Shown: positions 1-64,000 of the stretch, piece after piece | Layout of the letters: every line of letters begins with the position of its first letter | Position numbering within the stretch: position 1 is the stretch's first letter | From: a bacterium | Lineage (GTDB): Bacteria > UBA4055 | Reading direction: 5' to 3' | DNA: 64,000 bases | Assembly: GCA_029559475.1 (NCBI GenBank) | Contig: JAKQBN010000055.1 | Location: 62,001-126,000, forward strand | Notes under the pieces: model-generated | Seen by the model: the letters and a program-made list of their open reading frames with translations, nothing else | Databases searched by the model: none | What the model was told of the DNA's origin: nothing | Translations under genes and position numbers: made by a program

Positions 1-791
1 CAGTTCTTAACATCGGCGTGGATGAATTCACCGAAAATATATGCCGAAGTTATGCCCTCGAACTCTTTCAGATCAAAATTCAATCTGGACATATCATTTG
101 ATCTTACTGCATAAAGATGTCCTGTGAAAGCCGAAACGATATTCTCAAGAGTGTCAATACGCATTATCCTGCCCCGCTGGATCAGAGCTATCCTGTCGCA
201 AAGCGCAGCTTCATCCATATACGGCGTTGAAACGAGGATCGTAATTCCTTTCGTTTTCAGTTTCTTCAGCATCTCCCAGAATTCGTGCCTTGAAACAGGG
301 TCAACTCCTGTCGTAGGCTCGTCCAAAAATAGAACTTTCGGCTGATGGATTAGTGCGCAGCATAAAGCAAGTTTCTGCTTCATACCGCCTGAAAGTTGAC
401 CTGCTCTTCTTTTCCTGAACGGTTCGATCTGAACATAGATATCTCTGATCAGCTCGTAATTATCTTCGACGGTCGTATCGAACACGGTCGCGAAGAATTT
501 TAAATTCTCTTCGACCGACAGATCCTGATATAATGAAAACCGTCCGGGCATGTAGCCGATAATTTTCCTGATAGCTTTATAATCCTTTTCGACATCAAAG
601 CCTTCGACAGTCGCGCTTCCGCTGTCTTTTAATAAAAGCGTAGTCAGTATCCTAAAAAGCGTGGTTTTGCCTGCGCCGTCAGGACCGATAAGCCCGAAGA
701 TCTCGCCTTTATTCACATTAAGGCTGATGTCTTTCAATGCCTGAACTTTCTGATATGATTTATCTATATTTTTAACTTCGATAGAATACAT
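1..791 (-). CDS. ABC transporter ATP-binding protein, N-terminal part (YbhF-like), cut by window edge
   Basis: This is the ATPase subunit of an ABC exporter. Read leftward from the ATG at 791, the frame stays open for 263 codons to the window edge. It shows Walker A GPDGAGKT (residues 36-43), the signature LSGGMKQK (about 131-138) and Walker B VLFLDEPT (about 153-160). The Asp after GP in Walker A is, from memory, typical of the first ATPase domain of YbhF proteins, which carry two such domains; that fits the HlyD-, TolC- and TetR-family genes just upstream, which match the ybhG/ybhF/cecR theme. It starts 2 bp after the radical SAM gene stop, so it probably belongs to the same operon. The C-terminus and permease genes lie outside the window. 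A single-domain CcmA/NatA-type ATPase is the alternative. Confidence 0.88.
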   Translation of the reverse strand, partial: MYSIEVKNIDKSYQKVQALKDISLNVNKGEIFGLIGPDGAGKTTLFRILTTLLLKDSGSATVEGFDVEKDYKAIRKIIGYMPGRFSLYQDLSVEENLKFFATVFDTTVEDNYELIRDIYVQIEPFRKRRAGQLSGGMKQKLALCCALIHQPKVLFLDEPTTGVDPVSRHEFWEMLKKLKTKGITILVSTPYMDEAALCDRIALIQRGRIMRIDTLENIVSAFTGHLYAVRSNDMSRLNFDLKEFEGITSAYIFGEFIHADVKN

Positions 792-793
792 CT

Positions 794-1711
794 TTAATCC
801 TCAAAAGGATGGATCTTGTTAAAGTCCGGCCGGTAATTATTGTGACTGTCAAACTCCTGAACCCAGCCGTTATCAAGTCCGAGCCTGTTCATTTCTTCGG
901 TAACGCGCAGATAATCAGCTTCTTTGATCTTATGATTGAGCGCTTCACGGTCGAATTTCTTAGGAGCCCAGTACTGGGACATAAGCGAAATATTTATCTT
1001 AGGCGATATTTCTTCCGCGATCGTTTTTAGAACCGCGAGGCTGTTTTCAACCTCTCCGGGCAGGATCAGGTGCCTGATGATTAGACCGCTCTCAGCGTAT
1101 CCTGAATCGTTAGTGATCAGCAATGAGCCTTTCTGACGATACATTTCCTTTATAGCTTTATAAGCAATTTCAGGATAGTCAGGCGCATCTGAAAGTTCTT
1201 TTGAAAGAACGGGATCGCTGTACTTGAAGTCAGGCAGATAGACATCAACGATGCTTTCGAGCTCCTTCAAAGTCTCAACTCTATCGTACCCGTTTGAATT
1301 ATATACTATGGTCGGCTTGTAAGATCTTTTATGAAGCTCTTCAATGATAGAGAGCATCTGCGGGATCTGATGCGACGGAGAAACAAAACCCAGCACCTGA
1401 ATGCCTTTATCGAGGATATCTATGATTTTATTTACGGCTGCTTCAAGCGTCATTTCATACCTGTCAGCTGCGAATTTATTATCGCTGATCTGATAATTCT
1501 GGCAGTAAACGCACTGAAGATTACAGTGCGCAAAGAACACATTGCAGATCCCGTGCGGGCCGCTTACCGGAGGCTCTTCACCCTTATGAATGCAAATCGA
1601 GGAGATATATATCTTATCATCGAGCCCGCACCAGCCCTTTTCTCCCTTTGTGCGGTCAATTCCGCAATTCCTCGGACACAATGTGCAGTGTTTTAATCTA
1701 TCTGACAACAT
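794..1711 (-). CDS. Radical SAM protein, PflA/PflX-like (COG1313-type)
   Basis: A 305-aa radical SAM enzyme. The cluster motif CNLQCVYC (Cys63, Cys67, Cys70; CX3CX2C) would bind the 4Fe-4S cluster that cleaves S-adenosylmethionine. An N-terminal Cys-rich stretch (CTLCPRNCG, then GWCG) is typical of the PflX-like group annotated as putative pyruvate formate-lyase activating enzyme. The substrate is unknown. No glycyl radical enzyme is visible nearby, so an activase role cannot be supported from context. Its start overlaps the HlyD-family gene by 14 bp and its stop lies 2 bp from the ABC ATPase start, so it appears co-transcribed with exporter genes, an unusual setting. The family call is firm, the specific role open. 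Confidence 0.9.
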   Translation of the reverse strand: MLSDRLKHCTLCPRNCGIDRTKGEKGWCGLDDKIYISSICIHKGEEPPVSGPHGICNVFFAHCNLQCVYCQNYQISDNKFAADRYEMTLEAAVNKIIDILDKGIQVLGFVSPSHQIPQMLSIIEELHKRSYKPTIVYNSNGYDRVETLKELESIVDVYLPDFKYSDPVLSKELSDAPDYPEIAYKAIKEMYRQKGSLLITNDSGYAESGLIIRHLILPGEVENSLAVLKTIAEEISPKINISLMSQYWAPKKFDREALNHKIKEADYLRVTEEMNRLGLDNGWVQEFDSHNNYRPDFNKIHPFED

Positions 1712-2597
1712 TAAAATTCGCCTCGCCGGGCATACCGATTTTCAGGCTGCCGTCGTTTTTAACTTTTATCTTCACGGCGTAAACCAGATTCACTCTTTCA
1801 GCCTTGGTCTGAATGATCTTCGGCGTGAATTCAGCCTTATCGGATATCCAGGTGACCGTACCTTCATGCTTCTTCATTTCGCCTGACTGAGTATCCGTCA
1901 GAACTTCCGCTTTACCGTTCAGCTTTAAGGAAGATATCTGATCGCCGGAAACATATACTTTCAGATAGATATCCGACAATCCGGCGATTTTATACAGCGG
2001 CTTGCCAAAAGCGGTGATCTCGCCGGCATTCGCGTACTTCGTCAGAACGGTTCCGCCGATCGGATTGACCACATAGCATTTCCGGATCTGATCATTGATC
2101 TGATCGATCTGAATATCTATTGATTTCAGCTCGTCGCCGATGGAAGTTCCCTGCGTGGAAATGCTCTGCATCTGCCTGTCGAACACCTTGATCTGGGCTG
2201 AAATATCATCAAGCTGTTTCTGCGTGGCGGCGTCATCCTTTAAAAGCTTTTCAAATCTGTCGAGTTCGCGCACTGCATTAGCTTTCTGCTCTTTCACGAC
2301 TTCGATCTGCGCATAAATATTTTTATTTCGAGCTCTGACTATATCCTTTTGCGTCACAAGCTGCGCTTTTTTCAGGCTCAGCTGAATTGTATCAATTACA
2401 GCCGTGATCTCATTTGCAGCCGCTTCATCGCCTTCGCTGATATTAAAAAATCCTATCATTCCGTTAGCCTGCGATGAAACTATGATCTCATCAGCCTCAA
2501 AATTACCGTAGGCGTCGCTTTTCTGCTCATTCGCCGTGCATGAAGCGAGGATAAAAGTAATTGATATTATCAGAGCGTATAAAATTCTGTTCTTCAT
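1698..2597 (-). CDS. HlyD-family periplasmic adaptor (membrane fusion) lipoprotein, YbhG-like
   Basis: Periplasmic adaptor linking an inner-membrane ABC transporter to an outer-membrane channel. The 299-aa protein begins with a lipoprotein signal ending FILASC, so it is probably lipidated. It follows the adaptor order: a first lipoyl half with a GMIGF segment, a long coiled coil (about residues 70-160, rich in K, E, Q), then the second lipoyl half (PIGGTVLTKYANAGE) and beta-barrel regions. It lies between tolC-like and ATPase genes on the same strand, 3 bp after the TolC-family gene stop. The arrangement supports a three-part exporter for small hydrophobic or toxic compounds; the cargo is not visible. 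Confidence 0.9.
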   Translation of the reverse strand: MKNRILYALIISITFILASCTANEQKSDAYGNFEADEIIVSSQANGMIGFFNISEGDEAAANEITAVIDTIQLSLKKAQLVTQKDIVRARNKNIYAQIEVVKEQKANAVRELDRFEKLLKDDAATQKQLDDISAQIKVFDRQMQSISTQGTSIGDELKSIDIQIDQINDQIRKCYVVNPIGGTVLTKYANAGEITAFGKPLYKIAGLSDIYLKVYVSGDQISSLKLNGKAEVLTDTQSGEMKKHEGTVTWISDKAEFTPKIIQTKAERVNLVYAVKIKVKNDGSLKIGMPGEANFNVVR

Positions 2598-2600
2598 GAT

Positions 2601-3875
2601 CTATTCCTGATTGTTTAATAAATTGTTGTAATTGACCTTAGCCTGAACAAGCATAATTTCGTGCGATCTCAAAGACTGCCTCGATAGGTTCAGTGCGCTT
2701 GAATATCCGATATAATCGTTCACGGTTATCGTACCGTGCGCAAGCTGTTTATCCGCAGTCTCAAGAATACTTTCTCTGATGGTGATTATCTCTTTATCTT
2801 TTTCCAGCAGGCTTTTATAATTCTCAATATCTGCTAATGTCTTATTAAGCTGGATGTCGAGCGTTTTATTGAAAGCTTCCTTCTGCTTTTCGATGATATG
2901 TTTCGTATTTGTAAGAATGTCTTTCTCGCGTGAATTCGTATAAAGACCCGAAATGTCATATTCAGCCCTGACACCCACTATACCGTAGGTATCGAATTCA
3001 TTGCTGAACATATTCAGCCCGGGTTTTGAATAACCCGTCTGCGCGAATCCGTAAAGCTTTGGCATCAGCTTTGATTCAACCGTCCTTATCGTGTTATCGA
3101 GCTTCAGTCTTTCATTCTTGAAAGATTCAAGCTCGAGCCGTTTTGAATTCTTAGAAACTTCAGCCGCTTCCGGAATGACAAATTCCGTATCAGAGCTTAT
3201 TTCTCTGCTCATCAGATCAGAGAGCATATCAATGTTCGCTTTCTTAAGAACATCTGTCTCTGATACCTGCTGTTCAAGGTTAAGGATCTCCGCTTTCAGG
3301 ATCAGTGAGCTTGTCTGAAGCATCACGCCGTTCTTCACTCCGGATTCAACCGTTCTCATCTTGGAACTAAGATCATTCAGGCTGATCTCAAGCGCTGCTT
3401 TTTTCTCCTGAAGGAGAAGGACGGCGAAATATAGACTGTTTACTGTCTCATTTAATTTATAAAGTTCAGACTCAACTTTAAGGCTGTCGCCGAGATAGAT
3501 CGTTTTTTCAGTATTTATCTGACTTTTCACTAACCCGCCGTCCCAGATAAGCTGTTTTACATCAAGCTGGAACTGATATCTGTCTTTATCCGGAGATTCA
3601 GGCGATTCGATCGTGAAAAGGGGAGAGGAAGGGAATTTGATCGGGAATTCAGTCACATCGCTCTGATAAGTTGCCTGAGCTGACAGCGTCAACTTAGGAT
3701 AATAGTTCGTGAAGAGGTTTTTACTCTTCATCCTGAACGAACTCTTCAGATATTCCTTATTCTGATATGTCGGAAAGTTCTTTCTGACCTCTGATCTGCA
3801 TTCCTCAAGCGTAAGCTTCGTCTGCGCGAACAAAGCAGAAACAGCGAGAAGGAAAATTAATAATTTCATCTTCAT
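2601..3875 (-). CDS. TolC-family outer-membrane efflux protein
   Basis: Outer-membrane channel for the exporter. The 424-aa protein has an N-terminal Sec signal peptide (hydrophobic LLIFLLAVSALFAQ) followed by LTLEECR, the usual TolC-family opening. The body is mostly amphipathic helix with two internally similar halves, as expected for the alpha-barrel plus beta-barrel fold, and family length is normal. Its start overlaps the TetR gene stop by 4 bp (ATGA), so translation is probably coupled and the regulator heads the operon. Specificity cannot be read from the sequence. Confidence 0.92.
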   Translation of the reverse strand: MKMKLLIFLLAVSALFAQTKLTLEECRSEVRKNFPTYQNKEYLKSSFRMKSKNLFTNYYPKLTLSAQATYQSDVTEFPIKFPSSPLFTIESPESPDKDRYQFQLDVKQLIWDGGLVKSQINTEKTIYLGDSLKVESELYKLNETVNSLYFAVLLLQEKKAALEISLNDLSSKMRTVESGVKNGVMLQTSSLILKAEILNLEQQVSETDVLKKANIDMLSDLMSREISSDTEFVIPEAAEVSKNSKRLELESFKNERLKLDNTIRTVESKLMPKLYGFAQTGYSKPGLNMFSNEFDTYGIVGVRAEYDISGLYTNSREKDILTNTKHIIEKQKEAFNKTLDIQLNKTLADIENYKSLLEKDKEIITIRESILETADKQLAHGTITVNDYIGYSSALNLSRQSLRSHEIMLVQAKVNYNNLLNNQE

Positions 3876-4504
3876 TTTATCACTATCGAGTTAATTATTG
3901 TTTCGGTCACTATCTTTTTTCTGTCCTGAATGAATTTATTGAATTCGGCTTCATCCATCCTGAATAAGCCCTTAACCAGAGGTTTGGCGGCAAAAGGAAA
4001 AACATTCATTGAAATGAGGTTTATCATTACCTGCCTCAGGTCAACATCCTTCAGCCTGCCTGCTTTTTTCTCTTTTTCGATCTGGGCAAGGATCTTTTTA
4101 AGCCTGTCATCCTTTTCATATAACTTAGAAAAAATATTCACGAACATCTCGGGACGCCTGTTCACTTCATTTACGATAAAAAGGGGCAGATGCCTGTTCT
4201 TGCTCAAAAAATCCGCGTGCTTATCAACGAATACGGTGATTTTGTCCTCAAGGCTCATGTCCGCATTAAATAGGAAATCCATTTCTTTCGCAAGCCTGTT
4301 GAAAGCCATCGCGAAAATCATCTCGAACAGCTTATCCTTCGAGCGGAAATAATAATGTAAAAGAGCCTTGTTGATCCCTGCTTTATCGGCGATCTCCTGC
4401 ATCTTGGCGCCGTCATAACCTTTCTTCTCGAAGATCTCATTTGCGGCAGTGATTATTTTCTCTTCGGTATTCTCATTTTTATCTTCAGCCATTTTAAAAT
4501 CCAT
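3872..4504 (-). CDS. TetR/AcrR-family transcriptional regulator
   Basis: Repressor of the exporter operon (inferred). The N-terminal TetR helix-turn-helix is clear: IITAANEIFEKKGYD, then MQEIADKAGINKALLHYYF. The rest is an all-helical ligand-binding region. The open frame extends upstream to 4576, but the promoter lies inside that extension (-35 at 4571-4576, -10 at 4548-4553), so translation must begin downstream. ATG 4504 is chosen (210 aa) and ATG 4492 is also possible; neither has a strong ribosome binding site. It is the first gene of the operon and is followed, with a 4-bp overlap, by the TolC gene, the layout of E. coli cecR with ybhG and ybhF. Autoregulation is likely given the palindrome over the start region. 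Confidence 0.9.
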   Translation of the reverse strand: MDFKMAEDKNENTEEKIITAANEIFEKKGYDGAKMQEIADKAGINKALLHYYFRSKDKLFEMIFAMAFNRLAKEMDFLFNADMSLEDKITVFVDKHADFLSKNRHLPLFIVNEVNRRPEMFVNIFSKLYEKDDRLKKILAQIEKEKKAGRLKDVDLRQVMINLISMNVFPFAAKPLVKGLFRMDEAEFNKFIQDRKKIVTETIINSIVIK

Positions 4505-4536
4505 TTTGTTAACTTTATGATTTAACTGTTTGGTTA

Positions 4537-4548
4537 TACCGAATGGTA
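4537..4548. promoter_or_regulatory. Probable TetR operator
   Basis: A palindrome with TACC and GGTA arms around a 4-nt centre (TACCGAATGGTA on the plus strand) touches the -10 box and covers the expected transcription start. That position is where an autorepressing TetR protein would block RNA polymerase. A looser outer repeat (GTTAT / ATAAC) surrounds it. Confidence 0.55.
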
Positions 4549-4576
4549 AGATAACACAATGAAAAGGTTTTGTCAA
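4548..4576 (-). promoter_or_regulatory. Promoter of the tetR-exporter operon
   Basis: On the minus strand, -35 TTGACA (4571-4576) and -10 TATCTT (4548-4553) are separated by exactly 17 bp. It lies 44 bp upstream of the chosen tetR start and rules out the longer upstream start at 4576. Confidence 0.75.
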
Positions 4577-4781
4577 GAAGCAGACAAAGAAATATCATTT
4601 GTGTTTCAAGAATACTGGCGTTAAATTACTAACTAAAATTTTTATTGAAACAAAAGTATGTAACCGCAAGAGGCAATGTTGAAATAGCACAGGCTGATAT
4701 GTAACTACAATTCAGCAATAAATTTTCGCAGAAAATGAGACGAGTTGAAAATAAAAATTTGAAAAATTGGAGAAGTTATAT

Positions 4782-4907
4782 ATGGAATGGTTAAATAAAC
4801 TTTTCGGCAGGAAAGAAAATTCGGTAACTTCCGCGCCTAGCCAAAATCAAATATGCAGCGTCTGTGAACAAGAATATAAGATCGAAGTAGATTCTGTTGC
4901 CGTTTGA
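4782..4907 (+). CDS. Possible 41-aa CxxC microprotein or gene fragment
   Basis: ATG 4782 is preceded by a GGAG-like site at 4769-4772. It encodes 41 residues beginning MEWLNKLFGRKE and ending after an ICSVCEQEY segment. The CxxC could be half of a zinc-binding ribbon. The basic amphipathic start resembles the N-termini of longer bacterial proteins, so this may be the remnant of a truncated gene rather than a functional small protein. It ends 71 bp before the membrane-protein gene and upstream of that gene's promoter. Family unknown. Confidence 0.3.
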   Translation: MEWLNKLFGRKENSVTSAPSQNQICSVCEQEYKIEVDSVAV

Positions 4908-4931
4908 CTTGAGTTTACATACACAAAAAGC

Positions 4932-4960
4932 TTGATATTCTGCTAAAAACAATCTAAATT
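4932..4960 (+). promoter_or_regulatory. Promoter of the 4979-8164 gene group
   Basis: TTGATA (4932-4937), 17 bp, TAAATT (4955-4960). It is followed by a strong ribosome binding site AAAGGAG (4967-4973) and ATG 4979, leaving a very short leader of about 12 nt. Confidence 0.6.
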
Positions 4961-4978
4961 ACTTGAAAAGGAGTTGTG

Positions 4979-5677
4979 ATGTCAACAACACTAAAGAATT
5001 CCACAAAGGAAACTAGTACCAATGCTGATAGTCCTGTAGAAGGACTTGTGTCATTGTCAGCCATAGAAAATCCGGAAAATTATATTGGACAAACAGCATT
5101 TGATCCAGGTAATGGACATTATCTCGGAAAATTAGTCAGTATAGAAAAAGAGAATGGGAAATGCTTGGTCAAAACCGACTTTGGTAAAGAAATAAGCCGG
5201 GATGTAAATCAAGTGATCGTGACAAATGCTTCGGAGAATACTCAATCCTCTGAAATGAGTTTTAAGGAGGTTAAGAAACTGTATTATATATCACGGAGAT
5301 TTTTGCTTGTTCCCTTTATACTGGGGCTGGGCATTCTTTATTTTGCCTATGGATTGGCTGGAATTTTTGAAAACTATAGTATTTGGATAGAAGAGAAGGT
5401 TAAGTTTGCTATTGTTGTGGTTATTCTTACTTCAATAATTATATTCCTGTTCATCACCTATGTTGGTAGCATTAAAAGGACAAGTTGGGGTAGAGTTATG
5501 ATGATGATTGTGTTTTATGTGTTTATTATTATCAAAATACCGTTCTTCATTTCCCCTATTTTCGCAATTATTGGATTCTTCGAATTTCGTAAGTCTAAAG
5601 CGTTGTTTGGTGAAAATCGGATTACTCATACCGCTATTAAAAAGGAATTTAAATCCCGTAAGGTATTAGGAAAATGA
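4979..5677 (+). CDS. Unknown membrane protein with N-terminal soluble domain and about three TM helices
   Basis: Unrecognised 232-aa protein. Residues up to about 108 are soluble; the part GQTAFDPGNGHYLGKLVS followed by CLVKTDFGKEI resembles a small PRC-barrel-like beta domain (tentative). Hydrophobic segments lie at about 109-130, 143-165 and 173-201, and the C-terminus is basic. ATG 4979 is chosen over GTG 4976 because AAAGGAG at 4967-4973 is 5 nt from the ATG. It overlaps by 4 bp a possible start of the next gene and heads a group with two lipoproteins, so an envelope function is plausible. Homologs are not known to me. Confidence 0.75.
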   Translation: MSTTLKNSTKETSTNADSPVEGLVSLSAIENPENYIGQTAFDPGNGHYLGKLVSIEKENGKCLVKTDFGKEISRDVNQVIVTNASENTQSSEMSFKEVKKLYYISRRFLLVPFILGLGILYFAYGLAGIFENYSIWIEEKVKFAIVVVILTSIIIFLFITYVGSIKRTSWGRVMMMIVFYVFIIIKIPFFISPIFAIIGFFEFRKSKALFGENRITHTAIKKEFKSRKVLGK

Positions 5678-5712
5678 GGAATTGGTTAAACAACATGAAA
5701 GGAGATCTTGAA

Positions 5713-6087
5713 ATGAATTACCAATCAGGAATCTGCATGGACTTACGGTGTCACCGCAGACAGCAAGCGTTTATTTATTATGCGTTGATCGCTTTTGTTG
5801 TCGGCATCGTCCTTGGAGGATGTTCCCATAGTGAGACTAAGTGGAAAGAAACTCAAGAACAGTATACGATTGAAGCCTACATATCTTACATGAAAGAGTT
5901 ACCGGATAGCCCTCATGTAAACGAGGCGAAAGCTCGAATCGAAGAGCTTGAGTGGGAAGCAGCTTTTAAGGCCAAAGACGAGCAGCTAATACGTGTCCTT
6001 TTAAAGAAGTACCCATCCGACAAGAACCGGATCCGAGCTGAAGAAGTTTTGTGGTCAATCAAGTGGCCAACCGTTAGGCAATCATAA
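5713..6087 (+). CDS. Small lipoprotein with helical-repeat-like C-terminus
   Basis: Unrecognised protein with an N-terminal membrane segment ending IVLGGC, a lipobox, and a charged helical region (SPHVNEAKARIEELEW) like the TPR-type repeats of the next protein. The frame is open from ATG 5674, which overlaps the previous stop (ATGA). ATG 5713 is preferred because AAAGGAG at 5698-5704 is 8 nt from it. The N-terminus before the membrane segment is long and Cys/Arg/His-rich (CMDLRCHRRQQ), unusual for a lipoprotein signal. It lies 19 bp before the FGE-domain lipoprotein and is probably in one operon with it. Confidence 0.65.
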   Translation: MNYQSGICMDLRCHRRQQAFIYYALIAFVVGIVLGGCSHSETKWKETQEQYTIEAYISYMKELPDSPHVNEAKARIEELEWEAAFKAKDEQLIRVLLKKYPSDKNRIRAEEVLWSIKWPTVRQS

Positions 6088-6106
6088 TAAGGAACAGTAT
6101 ATACTT

Positions 6107-8164
6107 ATGAAACTTTTAGGAAATATTATCGCTTTGCTGATTGTTGTAGTAATACTTGCAGGATGCGTAAGCACTGCGTATAAGACCGCAACTATTGCGA
6201 ATACGATTGCATCTTACGATCAATTCCTTAGAAATCATCCTGGCAGTCAATTTGAATCTGATGCCCGGAGTCGGCTCGACTCGCTGTACTTTCAGAGTAC
6301 CGAGTGGGAAGGTTCGATCCAGGCGTATGAGAACTTCCTTCAAGTGCACAAGAACTCTCCCTATATAGCAGAAGCCCGGAGTCGGCTCGACTCGCTGTAC
6401 TTTCAGAGTACCGAGCGGGAAGGTTCGATCTATGCGTATGAGAACTTCCTTCAAGTGCACAAGAACTCTCCCTATATAGCAGAAACCCGGAGCCGGCTCG
6501 ACTCGCTGTACTTTCAGAATACCGAGAAGTACTGGGCAGCTGCGCAAGAGACCGACAATATCGAAGGATATGTGGCATTCCTTGATGAACATCCCGGGTC
6601 GTCTCGTACAAAGGAGGCAACAGCACGAAAAGAATTGCTCGAAAAACACTTGGACGAATGGAAAGATGTCATGCGTAATCCTACCAGGCAGAGTCTCATG
6701 CTTTACTGCGACCGGAATTCGGATAGCCCTTACCTCACAAAAGCAAGGGTTGTAATTCAGGACATGGAAGGACGCGACATCGTCGATCTCCTGAATGAAA
6801 AAAAAGTCGAGATTGAGACCAATGGCAGTGGAATTCAGGAGATAAGAGCCCGTATCCGGAAGCTTGTAGATTATCCTATAAGGGTTCTTTTTCCTATTGG
6901 TAGCTACTTTGTCTCCTCCAGGCTGTCGGCGCAGAACATGGTATCGACAGCAGAGACGAGCATGCATCTTACAGGCAGCGAATGGAAATCGGTTTCGATA
7001 TCGGCAGCATGCGCTAATAGACTAAAGCATATTCCTGGTTCAGAAGACACGTTCACTGTTCAGCGATTATATTTGGAGGAACTGGCTAGAATTATGCCTG
7101 TTCTTGATAAGGCAGGTGTGAGTTACGAAACACGCCAAGCAGCAGTATGGATTGTGACGGACAATGCCGATTACAATGATCTTGGAATCCTTGTCCAAGA
7201 CGACAGAAGTCGAGAAATAAACGAACTTGAAGCGGCGCGTGCCATGAAGATTTGCGTCGAAGCTGGTATTGATATCCGGCTGAAGAGAATCTGGAGCGAC
7301 TGGCAGGAGATTATTACTGGATTGCATGACGCTGAATTGAAGACATGGTTCGCTATTTACGGAGCACATTTTCTTGATTCAGATAAAAAAAGTGCTAAAG
7401 ATCGAAATAACAAAAAGGTACAGAAAAATATTGAAGCAATCCCTGAAATGGTATTTGTGGAGGGTGGTACGTTTCAGATGGGAAGTACTAGCGGAGATCA
7501 AGATGAAAAGCCTGTTCATAATGTAACACTTTCTGATTTTTACATCGGCAAGACTGAGGTGACACAGGCGCAGTACCAGGCTGTCATTGGCGAAAATCCG
7601 TGTTGTTTTAAAGACGATAATTTACCGATAGTAAATGTGTCTTGGTACGATGCAGTTAATTTCTGCAATAGGCTTAGTGAAATGGAGGGACTGGATATTT
7701 GTTACAGTGAAAACGATTTTAAAATTACCTGTAATTTCAAAGCCAAAGGGTACAGGCTCCCGACTGAGGCTGAATGGGAGTATGCAGCAAGAGGGGGGAA
7801 TAATAGCAAAGGATACAAGTATTCCGGAAGCAACAATGCAGATGATGTTGCCTCAGAGTATGGTTCGAATCCATATTCTGTAGCAGCAAAACAGCCTAAT
7901 GAAATTGGTATATATGATATGAGTGGAAATGTCTGGGAGTGGTGCTTTGATTGGTACCGCAGTTACATGAACAGTCCAAGTAATAATCCAACAGGGCCAA
8001 GTTCGGGCTATAATATAATCTGCAGTGGCATCTGGGACCACTTTGTCGGGTTCTGCCGCGTCCTACGGGGCGGCGACTGGAAATACCGGTGTGTTGATCG
8101 ATACTACTATCCCCCATGGCGCAGAATCAACCGCGTCGGCTTTCGTGTCGCAAGGACGCCTTGA
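6107..8164 (+). CDS. Lipoprotein with TPR-like repeats and C-terminal FGE-sulfatase/C-type-lectin-like domain
   Basis: A 685-aa envelope protein. The signal ends VVVILAGC with the lipidated Cys at 20. Residues about 30-145 hold TPR-like repeats, including a 111-bp tandem duplication. A middle region of unknown fold runs to about 440. From about residue 446 to the end is an FGE-sulfatase (SUMF1-like) domain: FVEGGTFQMGS, GKTEVTQAQYQ, YRLPTEAEWEYAARGG, GNVWEWCFDWY, RVLRGGDW and a closing GFRVA. Most bacterial members of this size are binding or structural domains rather than sulfatase activators, and no sulfatase is nearby. The last 45 codons are more GC-rich and strongly C-ending compared with the rest of the gene, and the GGDW-to-GFR interval is shorter than usual. 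ATG 6107 gives a proper signal peptide. Confidence 0.9.
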   Translation: MKLLGNIIALLIVVVILAGCVSTAYKTATIANTIASYDQFLRNHPGSQFESDARSRLDSLYFQSTEWEGSIQAYENFLQVHKNSPYIAEARSRLDSLYFQSTEREGSIYAYENFLQVHKNSPYIAETRSRLDSLYFQNTEKYWAAAQETDNIEGYVAFLDEHPGSSRTKEATARKELLEKHLDEWKDVMRNPTRQSLMLYCDRNSDSPYLTKARVVIQDMEGRDIVDLLNEKKVEIETNGSGIQEIRARIRKLVDYPIRVLFPIGSYFVSSRLSAQNMVSTAETSMHLTGSEWKSVSISAACANRLKHIPGSEDTFTVQRLYLEELARIMPVLDKAGVSYETRQAAVWIVTDNADYNDLGILVQDDRSREINELEAARAMKICVEAGIDIRLKRIWSDWQEIITGLHDAELKTWFAIYGAHFLDSDKKSAKDRNNKKVQKNIEAIPEMVFVEGGTFQMGSTSGDQDEKPVHNVTLSDFYIGKTEVTQAQYQAVIGENPCCFKDDNLPIVNVSWYDAVNFCNRLSEMEGLDICYSENDFKITCNFKAKGYRLPTEAEWEYAARGGNNSKGYKYSGSNNADDVASEYGSNPYSVAAKQPNEIGIYDMSGNVWEWCFDWYRSYMNSPSNNPTGPSSGYNIICSGIWDHFVGFCRVLRGGDWKYRCVDRYYYPPWRRINRVGFRVARTP
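6261..6527 (+). repeat. 111-bp in-frame tandem repeat inside the FGE lipoprotein gene
   Basis: Units start near 6261, 6372 and 6483 (two full, one partial), each 111 bp or 37 codons, marked by CCCGGAG(T/C)CGGCTCGACTCG at 6264, 6375 and 6486. The two full copies are almost identical at DNA level, indicating recent duplication. Each unit encodes RLDSLYFQ and ENFLQVHKNSPYIAE, a TPR-like helical pair. Confidence 0.9.
8024..8164 (+). other. Compositionally distinct C-terminal segment with DGR variable-region character
   Basis: From about 8024 the gene shifts from AT-rich to GC-rich codons. Many positions are NNC codons (ATC, GAC, CAC, TTC, TGC, TAC), as expected if AAC codons of a template had been mutated at adenines. 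It sits at the extreme C-terminus of a C-type-lectin-like FGE domain, the usual place for a diversity-generating-retroelement variable region. No reverse transcriptase or template repeat is visible in the window, so this is a hypothesis. Confidence 0.3.
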
Positions 8165-8334
8165 TGCATATGGGGGTACTTGCATGCGGGGGTGGGAATG
8201 AGTTACCTTTTAGCCTTCTTACCTTTTTACCTTATTTTTGAATTTGATTTAAACGGGAATATTTTGTATGGTATTTTGGTAAGTCCATATTACAATCGTT
8301 GTAAAAGATTGTATTCAGTTGAGAAAGAAAACAC

Positions 8335-8363
8335 TTGCAATAAAACTATTATAGTGTTATATT
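8335..8363 (+). promoter_or_regulatory. Promoter of the decayed RHH/PIN toxin-antitoxin copy
   Basis: TTGCAA (8335-8340), 17 bp, TATATT (8358-8363). The perfect inverted repeat GTTAT-ATT-ATAAC (8356-8368) overlaps the -10 box and is a good candidate operator for the RHH antitoxin. The -35 lies outside the duplicated block; the -10 and operator lie inside it. Confidence 0.65.
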
Positions 8364-8487
8364 ATAACTAAAATGTAACTACAGAAAGGAGTAGAGGCAT
8401 GAATATAACGATAAGAAATATACCGGATGATGTAATTGACAAAATAAAAACAATTTCTAAGATGGAAAAGAGAAGTCTGAATAATGA
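8348..8487 (+). repeat. 140-bp direct repeat, copy 1
   Basis: Identical by eye to 9450-9589 (offset 1102 bp). It covers the -10 box, operator, ribosome binding site AGAAAGGAG and the first 29 codons of the antitoxin gene. Confidence 0.93.
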
Positions 8488-8584
8488 AATTCTCCTTGTC
8501 TTAGAACGCGGAATTGAAGATGAATTAAGAAATTCATTCAATATTTACGACGGCAGAACTTTAGGCCGCGAGGTTGAGCTATGA
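8399..8584 (+). CDS. RHH antitoxin paralog with internal deletion (FitA/VapB-like)
   Basis: A 61-aa copy of the antitoxin at 9501-9785 that lacks about 33 central residues. The N-terminal ribbon-helix-helix part (MNITIRNIPDDVIDKIK, RSLNNEIL) and the last residues RTLGREVEL are kept, but the region expected to wrap around the toxin is gone. Strong ribosome binding site AAAGGAG upstream. Its stop overlaps the ATG of the dead PIN gene (ATGA). It may still bind DNA at the operator shared with the intact copy, but probably cannot neutralise a toxin. Confidence 0.7.
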   Translation: MNITIRNIPDDVIDKIKTISKMEKRSLNNEILLVLERGIEDELRNSFNIYDGRTLGREVEL

Positions 8585-8784
8585 TCCTTCTCGATACAGG
8601 CATTTGTATTGAAATACTTCGGGGAAACAACTATGCGGTCGAAAGAAGGTAGTCCTACGATGAAAGAGTTACGATCAGTTTCATAGTTGCCACCGTTTTC
8701 ACTAAATGTACAAAACTAGTCACCGGCAATACAAAACACTTTGACAGGTTCGAGAATCTTACGATTGAAAACTGGCTGAAATAG
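8581..8784 (+). pseudogene. PIN-domain (VapC-like) toxin pseudogene
   Basis: Begins MILLDTGICIEILRG, close to the intact toxin at 9782, but has TAG at codon 24 (8650-8652) and an in-frame internal deletion of about 62 codons that removes the middle of the PIN fold. The Asp at position 7 of the intact toxin is Gly here. The last 57 bp match the end of the intact gene. No functional toxin can be made. Confidence 0.92.
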
Positions 8785-8842
8785 GGTTACTGCTCAACTG
8801 CCACTTTGTTTATCAAGCAGTATATTATTTTAAAAGAGAATA

Positions 8843-8871
8843 TTGACAATGTATGTCAAATGCCTTATATT
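8843..8871 (+). promoter_or_regulatory. Promoter of the BrnT/BrnA-like pair (leaderless)
   Basis: TTGACA (8843-8848), 17 bp, TATATT (8866-8871). ATG 8878 begins only 6 nt after the -10 box, so transcription should start at or next to the start codon. Confidence 0.7.
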
Positions 8872-8877
8872 GCTTTT

Positions 8878-9159
8878 ATGAAGATATTCAAGTGGAATGC
8901 AGAGAAAAACGAAACACTTTCAAAAGAAAGAGGCATTACTTTTGAGGAGATCATTCAAAGAATTGAAGCAGGTGCGGCAGTAATAGAAACTGATCATCCG
9001 AATAAAGAAAAGTATCCCAATCAGAAAATTCTGATCGTTGATGTCGAAGGATACGCATATTTAGTTCCGTGCGTGATCACAGGAGATGAATATTTCTTAA
9101 AAACAATAATACCAAGCCGGAAGGCAACAAAAAAATACTTCGGAGGCCATGATGACTAA
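8878..9159 (+). CDS. BrnT-like toxin
   Basis: A 93-aa protein beginning MKIFKWNAEKNE and continuing KERGITFEEIIQRI, the BrnT (RelE-fold ribonuclease) opening, with the later strands LIVDVEGYAYLVPCV and the ending IIPSRKATKKY. The frame is open from 8806, but the promoter at 8843-8871 lies inside that extension, so ATG 8878 is the start. It has no ribosome binding site, consistent with a leaderless message. It overlaps the antitoxin gene, the usual BrnT-BrnA order. Toxic activity is inferred from the family. Confidence 0.78.
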   Translation: MKIFKWNAEKNETLSKERGITFEEIIQRIEAGAAVIETDHPNKEKYPNQKILIVDVEGYAYLVPCVITGDEYFLKTIIPSRKATKKYFGGHDD

Positions 9160-9433
9160 GAAAAATAAAATAATGAAGCTCGATGGTTATGAATATGAAA
9201 TACTTGAAGCTTATGAGAACGGACAGCTCAAAGTATCGGAAACTTCTGCGGATTATCAGGCTATTGCATCTGATACACTAAAAAAGAATAAGAAAATCAA
9301 TATAAGAATATCTGAAAACGATCTTTCCGCTTTGCAAAGAAGGGCTGCAAAAGAAGGAATTCCGTATCAGACTTTGATAGGAAGTGTGCTTCATAAATAC
9401 ATAAGCGGTTTTCTAAAAGAAGTTACAGAATAA
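9152..9433 (+). CDS. BrnA/CopG-like antitoxin
   Basis: Partner of the upstream toxin, 93 aa. The N-terminal half would contact the toxin. The C-terminal half (INIRISENDLSALQRRAAKE, then IPYQTLIGSVLHKY) is the CopG-like DNA-binding segment found in BrnA-type antitoxins. Two start codons are adjacent, 9149 and 9152; GGAGG at 9142-9146 is better spaced from 9152 (5 nt). It overlaps the toxin end by 8 bp, so translation is coupled. It probably represses its own operon. Confidence 0.78.
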   Translation: MTKKNKIMKLDGYEYEILEAYENGQLKVSETSADYQAIASDTLKKNKKINIRISENDLSALQRRAAKEGIPYQTLIGSVLHKYISGFLKEVTE

Positions 9434-9436
9434 TTC

Positions 9437-9465
9437 TTGTGTTTAAACCATTATAGTGTTATATT
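9437..9465 (+). promoter_or_regulatory. Promoter of the intact RHH/PIN toxin-antitoxin pair
   Basis: TTGTGT (9437-9442), 17 bp, TATATT (9460-9465), with the operator-like GTTAT-ATT-ATAAC at 9458-9470. The -35 differs from copy 1 because the duplication begins at 9450, yet the spacing is preserved. Confidence 0.6.
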
Positions 9466-9589
9466 ATAACTAAAATGTAACTACAGAAAGGAGTAGAGGC
9501 ATGAATATAACGATAAGAAATATACCGGATGATGTAATTGACAAAATAAAAACAATTTCTAAGATGGAAAAGAGAAGTCTGAATAATGA
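9450..9589 (+). repeat. 140-bp direct repeat, copy 2
   Basis: Second copy of 8348-8487; see that entry for content. The copies diverge right after codon 29 of the antitoxin. Confidence 0.93.
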
Positions 9590-9785
9590 GATCCTCATAG
9601 TTCTGGAGCGCGGTATGGAAGAAGAATTAAAAAACTCTTTTGGCGTTAAGCGAAATATCAGCAGGGACTCTCAAATTGAAATATGGAAGAAATTGTCAAA
9701 ACAATGGAAAGATGACAGAACTACCGAAGAAATAATAGATGATATATACAACAGCAGAACTTTAGGGCGAGAGGTTGAATTATGA
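9501..9785 (+). CDS. RHH antitoxin (FitA/VapB-like), intact copy
   Basis: A 94-aa antitoxin. The N-terminus (MNITIRNIPDDVIDKI, RSLNNEILIVLERG) is a ribbon-helix-helix DNA-binding domain; the tail (IEIWKKLSKQWKDDRTTEEI, then RTLGREVEL) would bind and block the PIN toxin. Ribosome binding site AAAGGAG upstream. Its TGA overlaps the toxin ATG (ATGA), the standard coupling for this type of module. It likely binds the GTTAT/ATAAC palindrome over its own promoter, and because the same site precedes the decayed copy, both promoters should be co-regulated. Confidence 0.85.
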   Translation: MNITIRNIPDDVIDKIKTISKMEKRSLNNEILIVLERGMEEELKNSFGVKRNISRDSQIEIWKKLSKQWKDDRTTEEIIDDIYNSRTLGREVEL

Positions 9786-10174
9786 TCCTTCTGGATACGG
9801 ATATCTGCATAGAAATACTGCGTGGTAATAGTTCTGTTATTGAAAGAAGGCAGTCTTCGGATGATAGGGTTGCCATCAGCTTTATGACCGCAGGTGAATT
9901 ATTTTATGGTGCAGAAAGGTCTAATTACAAACAAAAGAATATAAACTTAATTGAAGAATTTTTACTTACCGTAGATATAATCAATACAGATTTGGACATT
10001 CTAAAAAAATTCGGTGAGCTAAAAGCCTCTTTGTATAAGCAAAACCAGTTACTGCCTGATGCGGACATTCTTATAGCCGCCACCGTTTTTACTAAATGTA
10101 CAAAACTCGTTACAGGAAATACAAAACACTTTGACAGGTTCGAGAATCTTACGATTGAAAACTGGCTGAAATAG
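9782..10174 (+). CDS. PIN-domain toxin (VapC-like)
   Basis: A 130-aa ribonuclease toxin. PIN acidic residues are visible: Asp5/Asp7 in MILLDTDICIEILRG, Glu in TAGELFYGAERS, Asp in LLPDADILIAATVF and the closing TGNTKHFDRFENL. Length and layout fit VapC/FitB, which cut RNA (often tRNA) in a Mg-dependent way; the target here is unknown. It is translationally coupled to the antitoxin. A VOC-family gene follows after 23 bp. Confidence 0.88.
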   Translation: MILLDTDICIEILRGNSSVIERRQSSDDRVAISFMTAGELFYGAERSNYKQKNINLIEEFLLTVDIINTDLDILKKFGELKASLYKQNQLLPDADILIAATVFTKCTKLVTGNTKHFDRFENLTIENWLK

Positions 10175-10197
10175 TATGCTAAAGGATAACTATTAAT

Positions 10198-10593
10198 ATG
10201 AAAAACAGATTAGCACATATTGCGATCGTCGTTGAAGATTATGATGAAGCGATCAGGTTTTATACTGAGAAGCTGAATTTTACTTTGATCGAAGACACGG
10301 TTTTAAGCGAAACCAAAAGATGGGTGCTCGTAGCACCGCATGGTTCAACTGAATGCTGCCTGCTACTGGCTAAAGCAGCAAATGAAGAACAAACGGGCAG
10401 GAAAGGGAATCAGACCGGCGGAAGAGTGTTTTTATTCCTGCATACGGATGATTTTCAAAGGGACTATCAGAACTTGCTGGATAAGAATATCAAGATCGTG
10501 AGAGAACCTGTGATCGAAGCTTGGGGAACTGTAGCAGTGTTTGAAGATCTTTACGGTAACTTGTGGGATCTGATCGAGCCAAATCATCAATAA
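10198..10593 (+). CDS. VOC-family protein (glyoxalase/bleomycin-resistance fold)
   Basis: A 131-aa VOC protein: opening HIAIVVEDYDEAIRFYTEKLNF, middle GGRVFLFLHTDDF, and closing EDLYGNLWDLIEP, with His near the start and Glu at the end as likely metal ligands. Such proteins are glyoxalase-like, dioxygenase-like or drug-sequestering; the substrate cannot be told. It sits between two toxin-antitoxin modules and may be a cargo gene. Confidence 0.85.
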   Translation: MKNRLAHIAIVVEDYDEAIRFYTEKLNFTLIEDTVLSETKRWVLVAPHGSTECCLLLAKAANEEQTGRKGNQTGGRVFLFLHTDDFQRDYQNLLDKNIKIVREPVIEAWGTVAVFEDLYGNLWDLIEPNHQ

Positions 10594-10613
10594 CATTCTA
10601 AATTATAAATAAG

Positions 10614-10642
10614 TTGACAAAAGAAAAAACAGTAAGTATATT
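10614..10642 (+). promoter_or_regulatory. Promoter of the AbiE pair
   Basis: TTGACA (10614-10619), 17 bp, TATATT (10637-10642), about 50 bp upstream of the abiEi start. Confidence 0.7.
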
Positions 10643-10693
10643 TGCGTTCTAATGTTCGGCAACTAACAAGAAAGTGCAGAGGAATAGAACAAA

Positions 10694-11293
10694 TTGTATG
10701 ATCTTAAAAAATATCTCGAATACAAAAATGGTTATGTCAGCTTGAAAGAACTGAAGCTGAATAATTTTCATACTTCAACCGTAAAAAAACTTCTAGACGA
10801 AGGTATTATTGAAAAAGTAAAACCGGGACTGTATAGACTGTCAAATATTAGTGAACCAAAAAATATAAGCCTTTCCTTTCTTGATGTTTCAAAGGCTGTT
10901 CCGCATTCTGTAATATGCCTTCTTTCTGCGCTCAGTTATTACGATCTTACAACTTTTAATAATCCTGATATTAATATTGCGATTCAAAGAAACAAAAAAA
11001 TACCGACAGGAATAAATCAACCTGTAAAAGTTTACTATTTTTCAGAAAAAATCTATAATCTGGGAATCGTCACTATTTCCACAAAATATGGGACAATTCA
11101 GATATATGACAGGGAAAAGACTCTTTGTGATATTTTCAGGTATAGGGATAAGATCGGAGAAGATATTACCTATGAGGCACTGAAAAGCTATGTAGGCAGC
11201 AAAAATACGGATTATTTTAAGCTCAGAGAGTACGCAAAAATTTGCGGAGTCTATCTGATCATCAATCAGTCTATTAAAGCTATTACAGGTTGA
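10694..11293 (+). CDS. abiEi: AbiEi-like antitoxin (type IV toxin-antitoxin)
   Basis: A 199-aa protein with an N-terminal winged helix (GYVSLKELKLNNFHTSTVKKLL, GIIEKVKPGLYRL) and the AbiEi middle (VICLLSALSYYDLTT, EKTLCDIFRYR). In this family it represses its own promoter and counteracts the nucleotidyltransferase AbiEii without binding it. The frame is closed by a TAG at 10685-10687 and there is no ATG near the N-terminus, so TTG 10694 is the probable start, preceded by AGAGGA about 11 nt upstream. The toxin gene follows after 2 bp. AbiE systems can abort phage infection. Confidence 0.85.
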   Translation: MYDLKKYLEYKNGYVSLKELKLNNFHTSTVKKLLDEGIIEKVKPGLYRLSNISEPKNISLSFLDVSKAVPHSVICLLSALSYYDLTTFNNPDINIAIQRNKKIPTGINQPVKVYYFSEKIYNLGIVTISTKYGTIQIYDREKTLCDIFRYRDKIGEDITYEALKSYVGSKNTDYFKLREYAKICGVYLIINQSIKAITG

Positions 11294-11295
11294 TT

Positions 11296-12186
11296 ATGAA
11301 AAACATTGCAGATTCTGTTAAGGCACGTCTAAAAAATATTGCCGATGAAAAAAAGGTTATATTTGATTTTCTATGCCTGCTGTATTTTCAGGAAAGATTG
11401 CTTTACAGGCTGTCAAAATCTAAGTACAGAGATAATTTTATCCTTAAAGGCGGTATCATGCTGCATTTTCTGCGCGCAACTGAATTCAGGCCTACAAAGG
11501 ATATTGATTTTCTGGGCATGGGAATAAATAATGATTTTGTGAATTTAAAAGCGATATTTAGGGATATTTGTAATATTGAATGCGATGACGGACTTATATT
11601 TGATCCTGAATCAATCGAAACATCAGTTATAAAAGAAGGTGCAGATTACGAGGGTACACGACTAAAACTTGTAGGGCGTTTGGGATCTATAAGGATAAAA
11701 ATGACTGTTGATATCGGATTTGGAGATACTATTCTATCAGGACCGGTTAAAAACGAATTTCACGGAATTCTGGATATGGAAAACGCAATTCTGAATACCT
11801 ATCCTTTCGAAACCGTTATAGCTGAAAAATTTGAAGCAATTGTTCAGTTGAACTTTCTGACAAGCAGACTGAAGGATTTCTATGATATATATTTTATTTC
11901 ATCTAATCTAAATTTCGAAATGAAAAAACTTTGCGAGTCAATTGCAGCTACTTTCAAGAAAAGATCTACAAAAATAAATTTAATCGAGGTTGTTTTCTCA
12001 AATGAGTTTAAATCCGATGAAAGCAAAGAAATTCAATGGAGGGCGTTTGTAAAAAGAGACAGGCTAAATATAAAGCTGTCCTTTTCAGAAATAATGCATG
12101 AAATCGAAAAATTTCTTAGACCTGTAATAACCCCGGGAAATCAAGATCTAACATGGAGTCCGGAAAAAAGGGAGTGGATAAAATAA
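11296..12186 (+). CDS. abiEii: AbiEii-like nucleotidyltransferase toxin
   Basis: A 296-aa nucleotidyltransferase of the AbiEii/AbiGii group. The active-site pattern FILKGGIMLHFL then RPTKDIDFLG supplies GG and the DxD metal ligands; a further Asp is in MTVDIGFGD; the signature FETVIAEKFEAI and DFYDIYFI follow. Family members add nucleotides to tRNA or use GTP and are bacteriostatic. The start is ATG 11296, 2 bp after the antitoxin stop; an upstream TTG at 11290 is less likely. About 130 bp of plain AT-rich sequence follows. Confidence 0.86.
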   Translation: MKNIADSVKARLKNIADEKKVIFDFLCLLYFQERLLYRLSKSKYRDNFILKGGIMLHFLRATEFRPTKDIDFLGMGINNDFVNLKAIFRDICNIECDDGLIFDPESIETSVIKEGADYEGTRLKLVGRLGSIRIKMTVDIGFGDTILSGPVKNEFHGILDMENAILNTYPFETVIAEKFEAIVQLNFLTSRLKDFYDIYFISSNLNFEMKKLCESIAATFKKRSTKINLIEVVFSNEFKSDESKEIQWRAFVKRDRLNIKLSFSEIMHEIEKFLRPVITPGNQDLTWSPEKREWIK

Positions 12187-12315
12187 GCCTGAATCAGACA
12201 AAATGTAGATAATTGTTAACAAGTTGGTACGAAATGTCTGAAAATAGCTATAAAAACTAATTAGTCAGAGAGTCTGAAATAACAGAAATGCAAATATAAA
12301 ATAAGTGAACATAAG

Positions 12316-12834
12316 ATGAAAAACAACCTGACATACACTGCAATAGACTTTGAGACCGCGAATCCGAAATGGACATCGATCTGTTCCGTCGGGATCGTAA
12401 CGGTGGAAGACGGTGTGATCACTGAAGAATTCCACGCATTAATAAAGCCGCCGGGAAATGAATACAATTATTACAATACCCGCATTCACGGGATCACGGA
12501 AGAGGATACTGAATCTGCGCCGCTCTTCGATGAAGTATATCCCGAAATAAAGAAGCGGCTTTCAGGACGGACAATAGTTGCCCATAATGAATCCTTCGAC
12601 CGTAATGCTCTTAAAAAAACAATGGCTGAATACGGGATTGATTATTCAGACCTGAACATCAGCGACAGGTGGGAATGCACCGTAAAGATATACAAAAAGA
12701 AGGGCTTCAAGCAGGCGGGACTGAGGAACTGCTGCGATATTCTCGGGATAGAACTCGATCATCATGACGCGCTTTCTGATGCGAGAGCCTGCGCTTTACT
12801 GTTCTGCTACGCAAATAATAAGGAAATAATATAG
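12316..12834 (+). CDS. DnaQ-like 3'-5' exonuclease (DEDDh)
   Basis: A 172-aa exonuclease domain protein. The DEDDh residues are visible: AIDFETA (Exo I, Asp and Glu), VAHNESFDRNAL (Exo II, Asp), and HHDALSDARA (Exo III, His and Asp). Stand-alone proteins of this size trim DNA or RNA 3' ends. It is followed after 10 bp by a DUF2087 gene with a good AGGAG site, so the two are likely co-transcribed. Confidence 0.9.
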   Translation: MKNNLTYTAIDFETANPKWTSICSVGIVTVEDGVITEEFHALIKPPGNEYNYYNTRIHGITEEDTESAPLFDEVYPEIKKRLSGRTIVAHNESFDRNALKKTMAEYGIDYSDLNISDRWECTVKIYKKKGFKQAGLRNCCDILGIELDHHDALSDARACALLFCYANNKEII

Positions 12835-12844
12835 GAGTCACATC

Positions 12845-13129
12845 ATGACAGAAAATGAAAGACCGGTGGAAGTAAGTTTAGACCGCCTGAAAGATAAAGA
12901 CGGAAGAATAATAAGATGGCCTTCAAAGAAGCCTGAAAAGGATGCCGTTCTTCAGTACTTTATCGGGAAATTCGAGGCAGGGAAAGATTATACTGAAATG
13001 GAAGTCAATACCATTATAAAAAGCTGGCATACTTTCAGCGATCATACGATGATCAGAAGGGAACTTGTGAGTGCTAAGCTTATTAATCGTACAGCTGACG
13101 GCAAAAGGTACTGGATCGAAGTTAAATAA
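12845..13129 (+). CDS. DUF2087 domain protein
   Basis: A 94-aa protein that is essentially one DUF2087 domain: RIIRWPSKKPEKDAVLQYF, YTEMEVNTIIKSWHTFSDH, RRELVSAKLINRTADGKRYW. In other bacteria the domain often follows a helix-turn-helix region; here it stands alone and looks like a small winged-helix-type fold. Function is not established. It ends 2 bp from the convergent gene on the other strand. Confidence 0.85.
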   Translation: MTENERPVEVSLDRLKDKDGRIIRWPSKKPEKDAVLQYFIGKFEAGKDYTEMEVNTIIKSWHTFSDHTMIRRELVSAKLINRTADGKRYWIEVK

Positions 13130-13131
13130 TA

Positions 13132-13713
13132 TCAGCTCAGATCTTTATCTAAATATTCTTTCTCTATATCAAGATATTCTTTAGTCTCGAAGATCTCTTT
13201 AAATGCACGGCTGTCAGGATCGTCGAATTCTTTCATCATTTTGTTAATAGAATCACCGCTGTCCTTGATCTTATGAACCACTTTGACCAGTGCATCCTTA
13301 TTTTCAAAATCAGATTTCTCCAGCTTTCCCGACAGGATCGAACTATAGCCGATTATTCCATTTAATAGAGTGTTTATTTTATGATTTTGAGCTACTATCA
13401 GAGTGTGGACAGCTTTGGTCTGTTCTTCAAGTATCTTCTTTTTTCTCAGACTTTTCAGGTACAGAGTTTTTGAAGCTGATTCTTTTTTCTGCTTGAGCAT
13501 ATCATCTTCTTTTCGGATCATTTCCTCAAGCCTTACTTTCTGCTTTGAAACATAATAATAATGCAGAACAATGGTCAAAAGTGTGTATAAGGTAAAAAAA
13601 GTCCAGACATAGATCCTTTCTTTAAAAAACCACAGATAGGATGTTAAGACAATTACTACAGAAAAAAAGACGACAGTATGTCTTATAATAGTTTTTTTAG
13701 TTCTCGGATCCAT
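13132..13713 (-). CDS. Membrane protein with histidine-kinase DHp-like helix but no ATPase domain
   Basis: A 193-aa protein with two N-terminal membrane segments (HTVVFFSVVIVLTSYLWFF and VWTFFTLYTLLTIVLHYYYV), a charged coiled coil, then AQNHKINTLLNGIIGYSSIL, which closely resembles the phospho-acceptor helix of histidine kinases (H-box HE-RTPLNGI). No N, G1 or G2 box and no HATPase domain follows; the protein ends after a short acidic tail. It could be a degenerate kinase, a dimerisation scaffold or a phosphotransfer-like protein. It follows tgt by 15 bp with a GGGAGA site and is probably the last gene of the 17329-13132 operon. Confidence 0.72.
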   Translation of the reverse strand: MDPRTKKTIIRHTVVFFSVVIVLTSYLWFFKERIYVWTFFTLYTLLTIVLHYYYVSKQKVRLEEMIRKEDDMLKQKKESASKTLYLKSLRKKKILEEQTKAVHTLIVAQNHKINTLLNGIIGYSSILSGKLEKSDFENKDALVKVVHKIKDSGDSINKMMKEFDDPDSRAFKEIFETKEYLDIEKEYLDKDLS

Positions 13714-13728
13714 AAACCTTCTCCCGGT

Positions 13729-14844
13729 TTAATAGTTTTCAAGAATTGAATTTCTGAATCTATTGTAACTACCATTAATTATAGCTTTTCTTGACTCTCT
13801 TGTCAACCAAATATAAAAATAAATATTATGTATCGTTGCAAGCTGTCCCGCAAGTTTTTCGCCTGCATTGAAAAGATGCCGCACATAAGCTTTTGTATAA
13901 TTCCTGCACGTATAACATCCGCAGGTGTCGTCAATGGGTGTGAAATCCTCTTTAACTTTCGCCCCTTTTAAAATGATCTTGCCGTTCTTTGTAAAAACGG
14001 TGCCGTTCCTCGCATTTCTCGTAGGCATGACGCAGTCGAACATATCCACTCCGACGCTTATGCAGTTAAGTATATCGGCAGGGGTACCGACGCCCATAAG
14101 ATAACGCGGTTTATTCTTCGGAAGTATGGCTGTGCATACTTCCGCTATTTCGGGGATCATTTCGGGCGGTTCACCGACTGACACTCCGCCTATCGCATAG
14201 CCTGGAAAATCAAGCTCCGCGAGTTCATTGCAGCTTCTTTCGCGCAGGTCTTTAAATACCGAGCCCTGAGCTATTGCGAATACGGTCTGATCATGACCGT
14301 AAAGAGGAGAAGTATTCCTGAAATGCTCGATCGATCTCTGCGCCCAGTGAGTTGTTCTTTTAACGGCTTTTTCAGCCTGAATTTTTTCAACGGGATAATG
14401 CGAGCATTCGTCAAGCACCATCATTATGTCCGAGCCTATTACGCGCTGGATGTCGATCACGCTTTCAGGAGTGAAAAAGAATTTTGTTCCGTCAAGATGC
14501 GACTGGAAGTGAACGCCTTCATCCTTTATCTTCGTCAGGCTCGCCAGGCTGAATACCTGGAATCCGCCGCTGTCGGTAAGAATATTCCTGCCCCAGTTCA
14601 TGAATTTATGAAGCCCGCCTGCAAGCCTCATGATCTCCATGCCCGGCCTGTTGTTCAGATGGTATGTATTTCCCAGTATTATATGAGACTCGGCTTCGTG
14701 GAGGTCTCTGTTCGTCAAAGCTTTCACATTCCCGAGCGTACCGACAGGCATAAAAACAGGCGTTTCTATCACGCCGTGATCTGTCGTCAGTTTTCCCGCT
14801 CTCGCCTTTGAATCCGCAGCCGTTATCTCAAGTTCAAATTTCAA
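13729..14844 (-). CDS. tgt: tRNA-guanine transglycosylase (queuine/preQ1 tRNA-ribosyltransferase)
   Basis: Exchanges guanine 34 of GUN-anticodon tRNAs for preQ1 in queuosine synthesis. The 371-aa protein has all expected signatures: TPVFMPVGT near the N-terminus, DSGGFQVFSL, AIQGG-equivalent AIAQGS, GGVSVGEP, the nucleophile region FDCVMPTRNARNG, and the zinc site CGCYTCRNYTKAYVRHLF. Length is normal. It lies 2 bp after rseP on the same strand. QueF of the same pathway is encoded at 32053-32448, so the cell probably makes queuosine de novo. Confidence 0.97.
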   Translation of the reverse strand: MKFELEITAADSKARAGKLTTDHGVIETPVFMPVGTLGNVKALTNRDLHEAESHIILGNTYHLNNRPGMEIMRLAGGLHKFMNWGRNILTDSGGFQVFSLASLTKIKDEGVHFQSHLDGTKFFFTPESVIDIQRVIGSDIMMVLDECSHYPVEKIQAEKAVKRTTHWAQRSIEHFRNTSPLYGHDQTVFAIAQGSVFKDLRERSCNELAELDFPGYAIGGVSVGEPPEMIPEIAEVCTAILPKNKPRYLMGVGTPADILNCISVGVDMFDCVMPTRNARNGTVFTKNGKIILKGAKVKEDFTPIDDTCGCYTCRNYTKAYVRHLFNAGEKLAGQLATIHNIYFYIWLTRESRKAIINGSYNRFRNSILENY

Positions 14845-14846
14845 AG

Positions 14847-15950
14847 TTATTCCTTTTTTATTTCTGTTTGCGGCTCTGCCGGACTGCCTGAAGAGAATAT
14901 CCTTCCTGTATCGTTGACGATCACGATAACCATCAGAAGGAACAGGATCATCATGCCCACCTGAAGGATACGGAACTTGATATTCTGCGGGATCCTTCTT
15001 CTTGTTATTCCTTCATACAGAATGAACATGAAATGACCTCCGTCCAGGATCGGAACCGGAAGGACATTCAGAAAGCCCACATTAACGCTTATAAACGCGA
15101 TGAAGGCAAGATAAGCCCAGATGCCGGCCTTGGCGCTTTCTCCCGTCATTTGAGCAATTAAAAGAGGTCCGCCGAGCTCTTTTATAGAAGCCTGACCGGT
15201 AACGAGCATCTTAACGGAAAGCCAGCCGACCTTCAGCCAGTTCCATGTAGCAAGCGATCCTTCCTTTACCGATTCAAGAAATCCTGCATCTCTTATTACC
15301 GTTTCGGAGAATATCCCTATCAGGCCGATGTTTTTGACCTCTCCTTCATAAAGAGTTTTTACCCCGATGGTTTTAACCCTGATCAACAAAGTAGAGTCTG
15401 CTCTTGTAACCCTGAACTCAAGTTCTGTATCAGGTTTACCGTGAACGATTTCGGTTATTTCAGACCAGTTCTTTACTTCAACATCATCAATGGCTTTGAT
15501 TGAATCTCCGATCATAAACCCGGAGGTCTTAGCCGGAGAATTATCAGAAAACCCTTTTATTTGAGTAGAATGAACTTCAGGAATGCCGTTAAAAAAAGTT
15601 ATTACGGAATAAATGACCACCGCAAGTATAAAGTTCATCATTACGCCTGATAGGATCACAAATGATTTCTGAAAGAAATTCTTCGATTCAAATTCGTAAG
15701 GCTCGCCTTTAACAGCCTTGTCGTCCATACTTTCATCCATCATCCCGGAGATCTTGACGAATCCTCCGAGCGGGATCCATGCGATCCTGTATTCCGTATC
15801 GCCGACCTGTTTTTTAAGAAGCGCTTTTCCGAATCCGAGAGAGAATGTTTCCACTCTCATCCCGCACATTTTGGCCGATGCAAAATGACCGAGCTCATGA
15901 ATGAACACAATTATTCCGAGAAGTATTATAAAAGCTACGACTGTAAGCAT
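14847..15950 (-). CDS. rseP: RIP metalloprotease RseP (site-2 protease)
   Basis: Intramembrane zinc protease that cleaves anti-sigma factors and leftover signal peptides. The 367-aa protein has HELGH at residues 18-22 in the first membrane helix, a single PDZ domain in the middle (GFMIGDSIKAIDDVEV), and the third-ligand motif NVLPVPILDGGHF in a late helix. A final hydrophobic helix ends the protein. It lies between the FAD oxidase gene (2 bp) and tgt (2 bp). No anti-sigma/sigma pair is visible nearby. Confidence 0.96.
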   Translation of the reverse strand: MLTVVAFIILLGIIVFIHELGHFASAKMCGMRVETFSLGFGKALLKKQVGDTEYRIAWIPLGGFVKISGMMDESMDDKAVKGEPYEFESKNFFQKSFVILSGVMMNFILAVVIYSVITFFNGIPEVHSTQIKGFSDNSPAKTSGFMIGDSIKAIDDVEVKNWSEITEIVHGKPDTELEFRVTRADSTLLIRVKTIGVKTLYEGEVKNIGLIGIFSETVIRDAGFLESVKEGSLATWNWLKVGWLSVKMLVTGQASIKELGGPLLIAQMTGESAKAGIWAYLAFIAFISVNVGFLNVLPVPILDGGHFMFILYEGITRRRIPQNIKFRILQVGMMILFLLMVIVIVNDTGRIFSSGSPAEPQTEIKKE

Positions 15951-15952
15951 AA

Positions 15953-17329
15953 TTATCCTTTTGTCACATTAAAAATTTTATCCGGATTAAAAATATTGTC
16001 AGGATCGAAAGCTTTCTTTATTTTTTTCATGAAAGCGATCTCGTTCTTTGAGTACTGAAGGCTGAGAAAGTTTTTCTTTGCCAGGCCTATTCCGTGTTCG
16101 CCTGAAATGTTCCCGCCCAGCTCAATAGTTTTCTTAAAAACCTCCTCCGAAGCCAGCCTTGCATTGTTCGATTCTGTTTTATTATTCTTGTCGAACAGAA
16201 TGTTAACATGAAGATTTCCGTCGCCCGCATGGCCGTAAACGACTATTTTCAGGCTGTATTTCTCAGAAATATCGCGGGTTGATTCTATGAATGAATACAT
16301 GTTTGACAAAGGAACGCAGATATCCTCATTCATCTTATCGGGCGAAATTTTCTTTATCGAGGTTGAAACGGCCTTTCTCATGTCCCAGAATGATCTTTCT
16401 TCATCTTCATTTTCAGCCTTTCTGAACTCTCTGACCTTCATCAGCGAGAATATATTCTCGATCAGGATGGTTTTCTCAAGCAGCTCGGGAAGAAAATACG
16501 AATCCAGCTTGATTATAAGCACGGCTTCAGTGTTTTCCGGAAGAGTGATGTTCGTATATGTAACGGCTGCTTTGAGGGCATCTTTATCTATCAGTTCAAT
16601 TACGGCAGGGTTGATGGCCGTGCCTTTCAGTTTTATAACTGTCGCTATCGCGTTCAAAAGGCTGTCGTGATAGGTGATGTAAGTGTCATAAAGCGGCGGA
16701 TTATCTATAAGTTCAAGCGCTATCTCTGTCACAATACCCAGAGTTCCTTCAGAACCGATCATAACGAAAGCTCCGGGGAAGGTATTATCTTCATCGTAAA
16801 CGCCGCATTTCTGAATTATCCCCGAGCTGTCAACGAATTTGAAGCCTTTGACATAGCGCGAAGTAACACCGTATTTCACGCAGTGAAGTCCGCCGGCGTT
16901 CTCGGCGAAGTTCCCGCCTATTGTAGATACCGCGCTGCTTGAGGGATCCGGCGGATAATACAATCCGAATTCACGGGCTGATCTTCTCAGGTCGTCAGTG
17001 ATCACTCCGGGCTGCACGAAAGCGAGTTTTTTCTTCGGGTCGATTTTTATTATTTCATTCATAGTCTCGAAATTGAGCAGTATCCCGCCTTTGATGGGAA
17101 CAGCTCCTCCGCTCATGCCGGTTCCCGCTCCTCTCGCAATAACTGCGACTCCATTCTTTGAGGCAATACTAACTATCTTTGCTATTTCGTTTTCTGTACG
17201 CACATTTACGACAACATCGGGATTTCCCATGAATTTTGTCGTGTCCGTTCTGAATACATATCTGGATTCGGGAGAGGCGTCAAGACTTCCCTTTTCCAAA
17301 ACAGCTTCAATCTGCTCAATAATGCTCAT
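15953..17329 (-). CDS. FAD-linked oxidase, GlcD/D-lactate dehydrogenase-like
   Basis: Flavoprotein oxidising a 2-hydroxy acid such as glycolate or D-lactate. The 458-aa protein shows the PCMH-type FAD domain (GAGTGMSGGAVP, YPPDPSSSAVSTIGGNFAENAGG) and the FAD-linked oxidase C-terminal domain with GHAGDGNLHVN and GGNISGEHGIGLAKK. Length matches GlcD. No partner iron-sulfur subunit (GlcF) is next to it. It is the first gene of the minus-strand operon running into rseP and tgt; a promoter is visible just upstream. Confidence 0.93.
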   Translation of the reverse strand: MSIIEQIEAVLEKGSLDASPESRYVFRTDTTKFMGNPDVVVNVRTENEIAKIVSIASKNGVAVIARGAGTGMSGGAVPIKGGILLNFETMNEIIKIDPKKKLAFVQPGVITDDLRRSAREFGLYYPPDPSSSAVSTIGGNFAENAGGLHCVKYGVTSRYVKGFKFVDSSGIIQKCGVYDEDNTFPGAFVMIGSEGTLGIVTEIALELIDNPPLYDTYITYHDSLLNAIATVIKLKGTAINPAVIELIDKDALKAAVTYTNITLPENTEAVLIIKLDSYFLPELLEKTILIENIFSLMKVREFRKAENEDEERSFWDMRKAVSTSIKKISPDKMNEDICVPLSNMYSFIESTRDISEKYSLKIVVYGHAGDGNLHVNILFDKNNKTESNNARLASEEVFKKTIELGGNISGEHGIGLAKKNFLSLQYSKNEIAFMKKIKKAFDPDNIFNPDKIFNVTKG

Positions 17330-17358
17330 CCGTCGCTTTCCATTATTAATAAGCTTAC

Positions 17359-17387
17359 AAATTACGAAATTTATTCGTTAAGTTCAA
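17359..17387 (-). promoter_or_regulatory. Promoter of the oxidase-rseP-tgt operon
   Basis: Minus strand: TTGAAC (17382-17387), 17 bp, TAATTT (17359-17364), giving a leader of roughly 25 nt before ATG 17329. Confidence 0.6.
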
Positions 17388-17473
17388 GTGAATATAACAC
17401 CTGGCGAATTAAATTACTCTTGCTTGTTTTTTATTTTATTTTTACCTTATTATCAGAATTAGGGATGCTTGTA

Positions 17474-18409
17474 ATGATCGAAATTTATAAAAATACCCTT
17501 AACGGTCTTATTAAAACCGATGCTCATGAAAACGGATGCTGGATCAACATGGTGCATCCTTCGGCAGACGAGATAAATTCGATAATTTCAGAATTCGATA
17601 TTCCCAGGGATTTTATAACGGACCCTCTTGACCTTGATGAAGTCGCGCGTCTCGAGATCGATGACGGCAATTACATCATTATAACAAGGATCCCTGTACA
17701 CGAAATGGATGAGGACGGCTCGAACTTCACGACGCTCCCTTTAGGAATAATTATCATTAAGAACAATCTTATGATTACCGTATGTCCGAGAGAGAACGAC
17801 CTCATATCCGATTTCGCGAACGGAAGAGTGAGAAAATTCGATCCTTCTGACTGGCCGTCTTCTATGCTTCAGATATTCAACCGGACGAATCAGCTTTATA
17901 TAAAATATCTTAAACAGCTCAGGCATAAAGCAGGCGAGATCGAAAGCGAGATCCTTGAAACAATGAACGATAAGGACCTTGTACAGATCTTTAATCTCCA
18001 GAAATCGCTGATCCATTATACAGCTTCATTGAATTCCAACAACAGAATGATCCAGAAGCTTAAAAGAAGCAGGCTTTTCGAAATAGACGAAGAGAAAGAC
18101 GATATTTTAGAAGATATCACTATCGACATTAAACAGGCCATCGAGATGGCGGAAATATACGGAAGCATCCTCGGCGAAATGATGAGATTCTTTTCCTCGC
18201 TGCTGTCCAACAAGCTCAGTATAGTTATGAAATTTTTAGCCGCGATAACTATAATAATAGCTATTCCGACCCTTGTATCAAGCATTTACGGCATGAACAT
18301 ACCTTTGCCGTTCCAGACCTACCAGCACTCGTTCATGATAGTAATGGGCATAGCATTTTTGTCGGTTATGACCGGAATTATGGTCTTCATTTATAGAAAA
18401 TGGCTTTAA
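17474..18409 (+). CDS. corA: CorA-family magnesium/divalent cation channel
   Basis: Cytoplasmic-membrane Mg2+ channel subunit, functioning as a pentamer. The long acidic N-terminal domain leads into a stalk helix and two membrane helices near the end; the first ends with the selectivity motif YGMN followed by IPLPF, and the chain finishes with a basic IYRKWL. The frame is open from 17420, but the AGGG site at 17461-17464 is correctly spaced from ATG 17474, giving 311 aa, close to family length. A weaker promoter candidate (TTGCTT-17-TACCTT) begins at 17420, which also argues against the longest start. Divergent from the oxidase operon. Confidence 0.92.
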   Translation: MIEIYKNTLNGLIKTDAHENGCWINMVHPSADEINSIISEFDIPRDFITDPLDLDEVARLEIDDGNYIIITRIPVHEMDEDGSNFTTLPLGIIIIKNNLMITVCPRENDLISDFANGRVRKFDPSDWPSSMLQIFNRTNQLYIKYLKQLRHKAGEIESEILETMNDKDLVQIFNLQKSLIHYTASLNSNNRMIQKLKRSRLFEIDEEKDDILEDITIDIKQAIEMAEIYGSILGEMMRFFSSLLSNKLSIVMKFLAAITIIIAIPTLVSSIYGMNIPLPFQTYQHSFMIVMGIAFLSVMTGIMVFIYRKWL

Positions 18410-18497
18410 AAATATAAACGGAAAATTGTGACCTGCGACACAGAAAGTGCCGTGGGATTTGTTATATTTGTATCAGACGGTTCAATAAAAGGGGGAA

Positions 18498-18521
18498 AGA
18501 ACGGGCTTAACGGCCCGTTCT
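18498..18521. terminator. Bidirectional rho-independent terminator between corA and the glycogen operon
   Basis: Nine-bp perfect stem AGAACGGGC / GCCCGTTCT with a 6-nt loop, placed between two convergent stops (18409 and 18533). The T-run is short on the plus side and the A-rich stretch on the left gives a modest U-tract on the minus side. Confidence 0.75.
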
Positions 18522-18532
18522 TCGTTTATATT

Positions 18533-21079
18533 CTATATGATCAGCCATTTTACGAATTCGGGATAGAGATCGAAGAATAACGGATCGGAAGGTCTGATCC
18601 TGATATTGTATCCCTGCTCGCCAGATTTTGTCAGTTTGAAACCGCCCGTAAATTTAGCTACGTTATCGTTATATTTCTCGATAAACTTGAGAGGCACGAT
18701 GTTTCTTTCAGTTTCATCAGGGCAGTAGAAAAGTTCGACAGCCACATCCTCGCTCTTCATATGATCAAGGTAAACATAAACTTCTACAGACATCGTATCT
18801 GACGAATCTGCGCTTTGAGTATCAAAATTCGAGAATGAATCCTTTATAGTGATGTTATGCCATCTTTCCGCAAAAGATTTGTTCTTGATTATGAACTCGT
18901 CGATCAGTTTGAAATTATCTTTTTCCAGAATGTCCAGAGTGTCGAATTCTCTTTCATAGAATTTATTGTAATATTCGGTAAGCATTCTGTGCATGTTGAA
19001 TCCCTTGCCTACGCTGAAAATCGAACTTTTCATCATTTCGACCCAGGCCTCGGGAAAATAGCTGTCCTCTTTTTCATAGTACTTTTCAGTGATCTCCTCT
19101 TCGAGAAGATCATATATCTGCTGAGCTTCGGCGGCGGTTTTAAGAGCCATATCGCTGTAGTAATCTCCTGCGGTTATGGCCCATCCGTTGGTGCCGTTGA
19201 AGCACTCCGGCCACCAGCCGTCAAGCACGCTCAGATTCAGAACTCCGTTAATACCCGCTTTGATCCCGGATGTACCGCTCGCCTCCATTGGTTTGATAGG
19301 ATTATTAAGCCATACATCGACTCCCTGTATCATATGCCTAGCAATATCCATATCGTAGTCCTCGACGAAAACTATGTGGTCTTCGAGTTTGTTCTCATAA
19401 GCGAACGTTATTATGTCTTTAATAATGGTTTTACCGGCAACGTCCGCAGGATGAGCTTTTCCGGCAAAGATTATCTGAACAGGCCTGTGCGGACTTGTGA
19501 GGATCTTTTTCAGCCTTTCGGGATCCTGAAGAAGAAGATTCGCTCTTTTATAAGTTGCGAAACGTCTCGCGAAACCTATTGTCAGATATTCAGGATTTAG
19601 GGCGTTCTGAGCTTTTTTTATGCTTTTAGCAGGCGCTCCTCTTCTCATAAGGCTTTTAACCAGTTTCTTTCTCACAAAAGTAATAAGCTGTTCCTTTCTT
19701 CTTTTATGCGCTTCCCAGATCTCGTTGTTCGGTATTACGGAAATGCCGTCCCAGAGTTCAGCTTTATTAGCCTTATGCATATAATCGGGGCCGAGATATC
19801 TGTCGAAAAGATAAGTTATCTCCATACTCAGCCATGTCTGCAGATGGACGCCGTTCGTAACGTAATCGATCGGCACTTCCTCGTCATGCATATACGGGAA
19901 CACCCCTTTCCACATCTGCTGGGATACATGTCCGTGCAGTTTTGAAACGCCGTTTCTGTATTTTGAGTATTTTATAGCGAAGATCGGCAGCCAGAATATT
20001 CTCGAATTATCGATCTTTCCGCATTCCAGAAATCTGTCCATGGTCATACCGATGGATTCGATATCCTCTTTAAAATACTCACGGATGAAGCTTTCGTCAA
20101 AATGCTCATTTCCTTCGATCACAGGGGTATGCGTGGTAAAAACAGTGGACTGTTTTATCAGCTGTTTAGCCTTTTCAAAAGGCATTTTATGATCGAGAAT
20201 AAGCTGTTTCATCCTTTCGACGATAAGGAATGCCGAATGGCCTTCGTTCAAATGGAAAATTTTCGGTTTGATCCCGAGAATATCCAGAGCTTTCAGACCG
20301 CCCTGTCCGAGTATGATCTCCTGCTGGATCCTCAGGTGCTTGTCCGCAATATAAAGGTGATCCGTGATGCATCGTGAGGAAAGATCGTTCTGCGGGATAT
20401 TCGTGTCGAGCAGATATAGCTTTATAGTGCCGACATCTATCTCCCAGATCTTTACCCAGACATTCAGGCCTCTTATTCTCATTGAGAAAATTATTGGCTC
20501 GCCGTCTTTACCGACAGTTTCTTTGACAGGCTTTAAATACCATCTGTTCTCCAGATATTCCTCCTGCTGGAACCCGTCTATCGCGATCCTCTGATTCATA
20601 TAGCCGTAAGTATAAAGAAGACCGATCCCGTATAGCGGTATGCCCGTATCTGATGCGGCTTTCAGATAATCGCCTGCCAGAACACCGAGTCCGCCCGAAT
20701 AAATGGCTACCGATTCATGCATTCCGAACTCCATAGAGAAATATGCTATAATATCGTCCGCGTCGGTCGGAATATCCTTACCGTTCTCGTCGGTAAAATA
20801 ACCGCTGAAATTCATATATCTTTTAAACCTGTCGTAAACCTTGGTAAGCTCGTAAAGGAATCCGTTGTCATTCGAAAGTTTCAGCATGTCTTCGGGAGGC
20901 AGCCTGTAGAGAAACTCGACCGGATTATGCTTGACCGATCTGAATAGTTCGGGATTGATCCTTCTGTACAACCTTTCGGCTTCTTTATCCCAGGTCGACC
21001 ACATATTATAAGAGATCTCATAAAGCGGTTTCAGCGAATCAGGGACAACCGGTTTTACGTAAAAATTTTTCAGTTTCAT
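18533..21079 (-). CDS. glgP: Alpha-glucan (glycogen) phosphorylase, GT35
   Basis: Releases glucose-1-phosphate from alpha-1,4-glucan ends. The 848-aa protein is of the shorter bacterial type with the DUF3417-like N-terminal segment (PLYEISYNMWSTWDKEAERLY). The pyridoxal-phosphate Lys lies in EASGTSGIKAGINGVL; the substrate-site stretch YSGGLGVLAGDYLKAASD is conserved. About 130 C-terminal residues (VEVYVYLDHM to the end) look like an added beta-sandwich domain, seen in this subgroup. Last gene of the glycogen operon, 18 bp after the GH57 gene and followed by a strong hairpin. Confidence 0.95.
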   Translation of the reverse strand: MKLKNFYVKPVVPDSLKPLYEISYNMWSTWDKEAERLYRRINPELFRSVKHNPVEFLYRLPPEDMLKLSNDNGFLYELTKVYDRFKRYMNFSGYFTDENGKDIPTDADDIIAYFSMEFGMHESVAIYSGGLGVLAGDYLKAASDTGIPLYGIGLLYTYGYMNQRIAIDGFQQEEYLENRWYLKPVKETVGKDGEPIIFSMRIRGLNVWVKIWEIDVGTIKLYLLDTNIPQNDLSSRCITDHLYIADKHLRIQQEIILGQGGLKALDILGIKPKIFHLNEGHSAFLIVERMKQLILDHKMPFEKAKQLIKQSTVFTTHTPVIEGNEHFDESFIREYFKEDIESIGMTMDRFLECGKIDNSRIFWLPIFAIKYSKYRNGVSKLHGHVSQQMWKGVFPYMHDEEVPIDYVTNGVHLQTWLSMEITYLFDRYLGPDYMHKANKAELWDGISVIPNNEIWEAHKRRKEQLITFVRKKLVKSLMRRGAPAKSIKKAQNALNPEYLTIGFARRFATYKRANLLLQDPERLKKILTSPHRPVQIIFAGKAHPADVAGKTIIKDIITFAYENKLEDHIVFVEDYDMDIARHMIQGVDVWLNNPIKPMEASGTSGIKAGINGVLNLSVLDGWWPECFNGTNGWAITAGDYYSDMALKTAAEAQQIYDLLEEEITEKYYEKEDSYFPEAWVEMMKSSIFSVGKGFNMHRMLTEYYNKFYEREFDTLDILEKDNFKLIDEFIIKNKSFAERWHNITIKDSFSNFDTQSADSSDTMSVEVYVYLDHMKSEDVAVELFYCPDETERNIVPLKFIEKYNDNVAKFTGGFKLTKSGEQGYNIRIRPSDPLFFDLYPEFVKWLII

Positions 21080-21097
21080 TTTTTATCTCCGGATTAA

Positions 21098-22291
21098 TTA
21101 AATTCTTTCTTCGAGATCAGTGATAGCGTTCATAAAATTCCTGTAGCCCGTTTCAGGCGCTCCGTAAGGAGAAAAATATTTATGAACATCGCCGTCCTGG
21201 AAATATTTTGTGGACATGTAATAATAATGATCGGAAGTCGAAAGCTTTCTGGCCATTTCGATAAGCGCAGGATCGCCTGCAGCTTTTATCTTCGGAAGTA
21301 TCTCATAGAAAGTCTCGAGCGCGTTGTACTGCATGTCGTTCTCTCTCCACGCTGAAAGGTCCCTTTCCATATCAGCCCACGAAACAGGTTCGGGGAAAGA
21401 TATGCTTTCAGGCTGGTAATTCGTTTTCTGCAGAACGTCCGAAGGCCAGGCGAAATCTATCTGCTGCGATCTCAATGCTTTTCCGGGCAGAGCTCTCATG
21501 AATTCGAAGATACCGGTTTCCTCCCACTGATGTTCGCCGAACGTTTCATAGTCCATGAACAGGTTGAGATAAAGATTTTTTTTGCCCTTTTCTATCAGGT
21601 TCAGATCGCGGATCCATTTAACGAATTTATCGACGGTCAGCGGATACTCCACCCATCCTTTATTCGAAAATCTGAACGCAATATCGTCGGAAAGCGAATA
21701 AAATTTGAGAAGCATCATCATGTTTTTATTTTTATCTTTGTATGAATAAAGAGGCGATCTCCAGTCCAGTATTCTGTCAACGCCTTCTGTCAATATAACC
21801 TTATAACCCTCTTCCTCCCAGATATAATCAGAAAGCGTATCCTGATATATAAGCTCCGTGTTCCTGAAAGTGATGGGGGAGAAGCCGAATTCCTTTTTTA
21901 TCGTATCCCTGTGCATTTTCACCTGATCCAGAAATTCGTCTTTGTCATAAAGGAATGACAGCGAGTGGTAGTATGTCTCGCCTATGAATTCCACGCAGTT
22001 CGTTTTGGCAAGATCGCGGAAAGAATACAGAACCTCAGGGCAGTATTTTCTGAACTGCTCGATAGCCGTGCCGGTAATCGAATAAGAAACCCTGAACCTT
22101 CCCTCGAACTTATCGATAAGCTCGAGCATCAGCTTATTCGTGGGAAGATAACATTTGTTCGCCACCTTACGCATTACTTCGCCGTTCAGTTCGTCATCGA
22201 AAAAATCCTTTCCTTTTCCGATGTCGAGCACCGAAAAATTTCTGATCCTGTAAGGCTGGTGCACCTGAAAATAGAATACTAAATTTATCAT
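21098..22291 (-). CDS. GH57-family alpha-amylase-type glycoside hydrolase
   Basis: Acts on alpha-glucans, either hydrolysing or transferring alpha-1,4 segments. The 397-aa protein has the GH57 opening FYFQVHQPYR, GETYYHSL, FRNTELIYQD (likely nucleophile Glu) and FMDYETFGEHQW (likely acid Asp). No signal peptide, so it is cytoplasmic, which fits internal glycogen turnover. It overlaps the preceding GT4 gene by 4 bp and precedes the phosphorylase. No GlgB (GH13) branching enzyme is seen in this operon, but this size and motif set fit GH57 amylases better than GH57 branching enzymes. Confidence 0.9.
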   Translation of the reverse strand: MINLVFYFQVHQPYRIRNFSVLDIGKGKDFFDDELNGEVMRKVANKCYLPTNKLMLELIDKFEGRFRVSYSITGTAIEQFRKYCPEVLYSFRDLAKTNCVEFIGETYYHSLSFLYDKDEFLDQVKMHRDTIKKEFGFSPITFRNTELIYQDTLSDYIWEEEGYKVILTEGVDRILDWRSPLYSYKDKNKNMMMLLKFYSLSDDIAFRFSNKGWVEYPLTVDKFVKWIRDLNLIEKGKKNLYLNLFMDYETFGEHQWEETGIFEFMRALPGKALRSQQIDFAWPSDVLQKTNYQPESISFPEPVSWADMERDLSAWRENDMQYNALETFYEILPKIKAAGDPALIEMARKLSTSDHYYYMSTKYFQDGDVHKYFSPYGAPETGYRNFMNAITDLEERI

Positions 22292-23610
22292 GATAGCTGC
22301 CTTTTCATAGTTTTTTTGTATACCTGAATAATTTCATCGCAGGCTTTGTCCCACTTGATCAGTTCGACTTCATGCCTTCCTGCAAGACCCAGTTTTTTCC
22401 TGTATTCAGGTTTTTCGATCAGTTCGATGATATGATGAGCGAGAAGTTTGACATCCCAGAAATCGACTTTGATGGCGTTCTGGATCACTTCGGCTACACC
22501 CGACTGTTTGGATATAATAGTTGCGAGGCTGTACGACATCGCTTCGAGCGGAGCTATGCCGAAAGGTTCAGATACCGAACTTAAAACATAAATATCTGAA
22601 TTCTCGAACATTTCAGCCACATGGGACCCGTTGAGAAAACCCGTGAAGAGGAATCTGTTCTTCAGCCTGTATTTCGCAGACTTGTGAACGATCTTCTTTT
22701 CCATGTCTCCGGCGCCGGCCATGACGAACCTTACTTTAGGATATTTTTTCAGAATTATCCTTGCGGCCTCCAGAAAGTAATCGGGTCCTTTCTGAAGAGT
22801 GATACGGCCCAGAAAGAGAACTACGGGATCTTTGAAAAGGCGTTTCTTATGCTCCGATTCTTTTATATCGATATTATGCGCATTATGCACAACGCTGATC
22901 TTCGCGGTATCAATCAGATAACGGGATATCACCATCTCGGCGGTATATCTTGAGACCGCAATCACCGAATCAGCTTCAGTCATGCCTGAATACTCAATGT
23001 TGTGGATCCTTATATCACCCGCTCCGCCTGCCCGGTCGAATTCGGTCGCGTGGATGTGGCATACCAGTTTTTTCCCCGAAACCGTCTTGGCTACTATCCC
23101 CGCAGGATAGGTCAGCCAGTCATGAGCGTGTATCAGGTCATAGTCCAGCGTCTGGGCATATCTCTGGGCGCGGAGAGTGAATTCTTTAACTTTCTCGAAA
23201 ATGTTCTCGCTTCCCATGATATTATTGAGCACTTCCTGGAAAGGCACTTTCGTCTTGTATTCAGATCTTTCCACGAAAACTTTAAAATAATCGTAAAATG
23301 ATTTTATCTCCTTTACGCTGATGTACGATTCGGGAACAGATGAAATCCCCACGTACTGATATTTTTCGGTGCTTGTTGTAAATACCGTATTATTAAATTC
23401 GATCTCCTTTTGAGGAGAAATGAATTTGATCGGAAGATCATCAACATCCGATTCTTTCCGCATCGGGAAATAAACTTCCTCTTTAGTGGGCAGCACAAGA
23501 TCAACCTCAACCCCTTTTTTTAGAAGTCCTTTTACGATCCCGTAGCAGGCCGTTCCGAGCCCTCCGGAAATCAGGGGGGGGAACTCCCACGTGAACATCA
23601 GAACTCTCAT
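22288..23610 (-). CDS. Glycosyltransferase family 4, glycogen synthase-like
   Basis: A 440-aa GT-B retaining glycosyltransferase. The N-terminal Gly-rich loop FPPLISGGLGTACYG fits sugar-nucleotide enzymes of the starch/glycogen synthase-like group, and the C-terminal half carries VLFLGRITLQKGPDYFLEAA and the EX7E motif in SEPFGIAPLEAM. Context (debranching enzyme upstream, GH57 and phosphorylase downstream, 4-bp overlaps on both sides) makes glucan synthesis the likely role. It differs clearly from the second synthase-like gene at 25664-27415. Confidence 0.88.
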   Translation of the reverse strand: MRVLMFTWEFPPLISGGLGTACYGIVKGLLKKGVEVDLVLPTKEEVYFPMRKESDVDDLPIKFISPQKEIEFNNTVFTTSTEKYQYVGISSVPESYISVKEIKSFYDYFKVFVERSEYKTKVPFQEVLNNIMGSENIFEKVKEFTLRAQRYAQTLDYDLIHAHDWLTYPAGIVAKTVSGKKLVCHIHATEFDRAGGAGDIRIHNIEYSGMTEADSVIAVSRYTAEMVISRYLIDTAKISVVHNAHNIDIKESEHKKRLFKDPVVLFLGRITLQKGPDYFLEAARIILKKYPKVRFVMAGAGDMEKKIVHKSAKYRLKNRFLFTGFLNGSHVAEMFENSDIYVLSSVSEPFGIAPLEAMSYSLATIISKQSGVAEVIQNAIKVDFWDVKLLAHHIIELIEKPEYRKKLGLAGRHEVELIKWDKACDEIIQVYKKTMKRQLS

Positions 23611-25652
23611 TTTTTAACCTCTGGCTTTTCGATCTTATCGAATATATGTTCGGCTGTAATCAGGGCGGCTACGCTCCAGGCTTGAGCCGGGCATCCTTTC
23701 GAAAAATGCGGATCCGAACCGTCCCATACTTCAGCGACGGATGAAATATGCCCTCTAAGAATTCCCTGCTTAAATCTGCCGATAAATGAATCGATGCCGC
23801 TTTTAAGTTCAGCTTTTTTCATTTTTCTTTTGTTTATCAGAACGAAAGTTTCAATGAAAGGACCAAGAAGCCACGCCCAGACCGTTCCCTGATGATAAGC
23901 CATATCGAGCTGGGTCTGGCTGCCGATGTATTTTTTCTTAAAAGAGCTGTTTCTCGGCGTTAGAGTTCTTAATCCGTAAGGTGTCAAAAGTTCTTCATGC
24001 GCGATGCTGAAACTGTTCCGGATTATCTCTTCATCCCAGAGCAAGAAAGGAAGCGAAGTAGCTATCATCATGTTCGGTCTGTATTCGTCTATCTGATAAT
24101 TGTTCTCTATCCTGTCTGAAAGATGGCCGTTAATAACGAATTTTTCAGAAGATGATTCAGCATTTTTTATCAGTTCAGAAACATCCTTGAGACTGAATTT
24201 AATATATTTCAGCTTGAAAGATTTTTTCTTAAGATCTTTTGCGGCAAGCTCGAAAGTCTTAAGGGCATTATACCATAATGCGTTGATCTCAACAGGTTTC
24301 CCGTATCTCGGTGTTACGGGATTCCCGTAGACCTTCGCGTCCATCCAGGTCAGTCCTGCATCACCCGGCTTGATCTCGATAAGACCGTCGTCGTCGCAGA
24401 AGAAGGGAAGAAGTTTATTGAAACCGTAATTTCCGATTATCTCTGAAAGATAACCGAACATTTTTAATTTAGTTTTTTCGTCTTCTATAACATCCCAAAC
24501 GTCATATAATCTTACTGCGAACCATAGAGAAGCATCAACAGAATTATGGTTGGTTCCTAATCCGCCCTCGCCGATTACGTTAGGCAGCATCCCTTTCTGA
24601 AGCTGCTTTCCGTATTTATCAAGTATTTTTAAATATAGATCATATTTTTTCTGATAAAGAAGCCCCTTTATGCTTATCATAGTATCTCTGCCCCAGGATG
24701 AAAACCACGGATATCCTGCGATTATATCATCCTTTAAAATGAATGAGTCATATATGTCAGAAAGAATATCGGGATATTTCTTTAGAGCGTAAAGATTATC
24801 GTCATCAAAGCTGACATTACTAAGCGAGTATTCATGTCCGCATTTTTCCGGATGATCTTTCGGGAAAACGCTTTTTGAATATCTTTTATCGATCTCCTTC
24901 GAGGCTTTCTCGATATTGTCAATATGCTCGTCCGAATAGAGAATATAAGCGGAACCGTTCTCTTCCAGTGTTATGCTTATCACGCACGGAGAGATAACGC
25001 TTTCATACGCATCATAACCTCTTGTAGCGTCTGCCGGATAATATACATTTCTGAAAATTATCTTTGAATCGCTGATCGTTCCATCTGAAACAGCAATATG
25101 ACCTTCAGTTTTAGTATCAAGTCGGCTGAAAGTAGCTGAACGCTCATCATCTTTCATAAAAATCGTAACGGTATTATCCCACGCGTTCGGGTCGTTGACA
25201 GCATGATGGTCCCTTAACGAAAATTTCGGACGAACCTCAAGTTCTACAGCAGTGCTGCAGTGGTTAGTGAAAGTCACCTTGACAATATTTTTGGAAGGAT
25301 GCATTTTTATGCTCTTCACAACGATGAATTCATCAGATTTAGGTATAGATGAATATAAAAACGTCGGGTAGGGATAGAACCATGTTTTTACGATGTGTTC
25401 ATATCCGTCCGGATAAATGCAGTCGGCATAATTGTTGGAATCAAGGTAAACCTCTTTGCTTCTCCACCTGACTTTTACTTCCTGAGCCTGAACTATATGG
25501 GTTCTTTTCAGGTTCTTGTCGGAAGCTATCAGAAGCCCGTTGTATTTACGCTTGTTCACAAGATTTCCGCAGCCCATAGAATAGCCGCCCCTGTTATTGC
25601 TGATCACCCATTCGTGATGCATTACCTCGTTATAATAATAATTGAAATCCAT
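23607..25652 (-). CDS. Glycogen debranching enzyme (amylo-alpha-1,6-glucosidase type)
   Basis: Removes alpha-1,6 branches so the phosphorylase can continue. The 681-aa protein has an N-terminal GDE_N-type beta domain (VISNNRGGYSMG) and an (alpha/alpha)6 barrel with the catalytic-region signatures AGYPWFSSWGRDTMISIKGLL, NSVDASLWF, YGNPVTPRYGKPVEINALWY and AYHQGTVWAWLLGPF. No signal peptide. It overlaps the GT4 gene by 4 bp and lies 11 bp after the other synthase gene, so all five enzymes should be made from one message. Confidence 0.93.
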   Translation of the reverse strand: MDFNYYYNEVMHHEWVISNNRGGYSMGCGNLVNKRKYNGLLIASDKNLKRTHIVQAQEVKVRWRSKEVYLDSNNYADCIYPDGYEHIVKTWFYPYPTFLYSSIPKSDEFIVVKSIKMHPSKNIVKVTFTNHCSTAVELEVRPKFSLRDHHAVNDPNAWDNTVTIFMKDDERSATFSRLDTKTEGHIAVSDGTISDSKIIFRNVYYPADATRGYDAYESVISPCVISITLEENGSAYILYSDEHIDNIEKASKEIDKRYSKSVFPKDHPEKCGHEYSLSNVSFDDDNLYALKKYPDILSDIYDSFILKDDIIAGYPWFSSWGRDTMISIKGLLYQKKYDLYLKILDKYGKQLQKGMLPNVIGEGGLGTNHNSVDASLWFAVRLYDVWDVIEDEKTKLKMFGYLSEIIGNYGFNKLLPFFCDDDGLIEIKPGDAGLTWMDAKVYGNPVTPRYGKPVEINALWYNALKTFELAAKDLKKKSFKLKYIKFSLKDVSELIKNAESSSEKFVINGHLSDRIENNYQIDEYRPNMMIATSLPFLLWDEEIIRNSFSIAHEELLTPYGLRTLTPRNSSFKKKYIGSQTQLDMAYHQGTVWAWLLGPFIETFVLINKRKMKKAELKSGIDSFIGRFKQGILRGHISSVAEVWDGSDPHFSKGCPAQAWSVAALITAEHIFDKIEKPEVKK

Positions 25653-25663
25653 AATCGAGCCTC

Positions 25664-27415
25664 CTAATATTTGTTTAACACCGGTATAATATGTTTTGAA
25701 ACGAGATGGTCCCAGTCTATTTCGAAAGCAAGTTTCTGAGCCTGTTTAAAATGATCTTCCGATCTTTTCTCATCAAGATTGTTCTTTATTTTTTCAAAAA
25801 CAACAGGAGCGTTATCTTTAATCACTGCTCTTTCGATCTCCGATTTTGTTCGGCTGTCAAGATCAAGAAGATTTTCAACCGGCAGGTTTTTAGAATTGGC
25901 CGTAAAATCCAGAATGTGATATGAAGAAGGATAAGAACGGTATTTTTCTTTAACGAGTCCGCAGCATCCGCAGGCATCCGAAAGAACAGCCAGGCCGCCG
26001 AACTGGATCGTTTCTATCTGCGCTATTCCGAAAGGTTCATAGACAGACATTCCGAGTTCTGCGTCCGAACCCATCCTCAGGTCGATCCATCCGGCGTTTT
26101 CGGGTATCCTGTTCCCGCAGGAATGCCTGTTGAAACCGAACTGATTTATAAAAATACCTTTTATTGCTTTTGATTTCGCATTAAAATGAGATATTCTGTC
26201 ATAGACTTCATTCTCAATTCCGACAAGATCGGGCCAGCCGTCCCTGTGAAGTACAGGCCATCCGTATTCATTCTCCATTCTCGGTATATCTGAAGCAGGT
26301 CTGCCGGTGCCGATAAGAGACGATAGAAGAATGTAGAATCCGGTCATAGACTGTTTATGAAAAAGTTCGTCAAGTTCTTCTAAAAGCATTATGTCGCGCC
26401 ACAGGCCTTTACTGGAAACCAGCCTTGTAACGTGCGTAAAAACAGCATCCGGTTCATAGTTTAAAAGAGTCTTGCAGTATTTTGCAAGAACGGATCTGCT
26501 CCGGTTCTTTTTTTCATGACTCGTTTTTTTAAGAGATATTCCGTTATAAACAACAGATATTTTTTTCGGGTCGGTCCCGGGATTTAAAAATTTTATTTCA
26601 TCCGCTATGAGGTCGCTTACAGCAAAAATGTGATCGACATATGACGTTCTTTTTACCAGTTCGTTCCTGTAATAAGAAGATCTGTCCCCGAAAACGTCTT
26701 CCATTGATTTTTTCTCGACTGATTCATGCCTCATTATTCCGTAAAAACTGATGTCGTGTCCCTGATGGTTTTCCACTATGCTTCTTGCAGTTGAAACTTC
26801 ATGTGCGTAAAATACCGTCCTGTCATGTTTCTTTTTATTTTTATCTCTTTCTGCGATAACTTTTAACACTGACGCCATTCCCATGTATTCGTGAGAAAAA
26901 TGTACAAGAACGTCGTCTTTCGCAGAAAGCGATCCGATTATTTCAGTGTAGGGAACGGCTATCCTTAGGTACTGCTCATAATCCCAGTCGGAATATCTGT
27001 CGGACTGGATCTTATAATTTTCCCATAACAGGAATTTGAATTTGTCGGCATATTCTGTTTTCATATTGTTTATATGCACAAGAATAGTCTCGGTTTCGCA
27101 AAAATTATTCGGATCGGTCTCGTTCGGGATTATCCTTTTACCGTAAACGATTCCTATGCCGTATTTTTTTTCTATGGGAGAAAATATGTGAGTGAATTTC
27201 TCTGTATCATAATTGTCTATTCCCGAATAACGGACTACGCCGTCTTTTCCGAGTCTTGATGACGGTGAACCGTCTGTATTAAATAAAGGTCCGTACAGGA
27301 TCGTTCTGTCGAAAAACCGGTTATATGATTGTGCAGTTAACAGACCTGCTATAACCGAACCTATTCCGCCTATTTTCTGAACTGCCTCATGCGTAATATG
27401 AATACCCGTTCTCAT
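25664..27415 (-). CDS. Glycogen/starch synthase-like glycosyltransferase (GT5-like)
   Basis: A 583-aa GT-B enzyme. The opening GIHITHEAVQKIGGIGSVIAGL resembles the substrate loop of starch/glycogen synthases, where the usual KxGGLGDV is altered. Later parts include FYAHEVSTARSIVENHQGHD, SVVYNGI and the EX7E motif in SVYEPFGIAQIETI. It lacks a signal peptide and is longer than bacterial GlgA (about 480 aa). As first gene of the glucan operon, with a promoter at 27470-27498, it is a good candidate for the main polymerase or for priming. ADP- versus UDP-glucose use cannot be told. Confidence 0.82.
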   Translation of the reverse strand: MRTGIHITHEAVQKIGGIGSVIAGLLTAQSYNRFFDRTILYGPLFNTDGSPSSRLGKDGVVRYSGIDNYDTEKFTHIFSPIEKKYGIGIVYGKRIIPNETDPNNFCETETILVHINNMKTEYADKFKFLLWENYKIQSDRYSDWDYEQYLRIAVPYTEIIGSLSAKDDVLVHFSHEYMGMASVLKVIAERDKNKKKHDRTVFYAHEVSTARSIVENHQGHDISFYGIMRHESVEKKSMEDVFGDRSSYYRNELVKRTSYVDHIFAVSDLIADEIKFLNPGTDPKKISVVYNGISLKKTSHEKKNRSRSVLAKYCKTLLNYEPDAVFTHVTRLVSSKGLWRDIMLLEELDELFHKQSMTGFYILLSSLIGTGRPASDIPRMENEYGWPVLHRDGWPDLVGIENEVYDRISHFNAKSKAIKGIFINQFGFNRHSCGNRIPENAGWIDLRMGSDAELGMSVYEPFGIAQIETIQFGGLAVLSDACGCCGLVKEKYRSYPSSYHILDFTANSKNLPVENLLDLDSRTKSEIERAVIKDNAPVVFEKIKNNLDEKRSEDHFKQAQKLAFEIDWDHLVSKHIIPVLNKY

Positions 27416-27469
27416 TTACATTTCCTGAAATATTAGATATTTTCTCCTCAGCCAGCGCTGCTGATTTTA

Positions 27470-27498
27470 AATATAACATAACATTATTGATTTTACAA
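27470..27498 (-). promoter_or_regulatory. Promoter of the glycogen operon
   Basis: Minus strand: TTGTAA (27493-27498), 17 bp, TATATT (27470-27475). The leader of about 50 nt includes GAGGAG. Confidence 0.65.
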
Positions 27499-27543
27499 TA
27501 TAATTAAGTTTGAAACTTATTAATTTTTTATTCGAAATCAATT

Positions 27544-27569
27544 AAAAAGAGGGAACTTGCCCTCTTTTT
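27544..27569 (-). terminator. Rho-independent terminator of the galE-dehydrogenase operon
   Basis: Perfect 10-bp stem AAAAAGAGGG / CCCTCTTTTT with a 6-nt loop, 23 bp past the stop at 27592. The T-run follows on the minus strand as well as the plus, so it can work both ways. Confidence 0.88.
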
Positions 27570-27591
27570 TAAACAAAATAATTACAGAAAA

Positions 27592-29235
27592 TTATTTTTT
27601 CAGATCTTCTTTCAGTCTCTGAATATGACCTCGACCCAAAGCTTTTACGTCGCAACCGAGTTTTAAGTAATGCTTTATCTTTTCGTCCGAAAGAATTCCG
27701 AAGCAGTCTATTACGGCTATTGGACCGCCTGCCCACTGAACGATCTTTTTCGGATCTAGGTCAATATATTCGCTGTGCGGCACCGCAAGAATTACAGCTT
27801 CTACTCCTTTAAGTTCTTTTTTCAGATCTTTTCCTACCCTTAGTTTTGTAAGTTCCTCCTGATTTCTGAAGAATCTTGCCCATGAATGTCCGGGTGAAGG
27901 ATAAGTTTCCTGAGATTCGAACTCGTACCAGTGATCAACGTAAGGATCATGGACTCTTAGTTCAGCTCCCATTTCGGTAAGTTTTCTTATTACAAGCTCA
28001 GAACCGCTGTACCTTGTATCACCTACATCCTGTCTGTAGCTGGCGCCGCATAAAAGTATCTGCGAACCGGCAATGTATCTGCTCATTTCTTTTAGCGCGT
28101 CCCTTGTAAGTTCAGCAACGTGAAGAGCCCTCGTGTCATTTATGTCGATGGCTGTAGGAGTGATCTTGAAGATCGAATCTCCGTCATCAAATCCGAGGAT
28201 GTGTTTGTATGACCAGTAACCGAGTCCGCCGTCTTTAGGAAGGCAGTATCCTCCGATGCCCGGGCCTGGAAATATCATATTGTTATGAGTCGGGCGCATT
28301 TTTATCGCTTTAATGACTTTTATGATATCAACCCCGTTCTTTTCAGCAAAAAGGCTCCACTCGTTAAGATAGGCAAGGATCGTAGCCCTGTATGAATTCT
28401 CAACTATCTTTGTCGTTTCTGATTCTATCGGTCTGTCCATGACAGTAAGAGGGAATTTTTTTGTATTTAATACTTCATGCAGAAATTTCTCAACTCTGTC
28501 GCGCGCTTTTTTATTACAGCCTGAACAGACTCTCCAGAAATCCCTGATGCTGGCCACATATTCTCTTCCAGGCATAACTCTTTCAAAGCTGTGTGCGAGT
28601 AGAGGGGTTTCTTTCAGGCCTCTTTTTGAGAATTCCTTCTTTAGTATCGGCCAAGCGACAAACTCCGTTGTCCCGGGTGCCACGGTAGTTTCTATAAGAA
28701 TAAGACATTCCGGTCTGATGTTCTGACCGATGGTCTTCATTGTCGCTTCAAGGGCAGCCATGTCGGCTTCACCAGTTTTCATATTACCAAGATCGTTTTT
28801 GGAAAAATCGCACTGAACATCTACTACTACGCAGTCGGCAAGGCTCAGACAGTCGCTGTTATAGGTAGCTACAAGCGTTTTTTCTTTCTTTACGCATCTT
28901 GTGATCAGTTCGTCAACTTCGGGATCTTCGGCTTTCACGGGAGATTCGCCTCTATTAAGCATGGGTATTTTCCAGTAGCTTCTCGGGCTTGGTCTCTGAC
29001 ACCCGATCACGAATTTCGAGTATTTACCTTTACCGTCCTTTGTGTCAGCTACTATCGCCGCCATTACCGCTCCGACGAATCCGACGCCCATTACAACTAC
29101 CACTTCTTTGCCTTCTTTTCTTGCTTTCTCACTAAGTTTAGTCAGCCTGGACATTTCTTTCGCGTAGTCCTCTTTTGCCGGTATTGGGAATTTCTCTCCG
29201 GAAGGGCTTACCGAATACTTAATCTTCTCGCTCAT
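27592..29235 (-). CDS. Nucleotide-sugar dehydrogenase (UDP-glucose/GDP-mannose dehydrogenase family)
   Basis: NAD-dependent four-electron oxidation of a nucleotide sugar to the uronate. The 547-aa protein has the Rossmann motif VMGVGFVGAVMAAIVAD, the family stretch IETTVAPGTTEFVAWP, the catalytic Cys in GIGGYCLPKDGG and the C-terminal binding domain (LLCGASYRQDVGDTRYSGSE). It is about 100 aa longer than typical WbpA/Ugd members, with an N-terminal extension and insertions. It follows galE by 16 bp, so UDP-sugars are likely handled for polysaccharide synthesis. The exact substrate is uncertain. Confidence 0.9.
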   Translation of the reverse strand: MSEKIKYSVSPSGEKFPIPAKEDYAKEMSRLTKLSEKARKEGKEVVVVMGVGFVGAVMAAIVADTKDGKGKYSKFVIGCQRPSPRSYWKIPMLNRGESPVKAEDPEVDELITRCVKKEKTLVATYNSDCLSLADCVVVDVQCDFSKNDLGNMKTGEADMAALEATMKTIGQNIRPECLILIETTVAPGTTEFVAWPILKKEFSKRGLKETPLLAHSFERVMPGREYVASIRDFWRVCSGCNKKARDRVEKFLHEVLNTKKFPLTVMDRPIESETTKIVENSYRATILAYLNEWSLFAEKNGVDIIKVIKAIKMRPTHNNMIFPGPGIGGYCLPKDGGLGYWSYKHILGFDDGDSIFKITPTAIDINDTRALHVAELTRDALKEMSRYIAGSQILLCGASYRQDVGDTRYSGSELVIRKLTEMGAELRVHDPYVDHWYEFESQETYPSPGHSWARFFRNQEELTKLRVGKDLKKELKGVEAVILAVPHSEYIDLDPKKIVQWAGGPIAVIDCFGILSDEKIKHYLKLGCDVKALGRGHIQRLKEDLKK

Positions 29236-29251
29236 TATTTCTCCCCTTTAT

Positions 29252-30262
29252 TCAATTTTTATAACCTTTAGGATTTAATTTCTGCCATTTCCAGGCGGAA
29301 TTTACCATTTCATCAAGTCCGAGCTCCGCTTTCCAGCCGAGTTCGTTGTTCGCTTTCGACGGATCGGCCAAAACTTCGGCCACATCTCCCGGGCGGCGAG
29401 GTCCTATTACATAAGGCACGTCGTGACCGCAGGCTTTACTGAAAGCCCGTATCATTTCGAGAACAGAATAACCTCTTCCGGTTCCGATATTATAAATAAA
29501 AGAACCGCGGTTGTTTTTAATTTTTACTATCGCTTTAACGTGTGCTTTGGCAAGATCGACAACATGAATATAGTCCCTTACTCCTGTTCCGTCGGGCGTA
29601 GACCAGTCGTTGCCGAAAACGACTACTTTTTCTCTGATCCCCGCGGCGACCTGACTTACAAAAGGCAGAAGATTGTTGGGATATTCAGGATCTTCACCAA
29701 TCAGTCCTGAATCATGAGCGCCGACAGGATTAAAATATCTTAAGATCACTACATTCCAGCTGTGAGCTTTCGCAGCGTCAAGAAGTATCTGTTCCATCAT
29801 AGCTTTAGTGTGCCCGTACGGATTTGTCGCATGAACCGGCGCATCTTCTTTAACGGGGATCTGTTCAGGGTCACCGTAAACTGTAGCCGATGAACTGAAA
29901 ACGAAATTCTGCACACCGTTCTTACGCATAGCTTTGTAAAGGTTCAGTGAGCCGGTAATATTGTTCTCGTAATACTCAAGAGGCTTTTCGACAGATTCGC
30001 CGACAGCTTTTAAGGCTGCGAAATGGATCACGGCGAAAATGTCTTTTTCAGCTTCAAATACTTTTTCGATCGCTTCAGGATCCCTAAGATCAGCCTCGTA
30101 GAAACTTACCTGTTTACCCGTTAACTTTTCAACTCTCTCTACGCTTTCATATACAGAGTTGCTAAAATTATCAACGAGAACAAGTTCATAATCTTCTTTT
30201 AAGAGTTCAACATTCGTATGAGATGCAATATAGCCTGCGCCGCCGGTGATGAGTATTTTCAT
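29252..30262 (-). CDS. galE: UDP-glucose 4-epimerase
   Basis: Interconverts UDP-glucose and UDP-galactose with bound NAD. The 336-aa protein shows the Gly-rich ILITGGAGYIASHTNVELL, FSSSATVYG (catalytic Ser region), NPYGHTKAMMEQIL (Tyr and Lys of the YxxxK motif) and the substrate part RYFNPVGAHDSGLIGEDP. The frame opens at 30274, but GGAG inside the first codons is well placed for ATG 30262, which gives the usual MKILITGGAG start. First gene of an operon with the dehydrogenase; divergent from the YkgJ-like gene. Confidence 0.95.
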   Translation of the reverse strand: MKILITGGAGYIASHTNVELLKEDYELVLVDNFSNSVYESVERVEKLTGKQVSFYEADLRDPEAIEKVFEAEKDIFAVIHFAALKAVGESVEKPLEYYENNITGSLNLYKAMRKNGVQNFVFSSSATVYGDPEQIPVKEDAPVHATNPYGHTKAMMEQILLDAAKAHSWNVVILRYFNPVGAHDSGLIGEDPEYPNNLLPFVSQVAAGIREKVVVFGNDWSTPDGTGVRDYIHVVDLAKAHVKAIVKIKNNRGSFIYNIGTGRGYSVLEMIRAFSKACGHDVPYVIGPRRPGDVAEVLADPSKANNELGWKAELGLDEMVNSAWKWQKLNPKGYKN

Positions 30263-30296
30263 CCAATTCTCCATGAATTTTTTAAATTCAAACCGA

Positions 30297-30325
30297 AAAT
30301 TAAATAAAAGTTCATTCTAAGTCAA
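30297..30325 (-). promoter_or_regulatory. Promoter of galE
   Basis: Minus strand: TTGACT (30320-30325), 17 bp, TAATTT (30297-30302). Confidence 0.62.
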
Positions 30326-30345
30326 ACTTAAAATAAATTTAAGTT
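30325..30345. promoter_or_regulatory. Palindrome bridging the divergent galE / YkgJ-like promoters
   Basis: Perfect 8-bp arms AACTTAAA / TTTAAGTT around 5 nt. The left arm touches the galE -35 box and the right arm touches the TTGATA -35 box of the plus-strand unit, so one bound protein could control both. Partly explained by the two -35 regions being similar. Confidence 0.4.
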
Positions 30346-30372
30346 GATAAAATAATCCGAAAAGTTTATTTT
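30344..30372 (+). promoter_or_regulatory. Promoter of the YkgJ-like/amidohydrolase/queF operon
   Basis: TTGATA (30344-30349), 17 bp, TATTTT (30367-30372), which places the transcript start near 30379 and rules out a TTG start at 30372. Confidence 0.6.
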
Positions 30373-30398
30373 TGTTTCGTTTGGAGAATAGGAAAAGT

Positions 30399-30797
30399 AT
30401 GGGGTTTTACGACGGTGGAATACGGTTCGAATGCAAAAAGTGCGGAAACTGCTGCAATGTGCAGGGGTATGTATTTATTTTTCAGAAAGACCTCGACAGG
30501 CTTGTTGATAAATCGGGTTTCACATTAGAAGAACTGCAGAGGACATATCTTTCGACCGTTGACGGATACACGGTTTTTCGCGATGCAGGGAACGGAGCCT
30601 GTATTTTCTGGGACCCGATCGTAAAAGGCTGTAAAATATATGAAGCGAGGCCGACACAGTGCAGAACTTATCCTTTCTGGAAAACACTGCTCTATAAAAA
30701 ATCAAAATGGGATGAGGAAACAAAAACATGCCCGGGCATAGGATCGGGAAGGCTTTATTCATTTGAAGAGATCGAAGAATTAAAAAATCAATTATAA
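30399..30797 (+). CDS. YkgJ-family cysteine cluster protein
   Basis: A 132-aa metal-binding protein. Cysteines are arranged as FECKKCGNCC near the start, then GACIFWDP, GCKIYEARPTQCRTYPFW and a last Cys in KTCPGIG, the pattern of the YkgJ/CxxCxxCC family thought to bind zinc or an Fe-S cluster. The role is unknown; related proteins are linked to flagellar lysine methylation or other modifications. ATG 30399 is chosen because the promoter overlaps the alternative TTG start. It is followed after 14 bp by the amidohydrolase. Confidence 0.85.
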   Translation: MGFYDGGIRFECKKCGNCCNVQGYVFIFQKDLDRLVDKSGFTLEELQRTYLSTVDGYTVFRDAGNGACIFWDPIVKGCKIYEARPTQCRTYPFWKTLLYKKSKWDEETKTCPGIGSGRLYSFEEIEELKNQL

Positions 30798-30811
30798 TAA
30801 GGGAGAGAGAA

Positions 30812-32041
30812 ATGGGAAAGAGGATCGTAGTAAGGGCTAAAGTCCTTTATAACGGAAAATCAAAACTGTACGAACAAAATATAATTGTCGAGGACGGTAA
30901 GATCGCCGAATTAACAAAAAAGGATGTCAAAGCTGATTACGAAGGCATTGTGACACCTGCTTTCATTGATGCGCATTCTCATATCGGGATGTTTCGCGAC
31001 GGAGAACCTGACGGTGAAAGCGAAGGCAACGACATTTCTGATCAGTTCATGCCTCTTAACGATCCGTTGAACAGCATATACTACGACGACAGGGCATTTA
31101 AAGATGCTGTTGATTTCGGAGTACTTTATTCCTGCGTTGTACCCGGAAGCGGCAATCTCATCGGCGGAAGAGCGATGATAATAAAGAATTTCGCTGAGAA
31201 TACGAAGGATGCTCTTTTAAAGGATTACGGATATAAAATGGCATTAGGTTTCAATCCCAGATCGACGGGCGAATGGAGAGGGAAGAGACCGAATACGAGA
31301 ATGGGAATCTATTCCATGCTCGAAGAGAAATTCGATACCGTTCTTGCAAAAAAAGAGAAAGCCGGGATAGCGAGGGATAAAAAACTGAGCGAAATAGAAA
31401 AGAAAAAGACCGGGAAGGAAAAAATATCCGCTAAAGAATATACCGAGCAGAAAAAGCAGACTCTTAGAGAATTCGAATTAGAGTTCACACCCGACGAAAA
31501 GGCTATACTTGAGATCCTGTCAGGAAAAGTGACAGCGAAGATACATGTTCATAAAGAAGACGACGTTCTGTATCTGATAAAACTTGTGAAAAAATACGGA
31601 ATTAAGGCTACGGCAGACCACACATGCGACGTTTTCCACAAAGAGATCTATGACGAACTCGGAAAAGCGGGGATCCCGGTAATATTCGGACCTTTAGGCG
31701 GGATAGGACCGAAGATCGAACTTGCTCATGCCTATTATCAGAACGCGGAACTCTTAATGAGATCGAAAGCCGAATACGGGCTTATGACAGATCATCCGGT
31801 TATATGGACGCCTCATCTGCGCGACAGCCTCAAATTCTTCCTTATCTATGGAATGAAGGATGAGGAAGCGATATCGGTCGTGACATATAAGAACGCGAAA
31901 ATATTAGGAATTGACGACATTCTCGGAACGGTCGAAAAAGGAAAGACTGCCAGTCTGATCGTATGGGATAAAGAACCTATGCATCTGGGGGCTTATCCGA
32001 AAATGGTCATGGCCGAAGGTAAAATAGTAAGAAAGAGATAA
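30812..32041 (+). CDS. Amidohydrolase-superfamily protein (imidazolonepropionase/dihydroorotase-like fold)
   Basis: A 409-aa metal-dependent hydrolase fold. The strand-1 HxH motif is in [14 protein letters not shown]; further likely ligands are in [18 protein letters not shown] and LMTDHPVIW. The C-terminal beta part ends [15 protein letters not shown], as in many amidohydrolases. An insertion rich in Lys/Glu at about residues 165-225 is unusual. Substrate unknown. It sits between YkgJ-like and queF genes with short gaps (14 and 11 bp). Confidence 0.88.
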
Positions 32042-32052
32042 GGGGGCAATTT

Positions 32053-32448
32053 ATGCCTAAAGCAAGCGGAAAGGAATTCGGGTTCGATTCGCACAAGTCA
32101 ATAAGAACAGATTTTCTTGAAACGATAATTTATAAAGGGGAGACCCAGGAGATAACATTCGAAACTGATGAGCTCTCGGCAGTCTGCCCGTTCTCGGGGC
32201 TTCCTGATTACAGCAATCTGAATATTCATTACGTGCCGAACAAACTGATAGTTGAGCTTAAATCTCTCAAATATTATCTTGTTTCATTCAGAAATGTAGG
32301 CATATATCAGGAAGAGCTTACTGACAGAATATATAAGGATCTGAAAAATCTTCTAAAACCGAAGTCTCTAAGAATTGAAACTAATTATAATGTTAGGGGC
32401 GGTATTTACACGACCTGCGTTATAGATTCGGAAAAGATAAAAAAATAA
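32053..32448 (+). CDS. queF: NADPH-dependent 7-cyano-7-deazaguanine reductase (QueF, short type)
   Basis: Reduces preQ0 to preQ1 in queuosine synthesis. The 131-aa protein is the short homodecamer type: [15 protein letters not shown] carries the catalytic Cys and Asp, and [17 protein letters not shown] is the QueF signature with the substrate-binding Glu. Third gene of the operon and 4 bp short of the convergent MacB-type permease stop. The product preQ1 would feed Tgt (13729-14844). No preQ1 riboswitch is visible, though the gene lacks its own leader here. Confidence 0.95.
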
Positions 32449-32452
32449 TTTC

Positions 32453-33673
32453 TTATTCCTGCCTCAGGGCATCGATCGGATTAAGATTGCTCGCCTTGAG
32501 CGCGGGATATATCCCGGCGCTAATACCAATTAACAATGATACAGTAAATGCAGTAGCTATAGTCCAAAGCGGCGCGAAAGTGGAATAGCTCGATACGGCA
32601 GAAATGATCTTTGATACAGATATGCCGATGATTATTCCTGCAGTTCCGCCTGTCAGGCTTAAAAGAACGGATTCTATCAGGAACTGGGTGATTATATTAA
32701 CTTTATTCGCGCCGAGCGAGCGCCTAATTCCTATCTCATTTGTTCTTTCAGTTATCGACACCAGCATCATATTCATGATACCGATGCTTCCGACAAGTAA
32801 AGACATTCCCCCGATCGACAGCGCGACAAGATAGATAACAGCTATTATTCCGTTCATTTTATCAGTGATCTCGTCCTTAGTCGTGATCTCAAAATCGTTT
32901 TCATCGTCCGCTTTCAGATTCCTCTGCCTTCGAAGGGACATTATGACCTGGTCTTTCGCCGCGGAAAGTTTCTGAGTTGAAACGGCCTGAACAAGCATGT
33001 CTATGTTCCGGGATTTACCGTATAGTTTCTCGTAGTGAAAATCAGATATGCAGGCGATTATGTCCTGATCGTAATTGAATTTTGTTCCCTTAGATACAAA
33101 TTCGCCGATCACCAGAAATTTTTTATTTTCTATCAGGACATACCGGCCTACGGGAGAAGCTCCGTCGAAAAGTCTGTCGGATATCGTTGTACCTATTACA
33201 ACGTAATTCTGGCGAAAAAGATAATCATTCTCAGAAAAAAATCTGCCTTCCCCAATCTCATATCCTGAAATTTCGAGCCAGCCGTCCGAAGCTCCTATGA
33301 TTATCGCTTTTCTGTCGGTCTTCTTATTCTTATAAGTTATCTCTTCGTTCCAGTTCTCCATTATCGGGATTATACCGGTAATGTCGGGGCAGTCCTTTTT
33401 TATAAGAGGGATAAGATCAGCTGTCAGGTTCGTTCTTTTCTCATATTTTTCCCAGTCATTTCCGTGCTGAAAAGCCGGCATTTTTGAAACAACGAAACTC
33501 GCCGAACCTAGCTTGTCTATCTCTGTGCTTATTTCTTTTCTTAAACCTTCGATCGCCGCCTGCATTAGTATGATTACCATGATCCCAATTATTATCCCGA
33601 GCATCGTAAGAAATGATCTCAGCTTGTGCATTCTGAGGGTATTGAGAGCAATAATAAAAATATCTTTAAACAT
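32453..33673 (-). CDS. MacB/FtsX-like ABC permease, second copy
   Basis: Inner-membrane permease of a MacAB-type exporter, 406 aa. One N-terminal membrane helix (LRSFLTMLGIIIGIMVIILMQ), a large periplasmic domain and three C-terminal helices (from ISIGGMSLLVGSIGIMNMML on) ending with LNPIDALRQE, the classic FtsX-type layout. Last gene of the operon; its ATG overlaps the stop of the paralogous upstream permease by 1 bp (TAATG). Confidence 0.93.
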   Translation of the reverse strand: MFKDIFIIALNTLRMHKLRSFLTMLGIIIGIMVIILMQAAIEGLRKEISTEIDKLGSASFVVSKMPAFQHGNDWEKYEKRTNLTADLIPLIKKDCPDITGIIPIMENWNEEITYKNKKTDRKAIIIGASDGWLEISGYEIGEGRFFSENDYLFRQNYVVIGTTISDRLFDGASPVGRYVLIENKKFLVIGEFVSKGTKFNYDQDIIACISDFHYEKLYGKSRNIDMLVQAVSTQKLSAAKDQVIMSLRRQRNLKADDENDFEITTKDEITDKMNGIIAVIYLVALSIGGMSLLVGSIGIMNMMLVSITERTNEIGIRRSLGANKVNIITQFLIESVLLSLTGGTAGIIIGISVSKIISAVSSYSTFAPLWTIATAFTVSLLIGISAGIYPALKASNLNPIDALRQE

Positions 33674-34893
33674 TATTCGTACCTCAGAGCTTCGATAGGA
33701 TTAAGATCCGCGGCTTTTTTTGCGGGAAAATACCCGAAAATAATTCCCACAAGTGCCGAAAATCCGACCCCTATTATCACGGATGACAGCGAGACGGCTG
33801 AAGGTAGAGGAGTGAACCTGCTGATCAGGCTTGCCGCAGTAAAGCCCGCAAGAGTTCCGGCGATTCCACCCACCATGCAAAGGATCATTGATTCAGTTGT
33901 GAACTGGAACATGATTAGCCTGCTTGTCGCACCTATCGCTTTTCTTGTGCCGATCTCTCTAGTGCGCTGAGTGACCGTAACGAGCATGACGTTCATGATG
34001 CCTATGCCGCCTACAAGAAGAGACATCGCTCCGATAGCTATAATAAGCAGACGGAGCGTGCGGGTCACCTTATTAAGAAAATCAAGGATCTGCTTTATCT
34101 CGTTTATGGAAAAATCGTTGTCATCTCCGGGTTTTAAGCCGCGTGCGGTACGTAGTAGCGATGTGAGCTCGGATTTTGTCTGATTTATCATAGTCGGATC
34201 TTTCGCGGTCACTTTTATATCTACTCCATGTCTTTTTCCCCACCAGAAATATTTTTTCAGGCTGCCGATGGGAATAATGATCTGTTTGTCCAGGCTTTCA
34301 CCGAATATCTCGCCCTTTTTCGGAAGTACTCCGATAACAAGGTATTTATGGCCGTTGATCTTAACATTTTTTCCGACAGATTCTCCCTCATCGAACAGAA
34401 TGCTGCTCACTTCATAGCCTAAGACAGCGACATTTGAATTCCTGTCGTTCTCGCTGTAAGTAAAAAACCTGCCCGTTCCCGGAGTGGCATCCGAAGTGAA
34501 TTCATAATCCGCGGTGCTTCCGACGACCAGAATGTTCCTAACTTCATTATCTTTATATTTAGCGTTTCCCCATGAATTTATTACCGGAGTCACATATTCT
34601 GCAAGTTCGGAGTTCTCTCTGATAAAGTCCGCGTGTTTTTCGGTAAGCGGCTTTCTTTTAATCTCCTTTCTCCAGTCGTTCTCCATCCATGTGAATTTGG
34701 AAATGTAAAGCGAATTCGACCCGAGCGAGGAAAGCTGCCCGATAATATATTTTTCGGTACCTTTCATGACCGAATGAATGAAGATTATAGTCGTAACGCC
34801 TATCATAATTCCGAGAAGGGTAAGAAAAGATCTCAGCTTGTTTTCTTTTATAGAGCTTAAAGAGATGAGTATTGCTTCGTATATATGGCGCAA
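33673..34893 (-). CDS. MacB/FtsX-like ABC permease, first copy
   Basis: Paralog of the next gene with the same 406-aa length and topology: N-terminal KLRSFLTLLGIMIGVTTIIF, periplasmic MacB_PCD-like domain, C-terminal ISLLVGGIGIMNVMLVTVTQRTREIG-type helices (split motif MSLLVGGIGIMNVML) and LNPIEALRYE at the end. Two different permeases suggest a heterodimer served by a single ATPase. It begins 1 bp after the ATPase gene. Confidence 0.93.
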   Translation of the reverse strand: MRHIYEAILISLSSIKENKLRSFLTLLGIMIGVTTIIFIHSVMKGTEKYIIGQLSSLGSNSLYISKFTWMENDWRKEIKRKPLTEKHADFIRENSELAEYVTPVINSWGNAKYKDNEVRNILVVGSTADYEFTSDATPGTGRFFTYSENDRNSNVAVLGYEVSSILFDEGESVGKNVKINGHKYLVIGVLPKKGEIFGESLDKQIIIPIGSLKKYFWWGKRHGVDIKVTAKDPTMINQTKSELTSLLRTARGLKPGDDNDFSINEIKQILDFLNKVTRTLRLLIIAIGAMSLLVGGIGIMNVMLVTVTQRTREIGTRKAIGATSRLIMFQFTTESMILCMVGGIAGTLAGFTAASLISRFTPLPSAVSLSSVIIGVGFSALVGIIFGYFPAKKAADLNPIEALRYE

Positions 34894-34894
34894 T

Positions 34895-35593
34895 TTAACC
34901 GCCTTTTAAAGTATCGTGCTCGATAAATCCGTCTTTCAGCCTGATTATTCTCTGGGCGAAATCAGCAATGTCCTGCTCGTGAGTCACTACAATAAGCGTG
35001 TTACCCTCTTCGTGTAGCTCTTTGAACAGCTGCATGATCTCCATGCTTGTTTTAGAATCCAGATTCCCCGTAGGCTCGTCCGCCAGGATTATCGACGGTC
35101 TGTTGACAAGAGCTCTGGCTATCGCGACCCTCTGCTTTTGTCCGCCGGAAAGCTCGTTGGGTCTGTGTTTCATCCTTTCACCCAGTCCGACGCGTGTAAG
35201 AGCTTCTTCGGCTCTTTTCTTTCTGTCATCTGAATCAGTTTTCGAATAGATCAGCGGCAGTTCCACATTGCTCAAGGCTGTCGATCTTGCCAGCAGATTG
35301 AATGTCTGAAAAACGAATCCGATCTCTTTATTCCTGACAGATGCCAGCTGCACATCATTCATGCCGGCAACATTCATTCCGTTCAGAAAATATCTTCCTG
35401 ATGTCGGAGTGTCAAGACATCCTATAATGTTCATCAGCGTGGATTTTCCCGAACCCGATGCGCCCATGACTGCAATGTATTCGTTCCGCTTTACAGTTAA
35501 TGAAACATTGTTTAGAGCGTGTATCACTTCTTCGCCGGGCTGATAGGTCTTAAACAGATCTTCTATTTTTATTAAATATTCATCCATGATCAT
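34895..35593 (-). CDS. ABC transporter ATPase, MacB/LolD type
   Basis: A 232-aa ATPase with all hallmarks: Walker [11 protein letters not shown]-loop [11 protein letters not shown], signature [15 protein letters not shown], Walker [13 protein letters not shown] and H-loop VVTHEQDIA. The family powers mechanotransmission exporters (MacB, LolCDE, BceAB). Its ATG at 35593 overlaps the MacA-like gene stop (ATGA); ATG 35587 is also possible. Confidence 0.95.
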
Positions 35594-36819
35594 TTAACCG
35601 AGTCGTTCTTCAAAGTCTGCTTAACCTTCATCCCGTCTTTCAGCACTTTACTTATCGTTTTATAGTCGCCGGACACGATTAGATCGTTCACTTTAAGGCC
35701 GTCTGTTATGTGAATATATCTTTCGTTCGATATCCCTGTCTTTATCTTAACTGCTTCAACGGTGAATTCATCCTCATCTCCGTCTTTGAGCCTGAAAATG
35801 ATGTCTTCGTACTCTCCGTCAGGATCTTTTGAACCTGTTCCGTTCACCATCCCGTTCTTTTTGCGTCTTGCGAGAGACTGAATAGGAACGGAAAGGACAT
35901 CTTCTACCACATCGGTAACGATCTCGGCGTAAGTAGTCATTCCCGGTTTTATCAGATCGTTTTTTGTGATCATGTTCACAGCAACCGTATACTCAACTGC
36001 CACATCGGCGTTCGCGGCGTTCAAAGGAGTATTGCCGATCTCGGTAACCACACCTGTAAAGACTGAGTCTTCCATCGCGTCCAGAGTTATCTTTACTGAA
36101 TCATATAGTGATATAGAAGTAACATCATTCTCATCCACATCAACATTAACTTTATAAGCGTTAAGATCAGCGATACTCAGGATTACATCCGTATTAAACT
36201 GGCTGCCCAGAACCATTTCGCCCTCTTCTTTATAAAGCTTTGTAACGATGCCATCCATCGGGGCATATATATTAGTTTTACCGAGTCTGTCCTTTATCTG
36301 ATCAAGGTAAGCGGTCTGAAGCTTGATGCTCTCGAGAGATGATTCATAAGCTGTCTTAGCTATGTCCAGCTTAATCTGATAGGCTTCGAATTCGCTGTCC
36401 GAAATAAAATTATTGGTTTTCAGTTGTTTTTTATTGTCGTAATCGATCTGAGCCTGTTTAAGCTGAAGCTTCGCCGCTTCGGAGCTGTGCTGCTGCTGCG
36501 TAAGGGCGGCTGTCTGTTGTTCAACTTCGGCCAGAATGGTCTCCCTGTCTAAACGGGCAAGAAGGTCGCCTTTATTTACGGACTGGCCTTCTTTAACCAG
36601 AAGCTCGATTATATTAGCAGAAATGGATGAAGAAATGTTGACTTTCTTGACAGGTTCGATCACGCCTGATGCTGATACTGTTTTTACGATAGTTCTGATA
36701 ACGGCTCTGTCCGATTCGATAAATACCGGTTTCGGCTTTTTTGCATAATAAACCGATATTATTATTGCAGCGACTATTACAACAGCTATCGAGATTCTTA
36801 TCACAGTTTTCTTTTTCAT
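35590..36819 (-). CDS. MacA-like periplasmic adaptor (HlyD family)
   Basis: A 409-aa adaptor with a single N-terminal membrane anchor ([18 protein letters not shown]), first lipoyl half ([23 protein letters not shown]), coiled coil (about 95-170), second lipoyl half ([20 protein letters not shown]), then beta-barrel and membrane-proximal domains (VPIQSLARR). It heads the four-gene exporter operon. No TolC gene accompanies it; the one at 2601-3875 or another could serve. The promoter is not clear, although two TTTCACACT copies lie upstream around 36859-36950. Confidence 0.93.
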
Positions 36820-36968
36820 TTTATGGTCTCATATACTTGATTACTTAATTATACAACAGTGTGAAATATATGTTCTTAGCGGTTAAAATCATAATTAAAT
36901 ATTGCGAAAGAACGCTTTTTGAGTGTGAAACGTTTGAATTAGGTAATGAAATGAATTAAAAATATTCC

Positions 36969-36997
36969 TTGACTGACTTTATATTTAAAAATATATT
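36969..36997 (+). promoter_or_regulatory. Promoter of the DUF1015 gene
   Basis: TTGACT (36969-36974), 17 bp, TATATT (36992-36997), about 38 bp before ATG 37035; CGGAG serves as ribosome binding site. Confidence 0.65.
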
Positions 36998-37034
36998 CAC
37001 AAAAAAAATCAACTAAAATAGAACGGAGCATGAA

Positions 37035-38282
37035 ATGGCAGTACTGAGAAAATTTAAAGCCATAAGGCCGAAAAAGGGGCTTGAGGCGAAGATCGCCAGC
37101 TATCCCTACGACGTGATCAACAGCGAAGAGGCTAAAGAGATAGCAAAAGGCAACAAATATTCGTTTTTACACATCAACAAACCGGAGATCGATCTTCCTA
37201 AGGGGACTGACCTTTATTCTGATAAAGTTTATCAGAAAGCGAAAGAGAATTTTCAATTATTTATGAAGGAAGGCTGGTTCATTCAGGATAAAGAGGAGCA
37301 CCTATACATTTACCGCCAGACGATGGACGGAAGAGAGCAGTACGGGATAGTAGGTTGCTGCAGCGCGGAAGATTATTACAGTGATGTGATAAAAAAACAC
37401 GAACACACAAGAAAAGCGAAAGAGGAAGACAGGATCAAACACGTTGACGTTACCGGTATAAACGCAGGCCCGATATTTCTTACATATAAAGCGAGAAAAT
37501 GCGTAAACGCAATGGTGGAAGAGATTGTAAAAGATAAACCTGTTTACGATTTCGTAGCAGAAGACGGTATAGGTCATACGGTATGGATCGTAAAAGACGA
37601 AAAACTGGCTGACAGGATCATAGCCAGGATCAAGCTCACCAAGTATCTTTATATCGCTGACGGGCATCACAGGGCTGCTTCGGGCGCAATGGTGGCTAAA
37701 AGAAGACAGGCTAAGAACAAAAAGCATACAGGCAAAGAAGAATATAATTTCTTTATGTCGGTTCTTTTCCCTGACAATCAGCTTAAGATATTCGATTACA
37801 ACAGGGTTCTTAAAAGCCTGAACGGGCATACCGAGAAAGAGCTTTTCTCTTCGCTTGAAGGATTATTTAATATTACAAAAGCCGGTAAGGATGAATACAG
37901 ACCGAAAAAGAAAGGCGAGATCGGAATGTATTATAAAAAAAGCTGGTATAAGCTTGCGCTTAAAACAGGGATAAGGGACAATTCGGATCCGGTTAAATCA
38001 TTAGATATTTCGATACTTCAGGATAAAATACTTGATCCGTTCTTCGGAATTAAGGATCCCAGGACTTCGGACGATATCGATTTCGTCGGCGGCATCAGAG
38101 GTCTTAAAGAGCTGGTTAAACTTGTCGACAGCGGTAAATTCAAAGTCGCTTTCGCGATGTATCCGACATCTGTAAAAGAGCTGATGAAGATAGCCGATTC
38201 GGGAAAAGTAATGCCTCCAAAATCGACGTGGTTCGAGCCTAAATTAAGATCGGGGCTTTTAGTTCATGCGCTTGAAGATTAA
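37035..38282 (+). CDS. DUF1015 family protein
   Basis: A 415-aa cytoplasmic protein of the DUF1015 family (HTH/HK-like naming in some databases, function unknown). Recognisable parts: AIRPKKGLEAKIASYPYDVI at the start, SFLHINKPEIDLP, HEHTRKAKEEDRIKH, and the conserved IADGHHRAASGAM. Family members are often near serine/amino-acid metabolism genes; no such genes are here. It is a single-gene unit with its own promoter and terminator. Confidence 0.9.
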   Translation: MAVLRKFKAIRPKKGLEAKIASYPYDVINSEEAKEIAKGNKYSFLHINKPEIDLPKGTDLYSDKVYQKAKENFQLFMKEGWFIQDKEEHLYIYRQTMDGREQYGIVGCCSAEDYYSDVIKKHEHTRKAKEEDRIKHVDVTGINAGPIFLTYKARKCVNAMVEEIVKDKPVYDFVAEDGIGHTVWIVKDEKLADRIIARIKLTKYLYIADGHHRAASGAMVAKRRQAKNKKHTGKEEYNFFMSVLFPDNQLKIFDYNRVLKSLNGHTEKELFSSLEGLFNITKAGKDEYRPKKKGEIGMYYKKSWYKLALKTGIRDNSDPVKSLDISILQDKILDPFFGIKDPRTSDDIDFVGGIRGLKELVKLVDSGKFKVAFAMYPTSVKELMKIADSGKVMPPKSTWFEPKLRSGLLVHALED

Positions 38283-38317
38283 ATAAAAAACGGCCGGTTG
38301 ATCCGGCCATTTTATTT
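38281..38317. terminator. Bidirectional terminator between 37035-38282 and 38316-39164
   Basis: GGCCGG / CCGGCC stem (38292-38297, 38303-38308) with a 5-nt loop, framed by AAATAAAA on the left and TTTTATTT on the right, so each strand has an A-tract, stem and U-tract. It lies exactly between two convergent stops and overlaps both gene ends. Confidence 0.88.
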
Positions 38318-39164
38318 ACTGTTTTACTTTTCTGTGATTCTTATCCGGCAGTTTTGCCGACATGCTTTGGATAACTACTGTCTCGAAAACGCCGTCTTTG
38401 GTCTGATATTTTATCTGAAGGCTTTTTTCGTTGGCTGTCGGGAAATTCACTCCGAGGAACGTATCCGAGCAGGTGACTTTGAGATATCCGTCTTTTACTT
38501 TTGCGTTAAGTATATCGGTAACATCCATCGAATTGTCTTCTAAAAAATCGCCGTACACCGCTTTAACTATCTTCAGGTTCGGATCAGCTGCGGCTTTTAC
38601 AGGTTCCTGTTTTACGACAGACGTTTCTTTTTTTACCGGTTCAGCCGGTGCTGATTTTACGGTCTCGGCGATCTTTACGGGTAATTCTGCTGCTGCTCCA
38701 ATGACCCTGATGTTATCTTTTCTGACATTGTACCCGCCGGAGACTAAAACATGACCTTTATATAATGTGGAAGTATCTGTGATCTTAGCCATGAACCAGT
38801 TGTGCGTTCTTGCGTCATCCCTTTGTTTGGGCGGAATGTATACGTCGCCGGAAGAGTAATCGAACATTATTGCTACGGTTCCGATCTTTATCTCGTTCTC
38901 AGCAGCTATTCTGGACTGCCAGTAATTTTTTGTCCAGAGCTCTTTGCCGTCATGAACTCTCATAAATTTTGCTTCGCCGTTAGTGTTAGCTCCCGGGGGT
39001 TCGATCATTTTGGCGACCTGAATTCCTATCCAGCTGTGACCTTCGAGCGGTCTGTCTGATATGAAATAGTCATCGGGCTGTATGTAATGATTATCCATTA
39101 CCTGTGAGTAAAGGCATGCGGCTGATAAGGCTATGAGCAACAATATTATTTTCTTGAGCATCAT
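38316..39164 (-). CDS. Exported protein with C-terminal DUF3395-like domain
   Basis: A 282-aa protein with a Sec signal (ILLLIALSAACLYSQ; a lipobox-like SAAC is also possible). The N-terminal half is unrecognised and includes KELWTKNYWQSRI and SGDVYIPPKQRDD. A Lys/Pro/Val-rich linker follows. The last 90 residues (IVKAVYGDFLEDNSMDVTDI, VNFPTANEKSLQIKYQ) resemble the DUF3395 domain found at the end of some DnaJ-related proteins and in secreted proteins. Function unknown. Confidence 0.75.
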   Translation of the reverse strand: MMLKKIILLLIALSAACLYSQVMDNHYIQPDDYFISDRPLEGHSWIGIQVAKMIEPPGANTNGEAKFMRVHDGKELWTKNYWQSRIAAENEIKIGTVAIMFDYSSGDVYIPPKQRDDARTHNWFMAKITDTSTLYKGHVLVSGGYNVRKDNIRVIGAAAELPVKIAETVKSAPAEPVKKETSVVKQEPVKAAADPNLKIVKAVYGDFLEDNSMDVTDILNAKVKDGYLKVTCSDTFLGVNFPTANEKSLQIKYQTKDGVFETVVIQSMSAKLPDKNHRKVKQ

Positions 39165-39208
39165 TTTCTCCGTTTTTTTATCTTTAATTTACTTTAAATC
39201 CGTTCTGA

Positions 39209-39237
39209 TTGCAATAAAATATTTTTGAGTGTATATT
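39209..39237 (+). promoter_or_regulatory. Promoter of the YaiI-like gene (leaderless)
   Basis: TTGCAA (39209-39214), 17 bp, TATATT (39232-39237); ATG 39244 starts 6 nt after the -10 box. Confidence 0.6.
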
Positions 39238-39243
39238 TCACGC

Positions 39244-39690
39244 ATGAAGATATTTATTGACGGCGATGCTCTGCCGAACATACTTAAGCCGATCATTGTG
39301 AGATCGGTTGAGCGTTTGAACCTTACGGCTGTTACTGTTTCAAATAAGCCTGTGAGGATAGGCAAAACGGAAAATTTTATTTATATTCTTGTCGGTTCAG
39401 GGGCTGATGTTGCGGATGATAAGATAGCGGAGATGGTTGAGGCTGGTGATCTTGTTATTACGGGCGATGTTCCTCTGGCTGACCGCGTTATTTCAAAAAA
39501 CGCATTTGCGATAGACCACCGCGGTAAATTTTTCGATGCGGATAATATTAAATTCTTTCTTTCTGTGCGCGATCTGATGCAGGGTGCGCGTGACAGCGGG
39601 ATCCAGACAAGCGGTCCGGCGCCATATTCTCAGAAAGACGCGCACGAATTCGCGAACCAGTTCAATAATATTCTGTCCAAGCACGTGTGA
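39244..39690 (+). CDS. YaiI/YqxD (DUF188) family protein, PIN-like
   Basis: A 148-aa protein of the DUF188 family, a NYN/PIN-like fold predicted to be a nuclease. Key parts: MKIFIDGDALPN, GADVADDKIAEMVEAGDLVITGDVPLAD, and AIDHRGKFFDADNIKFFLSVRDLM. Upstream frame runs to 39229, but the promoter spacing fixes ATG 39244 as the first codon of the message. No ribosome binding site is present, as expected for a leaderless mRNA. The stop codon forms part of the inverted repeat at 39688-39697. Confidence 0.88.
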   Translation: MKIFIDGDALPNILKPIIVRSVERLNLTAVTVSNKPVRIGKTENFIYILVGSGADVADDKIAEMVEAGDLVITGDVPLADRVISKNAFAIDHRGKFFDADNIKFFLSVRDLMQGARDSGIQTSGPAPYSQKDAHEFANQFNNILSKHV

Positions 39691-39807
39691 TTGCTATTTT
39701 AGATACAAACTTACCCGTTACCGTCTTCGCCCGCCTGTACGTGTTTGTTATAAAGTAGTAATTAGCCTGATGCGCCAGGGTGAGTTTTTAGATAAATATA
39801 GCAATCA
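39688..39807. repeat. 120-bp nested inverted-repeat element between convergent genes
   Basis: Outer arms TGATTGCTAT (39688-39697) and ATAGCAATCA (39798-39807) are perfect complements. Inside, AACTTACCC (39708-39716) and GGGTGAGTT (39778-39786) also pair (one G-U as RNA). The loop is about 61 nt. It fills the whole gap between the two convergent stops. It may be a large hairpin RNA, a small palindromic mobile element or an elaborate terminator. Confidence 0.55.
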
Positions 39808-39811
39808 TACT

Positions 39812-40993
39812 TTAAAGTACTCTCAATACCAGACCTTTCAGATATTCGGTCTCGGGAACGGATACGCTGACGGGATGATCTGATGCCTGATGAAGCTGCT
39901 CAAGTATCTGGACAGTCCTTCCGGAATCTTTGGCCGAGTAAGCGATCATCTCCTTGAACATTTCCGGCGTGAAATTACCTGAACAGGAGAACGTGAACAT
40001 TAAACCGCCTTTTTTAACGAGCCTCATCGTATTGAAATTCAGGTCTTTATAGGCTCTCATGGCTTTGATCTCATCCTTCTTTTTCGGCATGAGTTTAGGC
40101 GGATCGAGAATTATTACATCGAACTGCTTTTTCTGCTGATGCAGCTCTCTTATATATTCAAAACAGTCTTTTTCGGCGGTATCAGGATCATTAAAACCGT
40201 TCAGTCTGAAATTGACTTTAGCGGCCGTAAGAGCTTCGGCAGATGAATCGCAGAGGGTAATATCACCGGCACCATTAAAGGCAGCGGTTAGTCCGAATCC
40301 TCCGGTGAATGAAAATAGATCGAGCACGCAATCACCCTTTTTTATGTATTTTTTTAAAATTGCGCGGTTGTTTCTCTGATCCGCATAAAATCCCGTCTTC
40401 TGAGATGTTATGTCGACTTTATATTTTATTCCGTTCTCTCTGATAGTGATTTTATCGGGCATTGTTCCAAATAGAACTCCAATCGAATTCGCCAGCCCTT
40501 CCATTTTTCTGCCATCTCCGTCGCTTTTTTCATAAATGCAGCTGACCGCAGGGATCTCTTCCGTCAATATTTTTACTATTGTCTGTTTATCTCTATCCAT
40601 GCCTGAGGTGTGCGACTGAAGAACGAGTGTGTCCGCGAATTTATCAACGATCAAGCCGGGCAGAAAATCGCCTTCAGAGAATATCAGCCTGAATGAATCG
40701 GCGTCTTTTGAATCAAAAAGGCTTTTTCTGAGAGCGATCGCGGAAATGATCTTTTCCCTGAACCAGGCTTCATTTACATGCTTGTTCTCATTCCATTCCA
40801 GCAGTCTGATAACTATACCGGACGTAGGATTATAATGACCGTAAGCAATAAATTTTCCTTCATGCGTTCTTACGCAGACGACTTCGCCGGCTTCAGGGCT
40901 GCCTTCGATCCTATTCACCGCCCCTGAAAAGATATAGGAATGTCTGTTCAGCGGCTGTTTTTCTTTACCTTTATGTAAGGTCGCGTATATCAT
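39812..40993 (-). CDS. RlmI-like class I rRNA (cytosine) methyltransferase
   Basis: A 393-aa SAM-dependent methyltransferase with an N-terminal PUA-like domain (LNRHSYIFSGAVNRIEG, GKFIAYGHYNP) and C-terminal Rossmann domain: KKGDCVLDLFSFTGGFGLTAA (motif I), DVIILDPPKLMPKKK (motif IV) and FTFSCSGNF (motif VI-like SCS). This matches RlmI/RlmK, which make m5C1962 in 23S rRNA. The frame is open from 41044, but ATG 40993 has GGAG at good spacing and gives the usual N-terminus. Confidence 0.92.
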   Translation of the reverse strand: MIYATLHKGKEKQPLNRHSYIFSGAVNRIEGSPEAGEVVCVRTHEGKFIAYGHYNPTSGIVIRLLEWNENKHVNEAWFREKIISAIALRKSLFDSKDADSFRLIFSEGDFLPGLIVDKFADTLVLQSHTSGMDRDKQTIVKILTEEIPAVSCIYEKSDGDGRKMEGLANSIGVLFGTMPDKITIRENGIKYKVDITSQKTGFYADQRNNRAILKKYIKKGDCVLDLFSFTGGFGLTAAFNGAGDITLCDSSAEALTAAKVNFRLNGFNDPDTAEKDCFEYIRELHQQKKQFDVIILDPPKLMPKKKDEIKAMRAYKDLNFNTMRLVKKGGLMFTFSCSGNFTPEMFKEMIAYSAKDSGRTVQILEQLHQASDHPVSVSVPETEYLKGLVLRVL

Positions 40994-41081
40994 TGTTACT
41001 CCGTAAATAATGTTCAAATTAAGTAAAATCCCGTTCAATTGCAATTTGAAAAACTTTTTTTAATAATTAAGAATTTCCTGT

Positions 41082-41110
41082 TTGCATTATCGGTTAATGT
41101 CAAATATATT
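41082..41110 (+). promoter_or_regulatory. Promoter of the DUF5655 gene
   Basis: TTGCAT (41082-41087), 17 bp, TATATT (41105-41110), leaving a leader of about 20 nt before ATG 41138. Confidence 0.6.
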
Positions 41111-41137
41111 CCTTTAAATAAAACTCAAAGGCTTATC

Positions 41138-41545
41138 ATGTGGACCTGTCCTGACTGCGGACGCAGTTTTAAGAACAAAAACCAGAAGCATTCATGCTCG
41201 GTTTTTGACGTGGCGGACCATTTCAATAAAAGGCCGCCTTTGATAAAGGATATATATAATAAACTGATAGATTCCGTCAGACCTTTCGCAGAATTCGACA
41301 TAGGCGCGGTAAGATCGGCGATATTTTTCAGATCCGGAACGACGTATATTGAGATCAAGCCGAAAAAACAATGCCTGAGCATTTATTTCTATCTTGACGA
41401 GAAAACCGACGATACAGTAATAAAAAGCGGCCTTGAGATATCCGAACGCAGGATCGTTCACACCGCGGATCTTTTTAAACCGGACGACGTTAACAAAACG
41501 CTTTTAGCACATTTGAAAAGATCATACGAACTGATATGTATGTAA
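41138..41545 (+). CDS. DUF5655 domain protein with N-terminal zinc ribbon
   Basis: A 135-aa protein. The N-terminus MWTCPDCGRSFKNKNQKHSC looks like a zinc-binding motif and is followed by a DUF5655-type domain (IYNKLIDSVRPFAEFDIG, YIEIKPKKQCLSIYFYL, SERRIVHTADL). DUF5655 is predicted to be distantly related to DNA-transport or nuclease-linked proteins; function is open. ATG 41138 is used because the promoter lies within the upstream extension of the frame. It sits 21 bp upstream of hsdR. Confidence 0.8.
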   Translation: MWTCPDCGRSFKNKNQKHSCSVFDVADHFNKRPPLIKDIYNKLIDSVRPFAEFDIGAVRSAIFFRSGTTYIEIKPKKQCLSIYFYLDEKTDDTVIKSGLEISERRIVHTADLFKPDDVNKTLLAHLKRSYELICM

Positions 41546-41566
41546 TAATATAAACGAGTAAAGCCA

Positions 41567-44392
41567 ATGTGCATTCAATCGGAAGCGACTTTAGAGAAAA
41601 AACTCATCGAGCAGCTTGAAATTCAGGGCTATGAAAAGGTCATTCTGCATGATGAAAAAGATCTTATTTCGAATTTTAAGACGCAGTTGGAAAAGCACAA
41701 TAAGACGATTTTTTCGAAATCAGAGTTTAATAAGATACTCAATCATTTAGACGGCGGAACGATATTCGAGAAATCGAAAAAGCTGCGCAATAAGTTCGAG
41801 CTTTACAGAGATGTCGGCACTCTTTCCTACATAGAATTTTTTAATACAGAAGAATGGTGCAAGAACGAATTTCAGGCATCAAACCAGATAAATTTGGCGG
41901 AAAGGTACAAGAACCGCTACGATGTGACGATCCTGATAAACGGGCTGCCTCTCGTTCAGATCGAACTTAAAAGGCGCGGGATCGAGCTCAAAGAGGCATT
42001 CAATCAAATATGCCGCTATAAAGATCATTCGTTCAGGGGACTCTTTTTATACCTCCAGCTTTTCATCATCTCGAACGCGGTCAACACAAGATATTTTGCG
42101 AATAACAGAACGCTTAATTTTAAGCAGAGCTTCTGCTGGACGGATGAGAAGAATGAAAAATTCAACAGGCTGAACGAATTCGCCGATATTTTCCTGGAAA
42201 AATGCCATCTCGCCAAGATCATTTCAAAATATGTCGTCCTGAACGAATCCGATAAATTTTTAATGGTGCTCAGGCCATATCAATATTACGCGGCTGAAAA
42301 GATAATCAAGCGCGTAGCCGGAAAAGTTGACCGGAACGGCTATATCTGGCACACGACCGGATCAGGCAAGACGCTCACTTCATTCAAGGCGAGCCAGATA
42401 CTGACCGCTGACAAGGATGTGGACAAGGTCGTCTTTGTCGTTGACAGGAAAGATCTCGACTTCCAAACCATGAAGGAGTTCAATAAATTCTCGAAAGGCT
42501 CGGTTGATGCGACTGACGACACCATAATGCTCGTTAAACAGCTTTCCGACGAAAAGACGAAGCTTATCATAACAACGATACAGAAGCTCAACAATGCGGT
42601 CAGCAGGGTCAAATTCAACAATAAACTCGGCGACGTATCTAATAAGCGTATAATATTTATTTTTGACGAATGCCACAGGAGCCAGTTCGGCGAAACCCAC
42701 AAAAGGATAAAAGATTATTTTAAGAACAGGCTTTTCTTCGGCTTTACGGGCACTCCGATATTCGAGGAGAACAGCGTAGGGTTTACGACTACGAAAGATC
42801 TTTTCGGGTCATGCCTGCACAAATATATCATCAAGGACGCAATAGACGACGATAATGTGCTCGGTTTTTCCGTCGAGTACTATTCCACTTTCAGGTCAAA
42901 ACTTCTAAAGGAAGAGAACGGGGATGATCTCGACGTGGATGAAATGGATAAGGTAAAAGGCATCAACAAAGATGAGGTGTTTTCAGCGGATGTCAGGCTG
43001 TCAAACATAGTTGATTTTATCATAAAGAATCACGACAGAAAGACATATAACAAGGAATACAACGCGATATTCGCGGTAAGCTCAATTGAGACGCTTTTAA
43101 AATACTATGAGCTTTTCAGGAAGAAAAAGCATAACTTAAACATAGCGACGATCTTTTCATATCAGGCGAACGAGGAGCTTGAGGATCAATACGGCAACCA
43201 TAACGAGAGAGAGAACTGGAGCATGGTGGCTGAGGAGAGAGCACCTTACGGCGATAAGCAGGTTCATTCGAGAGAAAAGCTCGATCTGATCGTGAACGAT
43301 TATAACAAAACTTTCAAGACGAACTTCGACCTGAACAAGGACAACGGCTTCAACGCATATTTTGTGGATGTTTCCAAAAAGGTGAAGGAAAAGAAGATAG
43401 ACATTCTACTTGTGGTCAACATGTTCTTAACGGGATTCGACAGCGTTTTCACCAATACTCTGTATGTGGATAAGAACCTGCGCTATCACGGGCTTATTCA
43501 GGCATTTTCGAGAACGAACAGGGTGCTTGGGGAAAAGAAGAAATACGGCAATATCGTCTGCTTCAGAAACCTCAAGAAGAGAACAGACGAAGCGATAGTT
43601 TTATTTTCTAATCCCGATGCGATAGAAACCGTTTTAATGAAAGCCTACACGGAATACGCTGCAGATTTTAACAAAGCTCTCGAAGAGCTAAAAAACATCA
43701 CACCGACAATAGATTCGGTTGACAAGCTCGAAGGCGATGAGCAGAAAGCACTTTTCGTCAAAGCTTTCAGGAACCTTTTACGGATCATGAACAGGCTTGT
43801 GACCTTCACCGAATTCAAATATGACGATCTGACCATTACAAGGCAGGAATTTGAGGATTACAGGAGCAAATATTTAGACATCCGCGACGAAACGAAAGAC
43901 CCTGATAAGGAATCTATCTTAAAAGACCTCGATTTTGAGGTCGAACTTGTGCGCAGGGACGATATCAATGTGGATTATATCTTAAAGCTGTTAAAAGACC
44001 TCGACATGAACGATTCCGGATTTGTTAAAGACGTGGAATTTATCTTAAAGACCATGGAAGGCTCGGACGAACTCCGCAGCAAGCGCGAACTGATCGAAAG
44101 GTTCATTAAGGAAAACCTGCCGGAATTAGGCACAGACGCGAATGTGGAGGAAGAATTCGACAAATTTATCTCGGTCGAAAAGGAAAAAGAGATAGGGGAG
44201 ATGATAAGATCAGAAAAGCTGAACAAAGAACTCGTTTACGCAGTGGTCGAGGAATATGAATTTTCGAACAAATTCCAGCGCGATAAGATCAAATCGGCAC
44301 TCGTCGGCAACCTTAAACTCTCGGAACGGAAAAGAAAGATCGAACAATTGGAAAACAGCATAGAAAGCATCGTGAATAAATATAAATGGTAG
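41567..44392 (+). CDS. hsdR: Type I restriction enzyme R subunit (HsdR)
   Basis: Motor and nuclease subunit of a type I R-M complex, 941 aa. Order: N-terminal PD-(D/E)XK nuclease with VQIELKRRG (Glu and Lys near residue 131), helicase Walker A HTTGSGKT (near 262), DECH box IFDECHRSQFG (near 365), FGFTGTPIFEE, and motif VI-like QAFSRTNRVLG. The C-terminal helical part is rich in charged residues. Length is in range. It is followed by hsdM (7 bp), so the system is R-M-(DUF1016)-(unknown)-S. Cleavage requires HsdS, which is broken here. Confidence 0.96.
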   Translation: MCIQSEATLEKKLIEQLEIQGYEKVILHDEKDLISNFKTQLEKHNKTIFSKSEFNKILNHLDGGTIFEKSKKLRNKFELYRDVGTLSYIEFFNTEEWCKNEFQASNQINLAERYKNRYDVTILINGLPLVQIELKRRGIELKEAFNQICRYKDHSFRGLFLYLQLFIISNAVNTRYFANNRTLNFKQSFCWTDEKNEKFNRLNEFADIFLEKCHLAKIISKYVVLNESDKFLMVLRPYQYYAAEKIIKRVAGKVDRNGYIWHTTGSGKTLTSFKASQILTADKDVDKVVFVVDRKDLDFQTMKEFNKFSKGSVDATDDTIMLVKQLSDEKTKLIITTIQKLNNAVSRVKFNNKLGDVSNKRIIFIFDECHRSQFGETHKRIKDYFKNRLFFGFTGTPIFEENSVGFTTTKDLFGSCLHKYIIKDAIDDDNVLGFSVEYYSTFRSKLLKEENGDDLDVDEMDKVKGINKDEVFSADVRLSNIVDFIIKNHDRKTYNKEYNAIFAVSSIETLLKYYELFRKKKHNLNIATIFSYQANEELEDQYGNHNERENWSMVAEERAPYGDKQVHSREKLDLIVNDYNKTFKTNFDLNKDNGFNAYFVDVSKKVKEKKIDILLVVNMFLTGFDSVFTNTLYVDKNLRYHGLIQAFSRTNRVLGEKKKYGNIVCFRNLKKRTDEAIVLFSNPDAIETVLMKAYTEYAADFNKALEELKNITPTIDSVDKLEGDEQKALFVKAFRNLLRIMNRLVTFTEFKYDDLTITRQEFEDYRSKYLDIRDETKDPDKESILKDLDFEVELVRRDDINVDYILKLLKDLDMNDSGFVKDVEFILKTMEGSDELRSKRELIERFIKENLPELGTDANVEEEFDKFISVEKEKEIGEMIRSEKLNKELVYAVVEEYEFSNKFQRDKIKSALVGNLKLSERKRKIEQLENSIESIVNKYKW

Positions 44393-44399
44393 GCAATAA

Positions 44400-45947
44400 A
44401 TGACAAAGCAGAAGCTCGAACGGAAATTATGGGACATAGCGGACACTTTACGCGGAAATATGGGTGCGGATGAATTCAGGGACTATATTCTCGGCTTTAT
44501 TTTTTATAAATTCTTATCGGAAAAGATCGAAAAATTCGTTTCAGATGAGCTTAAATCGGACAAATTGAGCTTTGAAGAGGCTATGAAGGATAAAGAGCTT
44601 TCGCATGACTTAAAAGAGGAATGTATCGAAGATATGGGCTTTTTTATCGAACCGGCAAACTTATTCAGCAGGATAGCGGAAAGGGCAAAGAACAGAGAGT
44701 TTATTATTGAAGATCTCGGCCGCGCTTTAAAATCGGTAGAGGAAGCCACCATCGGGCATAAGAGCGAGGAGGATTTCGCGGGGCTTTTTGAGGATGTTGA
44801 TCTTACTTCGACAAAGCTCGGAAGAACGGTTGAACAGAAGAACAAGCTCATTTCGGAAGTTATCAAGCACATAGCGGAAGTTGATTTCAGGCTTGAGGAT
44901 ACGGAGGCGGATGTTCTCGGCGACGCTTATGAATATCTGATCTCACAGTTCGCGAGCGGAGCGGGAAAGAAAGCGGGAGAGTTCTATACGCCCCAGCAGG
45001 TATCAAAAATACTGGCAAAGATCGTCACTACGGGCAAGACAAGGCTAAAATCTGCTTATGACCCAACATGCGGCTCGGGATCTTTACTTTTGAGGGTATC
45101 GAAGGAATGTAAAGTATCGGACTTCTACGGGCAGGAATTAAACACCACCACTTTCAACCTGGCGAGAATGAATATGATTCTCCATTCGGTCAAATACAAC
45201 GATTTTCACATAACGCAGGGAGACACTTTAGAAGAACCGCACGACCTCGACAAACGCTTTGAGGCAGTGGTAGCCAATCCGCCATTCTCCGCGCACTGGG
45301 CGGCAAACCAGACCTTCTTATCGGACGAAAGATTCAGCCCGTACGGAAAACTCGCGCCCAAAACAAAGGCGGACTTCGCATTCGTTCAGCACATGCTCTA
45401 TCAGCTTGACGAAAACGGAACAATGGCAATAGTCTTACCTCACGGAGTACTATTCAGAGGAGCAGCGGAAGGCGAGATCAGAAAATACATCATAGAGGAA
45501 AAAAACTGGCTCGATGCCGTCATCGGACTACCCGCGAACATCTTTTACGGAACATCAATACCCACAGTCATACTAGTATTCAAAAAATGCAGAACAGAAT
45601 CCGACAGCATACACTTCATAGATGCAAGCCGGTCTTACGAAAAAGCCAAAAATCAGAACAATTTACGCGATGAAGATGTCGAAAAGATCATAAGCACATA
45701 CAGGAACAGAACTCAGGAAGAAAAATACTCGCACTCAGCCTCAATAGAACAGATCAGGCAGAACGACTACAACCTAAACATTCCCAGATATGTCGATACA
45801 TTCGAAGAGGAAGACGAAATTGACCTCGATAAGATCGCGCAGGAACTCAAAAACATCGAAGCTGACATAAAACTCACAGACAAAAAGATCATCGCGCAGT
45901 GCAAAGAACTCGGAATCACCCCGCCCGTGTTTGGAGGAGAAAAATGA
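44400..45947 (+). CDS. hsdM: Type I restriction-modification methyltransferase (HsdM)
   Basis: N6-adenine methyltransferase subunit, 515 aa. Helical HsdM_N domain (LERKLWDIADTLRGNMGADEF), then SAM motif I DPTCGSGSLLL, catalytic motif IV ANPPFSAHW and TDY-like later motifs. AGEFYTPQQVSKIL is the standard HsdM entry to the catalytic domain. Its TGA overlaps the ATG of the DUF1016 gene (ATGA). Without an intact specificity subunit, methylation depends on whether the truncated HsdS still assembles or another HsdS exists elsewhere. Confidence 0.97.
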   Translation: MTKQKLERKLWDIADTLRGNMGADEFRDYILGFIFYKFLSEKIEKFVSDELKSDKLSFEEAMKDKELSHDLKEECIEDMGFFIEPANLFSRIAERAKNREFIIEDLGRALKSVEEATIGHKSEEDFAGLFEDVDLTSTKLGRTVEQKNKLISEVIKHIAEVDFRLEDTEADVLGDAYEYLISQFASGAGKKAGEFYTPQQVSKILAKIVTTGKTRLKSAYDPTCGSGSLLLRVSKECKVSDFYGQELNTTTFNLARMNMILHSVKYNDFHITQGDTLEEPHDLDKRFEAVVANPPFSAHWAANQTFLSDERFSPYGKLAPKTKADFAFVQHMLYQLDENGTMAIVLPHGVLFRGAAEGEIRKYIIEEKNWLDAVIGLPANIFYGTSIPTVILVFKKCRTESDSIHFIDASRSYEKAKNQNNLRDEDVEKIISTYRNRTQEEKYSHSASIEQIRQNDYNLNIPRYVDTFEEEDEIDLDKIAQELKNIEADIKLTDKKIIAQCKELGITPPVFGGEK

Positions 45948-47065
45948 AATATGATAAACTTATAGAAATACTTGAGACAACTCATTCAGATATGCAGTAT
46001 CAGGCTTTCAGATCCGTTGATATTGCGTTAATTATCCGTAACTGGCTGTTCGGATTTTATCTGGTCGAATATGAGCAGAACGGTGAAGACAGGGCTGAAT
46101 ACGGCGCAAGGCTGATTGAAAATATCTCCCAAGATTTAAGAAACAAAGGTGTCAAAGGCGTTTCACCCACAAATCTGAAAAAGGACAGAGAGTTTTATAT
46201 TGAGTATAAACAAATTCGACAGACAGTGTCCGTCGAATCTTTGGTTCAGCCTCAAAAAAAAGCAACCTCAGGCACAAATATCCAAATTCGACAGTCAGTG
46301 ACCGTCGAATTGGCAAAACAATTCAAATTAAGCTGGACGCATTATGTTAGTCTGTTGACCATTGACGATATAAATGAAAGAAAATTCTACGAGATAGAAT
46401 CGATAAACAATTCGTGGGGCGTAAGAGAACTCAAAAGACAGATCGCTTCTTCGTTGTATCAGCGGCTTTCAGTCAGTAAGAATAAGGCTAAATTGAAACA
46501 GCTGTCTCAAAAAGGTCAGATCATTGAAAAACCTGAAGATTTCATAAAAGATCCGTTTATACTTGAATTTGCCGGAATAAAAGAAAAGAGCCGGTACTCA
46601 GAATATGATCTTGAAACAGCGCTTATAAACAAACTGGAAATGTTCCTTTTAGAGCTTGGCAAAGGCTTTTTATTCGAGGCAAGACAGAAAAGATTCACAT
46701 TTGACGATGACCATTATTATGTTGATCTCGTATTTTACAACAGACTGCTTAAATGTTATGTTCTGATTGATCTCAAGCGCGATAAACTTACGCATCAGGA
46801 TCTCGGTCAGATGCAGATGTATGTGAACTATTTTGACAGATATGTTAAGCTTAAAGATGAAAATCCGACAGTCGGGATCGTATTGTGCCACAGGAAAAAT
46901 GACGCTTTAGTAGAACTCACACTCCCTGAAAATTCTAATATATTCGCTTCAAAATACAAATTATATTTACCGACAAAGGAAGAATTAAAACGGCAGCTTG
47001 TAAAAGAAATAGGTATGGTCAAAGAAGAAATGGCACTTTACGGAACTCAGCGGAAAGGAGAATAA
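45944..47065 (+). CDS. DUF1016 (YhcG-type) PD-(D/E)XK nuclease-like protein
   Basis: A 373-aa protein: DUF1016_N domain (ALIIRNWLFGFYLVEYEQ, LSWTHYVSLL-type LSWTHY, WGVRELKRQI) followed by a nuclease domain with YYVDLVFYNRLLKCYVLIDLKRD (Asp then D-x-K) and QMQMYVNYFDRY. Such proteins commonly travel with type I R-M genes and are thought to be accessory nucleases; the exact role is unclear. ATG 45944 is used (upstream frame to 45899 lies inside hsdM). Two 25-nt palindromes at 46214 and 46286 encode repeated IRQTV/IRQSV peptides just before the LSWTHY motif. It ends at the ATG of the next gene. Confidence 0.9.
   Translation: MKYDKLIEILETTHSDMQYQAFRSVDIALIIRNWLFGFYLVEYEQNGEDRAEYGARLIENISQDLRNKGVKGVSPTNLKKDREFYIEYKQIRQTVSVESLVQPQKKATSGTNIQIRQSVTVELAKQFKLSWTHYVSLLTIDDINERKFYEIESINNSWGVRELKRQIASSLYQRLSVSKNKAKLKQLSQKGQIIEKPEDFIKDPFILEFAGIKEKSRYSEYDLETALINKLEMFLLELGKGFLFEARQKRFTFDDDHYYVDLVFYNRLLKCYVLIDLKRDKLTHQDLGQMQMYVNYFDRYVKLKDENPTVGIVLCHRKNDALVELTLPENSNIFASKYKLYLPTKEELKRQLVKEIGMVKEEMALYGTQRKGE
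46214..46238 (+). repeat. 25-nt palindromic repeat, copy 1, inside the DUF1016 gene
   Basis: ATTCGAC and GTCGAAT arms around AGACAGTGTCC; 11 of 12 base pairs match around a central G. Confidence 0.8.
46286..46310 (+). repeat. 25-nt palindromic repeat, copy 2, inside the DUF1016 gene
   Basis: Same arms around AGTCAGTGACC. It differs from copy 1 only at positions 10 and 16, which pair with each other (A-T becomes T-A). Confidence 0.8.
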
Positions 47066-47917
47066 ATGAAATCAGATTTTCAGAAATACTTGAACAAACA
47101 GAACAGCGGAGCATTAAACGACTTTGACGGACTTTCACCCGACACAATGCACAACATTCTGTATTCATCCTTCCAGAAAAACGGCCTGATCCGGATTAAC
47201 GCGGACATATCGGCTGAAGCTATAAATCAGGTGCCTGTCTTCAAGCTCGTCAAACATTTTATGCGGATACTTGAGCGTGAAAAACAGATAAAGCTCACAC
47301 AGGCCGAATACCTGCCTCCAAAGTATGTGAAGGAACTTTACGAAAGCACCGTACTCAAAGATGACGCGGTTGAAAGTGGAATAGTAAAGCTTACAGGCGA
47401 AAAAGATGTCATTATCATATTTGTTGCCCGCATTCTGGCCAAGTTATGCGGATATACAAAATTGAGGAACAATGTTATAACTATAACAAAAGCAGGCGAA
47501 CAGGCACTAACCGACGATCGGGAGCTATATTTCGGGTTAATGGACGCTCTCATATCTAAATTCAACTGGGGATTTGAATCCGTCAGACAGGACGACGGTT
47601 TCATCCAAAGGTCAGTCGGCTACACTTTATACCTTCTCAAAAAGTACGGGAACGAATACAGGGAATCAAGATATTACTACAACAAGTTCTTTAAAGCTTT
47701 CCCCGCCTCAATGAACGCGTTCGATTTCGATCCCGATCCAAAATATAAGACCATGTCTCACTGGTGGGCTTACCGTAACAGAATATTCAGAACATACCTG
47801 ACATACATGGGCGCGGTCGAATACGAGATCATCTATAATAAAGAGGAACACACCGAGACCGATCAGGTCAGAAAAACAAAATTGTTCGATGAAATATTCA
47901 CAATAAACATAAAATAA
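47066..47917 (+). CDS. Unknown protein embedded in the type I R-M locus
   Basis: A 283-aa protein I cannot assign. It begins with a charged helical part, then LSPDTMHNILYSSF, IKLTQAEYLPPKYVKELY (a small domain seen in some IS- or plasmid-associated unknowns), a hydrophobic helix VIIIFVARILAKLCGY, and a C-terminal half rich in Tyr, Phe and Trp (SHWWAYRNRIFRTYLTYMG). No signal peptide or catalytic motif is evident. It starts 1 bp after the DUF1016 gene and ends 11 bp before hsdS, so it is co-transcribed with both. An R-M accessory or anti-restriction role is conjecture. Confidence 0.7.
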   Translation: MKSDFQKYLNKQNSGALNDFDGLSPDTMHNILYSSFQKNGLIRINADISAEAINQVPVFKLVKHFMRILEREKQIKLTQAEYLPPKYVKELYESTVLKDDAVESGIVKLTGEKDVIIIFVARILAKLCGYTKLRNNVITITKAGEQALTDDRELYFGLMDALISKFNWGFESVRQDDGFIQRSVGYTLYLLKKYGNEYRESRYYYNKFFKAFPASMNAFDFDPDPKYKTMSHWWAYRNRIFRTYLTYMGAVEYEIIYNKEEHTETDQVRKTKLFDEIFTINIK

Positions 47918-47928
47918 GAACAGAAATA

Positions 47929-49026
47929 ATGAAAAGCCATTCAGATAAAAACACAAAACAACCAAAACTCCGCTTCCCCGGTTTCACAGAAGAGTGGCAG
48001 GAAAAAAGACTGGGGGAAATTGGGAAAATAACTACGGGTAGCACTCCGAGCACTTTCGTAGAAAAATACTATAACGGGGAATACCTATTCGTATCTCCTT
48101 TCGATATTAGTGATAAGAAATATATTTTTACTACACAAAAAACGCTTACTGAAGAGGGATTTAAGAAAACAAGAAATATCAAAAAATGCAGTGTATTATT
48201 TGTTTGTATAGGTTCGACAATAGGAAAAATTGCCGTAGCGGGTACGGATTTAGCGACAAATCAACAAATCAATGCAATAACATGCGAGCATGAAGCCCAG
48301 AACGAATTTGTTTATTACTCGTTATTGAAGAAAGCAGATCAAATAAAACTCATGGCTGGAGAGCAAGCCGTTCCGATAATAAATAAATCAAACTTTGAAA
48401 CTGTTAAGTTACCAATGACTTCACCAGCAGAACAAAAGAAGATCTCAGAATTCCTTTCCGACATAGACACAAAGATCGAAAAACTCACCCGCAAAAAAGA
48501 ACTCACCGAGCAGTACAAAAAAGGAGCAATGCAAAAAATCTTCTCGCAGAAAATCCGCTTCAAAGATGATAACGGAAAAAATTATCCTGACTGGCAAGAA
48601 AAGAGGCTGGGTGAGGTGGCTACGATAAAAAGAGGAGCAAGCTCTCAATATTTAAAATATGTTAATAATTCTTCTGAAGGTGTAAGGCTGATTAGAATCA
48701 CTGATTTCTTAGAAAGTGAACCAGTATTTATCAAGGAGAGTCTAGAATTAGATAGGTTCAAACTAAAAAAAGATGATATCCTTATTGCAGGTACTGGAGC
48801 AACAGCAGGTATTACTTTCAAAGTACCAGATAAATTTATCGGTATGGTTTATAGCTATAACGTTCCTCAGATCACTCCTGTTTCATGTGATCCTAATTAT
48901 TTAATTCAATTTCTCAAGTCCGATTCGATCTCTAAACAACAAGAAGGTTTATTTACAGGTAATGCACAGCATTTTTTAGACATAAAGGCAATTTCAAACT
49001 TGAAATTACCTTTACAATGTGCATAA
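47929..49026 (+). pseudogene. hsdS: HsdS specificity subunit, 3' truncated by IS21-family element
   Basis: Two target-recognition domains in the usual order. The first follows PGFTEEWQEKRLGEIGKITTG, the conserved coiled coil is around KISEFLSDIDTKIEKLTRKKE, and the second follows YPDWQEKRLGEVATIKRG. The reading ends KLPLQCA, where the IS left end begins at 49018; Cys364, Ala365 and the stop come from the IS. The C-terminal coiled coil expected after LKLPLP is missing (roughly 40-60 aa lost compared with usual HsdS). It may assemble poorly or as a half-type subunit. Confidence 0.88.
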
Positions 49027-49069
49027 TTCTTGCGAAAGTGACCAGTCAATTCCTGTCAAAGTGTTACAG
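49026..49069 (+). repeat. IS21 left terminal repeats L1 and L2
   Basis: ATTCTTGCGAAAGTGACCAG (49026-49045) and ATTCCTGTCAAAGTGTTAC (from 49049) are similar tandem transposase-binding-type repeats. Confidence 0.8.
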
Positions 49070-49145
49070 ATAATCTGATATAAAATAAAAGTTTTCCACT
49101 TCAAGAACTCCTATTATATTCGCTCCGAACAAAAGAGGAGCGGAT

Positions 49146-50777
49146 ATGTCAAACAGGAGGCTTGATATGATAAATGTTCAACACCTGATACGGCAACTGG
49201 CTGAAGGCAAGTCGTATCGGGTAATAGGCACAAATCTGGCGATATCGCCGACAACTGTCAAGAAATATGCGAAGTATATCAGAAAGAACGGTCTTAATGT
49301 CGAAGAGCTTAAGGGAAAACCGCCATCCGAGCTGGAGACTATTATAGACATAGCGGATCCTGCAGAAAGGCAACGAGCGGAAGAAGCTTTAACATGTATC
49401 AGGAAACATGAAAGTTCTTTGGTTGCAAGGCGGCTGACACGAAAAGATGTCTATGAAAAATATAGAATAGATATAGAATCTCCTCTAAGCTACAGCCGTT
49501 TCTGCGTAAAAGTAGAAGATGAACTTAAGAAAAGCGGCGCAACAATGCACTTTAATCACAAGCCAGGCGACAAGCTGTTCGTTGACTTTGCCGGAGACAA
49601 GCTGTGTTATTATGAAAAAGAGACAGGCGAGAAGATATCTGTTGAGGTCTTTGTGGCTGTTCTCGGACACAGTCAGAAGACCTTTGTCTTTGCGGTACAT
49701 AGCCAGTGTAAAAACGATTTTATAGAGTCACTTAAGCGTGCGTTCGAATACTACGGAGGTATACCATGCGCGATAGTACCGGACAATCTGAAATCAGGCG
49801 TAAATAAAGCAAGCTTATATGAACCTGAAATGAACAGGAGCTTCAAACACTTTTGTGAACATTACGGCTGTTTTGCTTATCCCGCAAGGCCGCGTTCTCC
49901 AAAAGACAAGAGCCTTGTCGAGAATGCCGTAGGCAGAATGTACAGAGACATTTACACGCACATAAAAGCCTGTAAATACTACTCGATGGAAGAGTTGAAT
50001 GCGGCTATACTTGAAAAGCTTGAAGAATCGAACAATAAACCGTTCCAGCGTCGTGATTACAGCAGAAATGATCTTTTTGAAAGTAATGAAAAGGACTGCC
50101 TTAAGCCGTTGCCTTCAAACGAATATGAGACAGTAGATTTTTACAGTGCCACAGTCAGGCGCGATTATCATATCTGGTTCAGGCCTGACAAGCACCAGTA
50201 CAGCGTACCTTATGAATACATAGGCAAAACATTAAAAGTTATTTACAATACAGATACCGTAGAGATATTTTACGGATACACAAGAATAGCCTTGCATAAG
50301 AGAAACAGATCAAGATACGGCTTTACCACAAACCCTGAACATATGCCGGCAAATCATAAATACATGGCTGATCTTACTCCTGAAAATCTGATGAAGAAAG
50401 CTGAAGAAATAGGCGTTTATACATCATCTGTAATCGAAAAAATACTCGGATCAGGCAACTATTATGATCAGAGAATAAGAAGCTCAAGAGGAGTACTGTC
50501 GCTTGCAAATAAGCTCGGAAAAGAAATTATGGAACAGTGCTGTAAACGGGCTTTATCATACGGTATTTATAATTACAGACAGCTAAGAAACATAGCGGAT
50601 ATGAAGCTGTATCTTGAAGAAGATATAACCGTAACCGGCGGGTATATAGACAACCATCAAAACAAGAGAGGTGTTGAATATTATTTTGCGACACTTTTAC
50701 AGGAATCGTGTGACACTTTGACAAGAATCAGCTACAATAATACAGAAATACAAACGAAAACGGAGGCGGAATGTTAA
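49146..50777 (+). CDS. istA: IS21-family transposase IstA
   Basis: DDE transposase of 543 aa. N-terminal helix-turn-helix (LIRQLAEGKSYRVIGTNL, SPTTVKKYAKYI), an RNase H-like rve core with the first Asp in GDKLFVDFAGD, the second in AIVPDNLKSGV, and the Glu in SPKDKSLVENAVGRMYRD, then a beta-barrel C-terminal region (YSVPYEYIGKTLKVIY). All three acidic residues look intact, so it is probably active. It overlaps istB by 7 bp. Near its end, codons at 50700-50728 reproduce the IS right-end repeat. Confidence 0.96.
   Translation: MSNRRLDMINVQHLIRQLAEGKSYRVIGTNLAISPTTVKKYAKYIRKNGLNVEELKGKPPSELETIIDIADPAERQRAEEALTCIRKHESSLVARRLTRKDVYEKYRIDIESPLSYSRFCVKVEDELKKSGATMHFNHKPGDKLFVDFAGDKLCYYEKETGEKISVEVFVAVLGHSQKTFVFAVHSQCKNDFIESLKRAFEYYGGIPCAIVPDNLKSGVNKASLYEPEMNRSFKHFCEHYGCFAYPARPRSPKDKSLVENAVGRMYRDIYTHIKACKYYSMEELNAAILEKLEESNNKPFQRRDYSRNDLFESNEKDCLKPLPSNEYETVDFYSATVRRDYHIWFRPDKHQYSVPYEYIGKTLKVIYNTDTVEIFYGYTRIALHKRNRSRYGFTTNPEHMPANHKYMADLTPENLMKKAEEIGVYTSSVIEKILGSGNYYDQRIRSSRGVLSLANKLGKEIMEQCCKRALSYGIYNYRQLRNIADMKLYLEEDITVTGGYIDNHQNKRGVEYYFATLLQESCDTLTRISYNNTEIQTKTEAEC
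50700..50728 (+). repeat. IS right-end-like sequence inside istA
   Basis: CAGGAATC, then GTGTGACACTTTGACAAG, then AATC, nearly the same as the IS right end at 51565-51594 in the same orientation, but embedded in the istA coding region. Confidence 0.75.
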
Positions 50778-51523
50778 ACGAAAATACATTGTCAAAAATG
50801 AAAGAGATGAACCTGACAGGAATGTATGATGCATTTAAGCTAACTCTTAGCCTGAATGACTATAAGAAAATGACTTGCGATCAGCTAGCGGCATCTCTTG
50901 TTGACGCAGAATACGATAACAGGCGAAACAAAAGACTTGCCCAAAGGTTAAGTACAGCTAAGTTGCGTTATCCGGCATCAGCTGAACAGGTTGACTTTAA
51001 TGCGGATAGAAAGCTCGATAGAAACCTGTTCATGAGACTTACAGACTGCAACTACATCAGACAGGCTGAGAATGTTATAATCAGCGGTATGACGGGCACA
51101 GGTAAAAGCTATATAGCCTGCGCATTAGGACATCAGGCTTGTATAGCAGGATATAAAGTTATATATCACAACTTCAACAAACTCATGGCTAAGCTAGTAA
51201 TGTCAAGAGGAGACAACTCGTATCTAAAGGAAATAAATAAGATAGCCGGCTACGATCTTTTAATCATAGATGACTTCGGCCTACAAACAATGGATCATGC
51301 CTCAAACATATCACTCCTTGAAATACTCGAAGACCGCTACGGCTCGAAATCTACGGTCATAGCTTCTCAGATCCCGCCTGAAAACTGGTATGCTCTCTTC
51401 AATAGCTCAACTATAGCTGATGCCTGCTTAGACAGAATAATACATAATGCGCATAAAATGGATATTACAGGGGAATCTATGAGAAAGAATAAAAAGGTTG
51501 CAGCGAAGAAAAAGAATGGTTAA
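50771..51523 (+). CDS. istB: IS21-family helper ATPase IstB
   Basis: AAA+ ATPase that selects targets and stimulates IstA; 250 aa. N-terminal helical part (MKEMNLTGMYDAFKLTL), Walker A GMTGTGKSY, Walker B DLLIIDDFGLQ, sensor-like STVIASQIPPENWY and the closing LDRIIHNAHKMDI typical of IstB. GGAGG precedes its ATG inside istA. The final residues are a basic Lys tail. Length is normal. Confidence 0.96.
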   Translation: MLNENTLSKMKEMNLTGMYDAFKLTLSLNDYKKMTCDQLAASLVDAEYDNRRNKRLAQRLSTAKLRYPASAEQVDFNADRKLDRNLFMRLTDCNYIRQAENVIISGMTGTGKSYIACALGHQACIAGYKVIYHNFNKLMAKLVMSRGDNSYLKEINKIAGYDLLIIDDFGLQTMDHASNISLLEILEDRYGSKSTVIASQIPPENWYALFNSSTIADACLDRIIHNAHKMDITGESMRKNKKVAAKKKNG

Positions 51524-51549
51524 ATTTTAACGGGTTCAGGAGGTGGAAA

Positions 51550-51599
51550 CTGTGACACTTTAAACAGGAATCAGTGGGACACTTTGACAAGAATCTACA
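51550..51599 (+). repeat. IS21 right terminal repeats
   Basis: CTGTGACACTTTAAACAGGAAT and CAGTGGGACACTTTGACAAG form two tandem end repeats; the element ends at ACA 51599. Confidence 0.8.
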
Positions 51600-53353
51600 C
51601 CTGTATAATTCTGGCTGGTTTGAGAAGTGCTAACATTTGAGTAGGATCGCTGGCTTGGGCTAAAAGTATAACTCGATTTACTCGGAGTTATAACTCCTGT
51701 CCAGATATCTGTTGGAACAGATAATGAATAATCACCGTTTGAATCTGTTGTTGTTGATACTATTCCATTGGTTCCTGATAACGTTACACCGCTTATTGTT
51801 GCGCCTGAGCTGTTTGTGATCCTGCCTGAAATTACATTTGATGATTCACTAAAATTTAATTTAAAAGAATACGGAAAAGCGAATGTGTTTGCTGTGGCAG
51901 TTCCTATGATTTTTAAATAAATGTCACTGTTGTATAACAAAGAATATGAGAACTGAATGTTAGTGCTAAATGTACCGAATTTAACTTGAACTAGGCTGCC
52001 ATTATTATTCTCATATAAATAGTACGTATTCACACCTGAAGCGTTTGGATAAAGATTGACGGTGACACTACCTGGTTTGTTATTGATATATCTATACATA
52101 TCTTGATCTGATGAACCGCCTCCTGATTGAATAGTTACTGATCCATTATATTCTATATTGTTGCTTATCGTATATGCCAATTCTTTAGTTGATGGTTCAT
52201 CCATTCCTCGGATTAAATGACGGTAAGCGTCACATTCATCATTATGCTCTAAATTTACATTTAAAGTGTCAGATATATTCAAAGGTACAATATTACCAGT
52301 TTCATTTCTTAAATACTGGCGACTATATAAAACACAGCCATCACCAGGATCTTGAGGAATTGGATTCAACCAGTTCGCTGGGTTCTCACCATCATGTGAA
52401 TTAGAAGCTATCCAAGTATACCGAATATTTGGTGGTAATGGCATATTAGTATTATAACTAAACGAAGCACTACTTAAGTTGAGACCGACAATGTTCGAAT
52501 TAATAGCACTATCGCAGTTGATGTCCCTATTAAAATAATCATCCAATGAACTAGACCATTCTTTACCACCAAATAGATAAATTCCGTCTGCGCCAGCATC
52601 AAAAGAATATTTCAAATCTCGCATAGCTTCAGAATGTATATTTGGTGGTGTTTCAGATTTCTGATCGTAATACTTTGTATTAGAAGGATCGAATCCTGAG
52701 TTTGATCCAAGATGAGGTGTCCCTATAGTAACTACTCGTGCAACTTTGTGTCCGTTTATGTTATCAGAAGGATTTACCCACCACTTATGATTAGTGCTTG
52801 TTGTACCGTCTATTGTTCTTTGGAGATATTCTCTTATAGCAAGGCCACCCATAGAATGCCCAACTAGTATTACTTTCTCCGAGTTCGTAAAATCGATTAC
52901 TTCAGTTATCATTTTACTTAACGCATATCCCTGCTTAAAAATCGCCGATTCATTGCTATGGTCAAACTGATCATTCCACCACCCATCTGCTGCCTTTATT
53001 CTTTCTTCTTTGAAATTGATCGCAAAAATATAAGAATCTGGATCCCAATCATACAAACTATAATTAAATCTTCGTGGTCCAAGTATTATTGTTTTATCAC
53101 CATATACTGTATCAGACCATTTGACATCGTTTTCGAGCACAGAAGTATCGTTAGCATTATCGAAATTTAGTATAACATCATATGAATTTATGTTTCCCCA
53201 ATCGTAATTACCACTATTCAAATAATTCATCGTTTCTTGAAATGACTCATCGCTACCGACTAGTCCGTGAACGAAAATAATAGGATATGGAGGTTTTGCT
53301 CCATAAATTAATGTTGTTAACACGATAATGAGAATCAACAATATTTTCTTCAT
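51560..53353 (-). CDS. Secreted lipase/PGAP1-like alpha/beta hydrolase, C-terminus truncated by IS
   Basis: A 597-aa exported hydrolase. Signal peptide IIVLTTLIYGAK, then the lipase fold: oxyanion-side PIIFVHGLVGSDESF and the nucleophile elbow VGHSMGG (Ser167). The middle looks like a beta-sandwich domain; a carboxypeptidase-regulatory-like repeat (ISGRITNSSGATISGVTL, YTFSPSQRSYSNV) follows. After NYTG at residue 585 the last 12 residues are encoded by the IS right end, so the native end (perhaps further repeats or an anchor) is lost. It may still act on lipids or esters outside the cell. GAGG-type ribosome binding site precedes ATG 53353. Confidence 0.85.
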   Translation of the reverse strand: MKKILLILIIVLTTLIYGAKPPYPIIFVHGLVGSDESFQETMNYLNSGNYDWGNINSYDVILNFDNANDTSVLENDVKWSDTVYGDKTIILGPRRFNYSLYDWDPDSYIFAINFKEERIKAADGWWNDQFDHSNESAIFKQGYALSKMITEVIDFTNSEKVILVGHSMGGLAIREYLQRTIDGTTSTNHKWWVNPSDNINGHKVARVVTIGTPHLGSNSGFDPSNTKYYDQKSETPPNIHSEAMRDLKYSFDAGADGIYLFGGKEWSSSLDDYFNRDINCDSAINSNIVGLNLSSASFSYNTNMPLPPNIRYTWIASNSHDGENPANWLNPIPQDPGDGCVLYSRQYLRNETGNIVPLNISDTLNVNLEHNDECDAYRHLIRGMDEPSTKELAYTISNNIEYNGSVTIQSGGGSSDQDMYRYINNKPGSVTVNLYPNASGVNTYYLYENNNGSLVQVKFGTFSTNIQFSYSLLYNSDIYLKIIGTATANTFAFPYSFKLNFSESSNVISGRITNSSGATISGVTLSGTNGIVSTTTDSNGDYSLSVPTDIWTGVITPSKSSYTFSPSQRSYSNVSTSQTSQNYTGVDSCQSVPLIPV

Positions 53354-53558
53354 TTTCCCCTCTCCTTACTCTTGTATTTAATTTTTTTAATTTTTGATAT
53401 ATCAATGTTATAAAAAACTTGTGCTTATAATCCGTACTTCTTCTATACATTTCTTACTTTCTCAAACTTATAATAATTTAATTTAACATTTCTCAGTTAT
53501 CTGTTTCAACTGTTTCCGTATTATTTTTTATTTTTTCCATTTTTAGCTTCGATTTTTG

Positions 53559-54884
53559 TTATATGAACTGATGTCTGTGTTCGGGATATACTAGAGATGG
53601 GGTACTGATCTGTCGGATCATCTGGTCGGCCTGAGCCTTTATTTCATGATAGCCGTTCTTTTGTGCCAGCTCGATGGACTTTTTGTAACATTCAACAGCT
53701 TTTTCAGTATTATAAAGTTCTTTTACGATCAGTCCGCAGTTCAGGTAGAATAATGCTAAAGCTTTTTCGTCATTGAGCGATGATACAATGCTGTGCGCCT
53801 TATTTAAATGATAGATAGAATTTTTACTGTCCTTAATGATCCTGTGACAGTCCGAATAGAGCATATATATCTGGTATCTGTACAGGTTCTGTCTGTCGGC
53901 CGGCAGAGAACGGATCCTGAGTAAAGCGGATTTTAAAAGGTATTTTGTCGTCTCGGAATTGCTTCGGATGATCGATATCTTTGATCTTTTGATTATGGCA
54001 TTTATCAGCAGCTCATCATCGGATCCTGAACCTTCAAGAATGTGGATCAGTTTCTCGCAGATATTGTCTGAAGTCTCGTGATTTTTATTCTTTCTGTGCT
54101 GGACCGCGGCGCTGTACTTTGCTTTAAGATCGCTTATCGTTTTTTCAGTATCGAAAAAATTCCCGCAGTCATACACGATGTCTGAATGCATGGTCATGTT
54201 GACTTTTTTTATAAAACTTTTGAATTTATTTGATTTTAACGCGGATCTTTCCAGAATTATCTGATTGTTCAAAGAGACCGTAGCCAACGAATCGAAAAGG
54301 AAATCACAGATGTTCTCGTATCTTGTCCTTTCTTTTAAATAATTATATTTTTTTAGGGAAAAATTAACATATTTTCTTATCTCTTTATAATGTTTCAGAA
54401 TAAATTCTATATCTTTGTATCTGCTTCTATCAACATCGAATATTTCGCAGGATTTATCTATAAATAGCCTTTTTATTCTGATCCCCGATCTTTTGCAGTC
54501 TGAAATGAATTGAGCTATGAACTGACTTAGGATCCGTTTTTCTTTTACGGGCGAATATGCGCAGAATACAAATCCGTGATTAATGTCTTTTATGAGATAT
54601 CTGAATACAGGTTTTTCTTTTTGCAGCGGATACAGTTCCGATACTTTTAATACAAGTTCTGAAAGCGGACTGCCGTTAGCCTTATAATTATCGTTTCCGT
54701 CTTCTTTTTTCTTTTGACTTTTATTCTTTGAAAGAAGACCGTTCTTTTGTGAGTTGATCCAGTTTCTTATTGTTCGCGGAGTTATCCCGTGAATTTCTGC
54801 AAGTTTTTTTATTTTTTTTCTGCTCGTAGCCTGTTTTATAACTTTCAGCTTTTCCTCGACGGACTTACGCATAATAATGCTCAT
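53559..54884 (-). CDS. HTH - integrase-core-like - TPR protein (shorter paralog)
   Basis: A 441-aa protein with three parts. Residues 1-55 form a transposase-type helix-turn-helix (KLAEIHGITPRTIRNWINS). The middle, from YLIKDINHGFVFCAYSP through IKRLFIDKSCEIF to NYLKERTRYENICDFLF, resembles the RNase H-like core of IS481-type transposases, with Asp and Glu kept at two catalytic positions but the first Asp not evident. From about 280 on, helical TPR repeats follow (IYHLNKAHSIVSSL, ALFYLNCGLIVKEL). It is similar along its whole length to the 705-aa neighbour. A DNA-binding regulator derived from a transposase is my reading; no function is known to me. Confidence 0.72.
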   Translation of the reverse strand: MSIIMRKSVEEKLKVIKQATSRKKIKKLAEIHGITPRTIRNWINSQKNGLLSKNKSQKKKEDGNDNYKANGSPLSELVLKVSELYPLQKEKPVFRYLIKDINHGFVFCAYSPVKEKRILSQFIAQFISDCKRSGIRIKRLFIDKSCEIFDVDRSRYKDIEFILKHYKEIRKYVNFSLKKYNYLKERTRYENICDFLFDSLATVSLNNQIILERSALKSNKFKSFIKKVNMTMHSDIVYDCGNFFDTEKTISDLKAKYSAAVQHRKNKNHETSDNICEKLIHILEGSGSDDELLINAIIKRSKISIIRSNSETTKYLLKSALLRIRSLPADRQNLYRYQIYMLYSDCHRIIKDSKNSIYHLNKAHSIVSSLNDEKALALFYLNCGLIVKELYNTEKAVECYKKSIELAQKNGYHEIKAQADQMIRQISTPSLVYPEHRHQFI

Positions 54885-54914
54885 TTTAATTTTCGGTTAA
54901 TGTTTTATAAGCAA

Positions 54915-54943
54915 AATTTAATGCATAAAAAAGCTGAATTCAA
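54915..54943 (-). promoter_or_regulatory. Promoter of the shorter HTH-TPR gene
   Basis: Minus strand: TTGAAT (54938-54943), 17 bp, TAAATT (54915-54920). Confidence 0.5.
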
Positions 54944-55008
54944 TTATTGCCGGATATTTTTATATTTTTTCCGTTTTTAGCTATGTTTTTAAAAATATGA
55001 AATAACTT

Positions 55009-57126
55009 TTATACCTGATGCAACTCTAATTGTTTTTTCACAAAGTACATCTGTTCTTCAGTATCGTATAATTTACTTTTTAGCAGTTCCTGCAGATAAA
55101 TTTTATAAGCTTCTTTTTTGTTCGTCTTATAAAAATCAGACTTTTTTTCTAATATTACTGAAGAATAAGCATAGAATTCATTTGAATCTGAATCTGCTTT
55201 CTTATTAAGGATTTTTAAATTCGCTTTTGCCTTTTTAAAATCTCCGGACTCTATGTGCAGTTCGATTAATACCGTCAAAGCTTTGAGATAAGGGAATGGA
55301 TTTCCTTTTGTTGTCTTTGCTATTTCTATTGCTGATAATATTTCCGATTCAGCCTTTACGAACTTTTTTTCAATTTTTGAGATCATTCCGTTATATAAAG
55401 GCAAATTATACTTCTGTGAAGTATTATCCGTATTCTCCAAGAGCAGAGAAACCTCGGACAATCTGCTTTTTACATCGGAAATTCGTCCTGATTCAATTTC
55501 AGACAGACACAAATTCAGCATATTATCTATAAGCGGTACTTTCAGGTTGTTTTTTTGCGATAATTCAATATTGTCTTCAAATATTTTCCCGGCTTTTAGA
55601 AATTCATTCATTTTTATATACGCCACGGCTTTGTTGCCCGATACAGGGATTCGAATGGTGGTCAGCACAGCAGGATTATCTGATCTGTCAATAATTTCAA
55701 CGGACTTATCATAAGCTTTAATGCTTTCCGATAATTTTCCCGCGATCTGAAGACAGTCTCCGTATTTTGCCCATAGAACTACTTTCTGAACGAACATGTT
55801 TTTATATAGATCATCGGCTATCATTTTTTCGTATAATTTTATTGCTTCTGAAGTATTACCTCTTTTTACGTTGTAATCAGCTTTATTCTCTTTTACCGCA
55901 AGAAGGATGTCGTCGAATTTATTCTTCTCGGCTAATACTTCGGACTTGAGTAAGAATTCTTCAGCTTTATCAAATGTACCTGTATTCTTATAAAATAGGG
56001 AATAATTTATGTAAAATATTGCCTTGTTCCTTTCATTGCTGTCTGCTTCAACTTGTCGTCTTGCTTTTTCAAAGAAATAAAGGCACTTTCTGTTTTCGTT
56101 TGTCAGTCTGTAAACATCCGCGTAAAGCATATAGCCTGCATACTTAAACCCGCTTATTTTATCAGCCGGAAGTAATTTCGCCATTTTCATAGCCTTCGAA
56201 AAGTATTTTCTTGCATTAACCATATCTTTTTTTAATGCATAGACCTTCCCTATCTGGATCAGTATTTTTGCGTACAGTTCCGAATAAGATCCCGAATCTT
56301 TTAAGATCACTTCTATCCTTCTGTAACGGTCATCCGAATTCACAAGATCGAATTTTTTATGGATTTCGAGAGCCTGATCGAACATTTTTGTCAGTATTTC
56401 GCCTGATCTGCTTTCGTCAAAGCTTTTAACTTCATCGGAAAGAATAGCCGAATGATACTTTATGTTCAGCTTTTTTACAGATTCGAAACATTTGGAAGAT
56501 TTTACAGCCTTATATTTTTCTAATGCTGTATGATTGTTTTTTGCTGTCGTAGCCATAGAATCAAATAAAAATTCATTATTGTTTTCGTATTTTGTTCTTT
56601 CTTTCATAAAACTATTGTGCTTTGTTGTAAAAGTCAGATGTTTTTTGATCGAAGTGTTGTTAACGCAGGTCAGTATTGTGCCTGTAGATTTTAGATCACT
56701 AACATGATTTCTTTTATCTGTAATAATTTTCTTTACTGTTATTCCTGATTTTTTCAGGTCTGAAAGAAAGAGATTTAAAATTTCTTTGAAATATCCGTTA
56801 GAGTTGTCGGATGAATACGCGCATAGAATAAATCCGCGGTTTATATCTTTTAAAAGATGCCTGTAAACAGTTTGATCTTTCAGAACAGAATATACAAGTG
56901 AAACTTTATAAACCGATTCGCTGAAAGGTCCTGATATTTTTTTACTCTTTTGAGGACTTTTCGGATCAGGATCCTTTTTGCCGTTAAGTTCGCCTGCTTT
57001 GTAAAGCGCGATCCAGTTCTTTATGGTTTTTTCGGTAATCCCGTGCTGGATGGCGAGTTTCTTTATCAGCTTTTTACTTTTCGCCTGTTTTACGATCTCT
57101 AATTTCTCGATCAATGATCTGGTCAT
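55009..57126 (-). CDS. HTH - integrase-core-like - TPR protein (longer paralog)
   Basis: A 705-aa protein with the same plan as its neighbour: N-terminal HTH (KLAIQHGITEKTIKNWIA), a degenerate integrase-like core (HLLKDINRGFILCAYSSD, VKKIITDKRNHVSD, NSFMKERTKYENNNEFLF), then a long TPR array from about residue 290 to 690 (ARKYFSKAMKMAKLLPADK, AIFYINYSLFYKNTG, SIKAYDKSVEIIDRS). The TPR region is about twice that of the paralog. Ribosome binding site GAGGGG precedes ATG 57126. An operator-like palindrome lies at its promoter. Downstream sequences of the two paralogs (53521-53568 and 54957-55008) are also alike, pointing to tandem duplication. Regulatory role inferred. Confidence 0.72.
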   Translation of the reverse strand: MTRSLIEKLEIVKQAKSKKLIKKLAIQHGITEKTIKNWIALYKAGELNGKKDPDPKSPQKSKKISGPFSESVYKVSLVYSVLKDQTVYRHLLKDINRGFILCAYSSDNSNGYFKEILNLFLSDLKKSGITVKKIITDKRNHVSDLKSTGTILTCVNNTSIKKHLTFTTKHNSFMKERTKYENNNEFLFDSMATTAKNNHTALEKYKAVKSSKCFESVKKLNIKYHSAILSDEVKSFDESRSGEILTKMFDQALEIHKKFDLVNSDDRYRRIEVILKDSGSYSELYAKILIQIGKVYALKKDMVNARKYFSKAMKMAKLLPADKISGFKYAGYMLYADVYRLTNENRKCLYFFEKARRQVEADSNERNKAIFYINYSLFYKNTGTFDKAEEFLLKSEVLAEKNKFDDILLAVKENKADYNVKRGNTSEAIKLYEKMIADDLYKNMFVQKVVLWAKYGDCLQIAGKLSESIKAYDKSVEIIDRSDNPAVLTTIRIPVSGNKAVAYIKMNEFLKAGKIFEDNIELSQKNNLKVPLIDNMLNLCLSEIESGRISDVKSRLSEVSLLLENTDNTSQKYNLPLYNGMISKIEKKFVKAESEILSAIEIAKTTKGNPFPYLKALTVLIELHIESGDFKKAKANLKILNKKADSDSNEFYAYSSVILEKKSDFYKTNKKEAYKIYLQELLKSKLYDTEEQMYFVKKQLELHQV

Positions 57127-57171
57127 ACATAACCCCTCTTAATTTATTACTTTTCGCCAATATCGTTTTAC

Positions 57172-57186
57172 ATCACTTTTAGTGAT
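57172..57186. promoter_or_regulatory. Operator-like palindrome at the start of the longer HTH-TPR transcript
   Basis: ATCACT-TTT-AGTGAT, perfect 6-bp arms, directly next to the -10 box (57187-57192), covering the expected transcript start. A likely binding site for an autoregulator. Confidence 0.5.
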
Positions 57187-57215
57187 AATTTATAAAAGAC
57201 TGAATGAATAATCAA
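57187..57215 (-). promoter_or_regulatory. Promoter of the longer HTH-TPR gene
   Basis: Minus strand: TTGATT (57210-57215), 17 bp, TAAATT (57187-57192). Confidence 0.6.
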
Positions 57216-57267
57216 GATATATTAAACGTGATCGATAAATCAGCGGAGTTGAAATAATCTTAAAATA

Positions 57268-57297
57268 AAAAAGGCAGTACATAATTACTGCCTTTTT
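57268..57297 (-). terminator. Rho-independent terminator after the VWA lipoprotein gene
   Basis: Perfect 12-bp stem AAAAAGGCAGTA / TACTGCCTTTTT with a 6-nt loop, 37 bp past the stop at 57334. It is followed by A/T runs on both sides. Confidence 0.9.
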
Positions 57298-57333
57298 ATT
57301 CAAAACCGGAATACCCGGTCATGTTCTTCAGAT

Positions 57334-58512
57334 CTAGTAATTAGCTTTGACTGTTACTTCCCCGTCCGAAGTTCCTATATCGATCACTATACGAATATCT
57401 TTTTCCGTGCCGTCAGTTTTAGATGTTTCAAATTCAACAAGCGAAGATGCTGCTGTGACTTCAACAATCGGAAGTGTAGTAAGATCAACATATCCTGTAT
57501 AATCACCTGCTCCGAAAATATCGAACCACATTCCTCCTGTTCCGGCAGATGTATATGAAATTTCATTCAGAATTAAATTTCCCGGTTGAGCCAGCCAGTG
57601 CATATCGTAAGCGCCATTTTCAAGATAAGTATAATCTGGTGTCGGGGATACGACGTGGACGGTTGCATATCCTTCAAGAGCTGCCGCAAGTTCATCGGTT
57701 CGCCATGGAGAATGAGACGTTCCCGATCCGACAGGAGCGCCTTCACCCCATGTGGATACATCTGTAAGGACTATGAACATTTTCTGCGCGCCTTCTCTCC
57801 ATGTAAAATTGTTGTAAGCCCACCATATAGCATCAAATCCGCCTTCGGGGCTATCACCACCGTCATATCCTTCATAACCTGCATACAAGCTGTCAACGAA
57901 TTTGTAAACCGGTCCTGTTGTATCGATCTTGGTAGTAATATTTTCATAGTCTACAACTACATAAGCTCCTGGATCATTATCGTCGGGTATTCCATTAATT
58001 TCAACAGGAATTCTCGAATCGTAATTATCTGCATATGCTACTGCTCCTGCTGCGACATTTATTCCTTCTGATTTCATGTTTTTTAAGAAATCAGTAACGC
58101 TGGCTCTGACACCGTCTATTGTTCCGCTCATCGAACCTGTTACGTCGATTATAAAAACGATATCCGTTCCCAAAGAGATAGTGCCGTCGTTATTTGTAAT
58201 TTTTATACCCTGAACTACTCCGTCTTCAACCACTGTCAGGTTCTCGGTCGTGTAGATAATAGGATCACCTTTGCTTACATTTAAAAGTCCACCGACATTG
58301 AGTTTGACTCTTGTAGGATTAGACGGATCTACTTTAACCGCTACGTTCGGTTTGAGCGGTCCGCTTTTTACTGCCGGTGGAAGAGTCCCCGGATCTGCAG
58401 GTATATCGGAATTATCAACTACTATCGGTTCCGACGATTTTTCATCACTACATGACCATATGAACATACCGGCTATGATAACTGCCAATGTTAAAAACTG
58501 CCATTTTTTCAT
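57334..58512 (-). CDS. Lipoprotein with von Willebrand factor A domain
   Basis: A 392-aa protein. Signal ends GMFIWSC with Cys21 as lipidation site. A short Pro-rich linker and a beta domain precede the VWA fold, whose MIDAS motif reads FIIDVTGSMSG (Asp123, a D-x-T-x-S variant of DxSxS), with KMFIVLTDVSTWGEG further on. The remaining part (VDLTTLPIVEVTAASS) is a small beta domain. It would bind a protein ligand through a metal ion on the envelope surface. Single-gene unit with its own promoter and terminator. Confidence 0.9.
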   Translation of the reverse strand: MKKWQFLTLAVIIAGMFIWSCSDEKSSEPIVVDNSDIPADPGTLPPAVKSGPLKPNVAVKVDPSNPTRVKLNVGGLLNVSKGDPIIYTTENLTVVEDGVVQGIKITNNDGTISLGTDIVFIIDVTGSMSGTIDGVRASVTDFLKNMKSEGINVAAGAVAYADNYDSRIPVEINGIPDDNDPGAYVVVDYENITTKIDTTGPVYKFVDSLYAGYEGYDGGDSPEGGFDAIWWAYNNFTWREGAQKMFIVLTDVSTWGEGAPVGSGTSHSPWRTDELAAALEGYATVHVVSPTPDYTYLENGAYDMHWLAQPGNLILNEISYTSAGTGGMWFDIFGAGDYTGYVDLTTLPIVEVTAASSLVEFETSKTDGTEKDIRIVIDIGTSDGEVTVKANY

Positions 58513-58560
58513 TTCGTTTCTCCATTTTTGTTTTTCTTAGGATATTTACACTACTTTCCC

Positions 58561-58589
58561 AATTTAAAATAAACCAAAGTAATAATCAA
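58561..58589 (-). promoter_or_regulatory. Promoter of the VWA lipoprotein gene
   Basis: Minus strand: TTGATT (58584-58589), 17 bp, TAAATT (58561-58566); leader of about 40 nt with TGGAGA upstream of ATG 58512. Confidence 0.62.
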
Positions 58590-58667
58590 GTAATAATTTA
58601 CCTTATTATTCTGTAATTTATGCAGACATTTTTTTGGAGGATATCATGACGTGTAATTTCAAAAGAT

Positions 58668-61016
58668 CTATTTAAGCTCGATAACGGTGACCCCGTAATC
58701 ACCTTCGCCGTACTCGCCGAATTTCTTGCGCTTGATATACGGACATTTTTCAAGATAATCATTGATCAGCTTTGATAGGATCCCCTGCCCTTTACCGTGA
58801 ACGATCTCGCAGTAATTCATATTATGGAGCATCATATTCTCGATATGCTTTTCAACAAGCATGACAGCCTCGTCTCCCCTCTTTCCTCTAAGATCGAGCC
58901 TTAATGAAACAGCGTTATCTTCAGACGGACTGAATTTTATATTGACGTTCACATCCTCTTTTCTTTCCAGAACGTCAATAATGTCTGCCAGCTTGATCTT
59001 CATCTTAATGCTGCCTACAGTTACTTCGGCGTTCTTGCCCGAAACGCTTTCCACTATGCCTGAAGTTGAAAATCCGCCGATCTTGACTTCCATACCGGGT
59101 TTAATTTCACCATTATAGGTTTCTTTTTTCTTTTCGGGTTCTCTGGCTATCACTTCGATCTTCTTTTTTTCAGTCTCGATAGAACTTTTGACTTCCTTAA
59201 CAACGGCTTTATCGGCTTTCGACGACCTGATCTCGGCGACCGCGCTCTCGATCGCTCTGTTCGAATTATCGATTATATCCTGAGCTTTACGTGCGGCTTC
59301 CTTCAATATCTTCTTTTCGTTTTTCGAGATCTCCTCGTACTTCCTGTTGTACATCTCCTTAAGTTCGTTAAGCTGCTGATTGACGCTCTTCGACTGCCTG
59401 AGAAGGTTATTGTAGCTGGTGATCTTTTCGTCAAGCTCGGATATCAACCCTTCGAGATCCTCTTTTTCGTTCGATAGATGCTTCCTTGCATTATCTATAA
59501 TATACTGCGGAAGCCCGTGCCGTTTAGCTATCTCGAAAGCATAGCTCGAACCCGGAACGCCCGATCTGAATTTATAAGTAGGAGTTATATTCTGCTTGTC
59601 GAACTCCATTGAGCCGTTCTCTACGCCCGGAGTTTTATAAGCGTAAGATTTAAGTACTCCCTGATGCGTTGTAGCCAGAGTGATATACTTTCTTTTTGTC
59701 AGCTCGGAAAGTACAGCCATCGACAGACTCGAACCTTCTGCAGGATCTGTTGATGCTCCGATCTCATCGAAAAGCACGAGTGTGTTTTTGCTTTTCGCTT
59801 TGAGTACTTTGGATATCTTGCTTATATGCGAGCTGAATGTCGAAAGATCGTTCTCTATCGACTGACCGTCACCGATATCTGTGAATATTTCATTGAACAC
59901 CGCGACATTGGAATTACTCTGCGCGGGTATGTGCATTCCGGCCTTGATCATAAGGCAGATAAGCCCGACGGTCTTTAATGCGACCGTTTTTCCACCCGCG
60001 TTCGGTCCCGTAATCACAAGAGTATTATACTTTTCCCCTATCTCGAGGTCCAGAGGCACAACACCTTTCTCTCCGTGCGTATCCAACAGCAGCGGATGCC
60101 TGCCGTAATATATGTTGACAATATTTTTGTCGTTCACTTTAGGATGATGGCAATGATAATGAATGCTGAATTTAGCCTTGGAGTAAATCACATCGATCTC
60201 CGCGGAAATCTCAAGGTCGGTTAAAAGTTCATTCTTAATATTGAATACTTTCGTCGAAAGCGCTCTTATTATCCTTTCAATCTCCTTTCTTTCCTGCCTG
60301 ATCAGCTTCTCAAGCTCCGAATTAATCTCAATCGCCTCGTACGGCTCAATAAAAACCGTACTCCCAGTCGCACTTTCGTCAATAACAACACCTCTGACCT
60401 TATTTCTTTTATCGGCTCTGACAGGTATGACGAACCTTCCGTCCCTGATCGTGATCTCGCCGTCCCTCGTATATCCCGCCTGAGAATAAGCGTCGAGCAT
60501 TTCAGAAGTCTTTTTCCTGAGTTTGTTCTGCGCAGTCTGTATCGAACTTCTTACCGATCTGAGTTCTTTCGATGCTGTATCAAGAACATTGCCTTCTTCA
60601 CCGACCGCTTTAAAAATATCCTCTTCCACATCTTCGAAAACCTCTATATCGCCGCAGATTTCATAAAGGAAAGGATATCTCTCCTTTTTTTCATGAAGAT
60701 GAGAGAAAAGCCTTCTGAATACGGACATTGACTCGGCTATCCTGTAGAGATCGGCGGGATCCATAAGCTGTTCCGGAGCGCTCAGGTTCTCAAGCGCTTC
60801 TTCTATGTCCCTCACCCCGCGTAACGGAAGCTCCGACTCGCTTAGAAGTTTCTTCATCTCGGTGACGAGATCCAGTGAAGATAGTATCACAGGCATTTCT
60901 TCTGAAAGTTCGAGAGAATCTATATAACTTTTACCCTTTCCGGTTACGGCGAGATCAATAAGTTTTTCTCTGATTTTATTGAACCCTAATGTTCTTTCTG
61001 AATTTATTACGTTCAT
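58668..61016 (-). CDS. mutS2: Endonuclease MutS2
   Basis: A 782-aa MutS2: core and clamp helices in the N-terminal half, Walker A TGPNAGGKTVALKT (near residue 340), Walker B VLFDEIGASTDPAEG, ATTHQGVLK, a long coiled coil (about 515-640), a KOW-like segment (GMEVKIGGFSTSGIV) and a C-terminal Smr nuclease domain (LDLRGKRGDEAVML, EIVHGKGQGIL). Roles described for the family are suppression of homologous recombination and rescue of collided ribosomes. Complete, normal length; starts 158 bp from the divergent secreted-protein gene. Confidence 0.97.
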   Translation of the reverse strand: MNVINSERTLGFNKIREKLIDLAVTGKGKSYIDSLELSEEMPVILSSLDLVTEMKKLLSESELPLRGVRDIEEALENLSAPEQLMDPADLYRIAESMSVFRRLFSHLHEKKERYPFLYEICGDIEVFEDVEEDIFKAVGEEGNVLDTASKELRSVRSSIQTAQNKLRKKTSEMLDAYSQAGYTRDGEITIRDGRFVIPVRADKRNKVRGVVIDESATGSTVFIEPYEAIEINSELEKLIRQERKEIERIIRALSTKVFNIKNELLTDLEISAEIDVIYSKAKFSIHYHCHHPKVNDKNIVNIYYGRHPLLLDTHGEKGVVPLDLEIGEKYNTLVITGPNAGGKTVALKTVGLICLMIKAGMHIPAQSNSNVAVFNEIFTDIGDGQSIENDLSTFSSHISKISKVLKAKSKNTLVLFDEIGASTDPAEGSSLSMAVLSELTKRKYITLATTHQGVLKSYAYKTPGVENGSMEFDKQNITPTYKFRSGVPGSSYAFEIAKRHGLPQYIIDNARKHLSNEKEDLEGLISELDEKITSYNNLLRQSKSVNQQLNELKEMYNRKYEEISKNEKKILKEAARKAQDIIDNSNRAIESAVAEIRSSKADKAVVKEVKSSIETEKKKIEVIAREPEKKKETYNGEIKPGMEVKIGGFSTSGIVESVSGKNAEVTVGSIKMKIKLADIIDVLERKEDVNVNIKFSPSEDNAVSLRLDLRGKRGDEAVMLVEKHIENMMLHNMNYCEIVHGKGQGILSKLINDYLEKCPYIKRKKFGEYGEGDYGVTVIELK

Positions 61017-61092
61017 TTTTTTCTTCTCTATTTTAATGCTGAAATCTAAGTTTAAATGCGTGATTATGAAATGAAAAAATAATTTATTTTTC

Positions 61093-61121
61093 TTGATTTC
61101 GGGTTCGAAGGAATATAGATT
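61093..61121 (+). promoter_or_regulatory. Candidate promoter of the large secreted protein gene
   Basis: TTGATT (61093-61098), 17 bp, TAGATT (61116-61121), with GGGAGG at 61161-61166 before ATG 61174. Confidence 0.5.
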
Positions 61122-61173
61122 TTAAAAGATATTATTAACTGACGCTTAATAAAATACAAAGGGAGGATGTTTT

Positions 61174-64000
61174 ATGAAGAGAATATTAATTTGGGCTCTG
61201 TCGGTTATGTTATTCATCCCGGCAGCTGCGTTTTCGCAGTTCGCGGGAGGAGACGGATCGTCAGGGAATCCGTATCAGGTTTCTACTGCTGCTGAACTCA
61301 ATAACGTAAGAAATTATCTCACATCTTACTTTATCCAGACAGCCGACATTCAGCTTGGTGAATCACCCTGGAATCAGGGAGAGGGATGGAATCCTATAGG
61401 TACGAACTCTACGAGCTTTCAGGGTAACTATAACGGAGGCAATTACAAGATCCTGAACCTGACTATAAACAGGGGTCTTACTAACTATGTCGGCATTTTC
61501 GGATACTGCAGCAGCGCAACTCTGCAGAACATAGTCATTCAGTCTCCGAACATCACAGCGTACACAGCCATCGGGCCACTAGTGGGATACGCTTTAAACA
61601 GCTACATTTCGAACTGCGCGGTCATAGGAGGCGGCAGTATATCCGGTGAAAATTACGTCGGAGGTTTAGCAGGATGGATCGTTGGATCTAACATCTATTC
61701 AAGCTATACATACATAAACGTATTCGGTTTTGAAAGGATAGGCGGGATGGTGGGAAGGTGCGATACTAATTCCAACATCGCGAACTCTTATTCCAGATCA
61801 TATGTTTCGGCATCCAACGATTACGCCGGAGGTTTCGCGGGGTACTGCCTGCAGACAACTGTAGCGAACAGCTATTCCTCCGGTTATGTTGACTGCGTAG
61901 GGTCAGTCAAAGGCGGATTCATTGCGTATAATACTGTTACTGCTAACATTACTGAATGCTATTGGGATACCGAAGCAAGCGGTCAGACTTCTTCTCCGGG
62001 CGGAGGTACAGGAAAAACAACAGCCGAAATGAAATCTCAGACAACTTTCTCAGCATGGGATTTTTCAACACCGGTATGGAAAATATATTCGTCCGTAAAC
62101 GACGGATATCCTTATCTTGCATGGGGTGACTGGCCCGGCATACTAACTACTATCGCCAGCCCGTCTGAGGGAGGTTCTGTTACCACCGGAGGAGCTTATG
62201 AAGAGGGGACGCCGGTATGGCTAGAAGCTTCACCGACAGCTCCCTATTATCAGTTCAAAAACTGGACGGATAATACATCGGCCGTCATTTCGACCGATCC
62301 GAACTTCGTATATTATATGCCGGAAGGAGATATGACCCTGACGGCGAAATTCGAAAAATATTTTTCTGAAGTCAGCGCCGGATTTAGAGATGTTGCGGAA
62401 AGCACAACAAGCTGGTGCGATTATGATAACGACGGCGATCTTGATGTTCTTGTTGTCGGCTGGAACGGCGCATCAAGCAAAGTTGCAGAAAGAGTTGCAA
62501 AAATTTACAGAAACGACGGCGGTGAAGTTTTTACAGATATAAATGCCGGTCTGATTCCGGTTAGATATTCATCTTGTGCCTGGGGTGATTATGATAACGA
62601 CGGTCTTCTCGATCTGGTAGTTTCCGGTTGGGAGAGTTCGTTAGTAAGTACAAGAATTTATAAAAACTACGGTAGTGATCAATTCTATGATGTTGGTGCC
62701 GGATTACCCGGGATCAATTCAGGTTCTGTCGCATGGTCGGATTACGATAATGACGGCGATCTCGATCTCACTCTAAGCGGATGGTGCCCTTCGCAGGGAC
62801 ATAATATTACGAACATTTATAAAAACACGAACGGCAGCTTTACCGATATAAGCGCAGGTTTAACAGGGTTGCAGTACAGCTCGATAGCATGGGCGGATTA
62901 CGACAATGACGGCGATCCTGATCTGCTGACAACAGGATTAACTGACGGTTCGACGACACTGACCGTTCTCTACAATAACAATAACGGTATTTTTACAGAT
63001 GCCGGAATAGGCCTTCATAATCTTCATAACGGATCAGTTGCGTGGGGTGATTATGATAACGATGGCGATCCTGATATACTTCTGACGGGCCAGGAAACAG
63101 GTGGAAAACAATATACTGAGATATACAGGAACGATTTAACAGGTTTTACAGATATAGACGCCGCTACCGATTATGCGTCATGGAGTTCTGCAGCATGGTG
63201 CGATATCGATAACGACGGAATACTTGATATCATTGTTACCGGAAAAAATCCTGATGAAATTAAAATAGCGAAAGTTTATAACATTTTCAGTGATACAGTT
63301 TATGAAAAAACAAATATCGCATTCGAAGGAGTACACTGGGGATCTATTGGATGCGGTGATTATGACAATGACGGGGACTCAGATATTATTATTTCGGGGT
63401 ACGACAGCATAGAACATGCTGTAACAAAACTTTACAGAAATAACCACCACCCGGTTAATACTCCGCCTTCAGCTCCTGCCAATCTTGCTTGGACGCTGTT
63501 CGACAATGATGTTACTTTATCATGGGACAGGTCGACAGACAGCCAGACTTATGATATGGGTCTGACATACAACATCTATGTCGGTTCATCGCCTGCGAAC
63601 GGAAATACGAAAAGCTCAATGAGCGATAATTCTACCGGTTTCAGAAAAGTAGTGCAGCTCGGAAATGCGGGTCAGCTTAACTCTTATACAATTAAGGACC
63701 TTCCGCTGGGAACATACTACTGGAGCGTCCAGGCGATTGATCCGTCCTATAAAGGCTCTCTTTTTGCGACCGAAGGTACATTTGTCGTAAGTTCATTCAC
63801 CGAAATGACGACATCGCTCCCCGGTCTCGGGAATAGTTATAATTCATGGGGAGACTACGATAACGACGGCGATCTTGACGTTATTGTTTCCGGAACGACC
63901 GGAACAGCCAGACTTACTGAAATATTCAGGAATGACGGCGGAGGAACTTTTACCGATATCGACGCCGGTATTGTGAATGTATGGTACAGCGCTTCAGCCT
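61174..64000 (+). CDS. Large secreted GLUG / FG-GAP (DxDxDG repeat) / FN3-like protein, 3' end outside the window
   Basis: Open from ATG 61174 to the window edge (942 codons seen). Sec signal (SVMLFIPAAAFSQF), then FAGGDGSSGNPYQV and GLUG-type repeats (YVGGLAGW, YAGGFAGYC) ending in CYWDTEASGQTSS. An InlB/FMN-type domain (GGSVTTGGAYEEGTPV, MTLTAKFEKY) follows. Then come at least eight VCBS/FG-GAP-like repeats, each with a WGDYDNDGDLD-type calcium loop, interrupted by one fibronectin-III-like domain (PPSAPANLAWTL, YYWSVQAID). Probably an adhesin or surface-exposed structural protein. A C-terminal sorting domain, if any, is beyond the edge. Confidence 0.93.
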   Translation, partial: MKRILIWALSVMLFIPAAAFSQFAGGDGSSGNPYQVSTAAELNNVRNYLTSYFIQTADIQLGESPWNQGEGWNPIGTNSTSFQGNYNGGNYKILNLTINRGLTNYVGIFGYCSSATLQNIVIQSPNITAYTAIGPLVGYALNSYISNCAVIGGGSISGENYVGGLAGWIVGSNIYSSYTYINVFGFERIGGMVGRCDTNSNIANSYSRSYVSASNDYAGGFAGYCLQTTVANSYSSGYVDCVGSVKGGFIAYNTVTANITECYWDTEASGQTSSPGGGTGKTTAEMKSQTTFSAWDFSTPVWKIYSSVNDGYPYLAWGDWPGILTTIASPSEGGSVTTGGAYEEGTPVWLEASPTAPYYQFKNWTDNTSAVISTDPNFVYYMPEGDMTLTAKFEKYFSEVSAGFRDVAESTTSWCDYDNDGDLDVLVVGWNGASSKVAERVAKIYRNDGGEVFTDINAGLIPVRYSSCAWGDYDNDGLLDLVVSGWESSLVSTRIYKNYGSDQFYDVGAGLPGINSGSVAWSDYDNDGDLDLTLSGWCPSQGHNITNIYKNTNGSFTDISAGLTGLQYSSIAWADYDNDGDPDLLTTGLTDGSTTLTVLYNNNNGIFTDAGIGLHNLHNGSVAWGDYDNDGDPDILLTGQETGGKQYTEIYRNDLTGFTDIDAATDYASWSSAAWCDIDNDGILDIIVTGKNPDEIKIAKVYNIFSDTVYEKTNIAFEGVHWGSIGCGDYDNDGDSDIIISGYDSIEHAVTKLYRNNHHPVNTPPSAPANLAWTLFDNDVTLSWDRSTDSQTYDMGLTYNIYVGSSPANGNTKSSMSDNSTGFRKVVQLGNAGQLNSYTIKDLPLGTYYWSVQAIDPSYKGSLFATEGTFVVSSFTEMTTSLPGLGNSYNSWGDYDNDGDLDVIVSGTTGTARLTEIFRNDGGGTFTDIDAGIVNVWYSASA

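Follow-up and report, generated by a model that had tools for sequence, protein, structure and literature searches.

The locus and its question

Why should the gene of a predicted nuclease contain, in frame within its coding sequence, two nearly perfect palindromes which differ by a single compensated base pair? The question is raised by a DUF1016/YhcG gene (45944–47065, plus strand) in a bacterial stretch of 64,000 nucleotides, called the window in the following. The gene encodes 373 amino acids with a DUF1016_N domain (residues 15–174) and a YhcG_C nuclease domain of the PD-(D/E)XK type (residues 199–352). Both domains pass the curated Pfam cut-offs (PF17761, 103.7 bits with a cut-off of 32.8; PF06250, 181.3 bits with a cut-off of 32.5), and the protein matches the PADLOC profile PDC-S02 with E = 3.2e-130, under which PADLOC lists the DUF1016 family as a candidate defence system. 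A prediction of 2005 had already placed YhcG (COG4804) among the PD-(D/E)XK nucleases of unknown function (PMC1189080). A search of the PDB sequences with the DUF1016 protein returned 0 homologues. The AlphaFold model of the C-terminal domain resembles EndoMS/NucS (2vld_A, Z = 10.9, rmsd 2.2 over 89 residues; 5gke, Z = 10.5). Judged by this model the nuclease fold is present, and DNA cleavage is predicted.

The gene is part of a type I restriction operon on the plus strand and follows hsdR (41567–44392) and hsdM (44400–45947). Directly 3′ to it, and before hsdS (47929–49026), lies a gene of 283 amino acids (47066–47917) without a match in Pfam, NCBIfam or PADLOC. This gene is likely a component of the restriction locus because its counterpart in the relative G005 is found at the same place and is 86% identical. 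Directly after hsdS, two open reading frames (49146–51523) look by eye like an IstA/IstB-like transposase pair of the IS21 type, and the C-terminus of hsdS may have been shortened by this insertion.

The first palindrome, ATTCGACAGACAGTGTCCGTCGAAT, spans positions 46214–46238 (centre 46226, core CAGAC). The second, ATTCGACAGTCAGTGACCGTCGAAT, spans positions 46286–46310 (centre 46298, core CAGTC) and has one further pair beyond the 25 bp, so that AATT…AATT frames it at 46285–46311. In each copy 11 of the 12 pairs are complementary, with A·C at positions 8/18 as the sole exception. The only difference between the copies lies in the mutually paired positions 10 and 16 (A-T in the first, T-A in the second), and both encode in frame the peptide I-R-Q-[TS]-V-[ST]-V-E. 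Coordinates, pairing and the compensated change had been described in an earlier note on this DNA and were all borne out when we re-read the sequence. The note had also proposed to look for further copies. With up to three mismatches allowed, none was found besides the two in the DUF1016 gene, neither in the window (chance expectation 0.00) nor in the 2.28-Mb genome.

A palindrome typical of the DUF1016 family

About 340 loci yielded 269 non-redundant DUF1016 genes, in which palindromes were counted at a score of at least 9 (strict score). We found 231 palindromes in 192 genes, compared with 3–12 in each of 20 synonymous-codon shuffles which keep the protein and the codon usage. The palindromes are therefore far beyond chance; 77 of the 269 genes have none at the strict score. 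Expressed as density, DUF1016 genes carry 1.11 sites per kb versus 0.147 per kb in the other open reading frames of the same loci. Nearly all sites precede the LSW[ST]H motif, and 219 of the 231 have an odd length and are centred on codon position 1. The common format is AATT, a variable arm, a centre of the CA-N-TG type, a second variable arm and again AATT. Sites are 25–33 bp long, the encoded unit comprises nine residues, and adjacent sites within one gene are preferentially 39 bp apart from centre to centre (15 cases). Homologues in other genomes and in viral contigs have a palindrome at the corresponding position and in the identical frame; their arms differ. Carriers are found across bacteria, archaea and phages and include Methanoculleus, Nitrosomonas, Lachnospiraceae, Chryseobacterium, Spirochaetia and Verrucomicrobia. 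In one subfamily (L063, L066, L061 and L057) a second palindrome, 108 bp away from the first, lies in the conserved helix-coding stretch YGK-xIVVTLSRQL; here the palindrome encodes a structured protein element, beyond a linker.

Could these sites be coding-region palindromic repeats, that is, selfish or structural inserts which no host protein reads? The earlier note had considered such an insert of the kind known from Rickettsia. Rickettsia palindromic elements (RPEs) are indeed frame-keeping palindromes inside coding sequences (PMC4316617), and PARCELs are horizontally spread coding repeats with dyad-symmetric DNA (PMC2996958); neither kind of coding palindrome has a known reader (PMC4316617, PMC2996958). 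The DUF1016 sites are likewise in frame, their number varies (one to three in Escherichia coli alleles) and they favour the 39-bp spacing. RPEs, however, measure about 100–150 nt and are scattered over unrelated genes and spacers, whereas the sites described here are 25–33 bp long, occur at equivalent positions in the genes of one family and at the gene edges, and in the window genome have no further copy. PARCELs differ as well: they are 75-nt repeats of 25 residues in surface proteins with imperfect symmetry and no known reader protein (PMC2996958), in contrast to a nine-residue unit with a spacing mode of 39 bp. In the genomes searched, cognate sites number 0–3 per genome, nearly all at DUF1016 loci. 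A dispersed repeat was rejected since the pattern is unscattered in G000, G054, G005 and G012. A search with the E. coli yhcG palindrome gives essentially the yhcG site alone; the median of two places per genome is most simply explained by one palindrome matching on both strands. Together with the residue–base code described below, the lack of scatter makes an unread repeat extremely improbable.

Conservation of the palindrome at the DNA level

From gene to gene the arms vary almost without constraint, and the 289 sites comprise 180 distinct half-sites; yet the left and right arms stay complementary. At offsets 3, 7 and 8 the letters of the two arms share 1.50–1.60 bits of mutual information out of an entropy of 1.75–1.81 bits, which is near the maximum. 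The encoded peptides are diverse (IRQTVSVE, IVVTLSRQ, ILHAVRGE, IAQSLIAQ, IGSALRSQ). The protein sequence therefore is not the cause of the palindrome. The earlier note had named homologues encoding the same peptides by non-palindromic DNA as the outcome that would speak against its proposal; the DUF1016 homologues display the opposite, as the peptides differ while the palindrome stays.

Long perfect stems, and outer arms which vary and remain complementary within a gene, would also suit a stem–loop in the mRNA or in an antisense RNA that acts in translation control or processing. The sequence data argue against such a hairpin. The innermost pair (±1) would lie unpaired in the loop of a hairpin, and yet its letters are coupled in all GC quartiles, with odds ratios of 4.5–6.8 versus 1.45 elsewhere in the genes, when sites are chosen by offsets 3–9 only. 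Moreover, RNA tolerates G·U, whereas synonymous wobble-side transitions to G·T and A·C are equally rare (8.3% versus 7.3%, p = 0.48). A raw skew in the mismatches (29 G·T versus 47 A·C) is gone after normalisation to wobble-side synonymous changes only. An Rfam scan of the palindrome region gave nothing, and sites also occur beyond the gene. Since the ±1 pair is coupled and A·C and G·T are equally rare, the palindrome is most likely a duplex-DNA site and not an RNA hairpin. The hairpin, which the earlier note had considered, is largely refuted and in our view highly unlikely.

When the copies of one gene are compared, offsets 2–6 (the inner core) prove better conserved than the outer offsets 7–9, at which about 45% of the comparisons show a difference. 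The differing outer positions are still complementary in 38 of 53 cases at offset 7 and in 40 of 54 at offset 8. A dimer which purely reads sequence does not need complementary outer arms that differ between copies, and DNA structure (a cruciform) or templated mutation may for this reason contribute to the outer arms.

The alleles of E. coli yhcG illustrate this variation. They contain one (O157), two (L107 type) or three (K-12, A24) internal palindromes; O157 lacks, in comparison with A24, 78 bp, which correspond to two 39-bp units. The core CAGAC…GTCTG is constant, and so is LP[WR]-S-T-Y-V, the equivalent of LSW-S132-HY-V135, in every E. coli allele read. The arms vary in a compensated manner (CGCCAGAC…GTCTGGCG, GTGCAGAC…GTCTGCAC and CTCCAGAC…GTCTGGAG), with changes between close alleles of the type CGC/GCG, CTC/GAG and GTG/CAC. 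In an E. coli B strain (L104, 3300–3880) yhcG breaks off precisely where internal palindrome 3 ends on its 3′ side, followed by about 470 bp with an open reading frame of 101 amino acids annotated as transposase, and the yhcG match of other strains stops at the same base. We dropped the idea of an insertion at the palindrome in E. coli B as the right junction is a general boundary of the variable gltD–nanQ region.

Compensated changes between such close alleles, like the complementary outer arms, might also arise if mutation templated by the other arm (quasi-palindrome correction) kept the arms identical without selection. Self-templating may contribute to perfecting the arms. As the whole explanation it is very improbable, for it accounts neither for the fixed format and the centre on codon position 1 nor for the enrichment over other open reading frames, nor for the code which links the site to residues 132, 135 and 160 of the protein.

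A code between residues and bases

We scanned 217 genes with a site for covariation between offsets 3–9 and the 249 protein columns outside the palindrome-coded stretch (1743 tests, average-product-corrected mutual information). At the top stand residues 132 (z = 11.9) and 160 (z = 10.6) at offset 3, far above the rest, followed by residues 135 (z = 5.9) and 160 (z = 3.7) at offset 4; the next value, an unrelated one, is 3.4. Column-wise corrected mutual information is needed to see this, since a sliding-window comparison of half-site and protein similarity gave weak partial correlations only (at most 0.12). In the window gene the residues are T132 within LSW-T-HY (codon ACG, 46337–46339), V135 (GTT, 46346–46348) and V160 within W-x-V-R (GTA, 46421–46423), all on the plus strand.

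The code is simple. At offset 3, S132 goes with A (101 of 103 A sites), T132 with V160 goes with T, T132 with A, T or S160 goes with G, and G132 with R160 goes with C. At offset 4, V135 goes with G, I or L135 with A and R135 with C (31 of 34). In the arginine cases (R160 with G132, and R135) the opposite strand carries G, the base that arginine usually contacts.

Trained only on proteins that are less than 35% identical, residues 132 and 160 give the offset-3 base in 134 of 146 genes (92%), whereas the nearest relative gives it in 34% and the majority base in 11%. Among sister pairs at 50–65% identity, residue 132 is kept in 91% of those with a common base and in 20% of those with differing bases. 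When permuted within clades, the observed association was reached in 0 of 1000 cases. The rule is kept in 222 of 244 sites, at distances from residue 132 that run from 6 to more than 36 codons; linkage within one DNA palindrome is therefore excluded. We also froze the table and tried it blind on a further 22 non-redundant genes, taken from new genomes and from plasmids (Fusobacteria, cyanobacteria, Rhodococcus, Deinococcus, Bacteroides and others). The prediction was correct in 15 of 15 cases at offset 3 and in 13 of 16 at offset 4, for genes which are 50–77% identical to training genes and thus not fully independent.

Another reader, for instance a subunit of the type I restriction–modification system or a host factor, could be proposed, in which case residues 132, 135 and 160 would covary with the site through gene history only. 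Some members, the window gene included, do sit in hsd operons, and the earlier note had thought of a site for the restriction–modification machinery. This idea finds no support, as the family is also found where hsd genes are lacking, for instance with E. coli yhcG and on many plasmids. As the association moreover survives both the training below 35% identity and the permutation within clades, we consider another reader very unlikely. The covariation instead supports the other proposal of the note, by which the site is symmetric and would be bound by the encoded nuclease.

Returning to the window, positions 10 and 16 are the offset-3 pair, that is, the very base pair which covaries with residue 132, and the compensated change is thus meaningful, as the note had surmised. 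Gene conversion, which the note had also brought up, would be a hypothetical source of this matched change. T132, V135 and V160 of the window protein predict the core CAGTC. This is copy 2, whose offset-3 pair (46295/46301) is the T-A expected for T132 with V160. In copy 1 the pair (46223/46229) is A-T, the letter of S132, which makes this copy one of the 22 exceptions among the 244 sites. The relative L004, whose protein is 80% identical, carries S132, and all its sites have A (CAGAC, CGGAC). Because copy 2 fits T132 and V160 while copy 1 and the relative keep the A of the S132 type, the window gene looks, from sequence comparison, as if it were midway through a change of specificity with one site switched and the other not. 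Copy 1 would then have retained the older letter. L057 has the same pattern, with T132 and V160, A in the distal site and T in the proximal site.

Sites outside the gene, cassettes and empty loci

Up to 400 bp from DUF1016 genes there are 90 palindromes, whereas about 14 are expected. The core of the own gene is shared by 19 of 60 flank sites versus 4.5 for random genes. In the 35 flank sites of AATT format the offset-3 base is the one predicted from the own protein in 19 (8.6 expected; 0/1000), and both bases are as predicted in 15 (4.1 expected); 16 of the 35 misfit the adjacent protein. Flank sites cluster at −16 to −89 and at +11 to +90, near both gene ends; the 11 of 19 upstream sites found within −16 to −89 are only suggestive of an operator. 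Two genes of the S132/V135/V160 type (L285, L278) are adjoined downstream by palindromes of another DUF1016 type (TGCAAGT…ACTTGCA), as if left by a different cassette.

Two DUF1016 genes (L071 and L012) are bracketed by direct repeats of about 50 bp which consist of a palindrome and adjacent unique sequence. A third such unit is solitary, 23 kb away and without an adjoining DUF1016 gene. A DUF1016-less unit of this kind is L360 in G005. At another locus (L194, gene at 1431–2625) near-identical direct repeats of about 80 bp bracket the gene, and the palindrome in them, a different one (AAAAACAGTTGAGnAACAACTGTTTTT), misfits the code of the protein. At the window locus hsdM is about 97% identical in DNA to two relatives up to the start of the DUF1016 gene, the DUF1016 genes differ, and identity resumes at the gene end, with the 283-residue gene kept as the right-hand neighbour of the swapped cassettes. 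Because identity drops at the start and returns at the end of the gene, this is, as judged from the alignment, a cassette exchange of the DUF1016 gene.

E. coli offers an empty site. Strain Nissle, which is without yhcG, has one perfect palindrome between gltD and nanQ. In K-12, two palindromes bracket an 8.3-kb island from gltF to yhcG: the one after gltD has the left flank of the Nissle site and the one after yhcG its right flank. The empty gltD–palindrome–nanQ junction is covered to at least 80% by 943 E. coli genomes.

Mobility might even come first. The palindrome would then be the cleavage or insertion site of a single-gene cassette; solitary recipient sites would be cut, repair would copy the bracketed gene in, and the intragenic copies would be by-products or recombination points. 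The empty E. coli site with its divided flanks, the DUF1016-less unit of G005, the 50-bp repeats, the swaps between conserved neighbours and the flank sites near both gene ends all speak for this scenario. However, the insertion of a classical homing gene destroys its target, whereas the carriers studied here keep intact sites inside and beside the DUF1016 gene. The K-12 island is 8.3 kb long and includes unrelated fimbrial genes, host functions can also recombine bracketing repeats, and neither target-site duplication nor transposition was seen. Beside the window gene there is no flanking palindrome at all. We hold homing as the primary role to be a serious option, though one we would bet against.

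Proposed role of the self-encoded site

We suggest that DUF1016/YhcG is a sequence-specific DNA-binding nuclease of two-fold symmetry which would bind as a dimer. A two-fold site is plausible as the modelled C-terminal domain folds like EndoMS/NucS, a homodimeric nuclease. The cognate site would be the palindrome of about 25–27 bp with one central base pair, placed in frame in the own gene and often repeated at the gene edges. The DUF1016_N domain would read the inner half-site, with base pair 3 specified by residues 132 and 160 and base pair 4 by residue 135 along with 160. Protein and site would evolve jointly, which would give each gene its private site. That the nuclease binds its own palindromes is, we believe, very probable. 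Physical binding and dimerisation are what we infer from the computed features: the palindrome and its structural conservation, its DNA-level character, the residue–base code, the cognate flank sites and the empty site with one palindrome. A freely cut own site would destroy the own gene, and nuclease activity must therefore be conditional.

The purpose we likewise infer. The gene changes loci as a cassette, and an operator inside the coding sequence would therefore let the nuclease find and restrain its own gene at any locus, by roadblock autoregulation or by sequestration. Such a travelling operator would keep a potentially harmful nuclease under control at any new locus; we put this role forward tentatively, as somewhat less than an even chance. 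The copies at the gene ends may also mark cassette ends and insertion points. This second role, more doubtful still, would explain the empty and the bracketed loci. The two roles are compatible and both can be true. Taken as a whole, the explanation by a symmetric self-site nuclease, co-evolution of site and protein, a travelling operator and cassette ends appears likely to us.

Among known systems the REPtron (TnpA-REP/RAYT with REP) is similar in that cognate palindromes are found near a nuclease gene and that protein and palindrome types diverge together (PMC8266576, PMC2817692). RAYT, however, is a Y1/HUH single-strand nuclease and DUF1016 a PD-(D/E)XK protein, and REPs are mostly genome-wide, extragenic hairpins with GTAG/CGTC tags, whereas the DUF1016 site is a duplex palindrome in frame in the gene which is not dispersed in high copy number. 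The Rpn proteins, PD-(D/E)XK nucleases of the horizontal gene pool, have hypervariable in-frame repeats and intragenic self-control (PMC10327210). A small protein translated from within the gene exerts this control, the repeats form helix units of four residues, and a palindromic DNA site is not reported (PMC10327210). In the open-access full text searched, we found no report on palindromes or a recognition code in DUF1016. Relative to this literature the self-encoded site and its code are new.

YhcG/DUF1016 is present in E. coli K-12 and many phyla and after 20 years has no assigned function beyond its listing as a defence candidate. Through a self-encoded site and a predictive code, YhcG gains a target and a testable biochemistry, and the specificity of uncharacterised members can be read from sequence. 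We think it quite probable that a nuclease family of bacteria, archaea and phages encodes its own recognised site in frame, together with a code, and moves as a self-addressed cassette whose target marks empty sites. If this is true, it would be an unusual case in which one DNA stretch is both coding sequence and cognate protein-binding site, with a DNA constraint shaping the peptide. The gene would then unite protein, target and a record of specificity in a single molecule, and should the code transfer to binding, DUF1016 would be a designable palindrome reader.

Follow-up and report, generated by a model that had tools for sequence, protein, structure and literature searches.

The window, i.e., the whole 64,000-nucleotide stretch of DNA that was analysed, carries on its reverse strand two tandem genes encoding proteins of 705 amino acids (55009–57126) and 441 amino acids (53559–54884), exactly where an earlier note on this DNA had placed them. 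The two proteins are side-by-side paralogs, as that note had proposed (36% identity over 414 amino acids, E 2e-70), and share the same layout. Both start with a transposase-type HTH, located at residues about 4–53 of the 705-amino acid protein (56968–57117; Pfam HTH_28 at residues 7–53, E 7.6e-7, and HTH_Tnp_1) and at residues 11–50 of the 441-amino acid protein (54735–54854; HTH_28, E 9.8e-7). The window proteins contain one HTH each, whereas IS481 transposases and most members of the family described below contain two. The NCBIfam models for IS3 and IS481 match both proteins far under the cut-off, essentially through the HTH only. The HTH is followed by a middle region, at residues 64–242 of the longer protein (56401–56937) and 68–248 of the shorter one (54141–54683), and then by TPRs. 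The latter are strong in the 705-amino acid protein (residues about 254–700, 55027–56367; TPR_12, E 1.7e-14, TPR_2 and TPR_MalT) and weak in its paralog, in which TPR-like helices span residues 272–427 (53604–54071) with a weak TPR_12 match at residues 339–409; the C-terminal helix pairs of this shorter protein are predicted mostly at pLDDT 77–93, about 90.

A direct repeat of 63 nucleotides on the forward strand is present just after the 705-amino acid gene (54939–55001) and again at 53505–53567, where it overlaps the end of the 441-amino acid gene. The two copies are 76% identical and are likely the trace of an old tandem duplication, the second copy of which would then have been shortened in its TPR part. 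Upstream of the pair, a terminator-like hairpin on the reverse strand (57268–57297) closes the gene of a vWA lipoprotein and suggests that the pair forms a separate transcription unit. The region upstream of the 705-amino acid gene (57127–57267), which includes ATCACTTTTAGTGAT, contains the perfect palindrome ATCACT-TTT-AGTGAT (57172–57186). This palindrome has a single exact copy in the genome and its near-matches are just slightly above the control, so that it can be viewed as a weak operator candidate; a role as a genome-wide operator is unsupported. In agreement with the earlier note, no IS-like terminal repeats or pair of ends were detected around the two genes (53354–57400 examined). The neighbours of the pair encode the vWA lipoprotein and a secreted lipase-like protein, both on the same strand, and the pair sits beside mutS2 in a variable region, at a site that was searched for in other genera and is not shared by them.

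Two other parts of the window were interpreted by eye. What looks like a type I restriction-modification locus (41567–51523) comprises hsdR, hsdM, two extra genes and an hsdS-like gene ending at 49026; an IS21 istA/istB pair (49146–51523) directly follows the latter, and its insertion may have interrupted this gene. A 685-amino acid protein (6107–8164) contains near-identical repeats of about 40 amino acids (YENFLQVHKNSPYIAEARSRLDSLYFQ) followed by what resembles a formylglycine-enzyme-type domain.

Relationship of the middle region to IS481 transposases

A DDE core was recognised in the middle region by neither Pfam nor NCBIfam. Core-only profiles, excluding both the HTH and the TPRs, were compared by hhalign, the E-values being those of single comparisons. 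The core of the window subfamily matches true IS481 transposases with a score of 37.6 (E 1.3e-4), the core of its sister family with a score of 69.4 (E 7.7e-9, probability 95.8), and the two cores match each other with an E-value of 2.2e-6. In controls, the best of 60 column shuffles reached 23.8 for the window subfamily and 12.0 for the sister family, and the reversed profiles 16.7 and 13.1, respectively. The score of 37.6 exceeds every shuffle and reversed profile, so that the likeness of the core goes beyond chance. A second profile line came from a search of 386 genomes with the HMM of the window subfamily, which matched three near-identical IS481 copies in one genome (G152, E 1.5e-4) over query positions 47–147, i.e., mostly the core.

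The AlphaFold model of residues 64–242, based on three sequences, is of low confidence (pLDDT 55, pTM 0.50). It predicts the order strand-strand-strand-helix-strand-strand-helix, as in RNase H-like domains. The 50 top rows of a Foldseek search with this model correspond to retroviral integrases plus one IstA, and VIA-align superposes it on residues 56–208 of HIV integrase with a Z-score of 10.1 over 129 residues at 3.2 A. The modest quality of the model lessens the weight of this fold evidence, not that of the two profile lines. In the whole-protein model of the 441-amino acid protein, the core was too weak to be used for the fold test, and neither window protein matches the sequences of solved structures. 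Taken together, the core-only profiles, the subfamily HMM and the low-confidence predicted fold agree with the earlier suggestion, for which a structure prediction had been proposed as a check, that the middle region is related to the RNase H-like core of transposases.

The complete DDE catalytic triad is not present in the window proteins. At the position of the first Asp, the alignment places a Lys in both proteins (SESVYKVS and SELVLKVS), which falls near D64 of HIV integrase according to the range of the structural match (model residue 3 corresponding to HIV residue 56). The second Asp is present in both (IITDK and LFIDK). The earlier note had stated that the second Asp and the Glu were kept and that the first Asp was not evident; both statements on Asp hold, but the Glu is not kept. 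The ER...EF stretch read as containing it (KERTKYENNNEF) is out of register, aligning with FDSRQEFFAKATTY, the segment that follows the catalytic Glu of transposases, and the window proteins have His or Tyr in the catalytic column itself. With a Lys in place of the first Asp and His or Tyr in place of the Glu, strand transfer is unlikely, as had been anticipated, and the alignment indicates that the window proteins have almost certainly lost the ability to transpose.

The closest relatives of these proteins are IS481-family transposases of the group with the motifs RDVxTG..F.AYA, QTDNGSEF, DVETxHRLIEDEF and LPPxxLD, whose HTH and core are homologous along their length to those of the family, a likeness that, for the sister family, extends to the PPxxxD motif near the C-terminus. 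Unlike them, the window pair lacks the full DDE triad and terminal repeats, has TPRs added and has lost one HTH. Alignments, profiles and models thus support the view that each window protein derives from the capture of an IS481-type transposase, now inactive and joined to TPRs, and we consider it very probable that they originated from such a transposase and that their core is dead.

A multi-member family in Delongbacteria

Searching with the IS481 model revealed, in the Delongbacteria, the phylum to which the genome with the window belongs, many proteins of about 690–900 amino acids with an IS481-transposase-like start. A profile built from nine family proteins (profile A3) gave matches in each of the 13 Delongbacteria genomes sampled, 9 of which are of good quality, with a total of about 50 family genes or gene fragments and up to about 20 in a single genome (G002). 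Most members contain both HTHs, the core, with motifs resembling 'TGIxFVGYSYERSxxxIAIFxDYIIxxLKxxG', the C-terminal motif 'IPPIIVDNFI', equivalent to 'LPPVDLDELL' of IS481, and the TPRs. According to the residue tally, no family member has an Asp at the first catalytic position. The search across genomes for conserved architecture and synteny that the earlier note had proposed recovers the HTH(-HTH)/dead core/TPR arrangement throughout the Delongbacteria genomes, with some conserved gene contexts. Five members (L144 4644–6320, L136, L138, L140 and L141) retain the core and the TPRs with no recognisable HTH, L144 bridging the window subfamily and the sister family.

Among the matches of profile A3 in about 500 sampled genomes from outside the phylum (373 genomes, then 123 drawn from two phyla, one of them that of G152, with some genomes being non-independent), no fusion to TPRs was found; the strong matches are frames of at most about 430 amino acids, of which the intact ones are transposases. 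Two frames are longer and match weakly through the HTH, and neither was accepted as such a fusion, since the first (863 amino acids, G065) looks like a SpoIIE-type phosphatase with an HTH and the second (G256) like an ordinary integrase. No relative of the window proteins was detected in viral contigs, and a scan of genome contigs yielded one member of the window subfamily. A broken IS481-type transposase in two ORFs, one with the HTH part and the other with the QTDNG...DVETSHRLIEDEF part, is present in G007:C36 (L027 / L151). The genomes of the Delongbacteria yielded no other element of the donor group, and a plasmid collection searched with this remnant gave no match.

In the maximum-likelihood tree, all 11 transposases lie to the same side of one branch (98/94) and the window subfamily is nested among other family members. 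This topology, in which many branches are long, is consistent with one domestication followed by radiation. The genome containing the window encodes a third, stop-containing paralog (G000:C55), the three copies sharing 27–36% identity. Several near-identical copies, as formed by an active IS481 transposase, were not found in this genome, and the family appears vertical and divergent. Neither of the observations that the earlier note had named as contrary to its proposal, a middle region unrelated to RNase H or IS ends around genes present in many identical copies, was made when both were looked for. Two other species of the genus to which the window belongs have no member of the window subfamily.

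Selection was estimated for the sister family, with approximate domain limits, on the two closest ortholog pairs, more distant pairs being saturated and left out. The dN/dS values for the HTH, core and TPRs are 0.02, 0.10 and 0.05 in one pair and 0.06, 0.05 and 0.19 in the other, and the comparison of L099 with L103 gives a dN of 0.10 for the dead core versus 0.55 for the TPRs. Close orthologs of the sister family, as distinct from the window pair, are under purifying selection, dead core included, so that this core is kept for something besides catalysis. The family shows the features that define a domesticated transposase: it is homologous to transposases, it is neither catalytic nor mobile any more, and it has been retained over the long term by selection (the last point in the sister family).

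The third paralog of the window genome and an intact gene of G004 share a context near a cluster resembling mreC-mreD-mrdA (names assigned by reading the sequences), and in these two genera both adjoin a divergent gene for an SLT/LysM lytic-transglycosylase lipoprotein. Exported proteins are frequent among the products of genes next to family members and include a lytic transglycosylase, an M23 peptidase, a lamin-tail protein with a CHU_C tail, Por_Secre_tail proteins and an FG-GAP lipoprotein. After ortholog groups were collapsed, a signal peptide was predicted for 11 of 16 divergent neighbours versus 53 of 141 background genes (p 0.017), and a T9SS-like C-terminus for 6 of 16 versus 6 of 141 (p 3e-4). 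Because orientations were compared post hoc and the signal-peptide rule was home-made, we regard this modest enrichment for exported and T9SS-tailed proteins as a lead only. The window pair, with its lipoprotein and lipase-like neighbours, fits the pattern loosely.

Two other associations were observed. A tRNA-Sec gene (Rfam RF01852, 54.8 bits; L119 5836–5931, reverse strand), missed by ARAGORN, lies directly upstream of the family gene, between it and its neighbour, in one ortholog group (L118, L119, L124 and L126), the four genomes being split evenly between the genus of the window and a second genus. As general insertion sites, tRNA genes were discarded, ARAGORN having given scattered tRNAs only. 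In two genera, the family gene touches or is overlapped by a DprA gene (L100 3751–4830, confirmed by Pfam, and L109 2473–3549).

Putative function and biological meaning

An HTH and TPRs in a single chain, as seen in the window proteins, form the layout of a one-component regulator. Together with the exported neighbours, this layout makes local regulators of exported-protein genes the best reading of the family, and we favour, with a probability of roughly 0.7, the explanation that these proteins are domesticated dead IS481 transposases acting as one-component regulators with a TPR sensor. According to this scenario, the DDE residues of an ancestral two-HTH IS481 transposase would have disappeared and a TPR array would have been added at its C-terminus; the gene, no longer mobile, would have multiplied by duplication, one HTH being lost in the window pair. 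The HTH region would bind DNA near its own gene, the dead RNase H-like core would perhaps serve as a dimerisation or DNA-contact module, and the TPR superhelix would bind a peptide or protein partner that alters DNA binding. The usual targets might be the gene itself and the adjacent genes for exported or cell-envelope proteins, an assignment that we make tentatively for the latter. The earlier note had proposed a DNA-binding regulator with a TPR sensor built from a transposase; the transposase origin and the TPR fusion are borne out by our data, and DNA-binding regulation is a role that we infer as probable.

The exported-protein genes adjoining family genes could also point to a TPR scaffold or co-chaperone, e.g., one that helps to export the adjacent envelope proteins, with the transposase part used for oligomerisation only, and the members without HTH (L144, L136, L140 and L141) would suit such a role. 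Most members nevertheless keep recognisable HTHs, on which purifying selection is strong in the two closest ortholog pairs, and we consider this alternative unlikely. The conserved transposase-like DNA-binding part would also be expected of host-side silencers, i.e., dead transposases competing with cognate IS481 elements for the IS ends, and a broken element of the same group does occur in one Delongbacteria genome (L027, G007:C36). However, no intact IS481 element of this group was detected in the Delongbacteria genomes, a single genome can harbour up to about 20 family genes with greatly diverged HTHs, and silencing leaves the TPR part and the exported-protein neighbours unexplained, all of which makes this reading very improbable. 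Finally, the idea that the two window genes are relics in decay, being lost from the genome and with no present function, as the shortened 441-amino acid copy, the stop codon of the third paralog and the two species of the genus devoid of the window subfamily could indicate, has little chance of being correct, given that both window ORFs are long and intact although decay occurs elsewhere in the genome, and that conserved residues are common to the window proteins and other genera.

The regulator reading can be compared with known systems. In RRNPP proteins (PlcR, ComR and Rap) and MalT-like regulators, an HTH or output domain is likewise combined with a ligand-sensing TPR-type superhelix; unlike them, the window family has another type of HTH and a transposase core, and no signal peptide gene was identified. 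No RRNPP-type match was obtained in Pfam, NCBIfam or PDB sequences, the likeness of fold being confined to the generic TPR part: in the whole-protein model, this part resembles LGN, Rap, PlcR and ComR among many TPR folds, a predicted similarity that names no ligand. The anti-phage defence models of PADLOC gave no match up to an E-value of 0.01, and PHROGs gave mainly a transposase HTH match. We found no paper on the Delongbacteria family in the open-licence literature.

The derivation of transcription factors from transposases is a classic eukaryotic theme. A bacterial case that lends itself to testing is offered by the present family, in which dead IS481 transposases joined to a new sensor domain occur across a phylum and are kept by selection. 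The nearest eukaryotic analogy may be FHY3/FAR1, plant transcription factors that form a multi-member family and stem from the domestication of a DDE-type transposase (PMC13306707); these proteins are Mutator-like and eukaryotic, and are not known to have a TPR sensor. In bacteria, the nearest analogy in concept would be TldR, RNA-guided repressors derived from TnpB in which a transposon nuclease became a catalytically dead regulator (PMC13418256); they belong to another enzyme class and are not known to have TPRs, and nothing suggests a guide RNA here. A 2022 review of the recruitment of prokaryotic mobile elements covers regulators derived from phages and toxin-antitoxin systems, and the terms DDE and IS481 are absent from it (PMC8987985).

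We give about even odds to the broader proposal that a single ancient IS481 domestication provided one phylum with its own multi-member family of transcription regulators, in which the dead integrase core would be a DNA-binding or dimerisation module, the TPRs would act as sensor and many members would be tied to a nearby exported-protein gene, making the family a bacterial counterpart of FHY3/FAR1-like factors. With about 50 natural variants of a catalytically dead integrase core, it also offers a probe of the non-catalytic uses of this fold.
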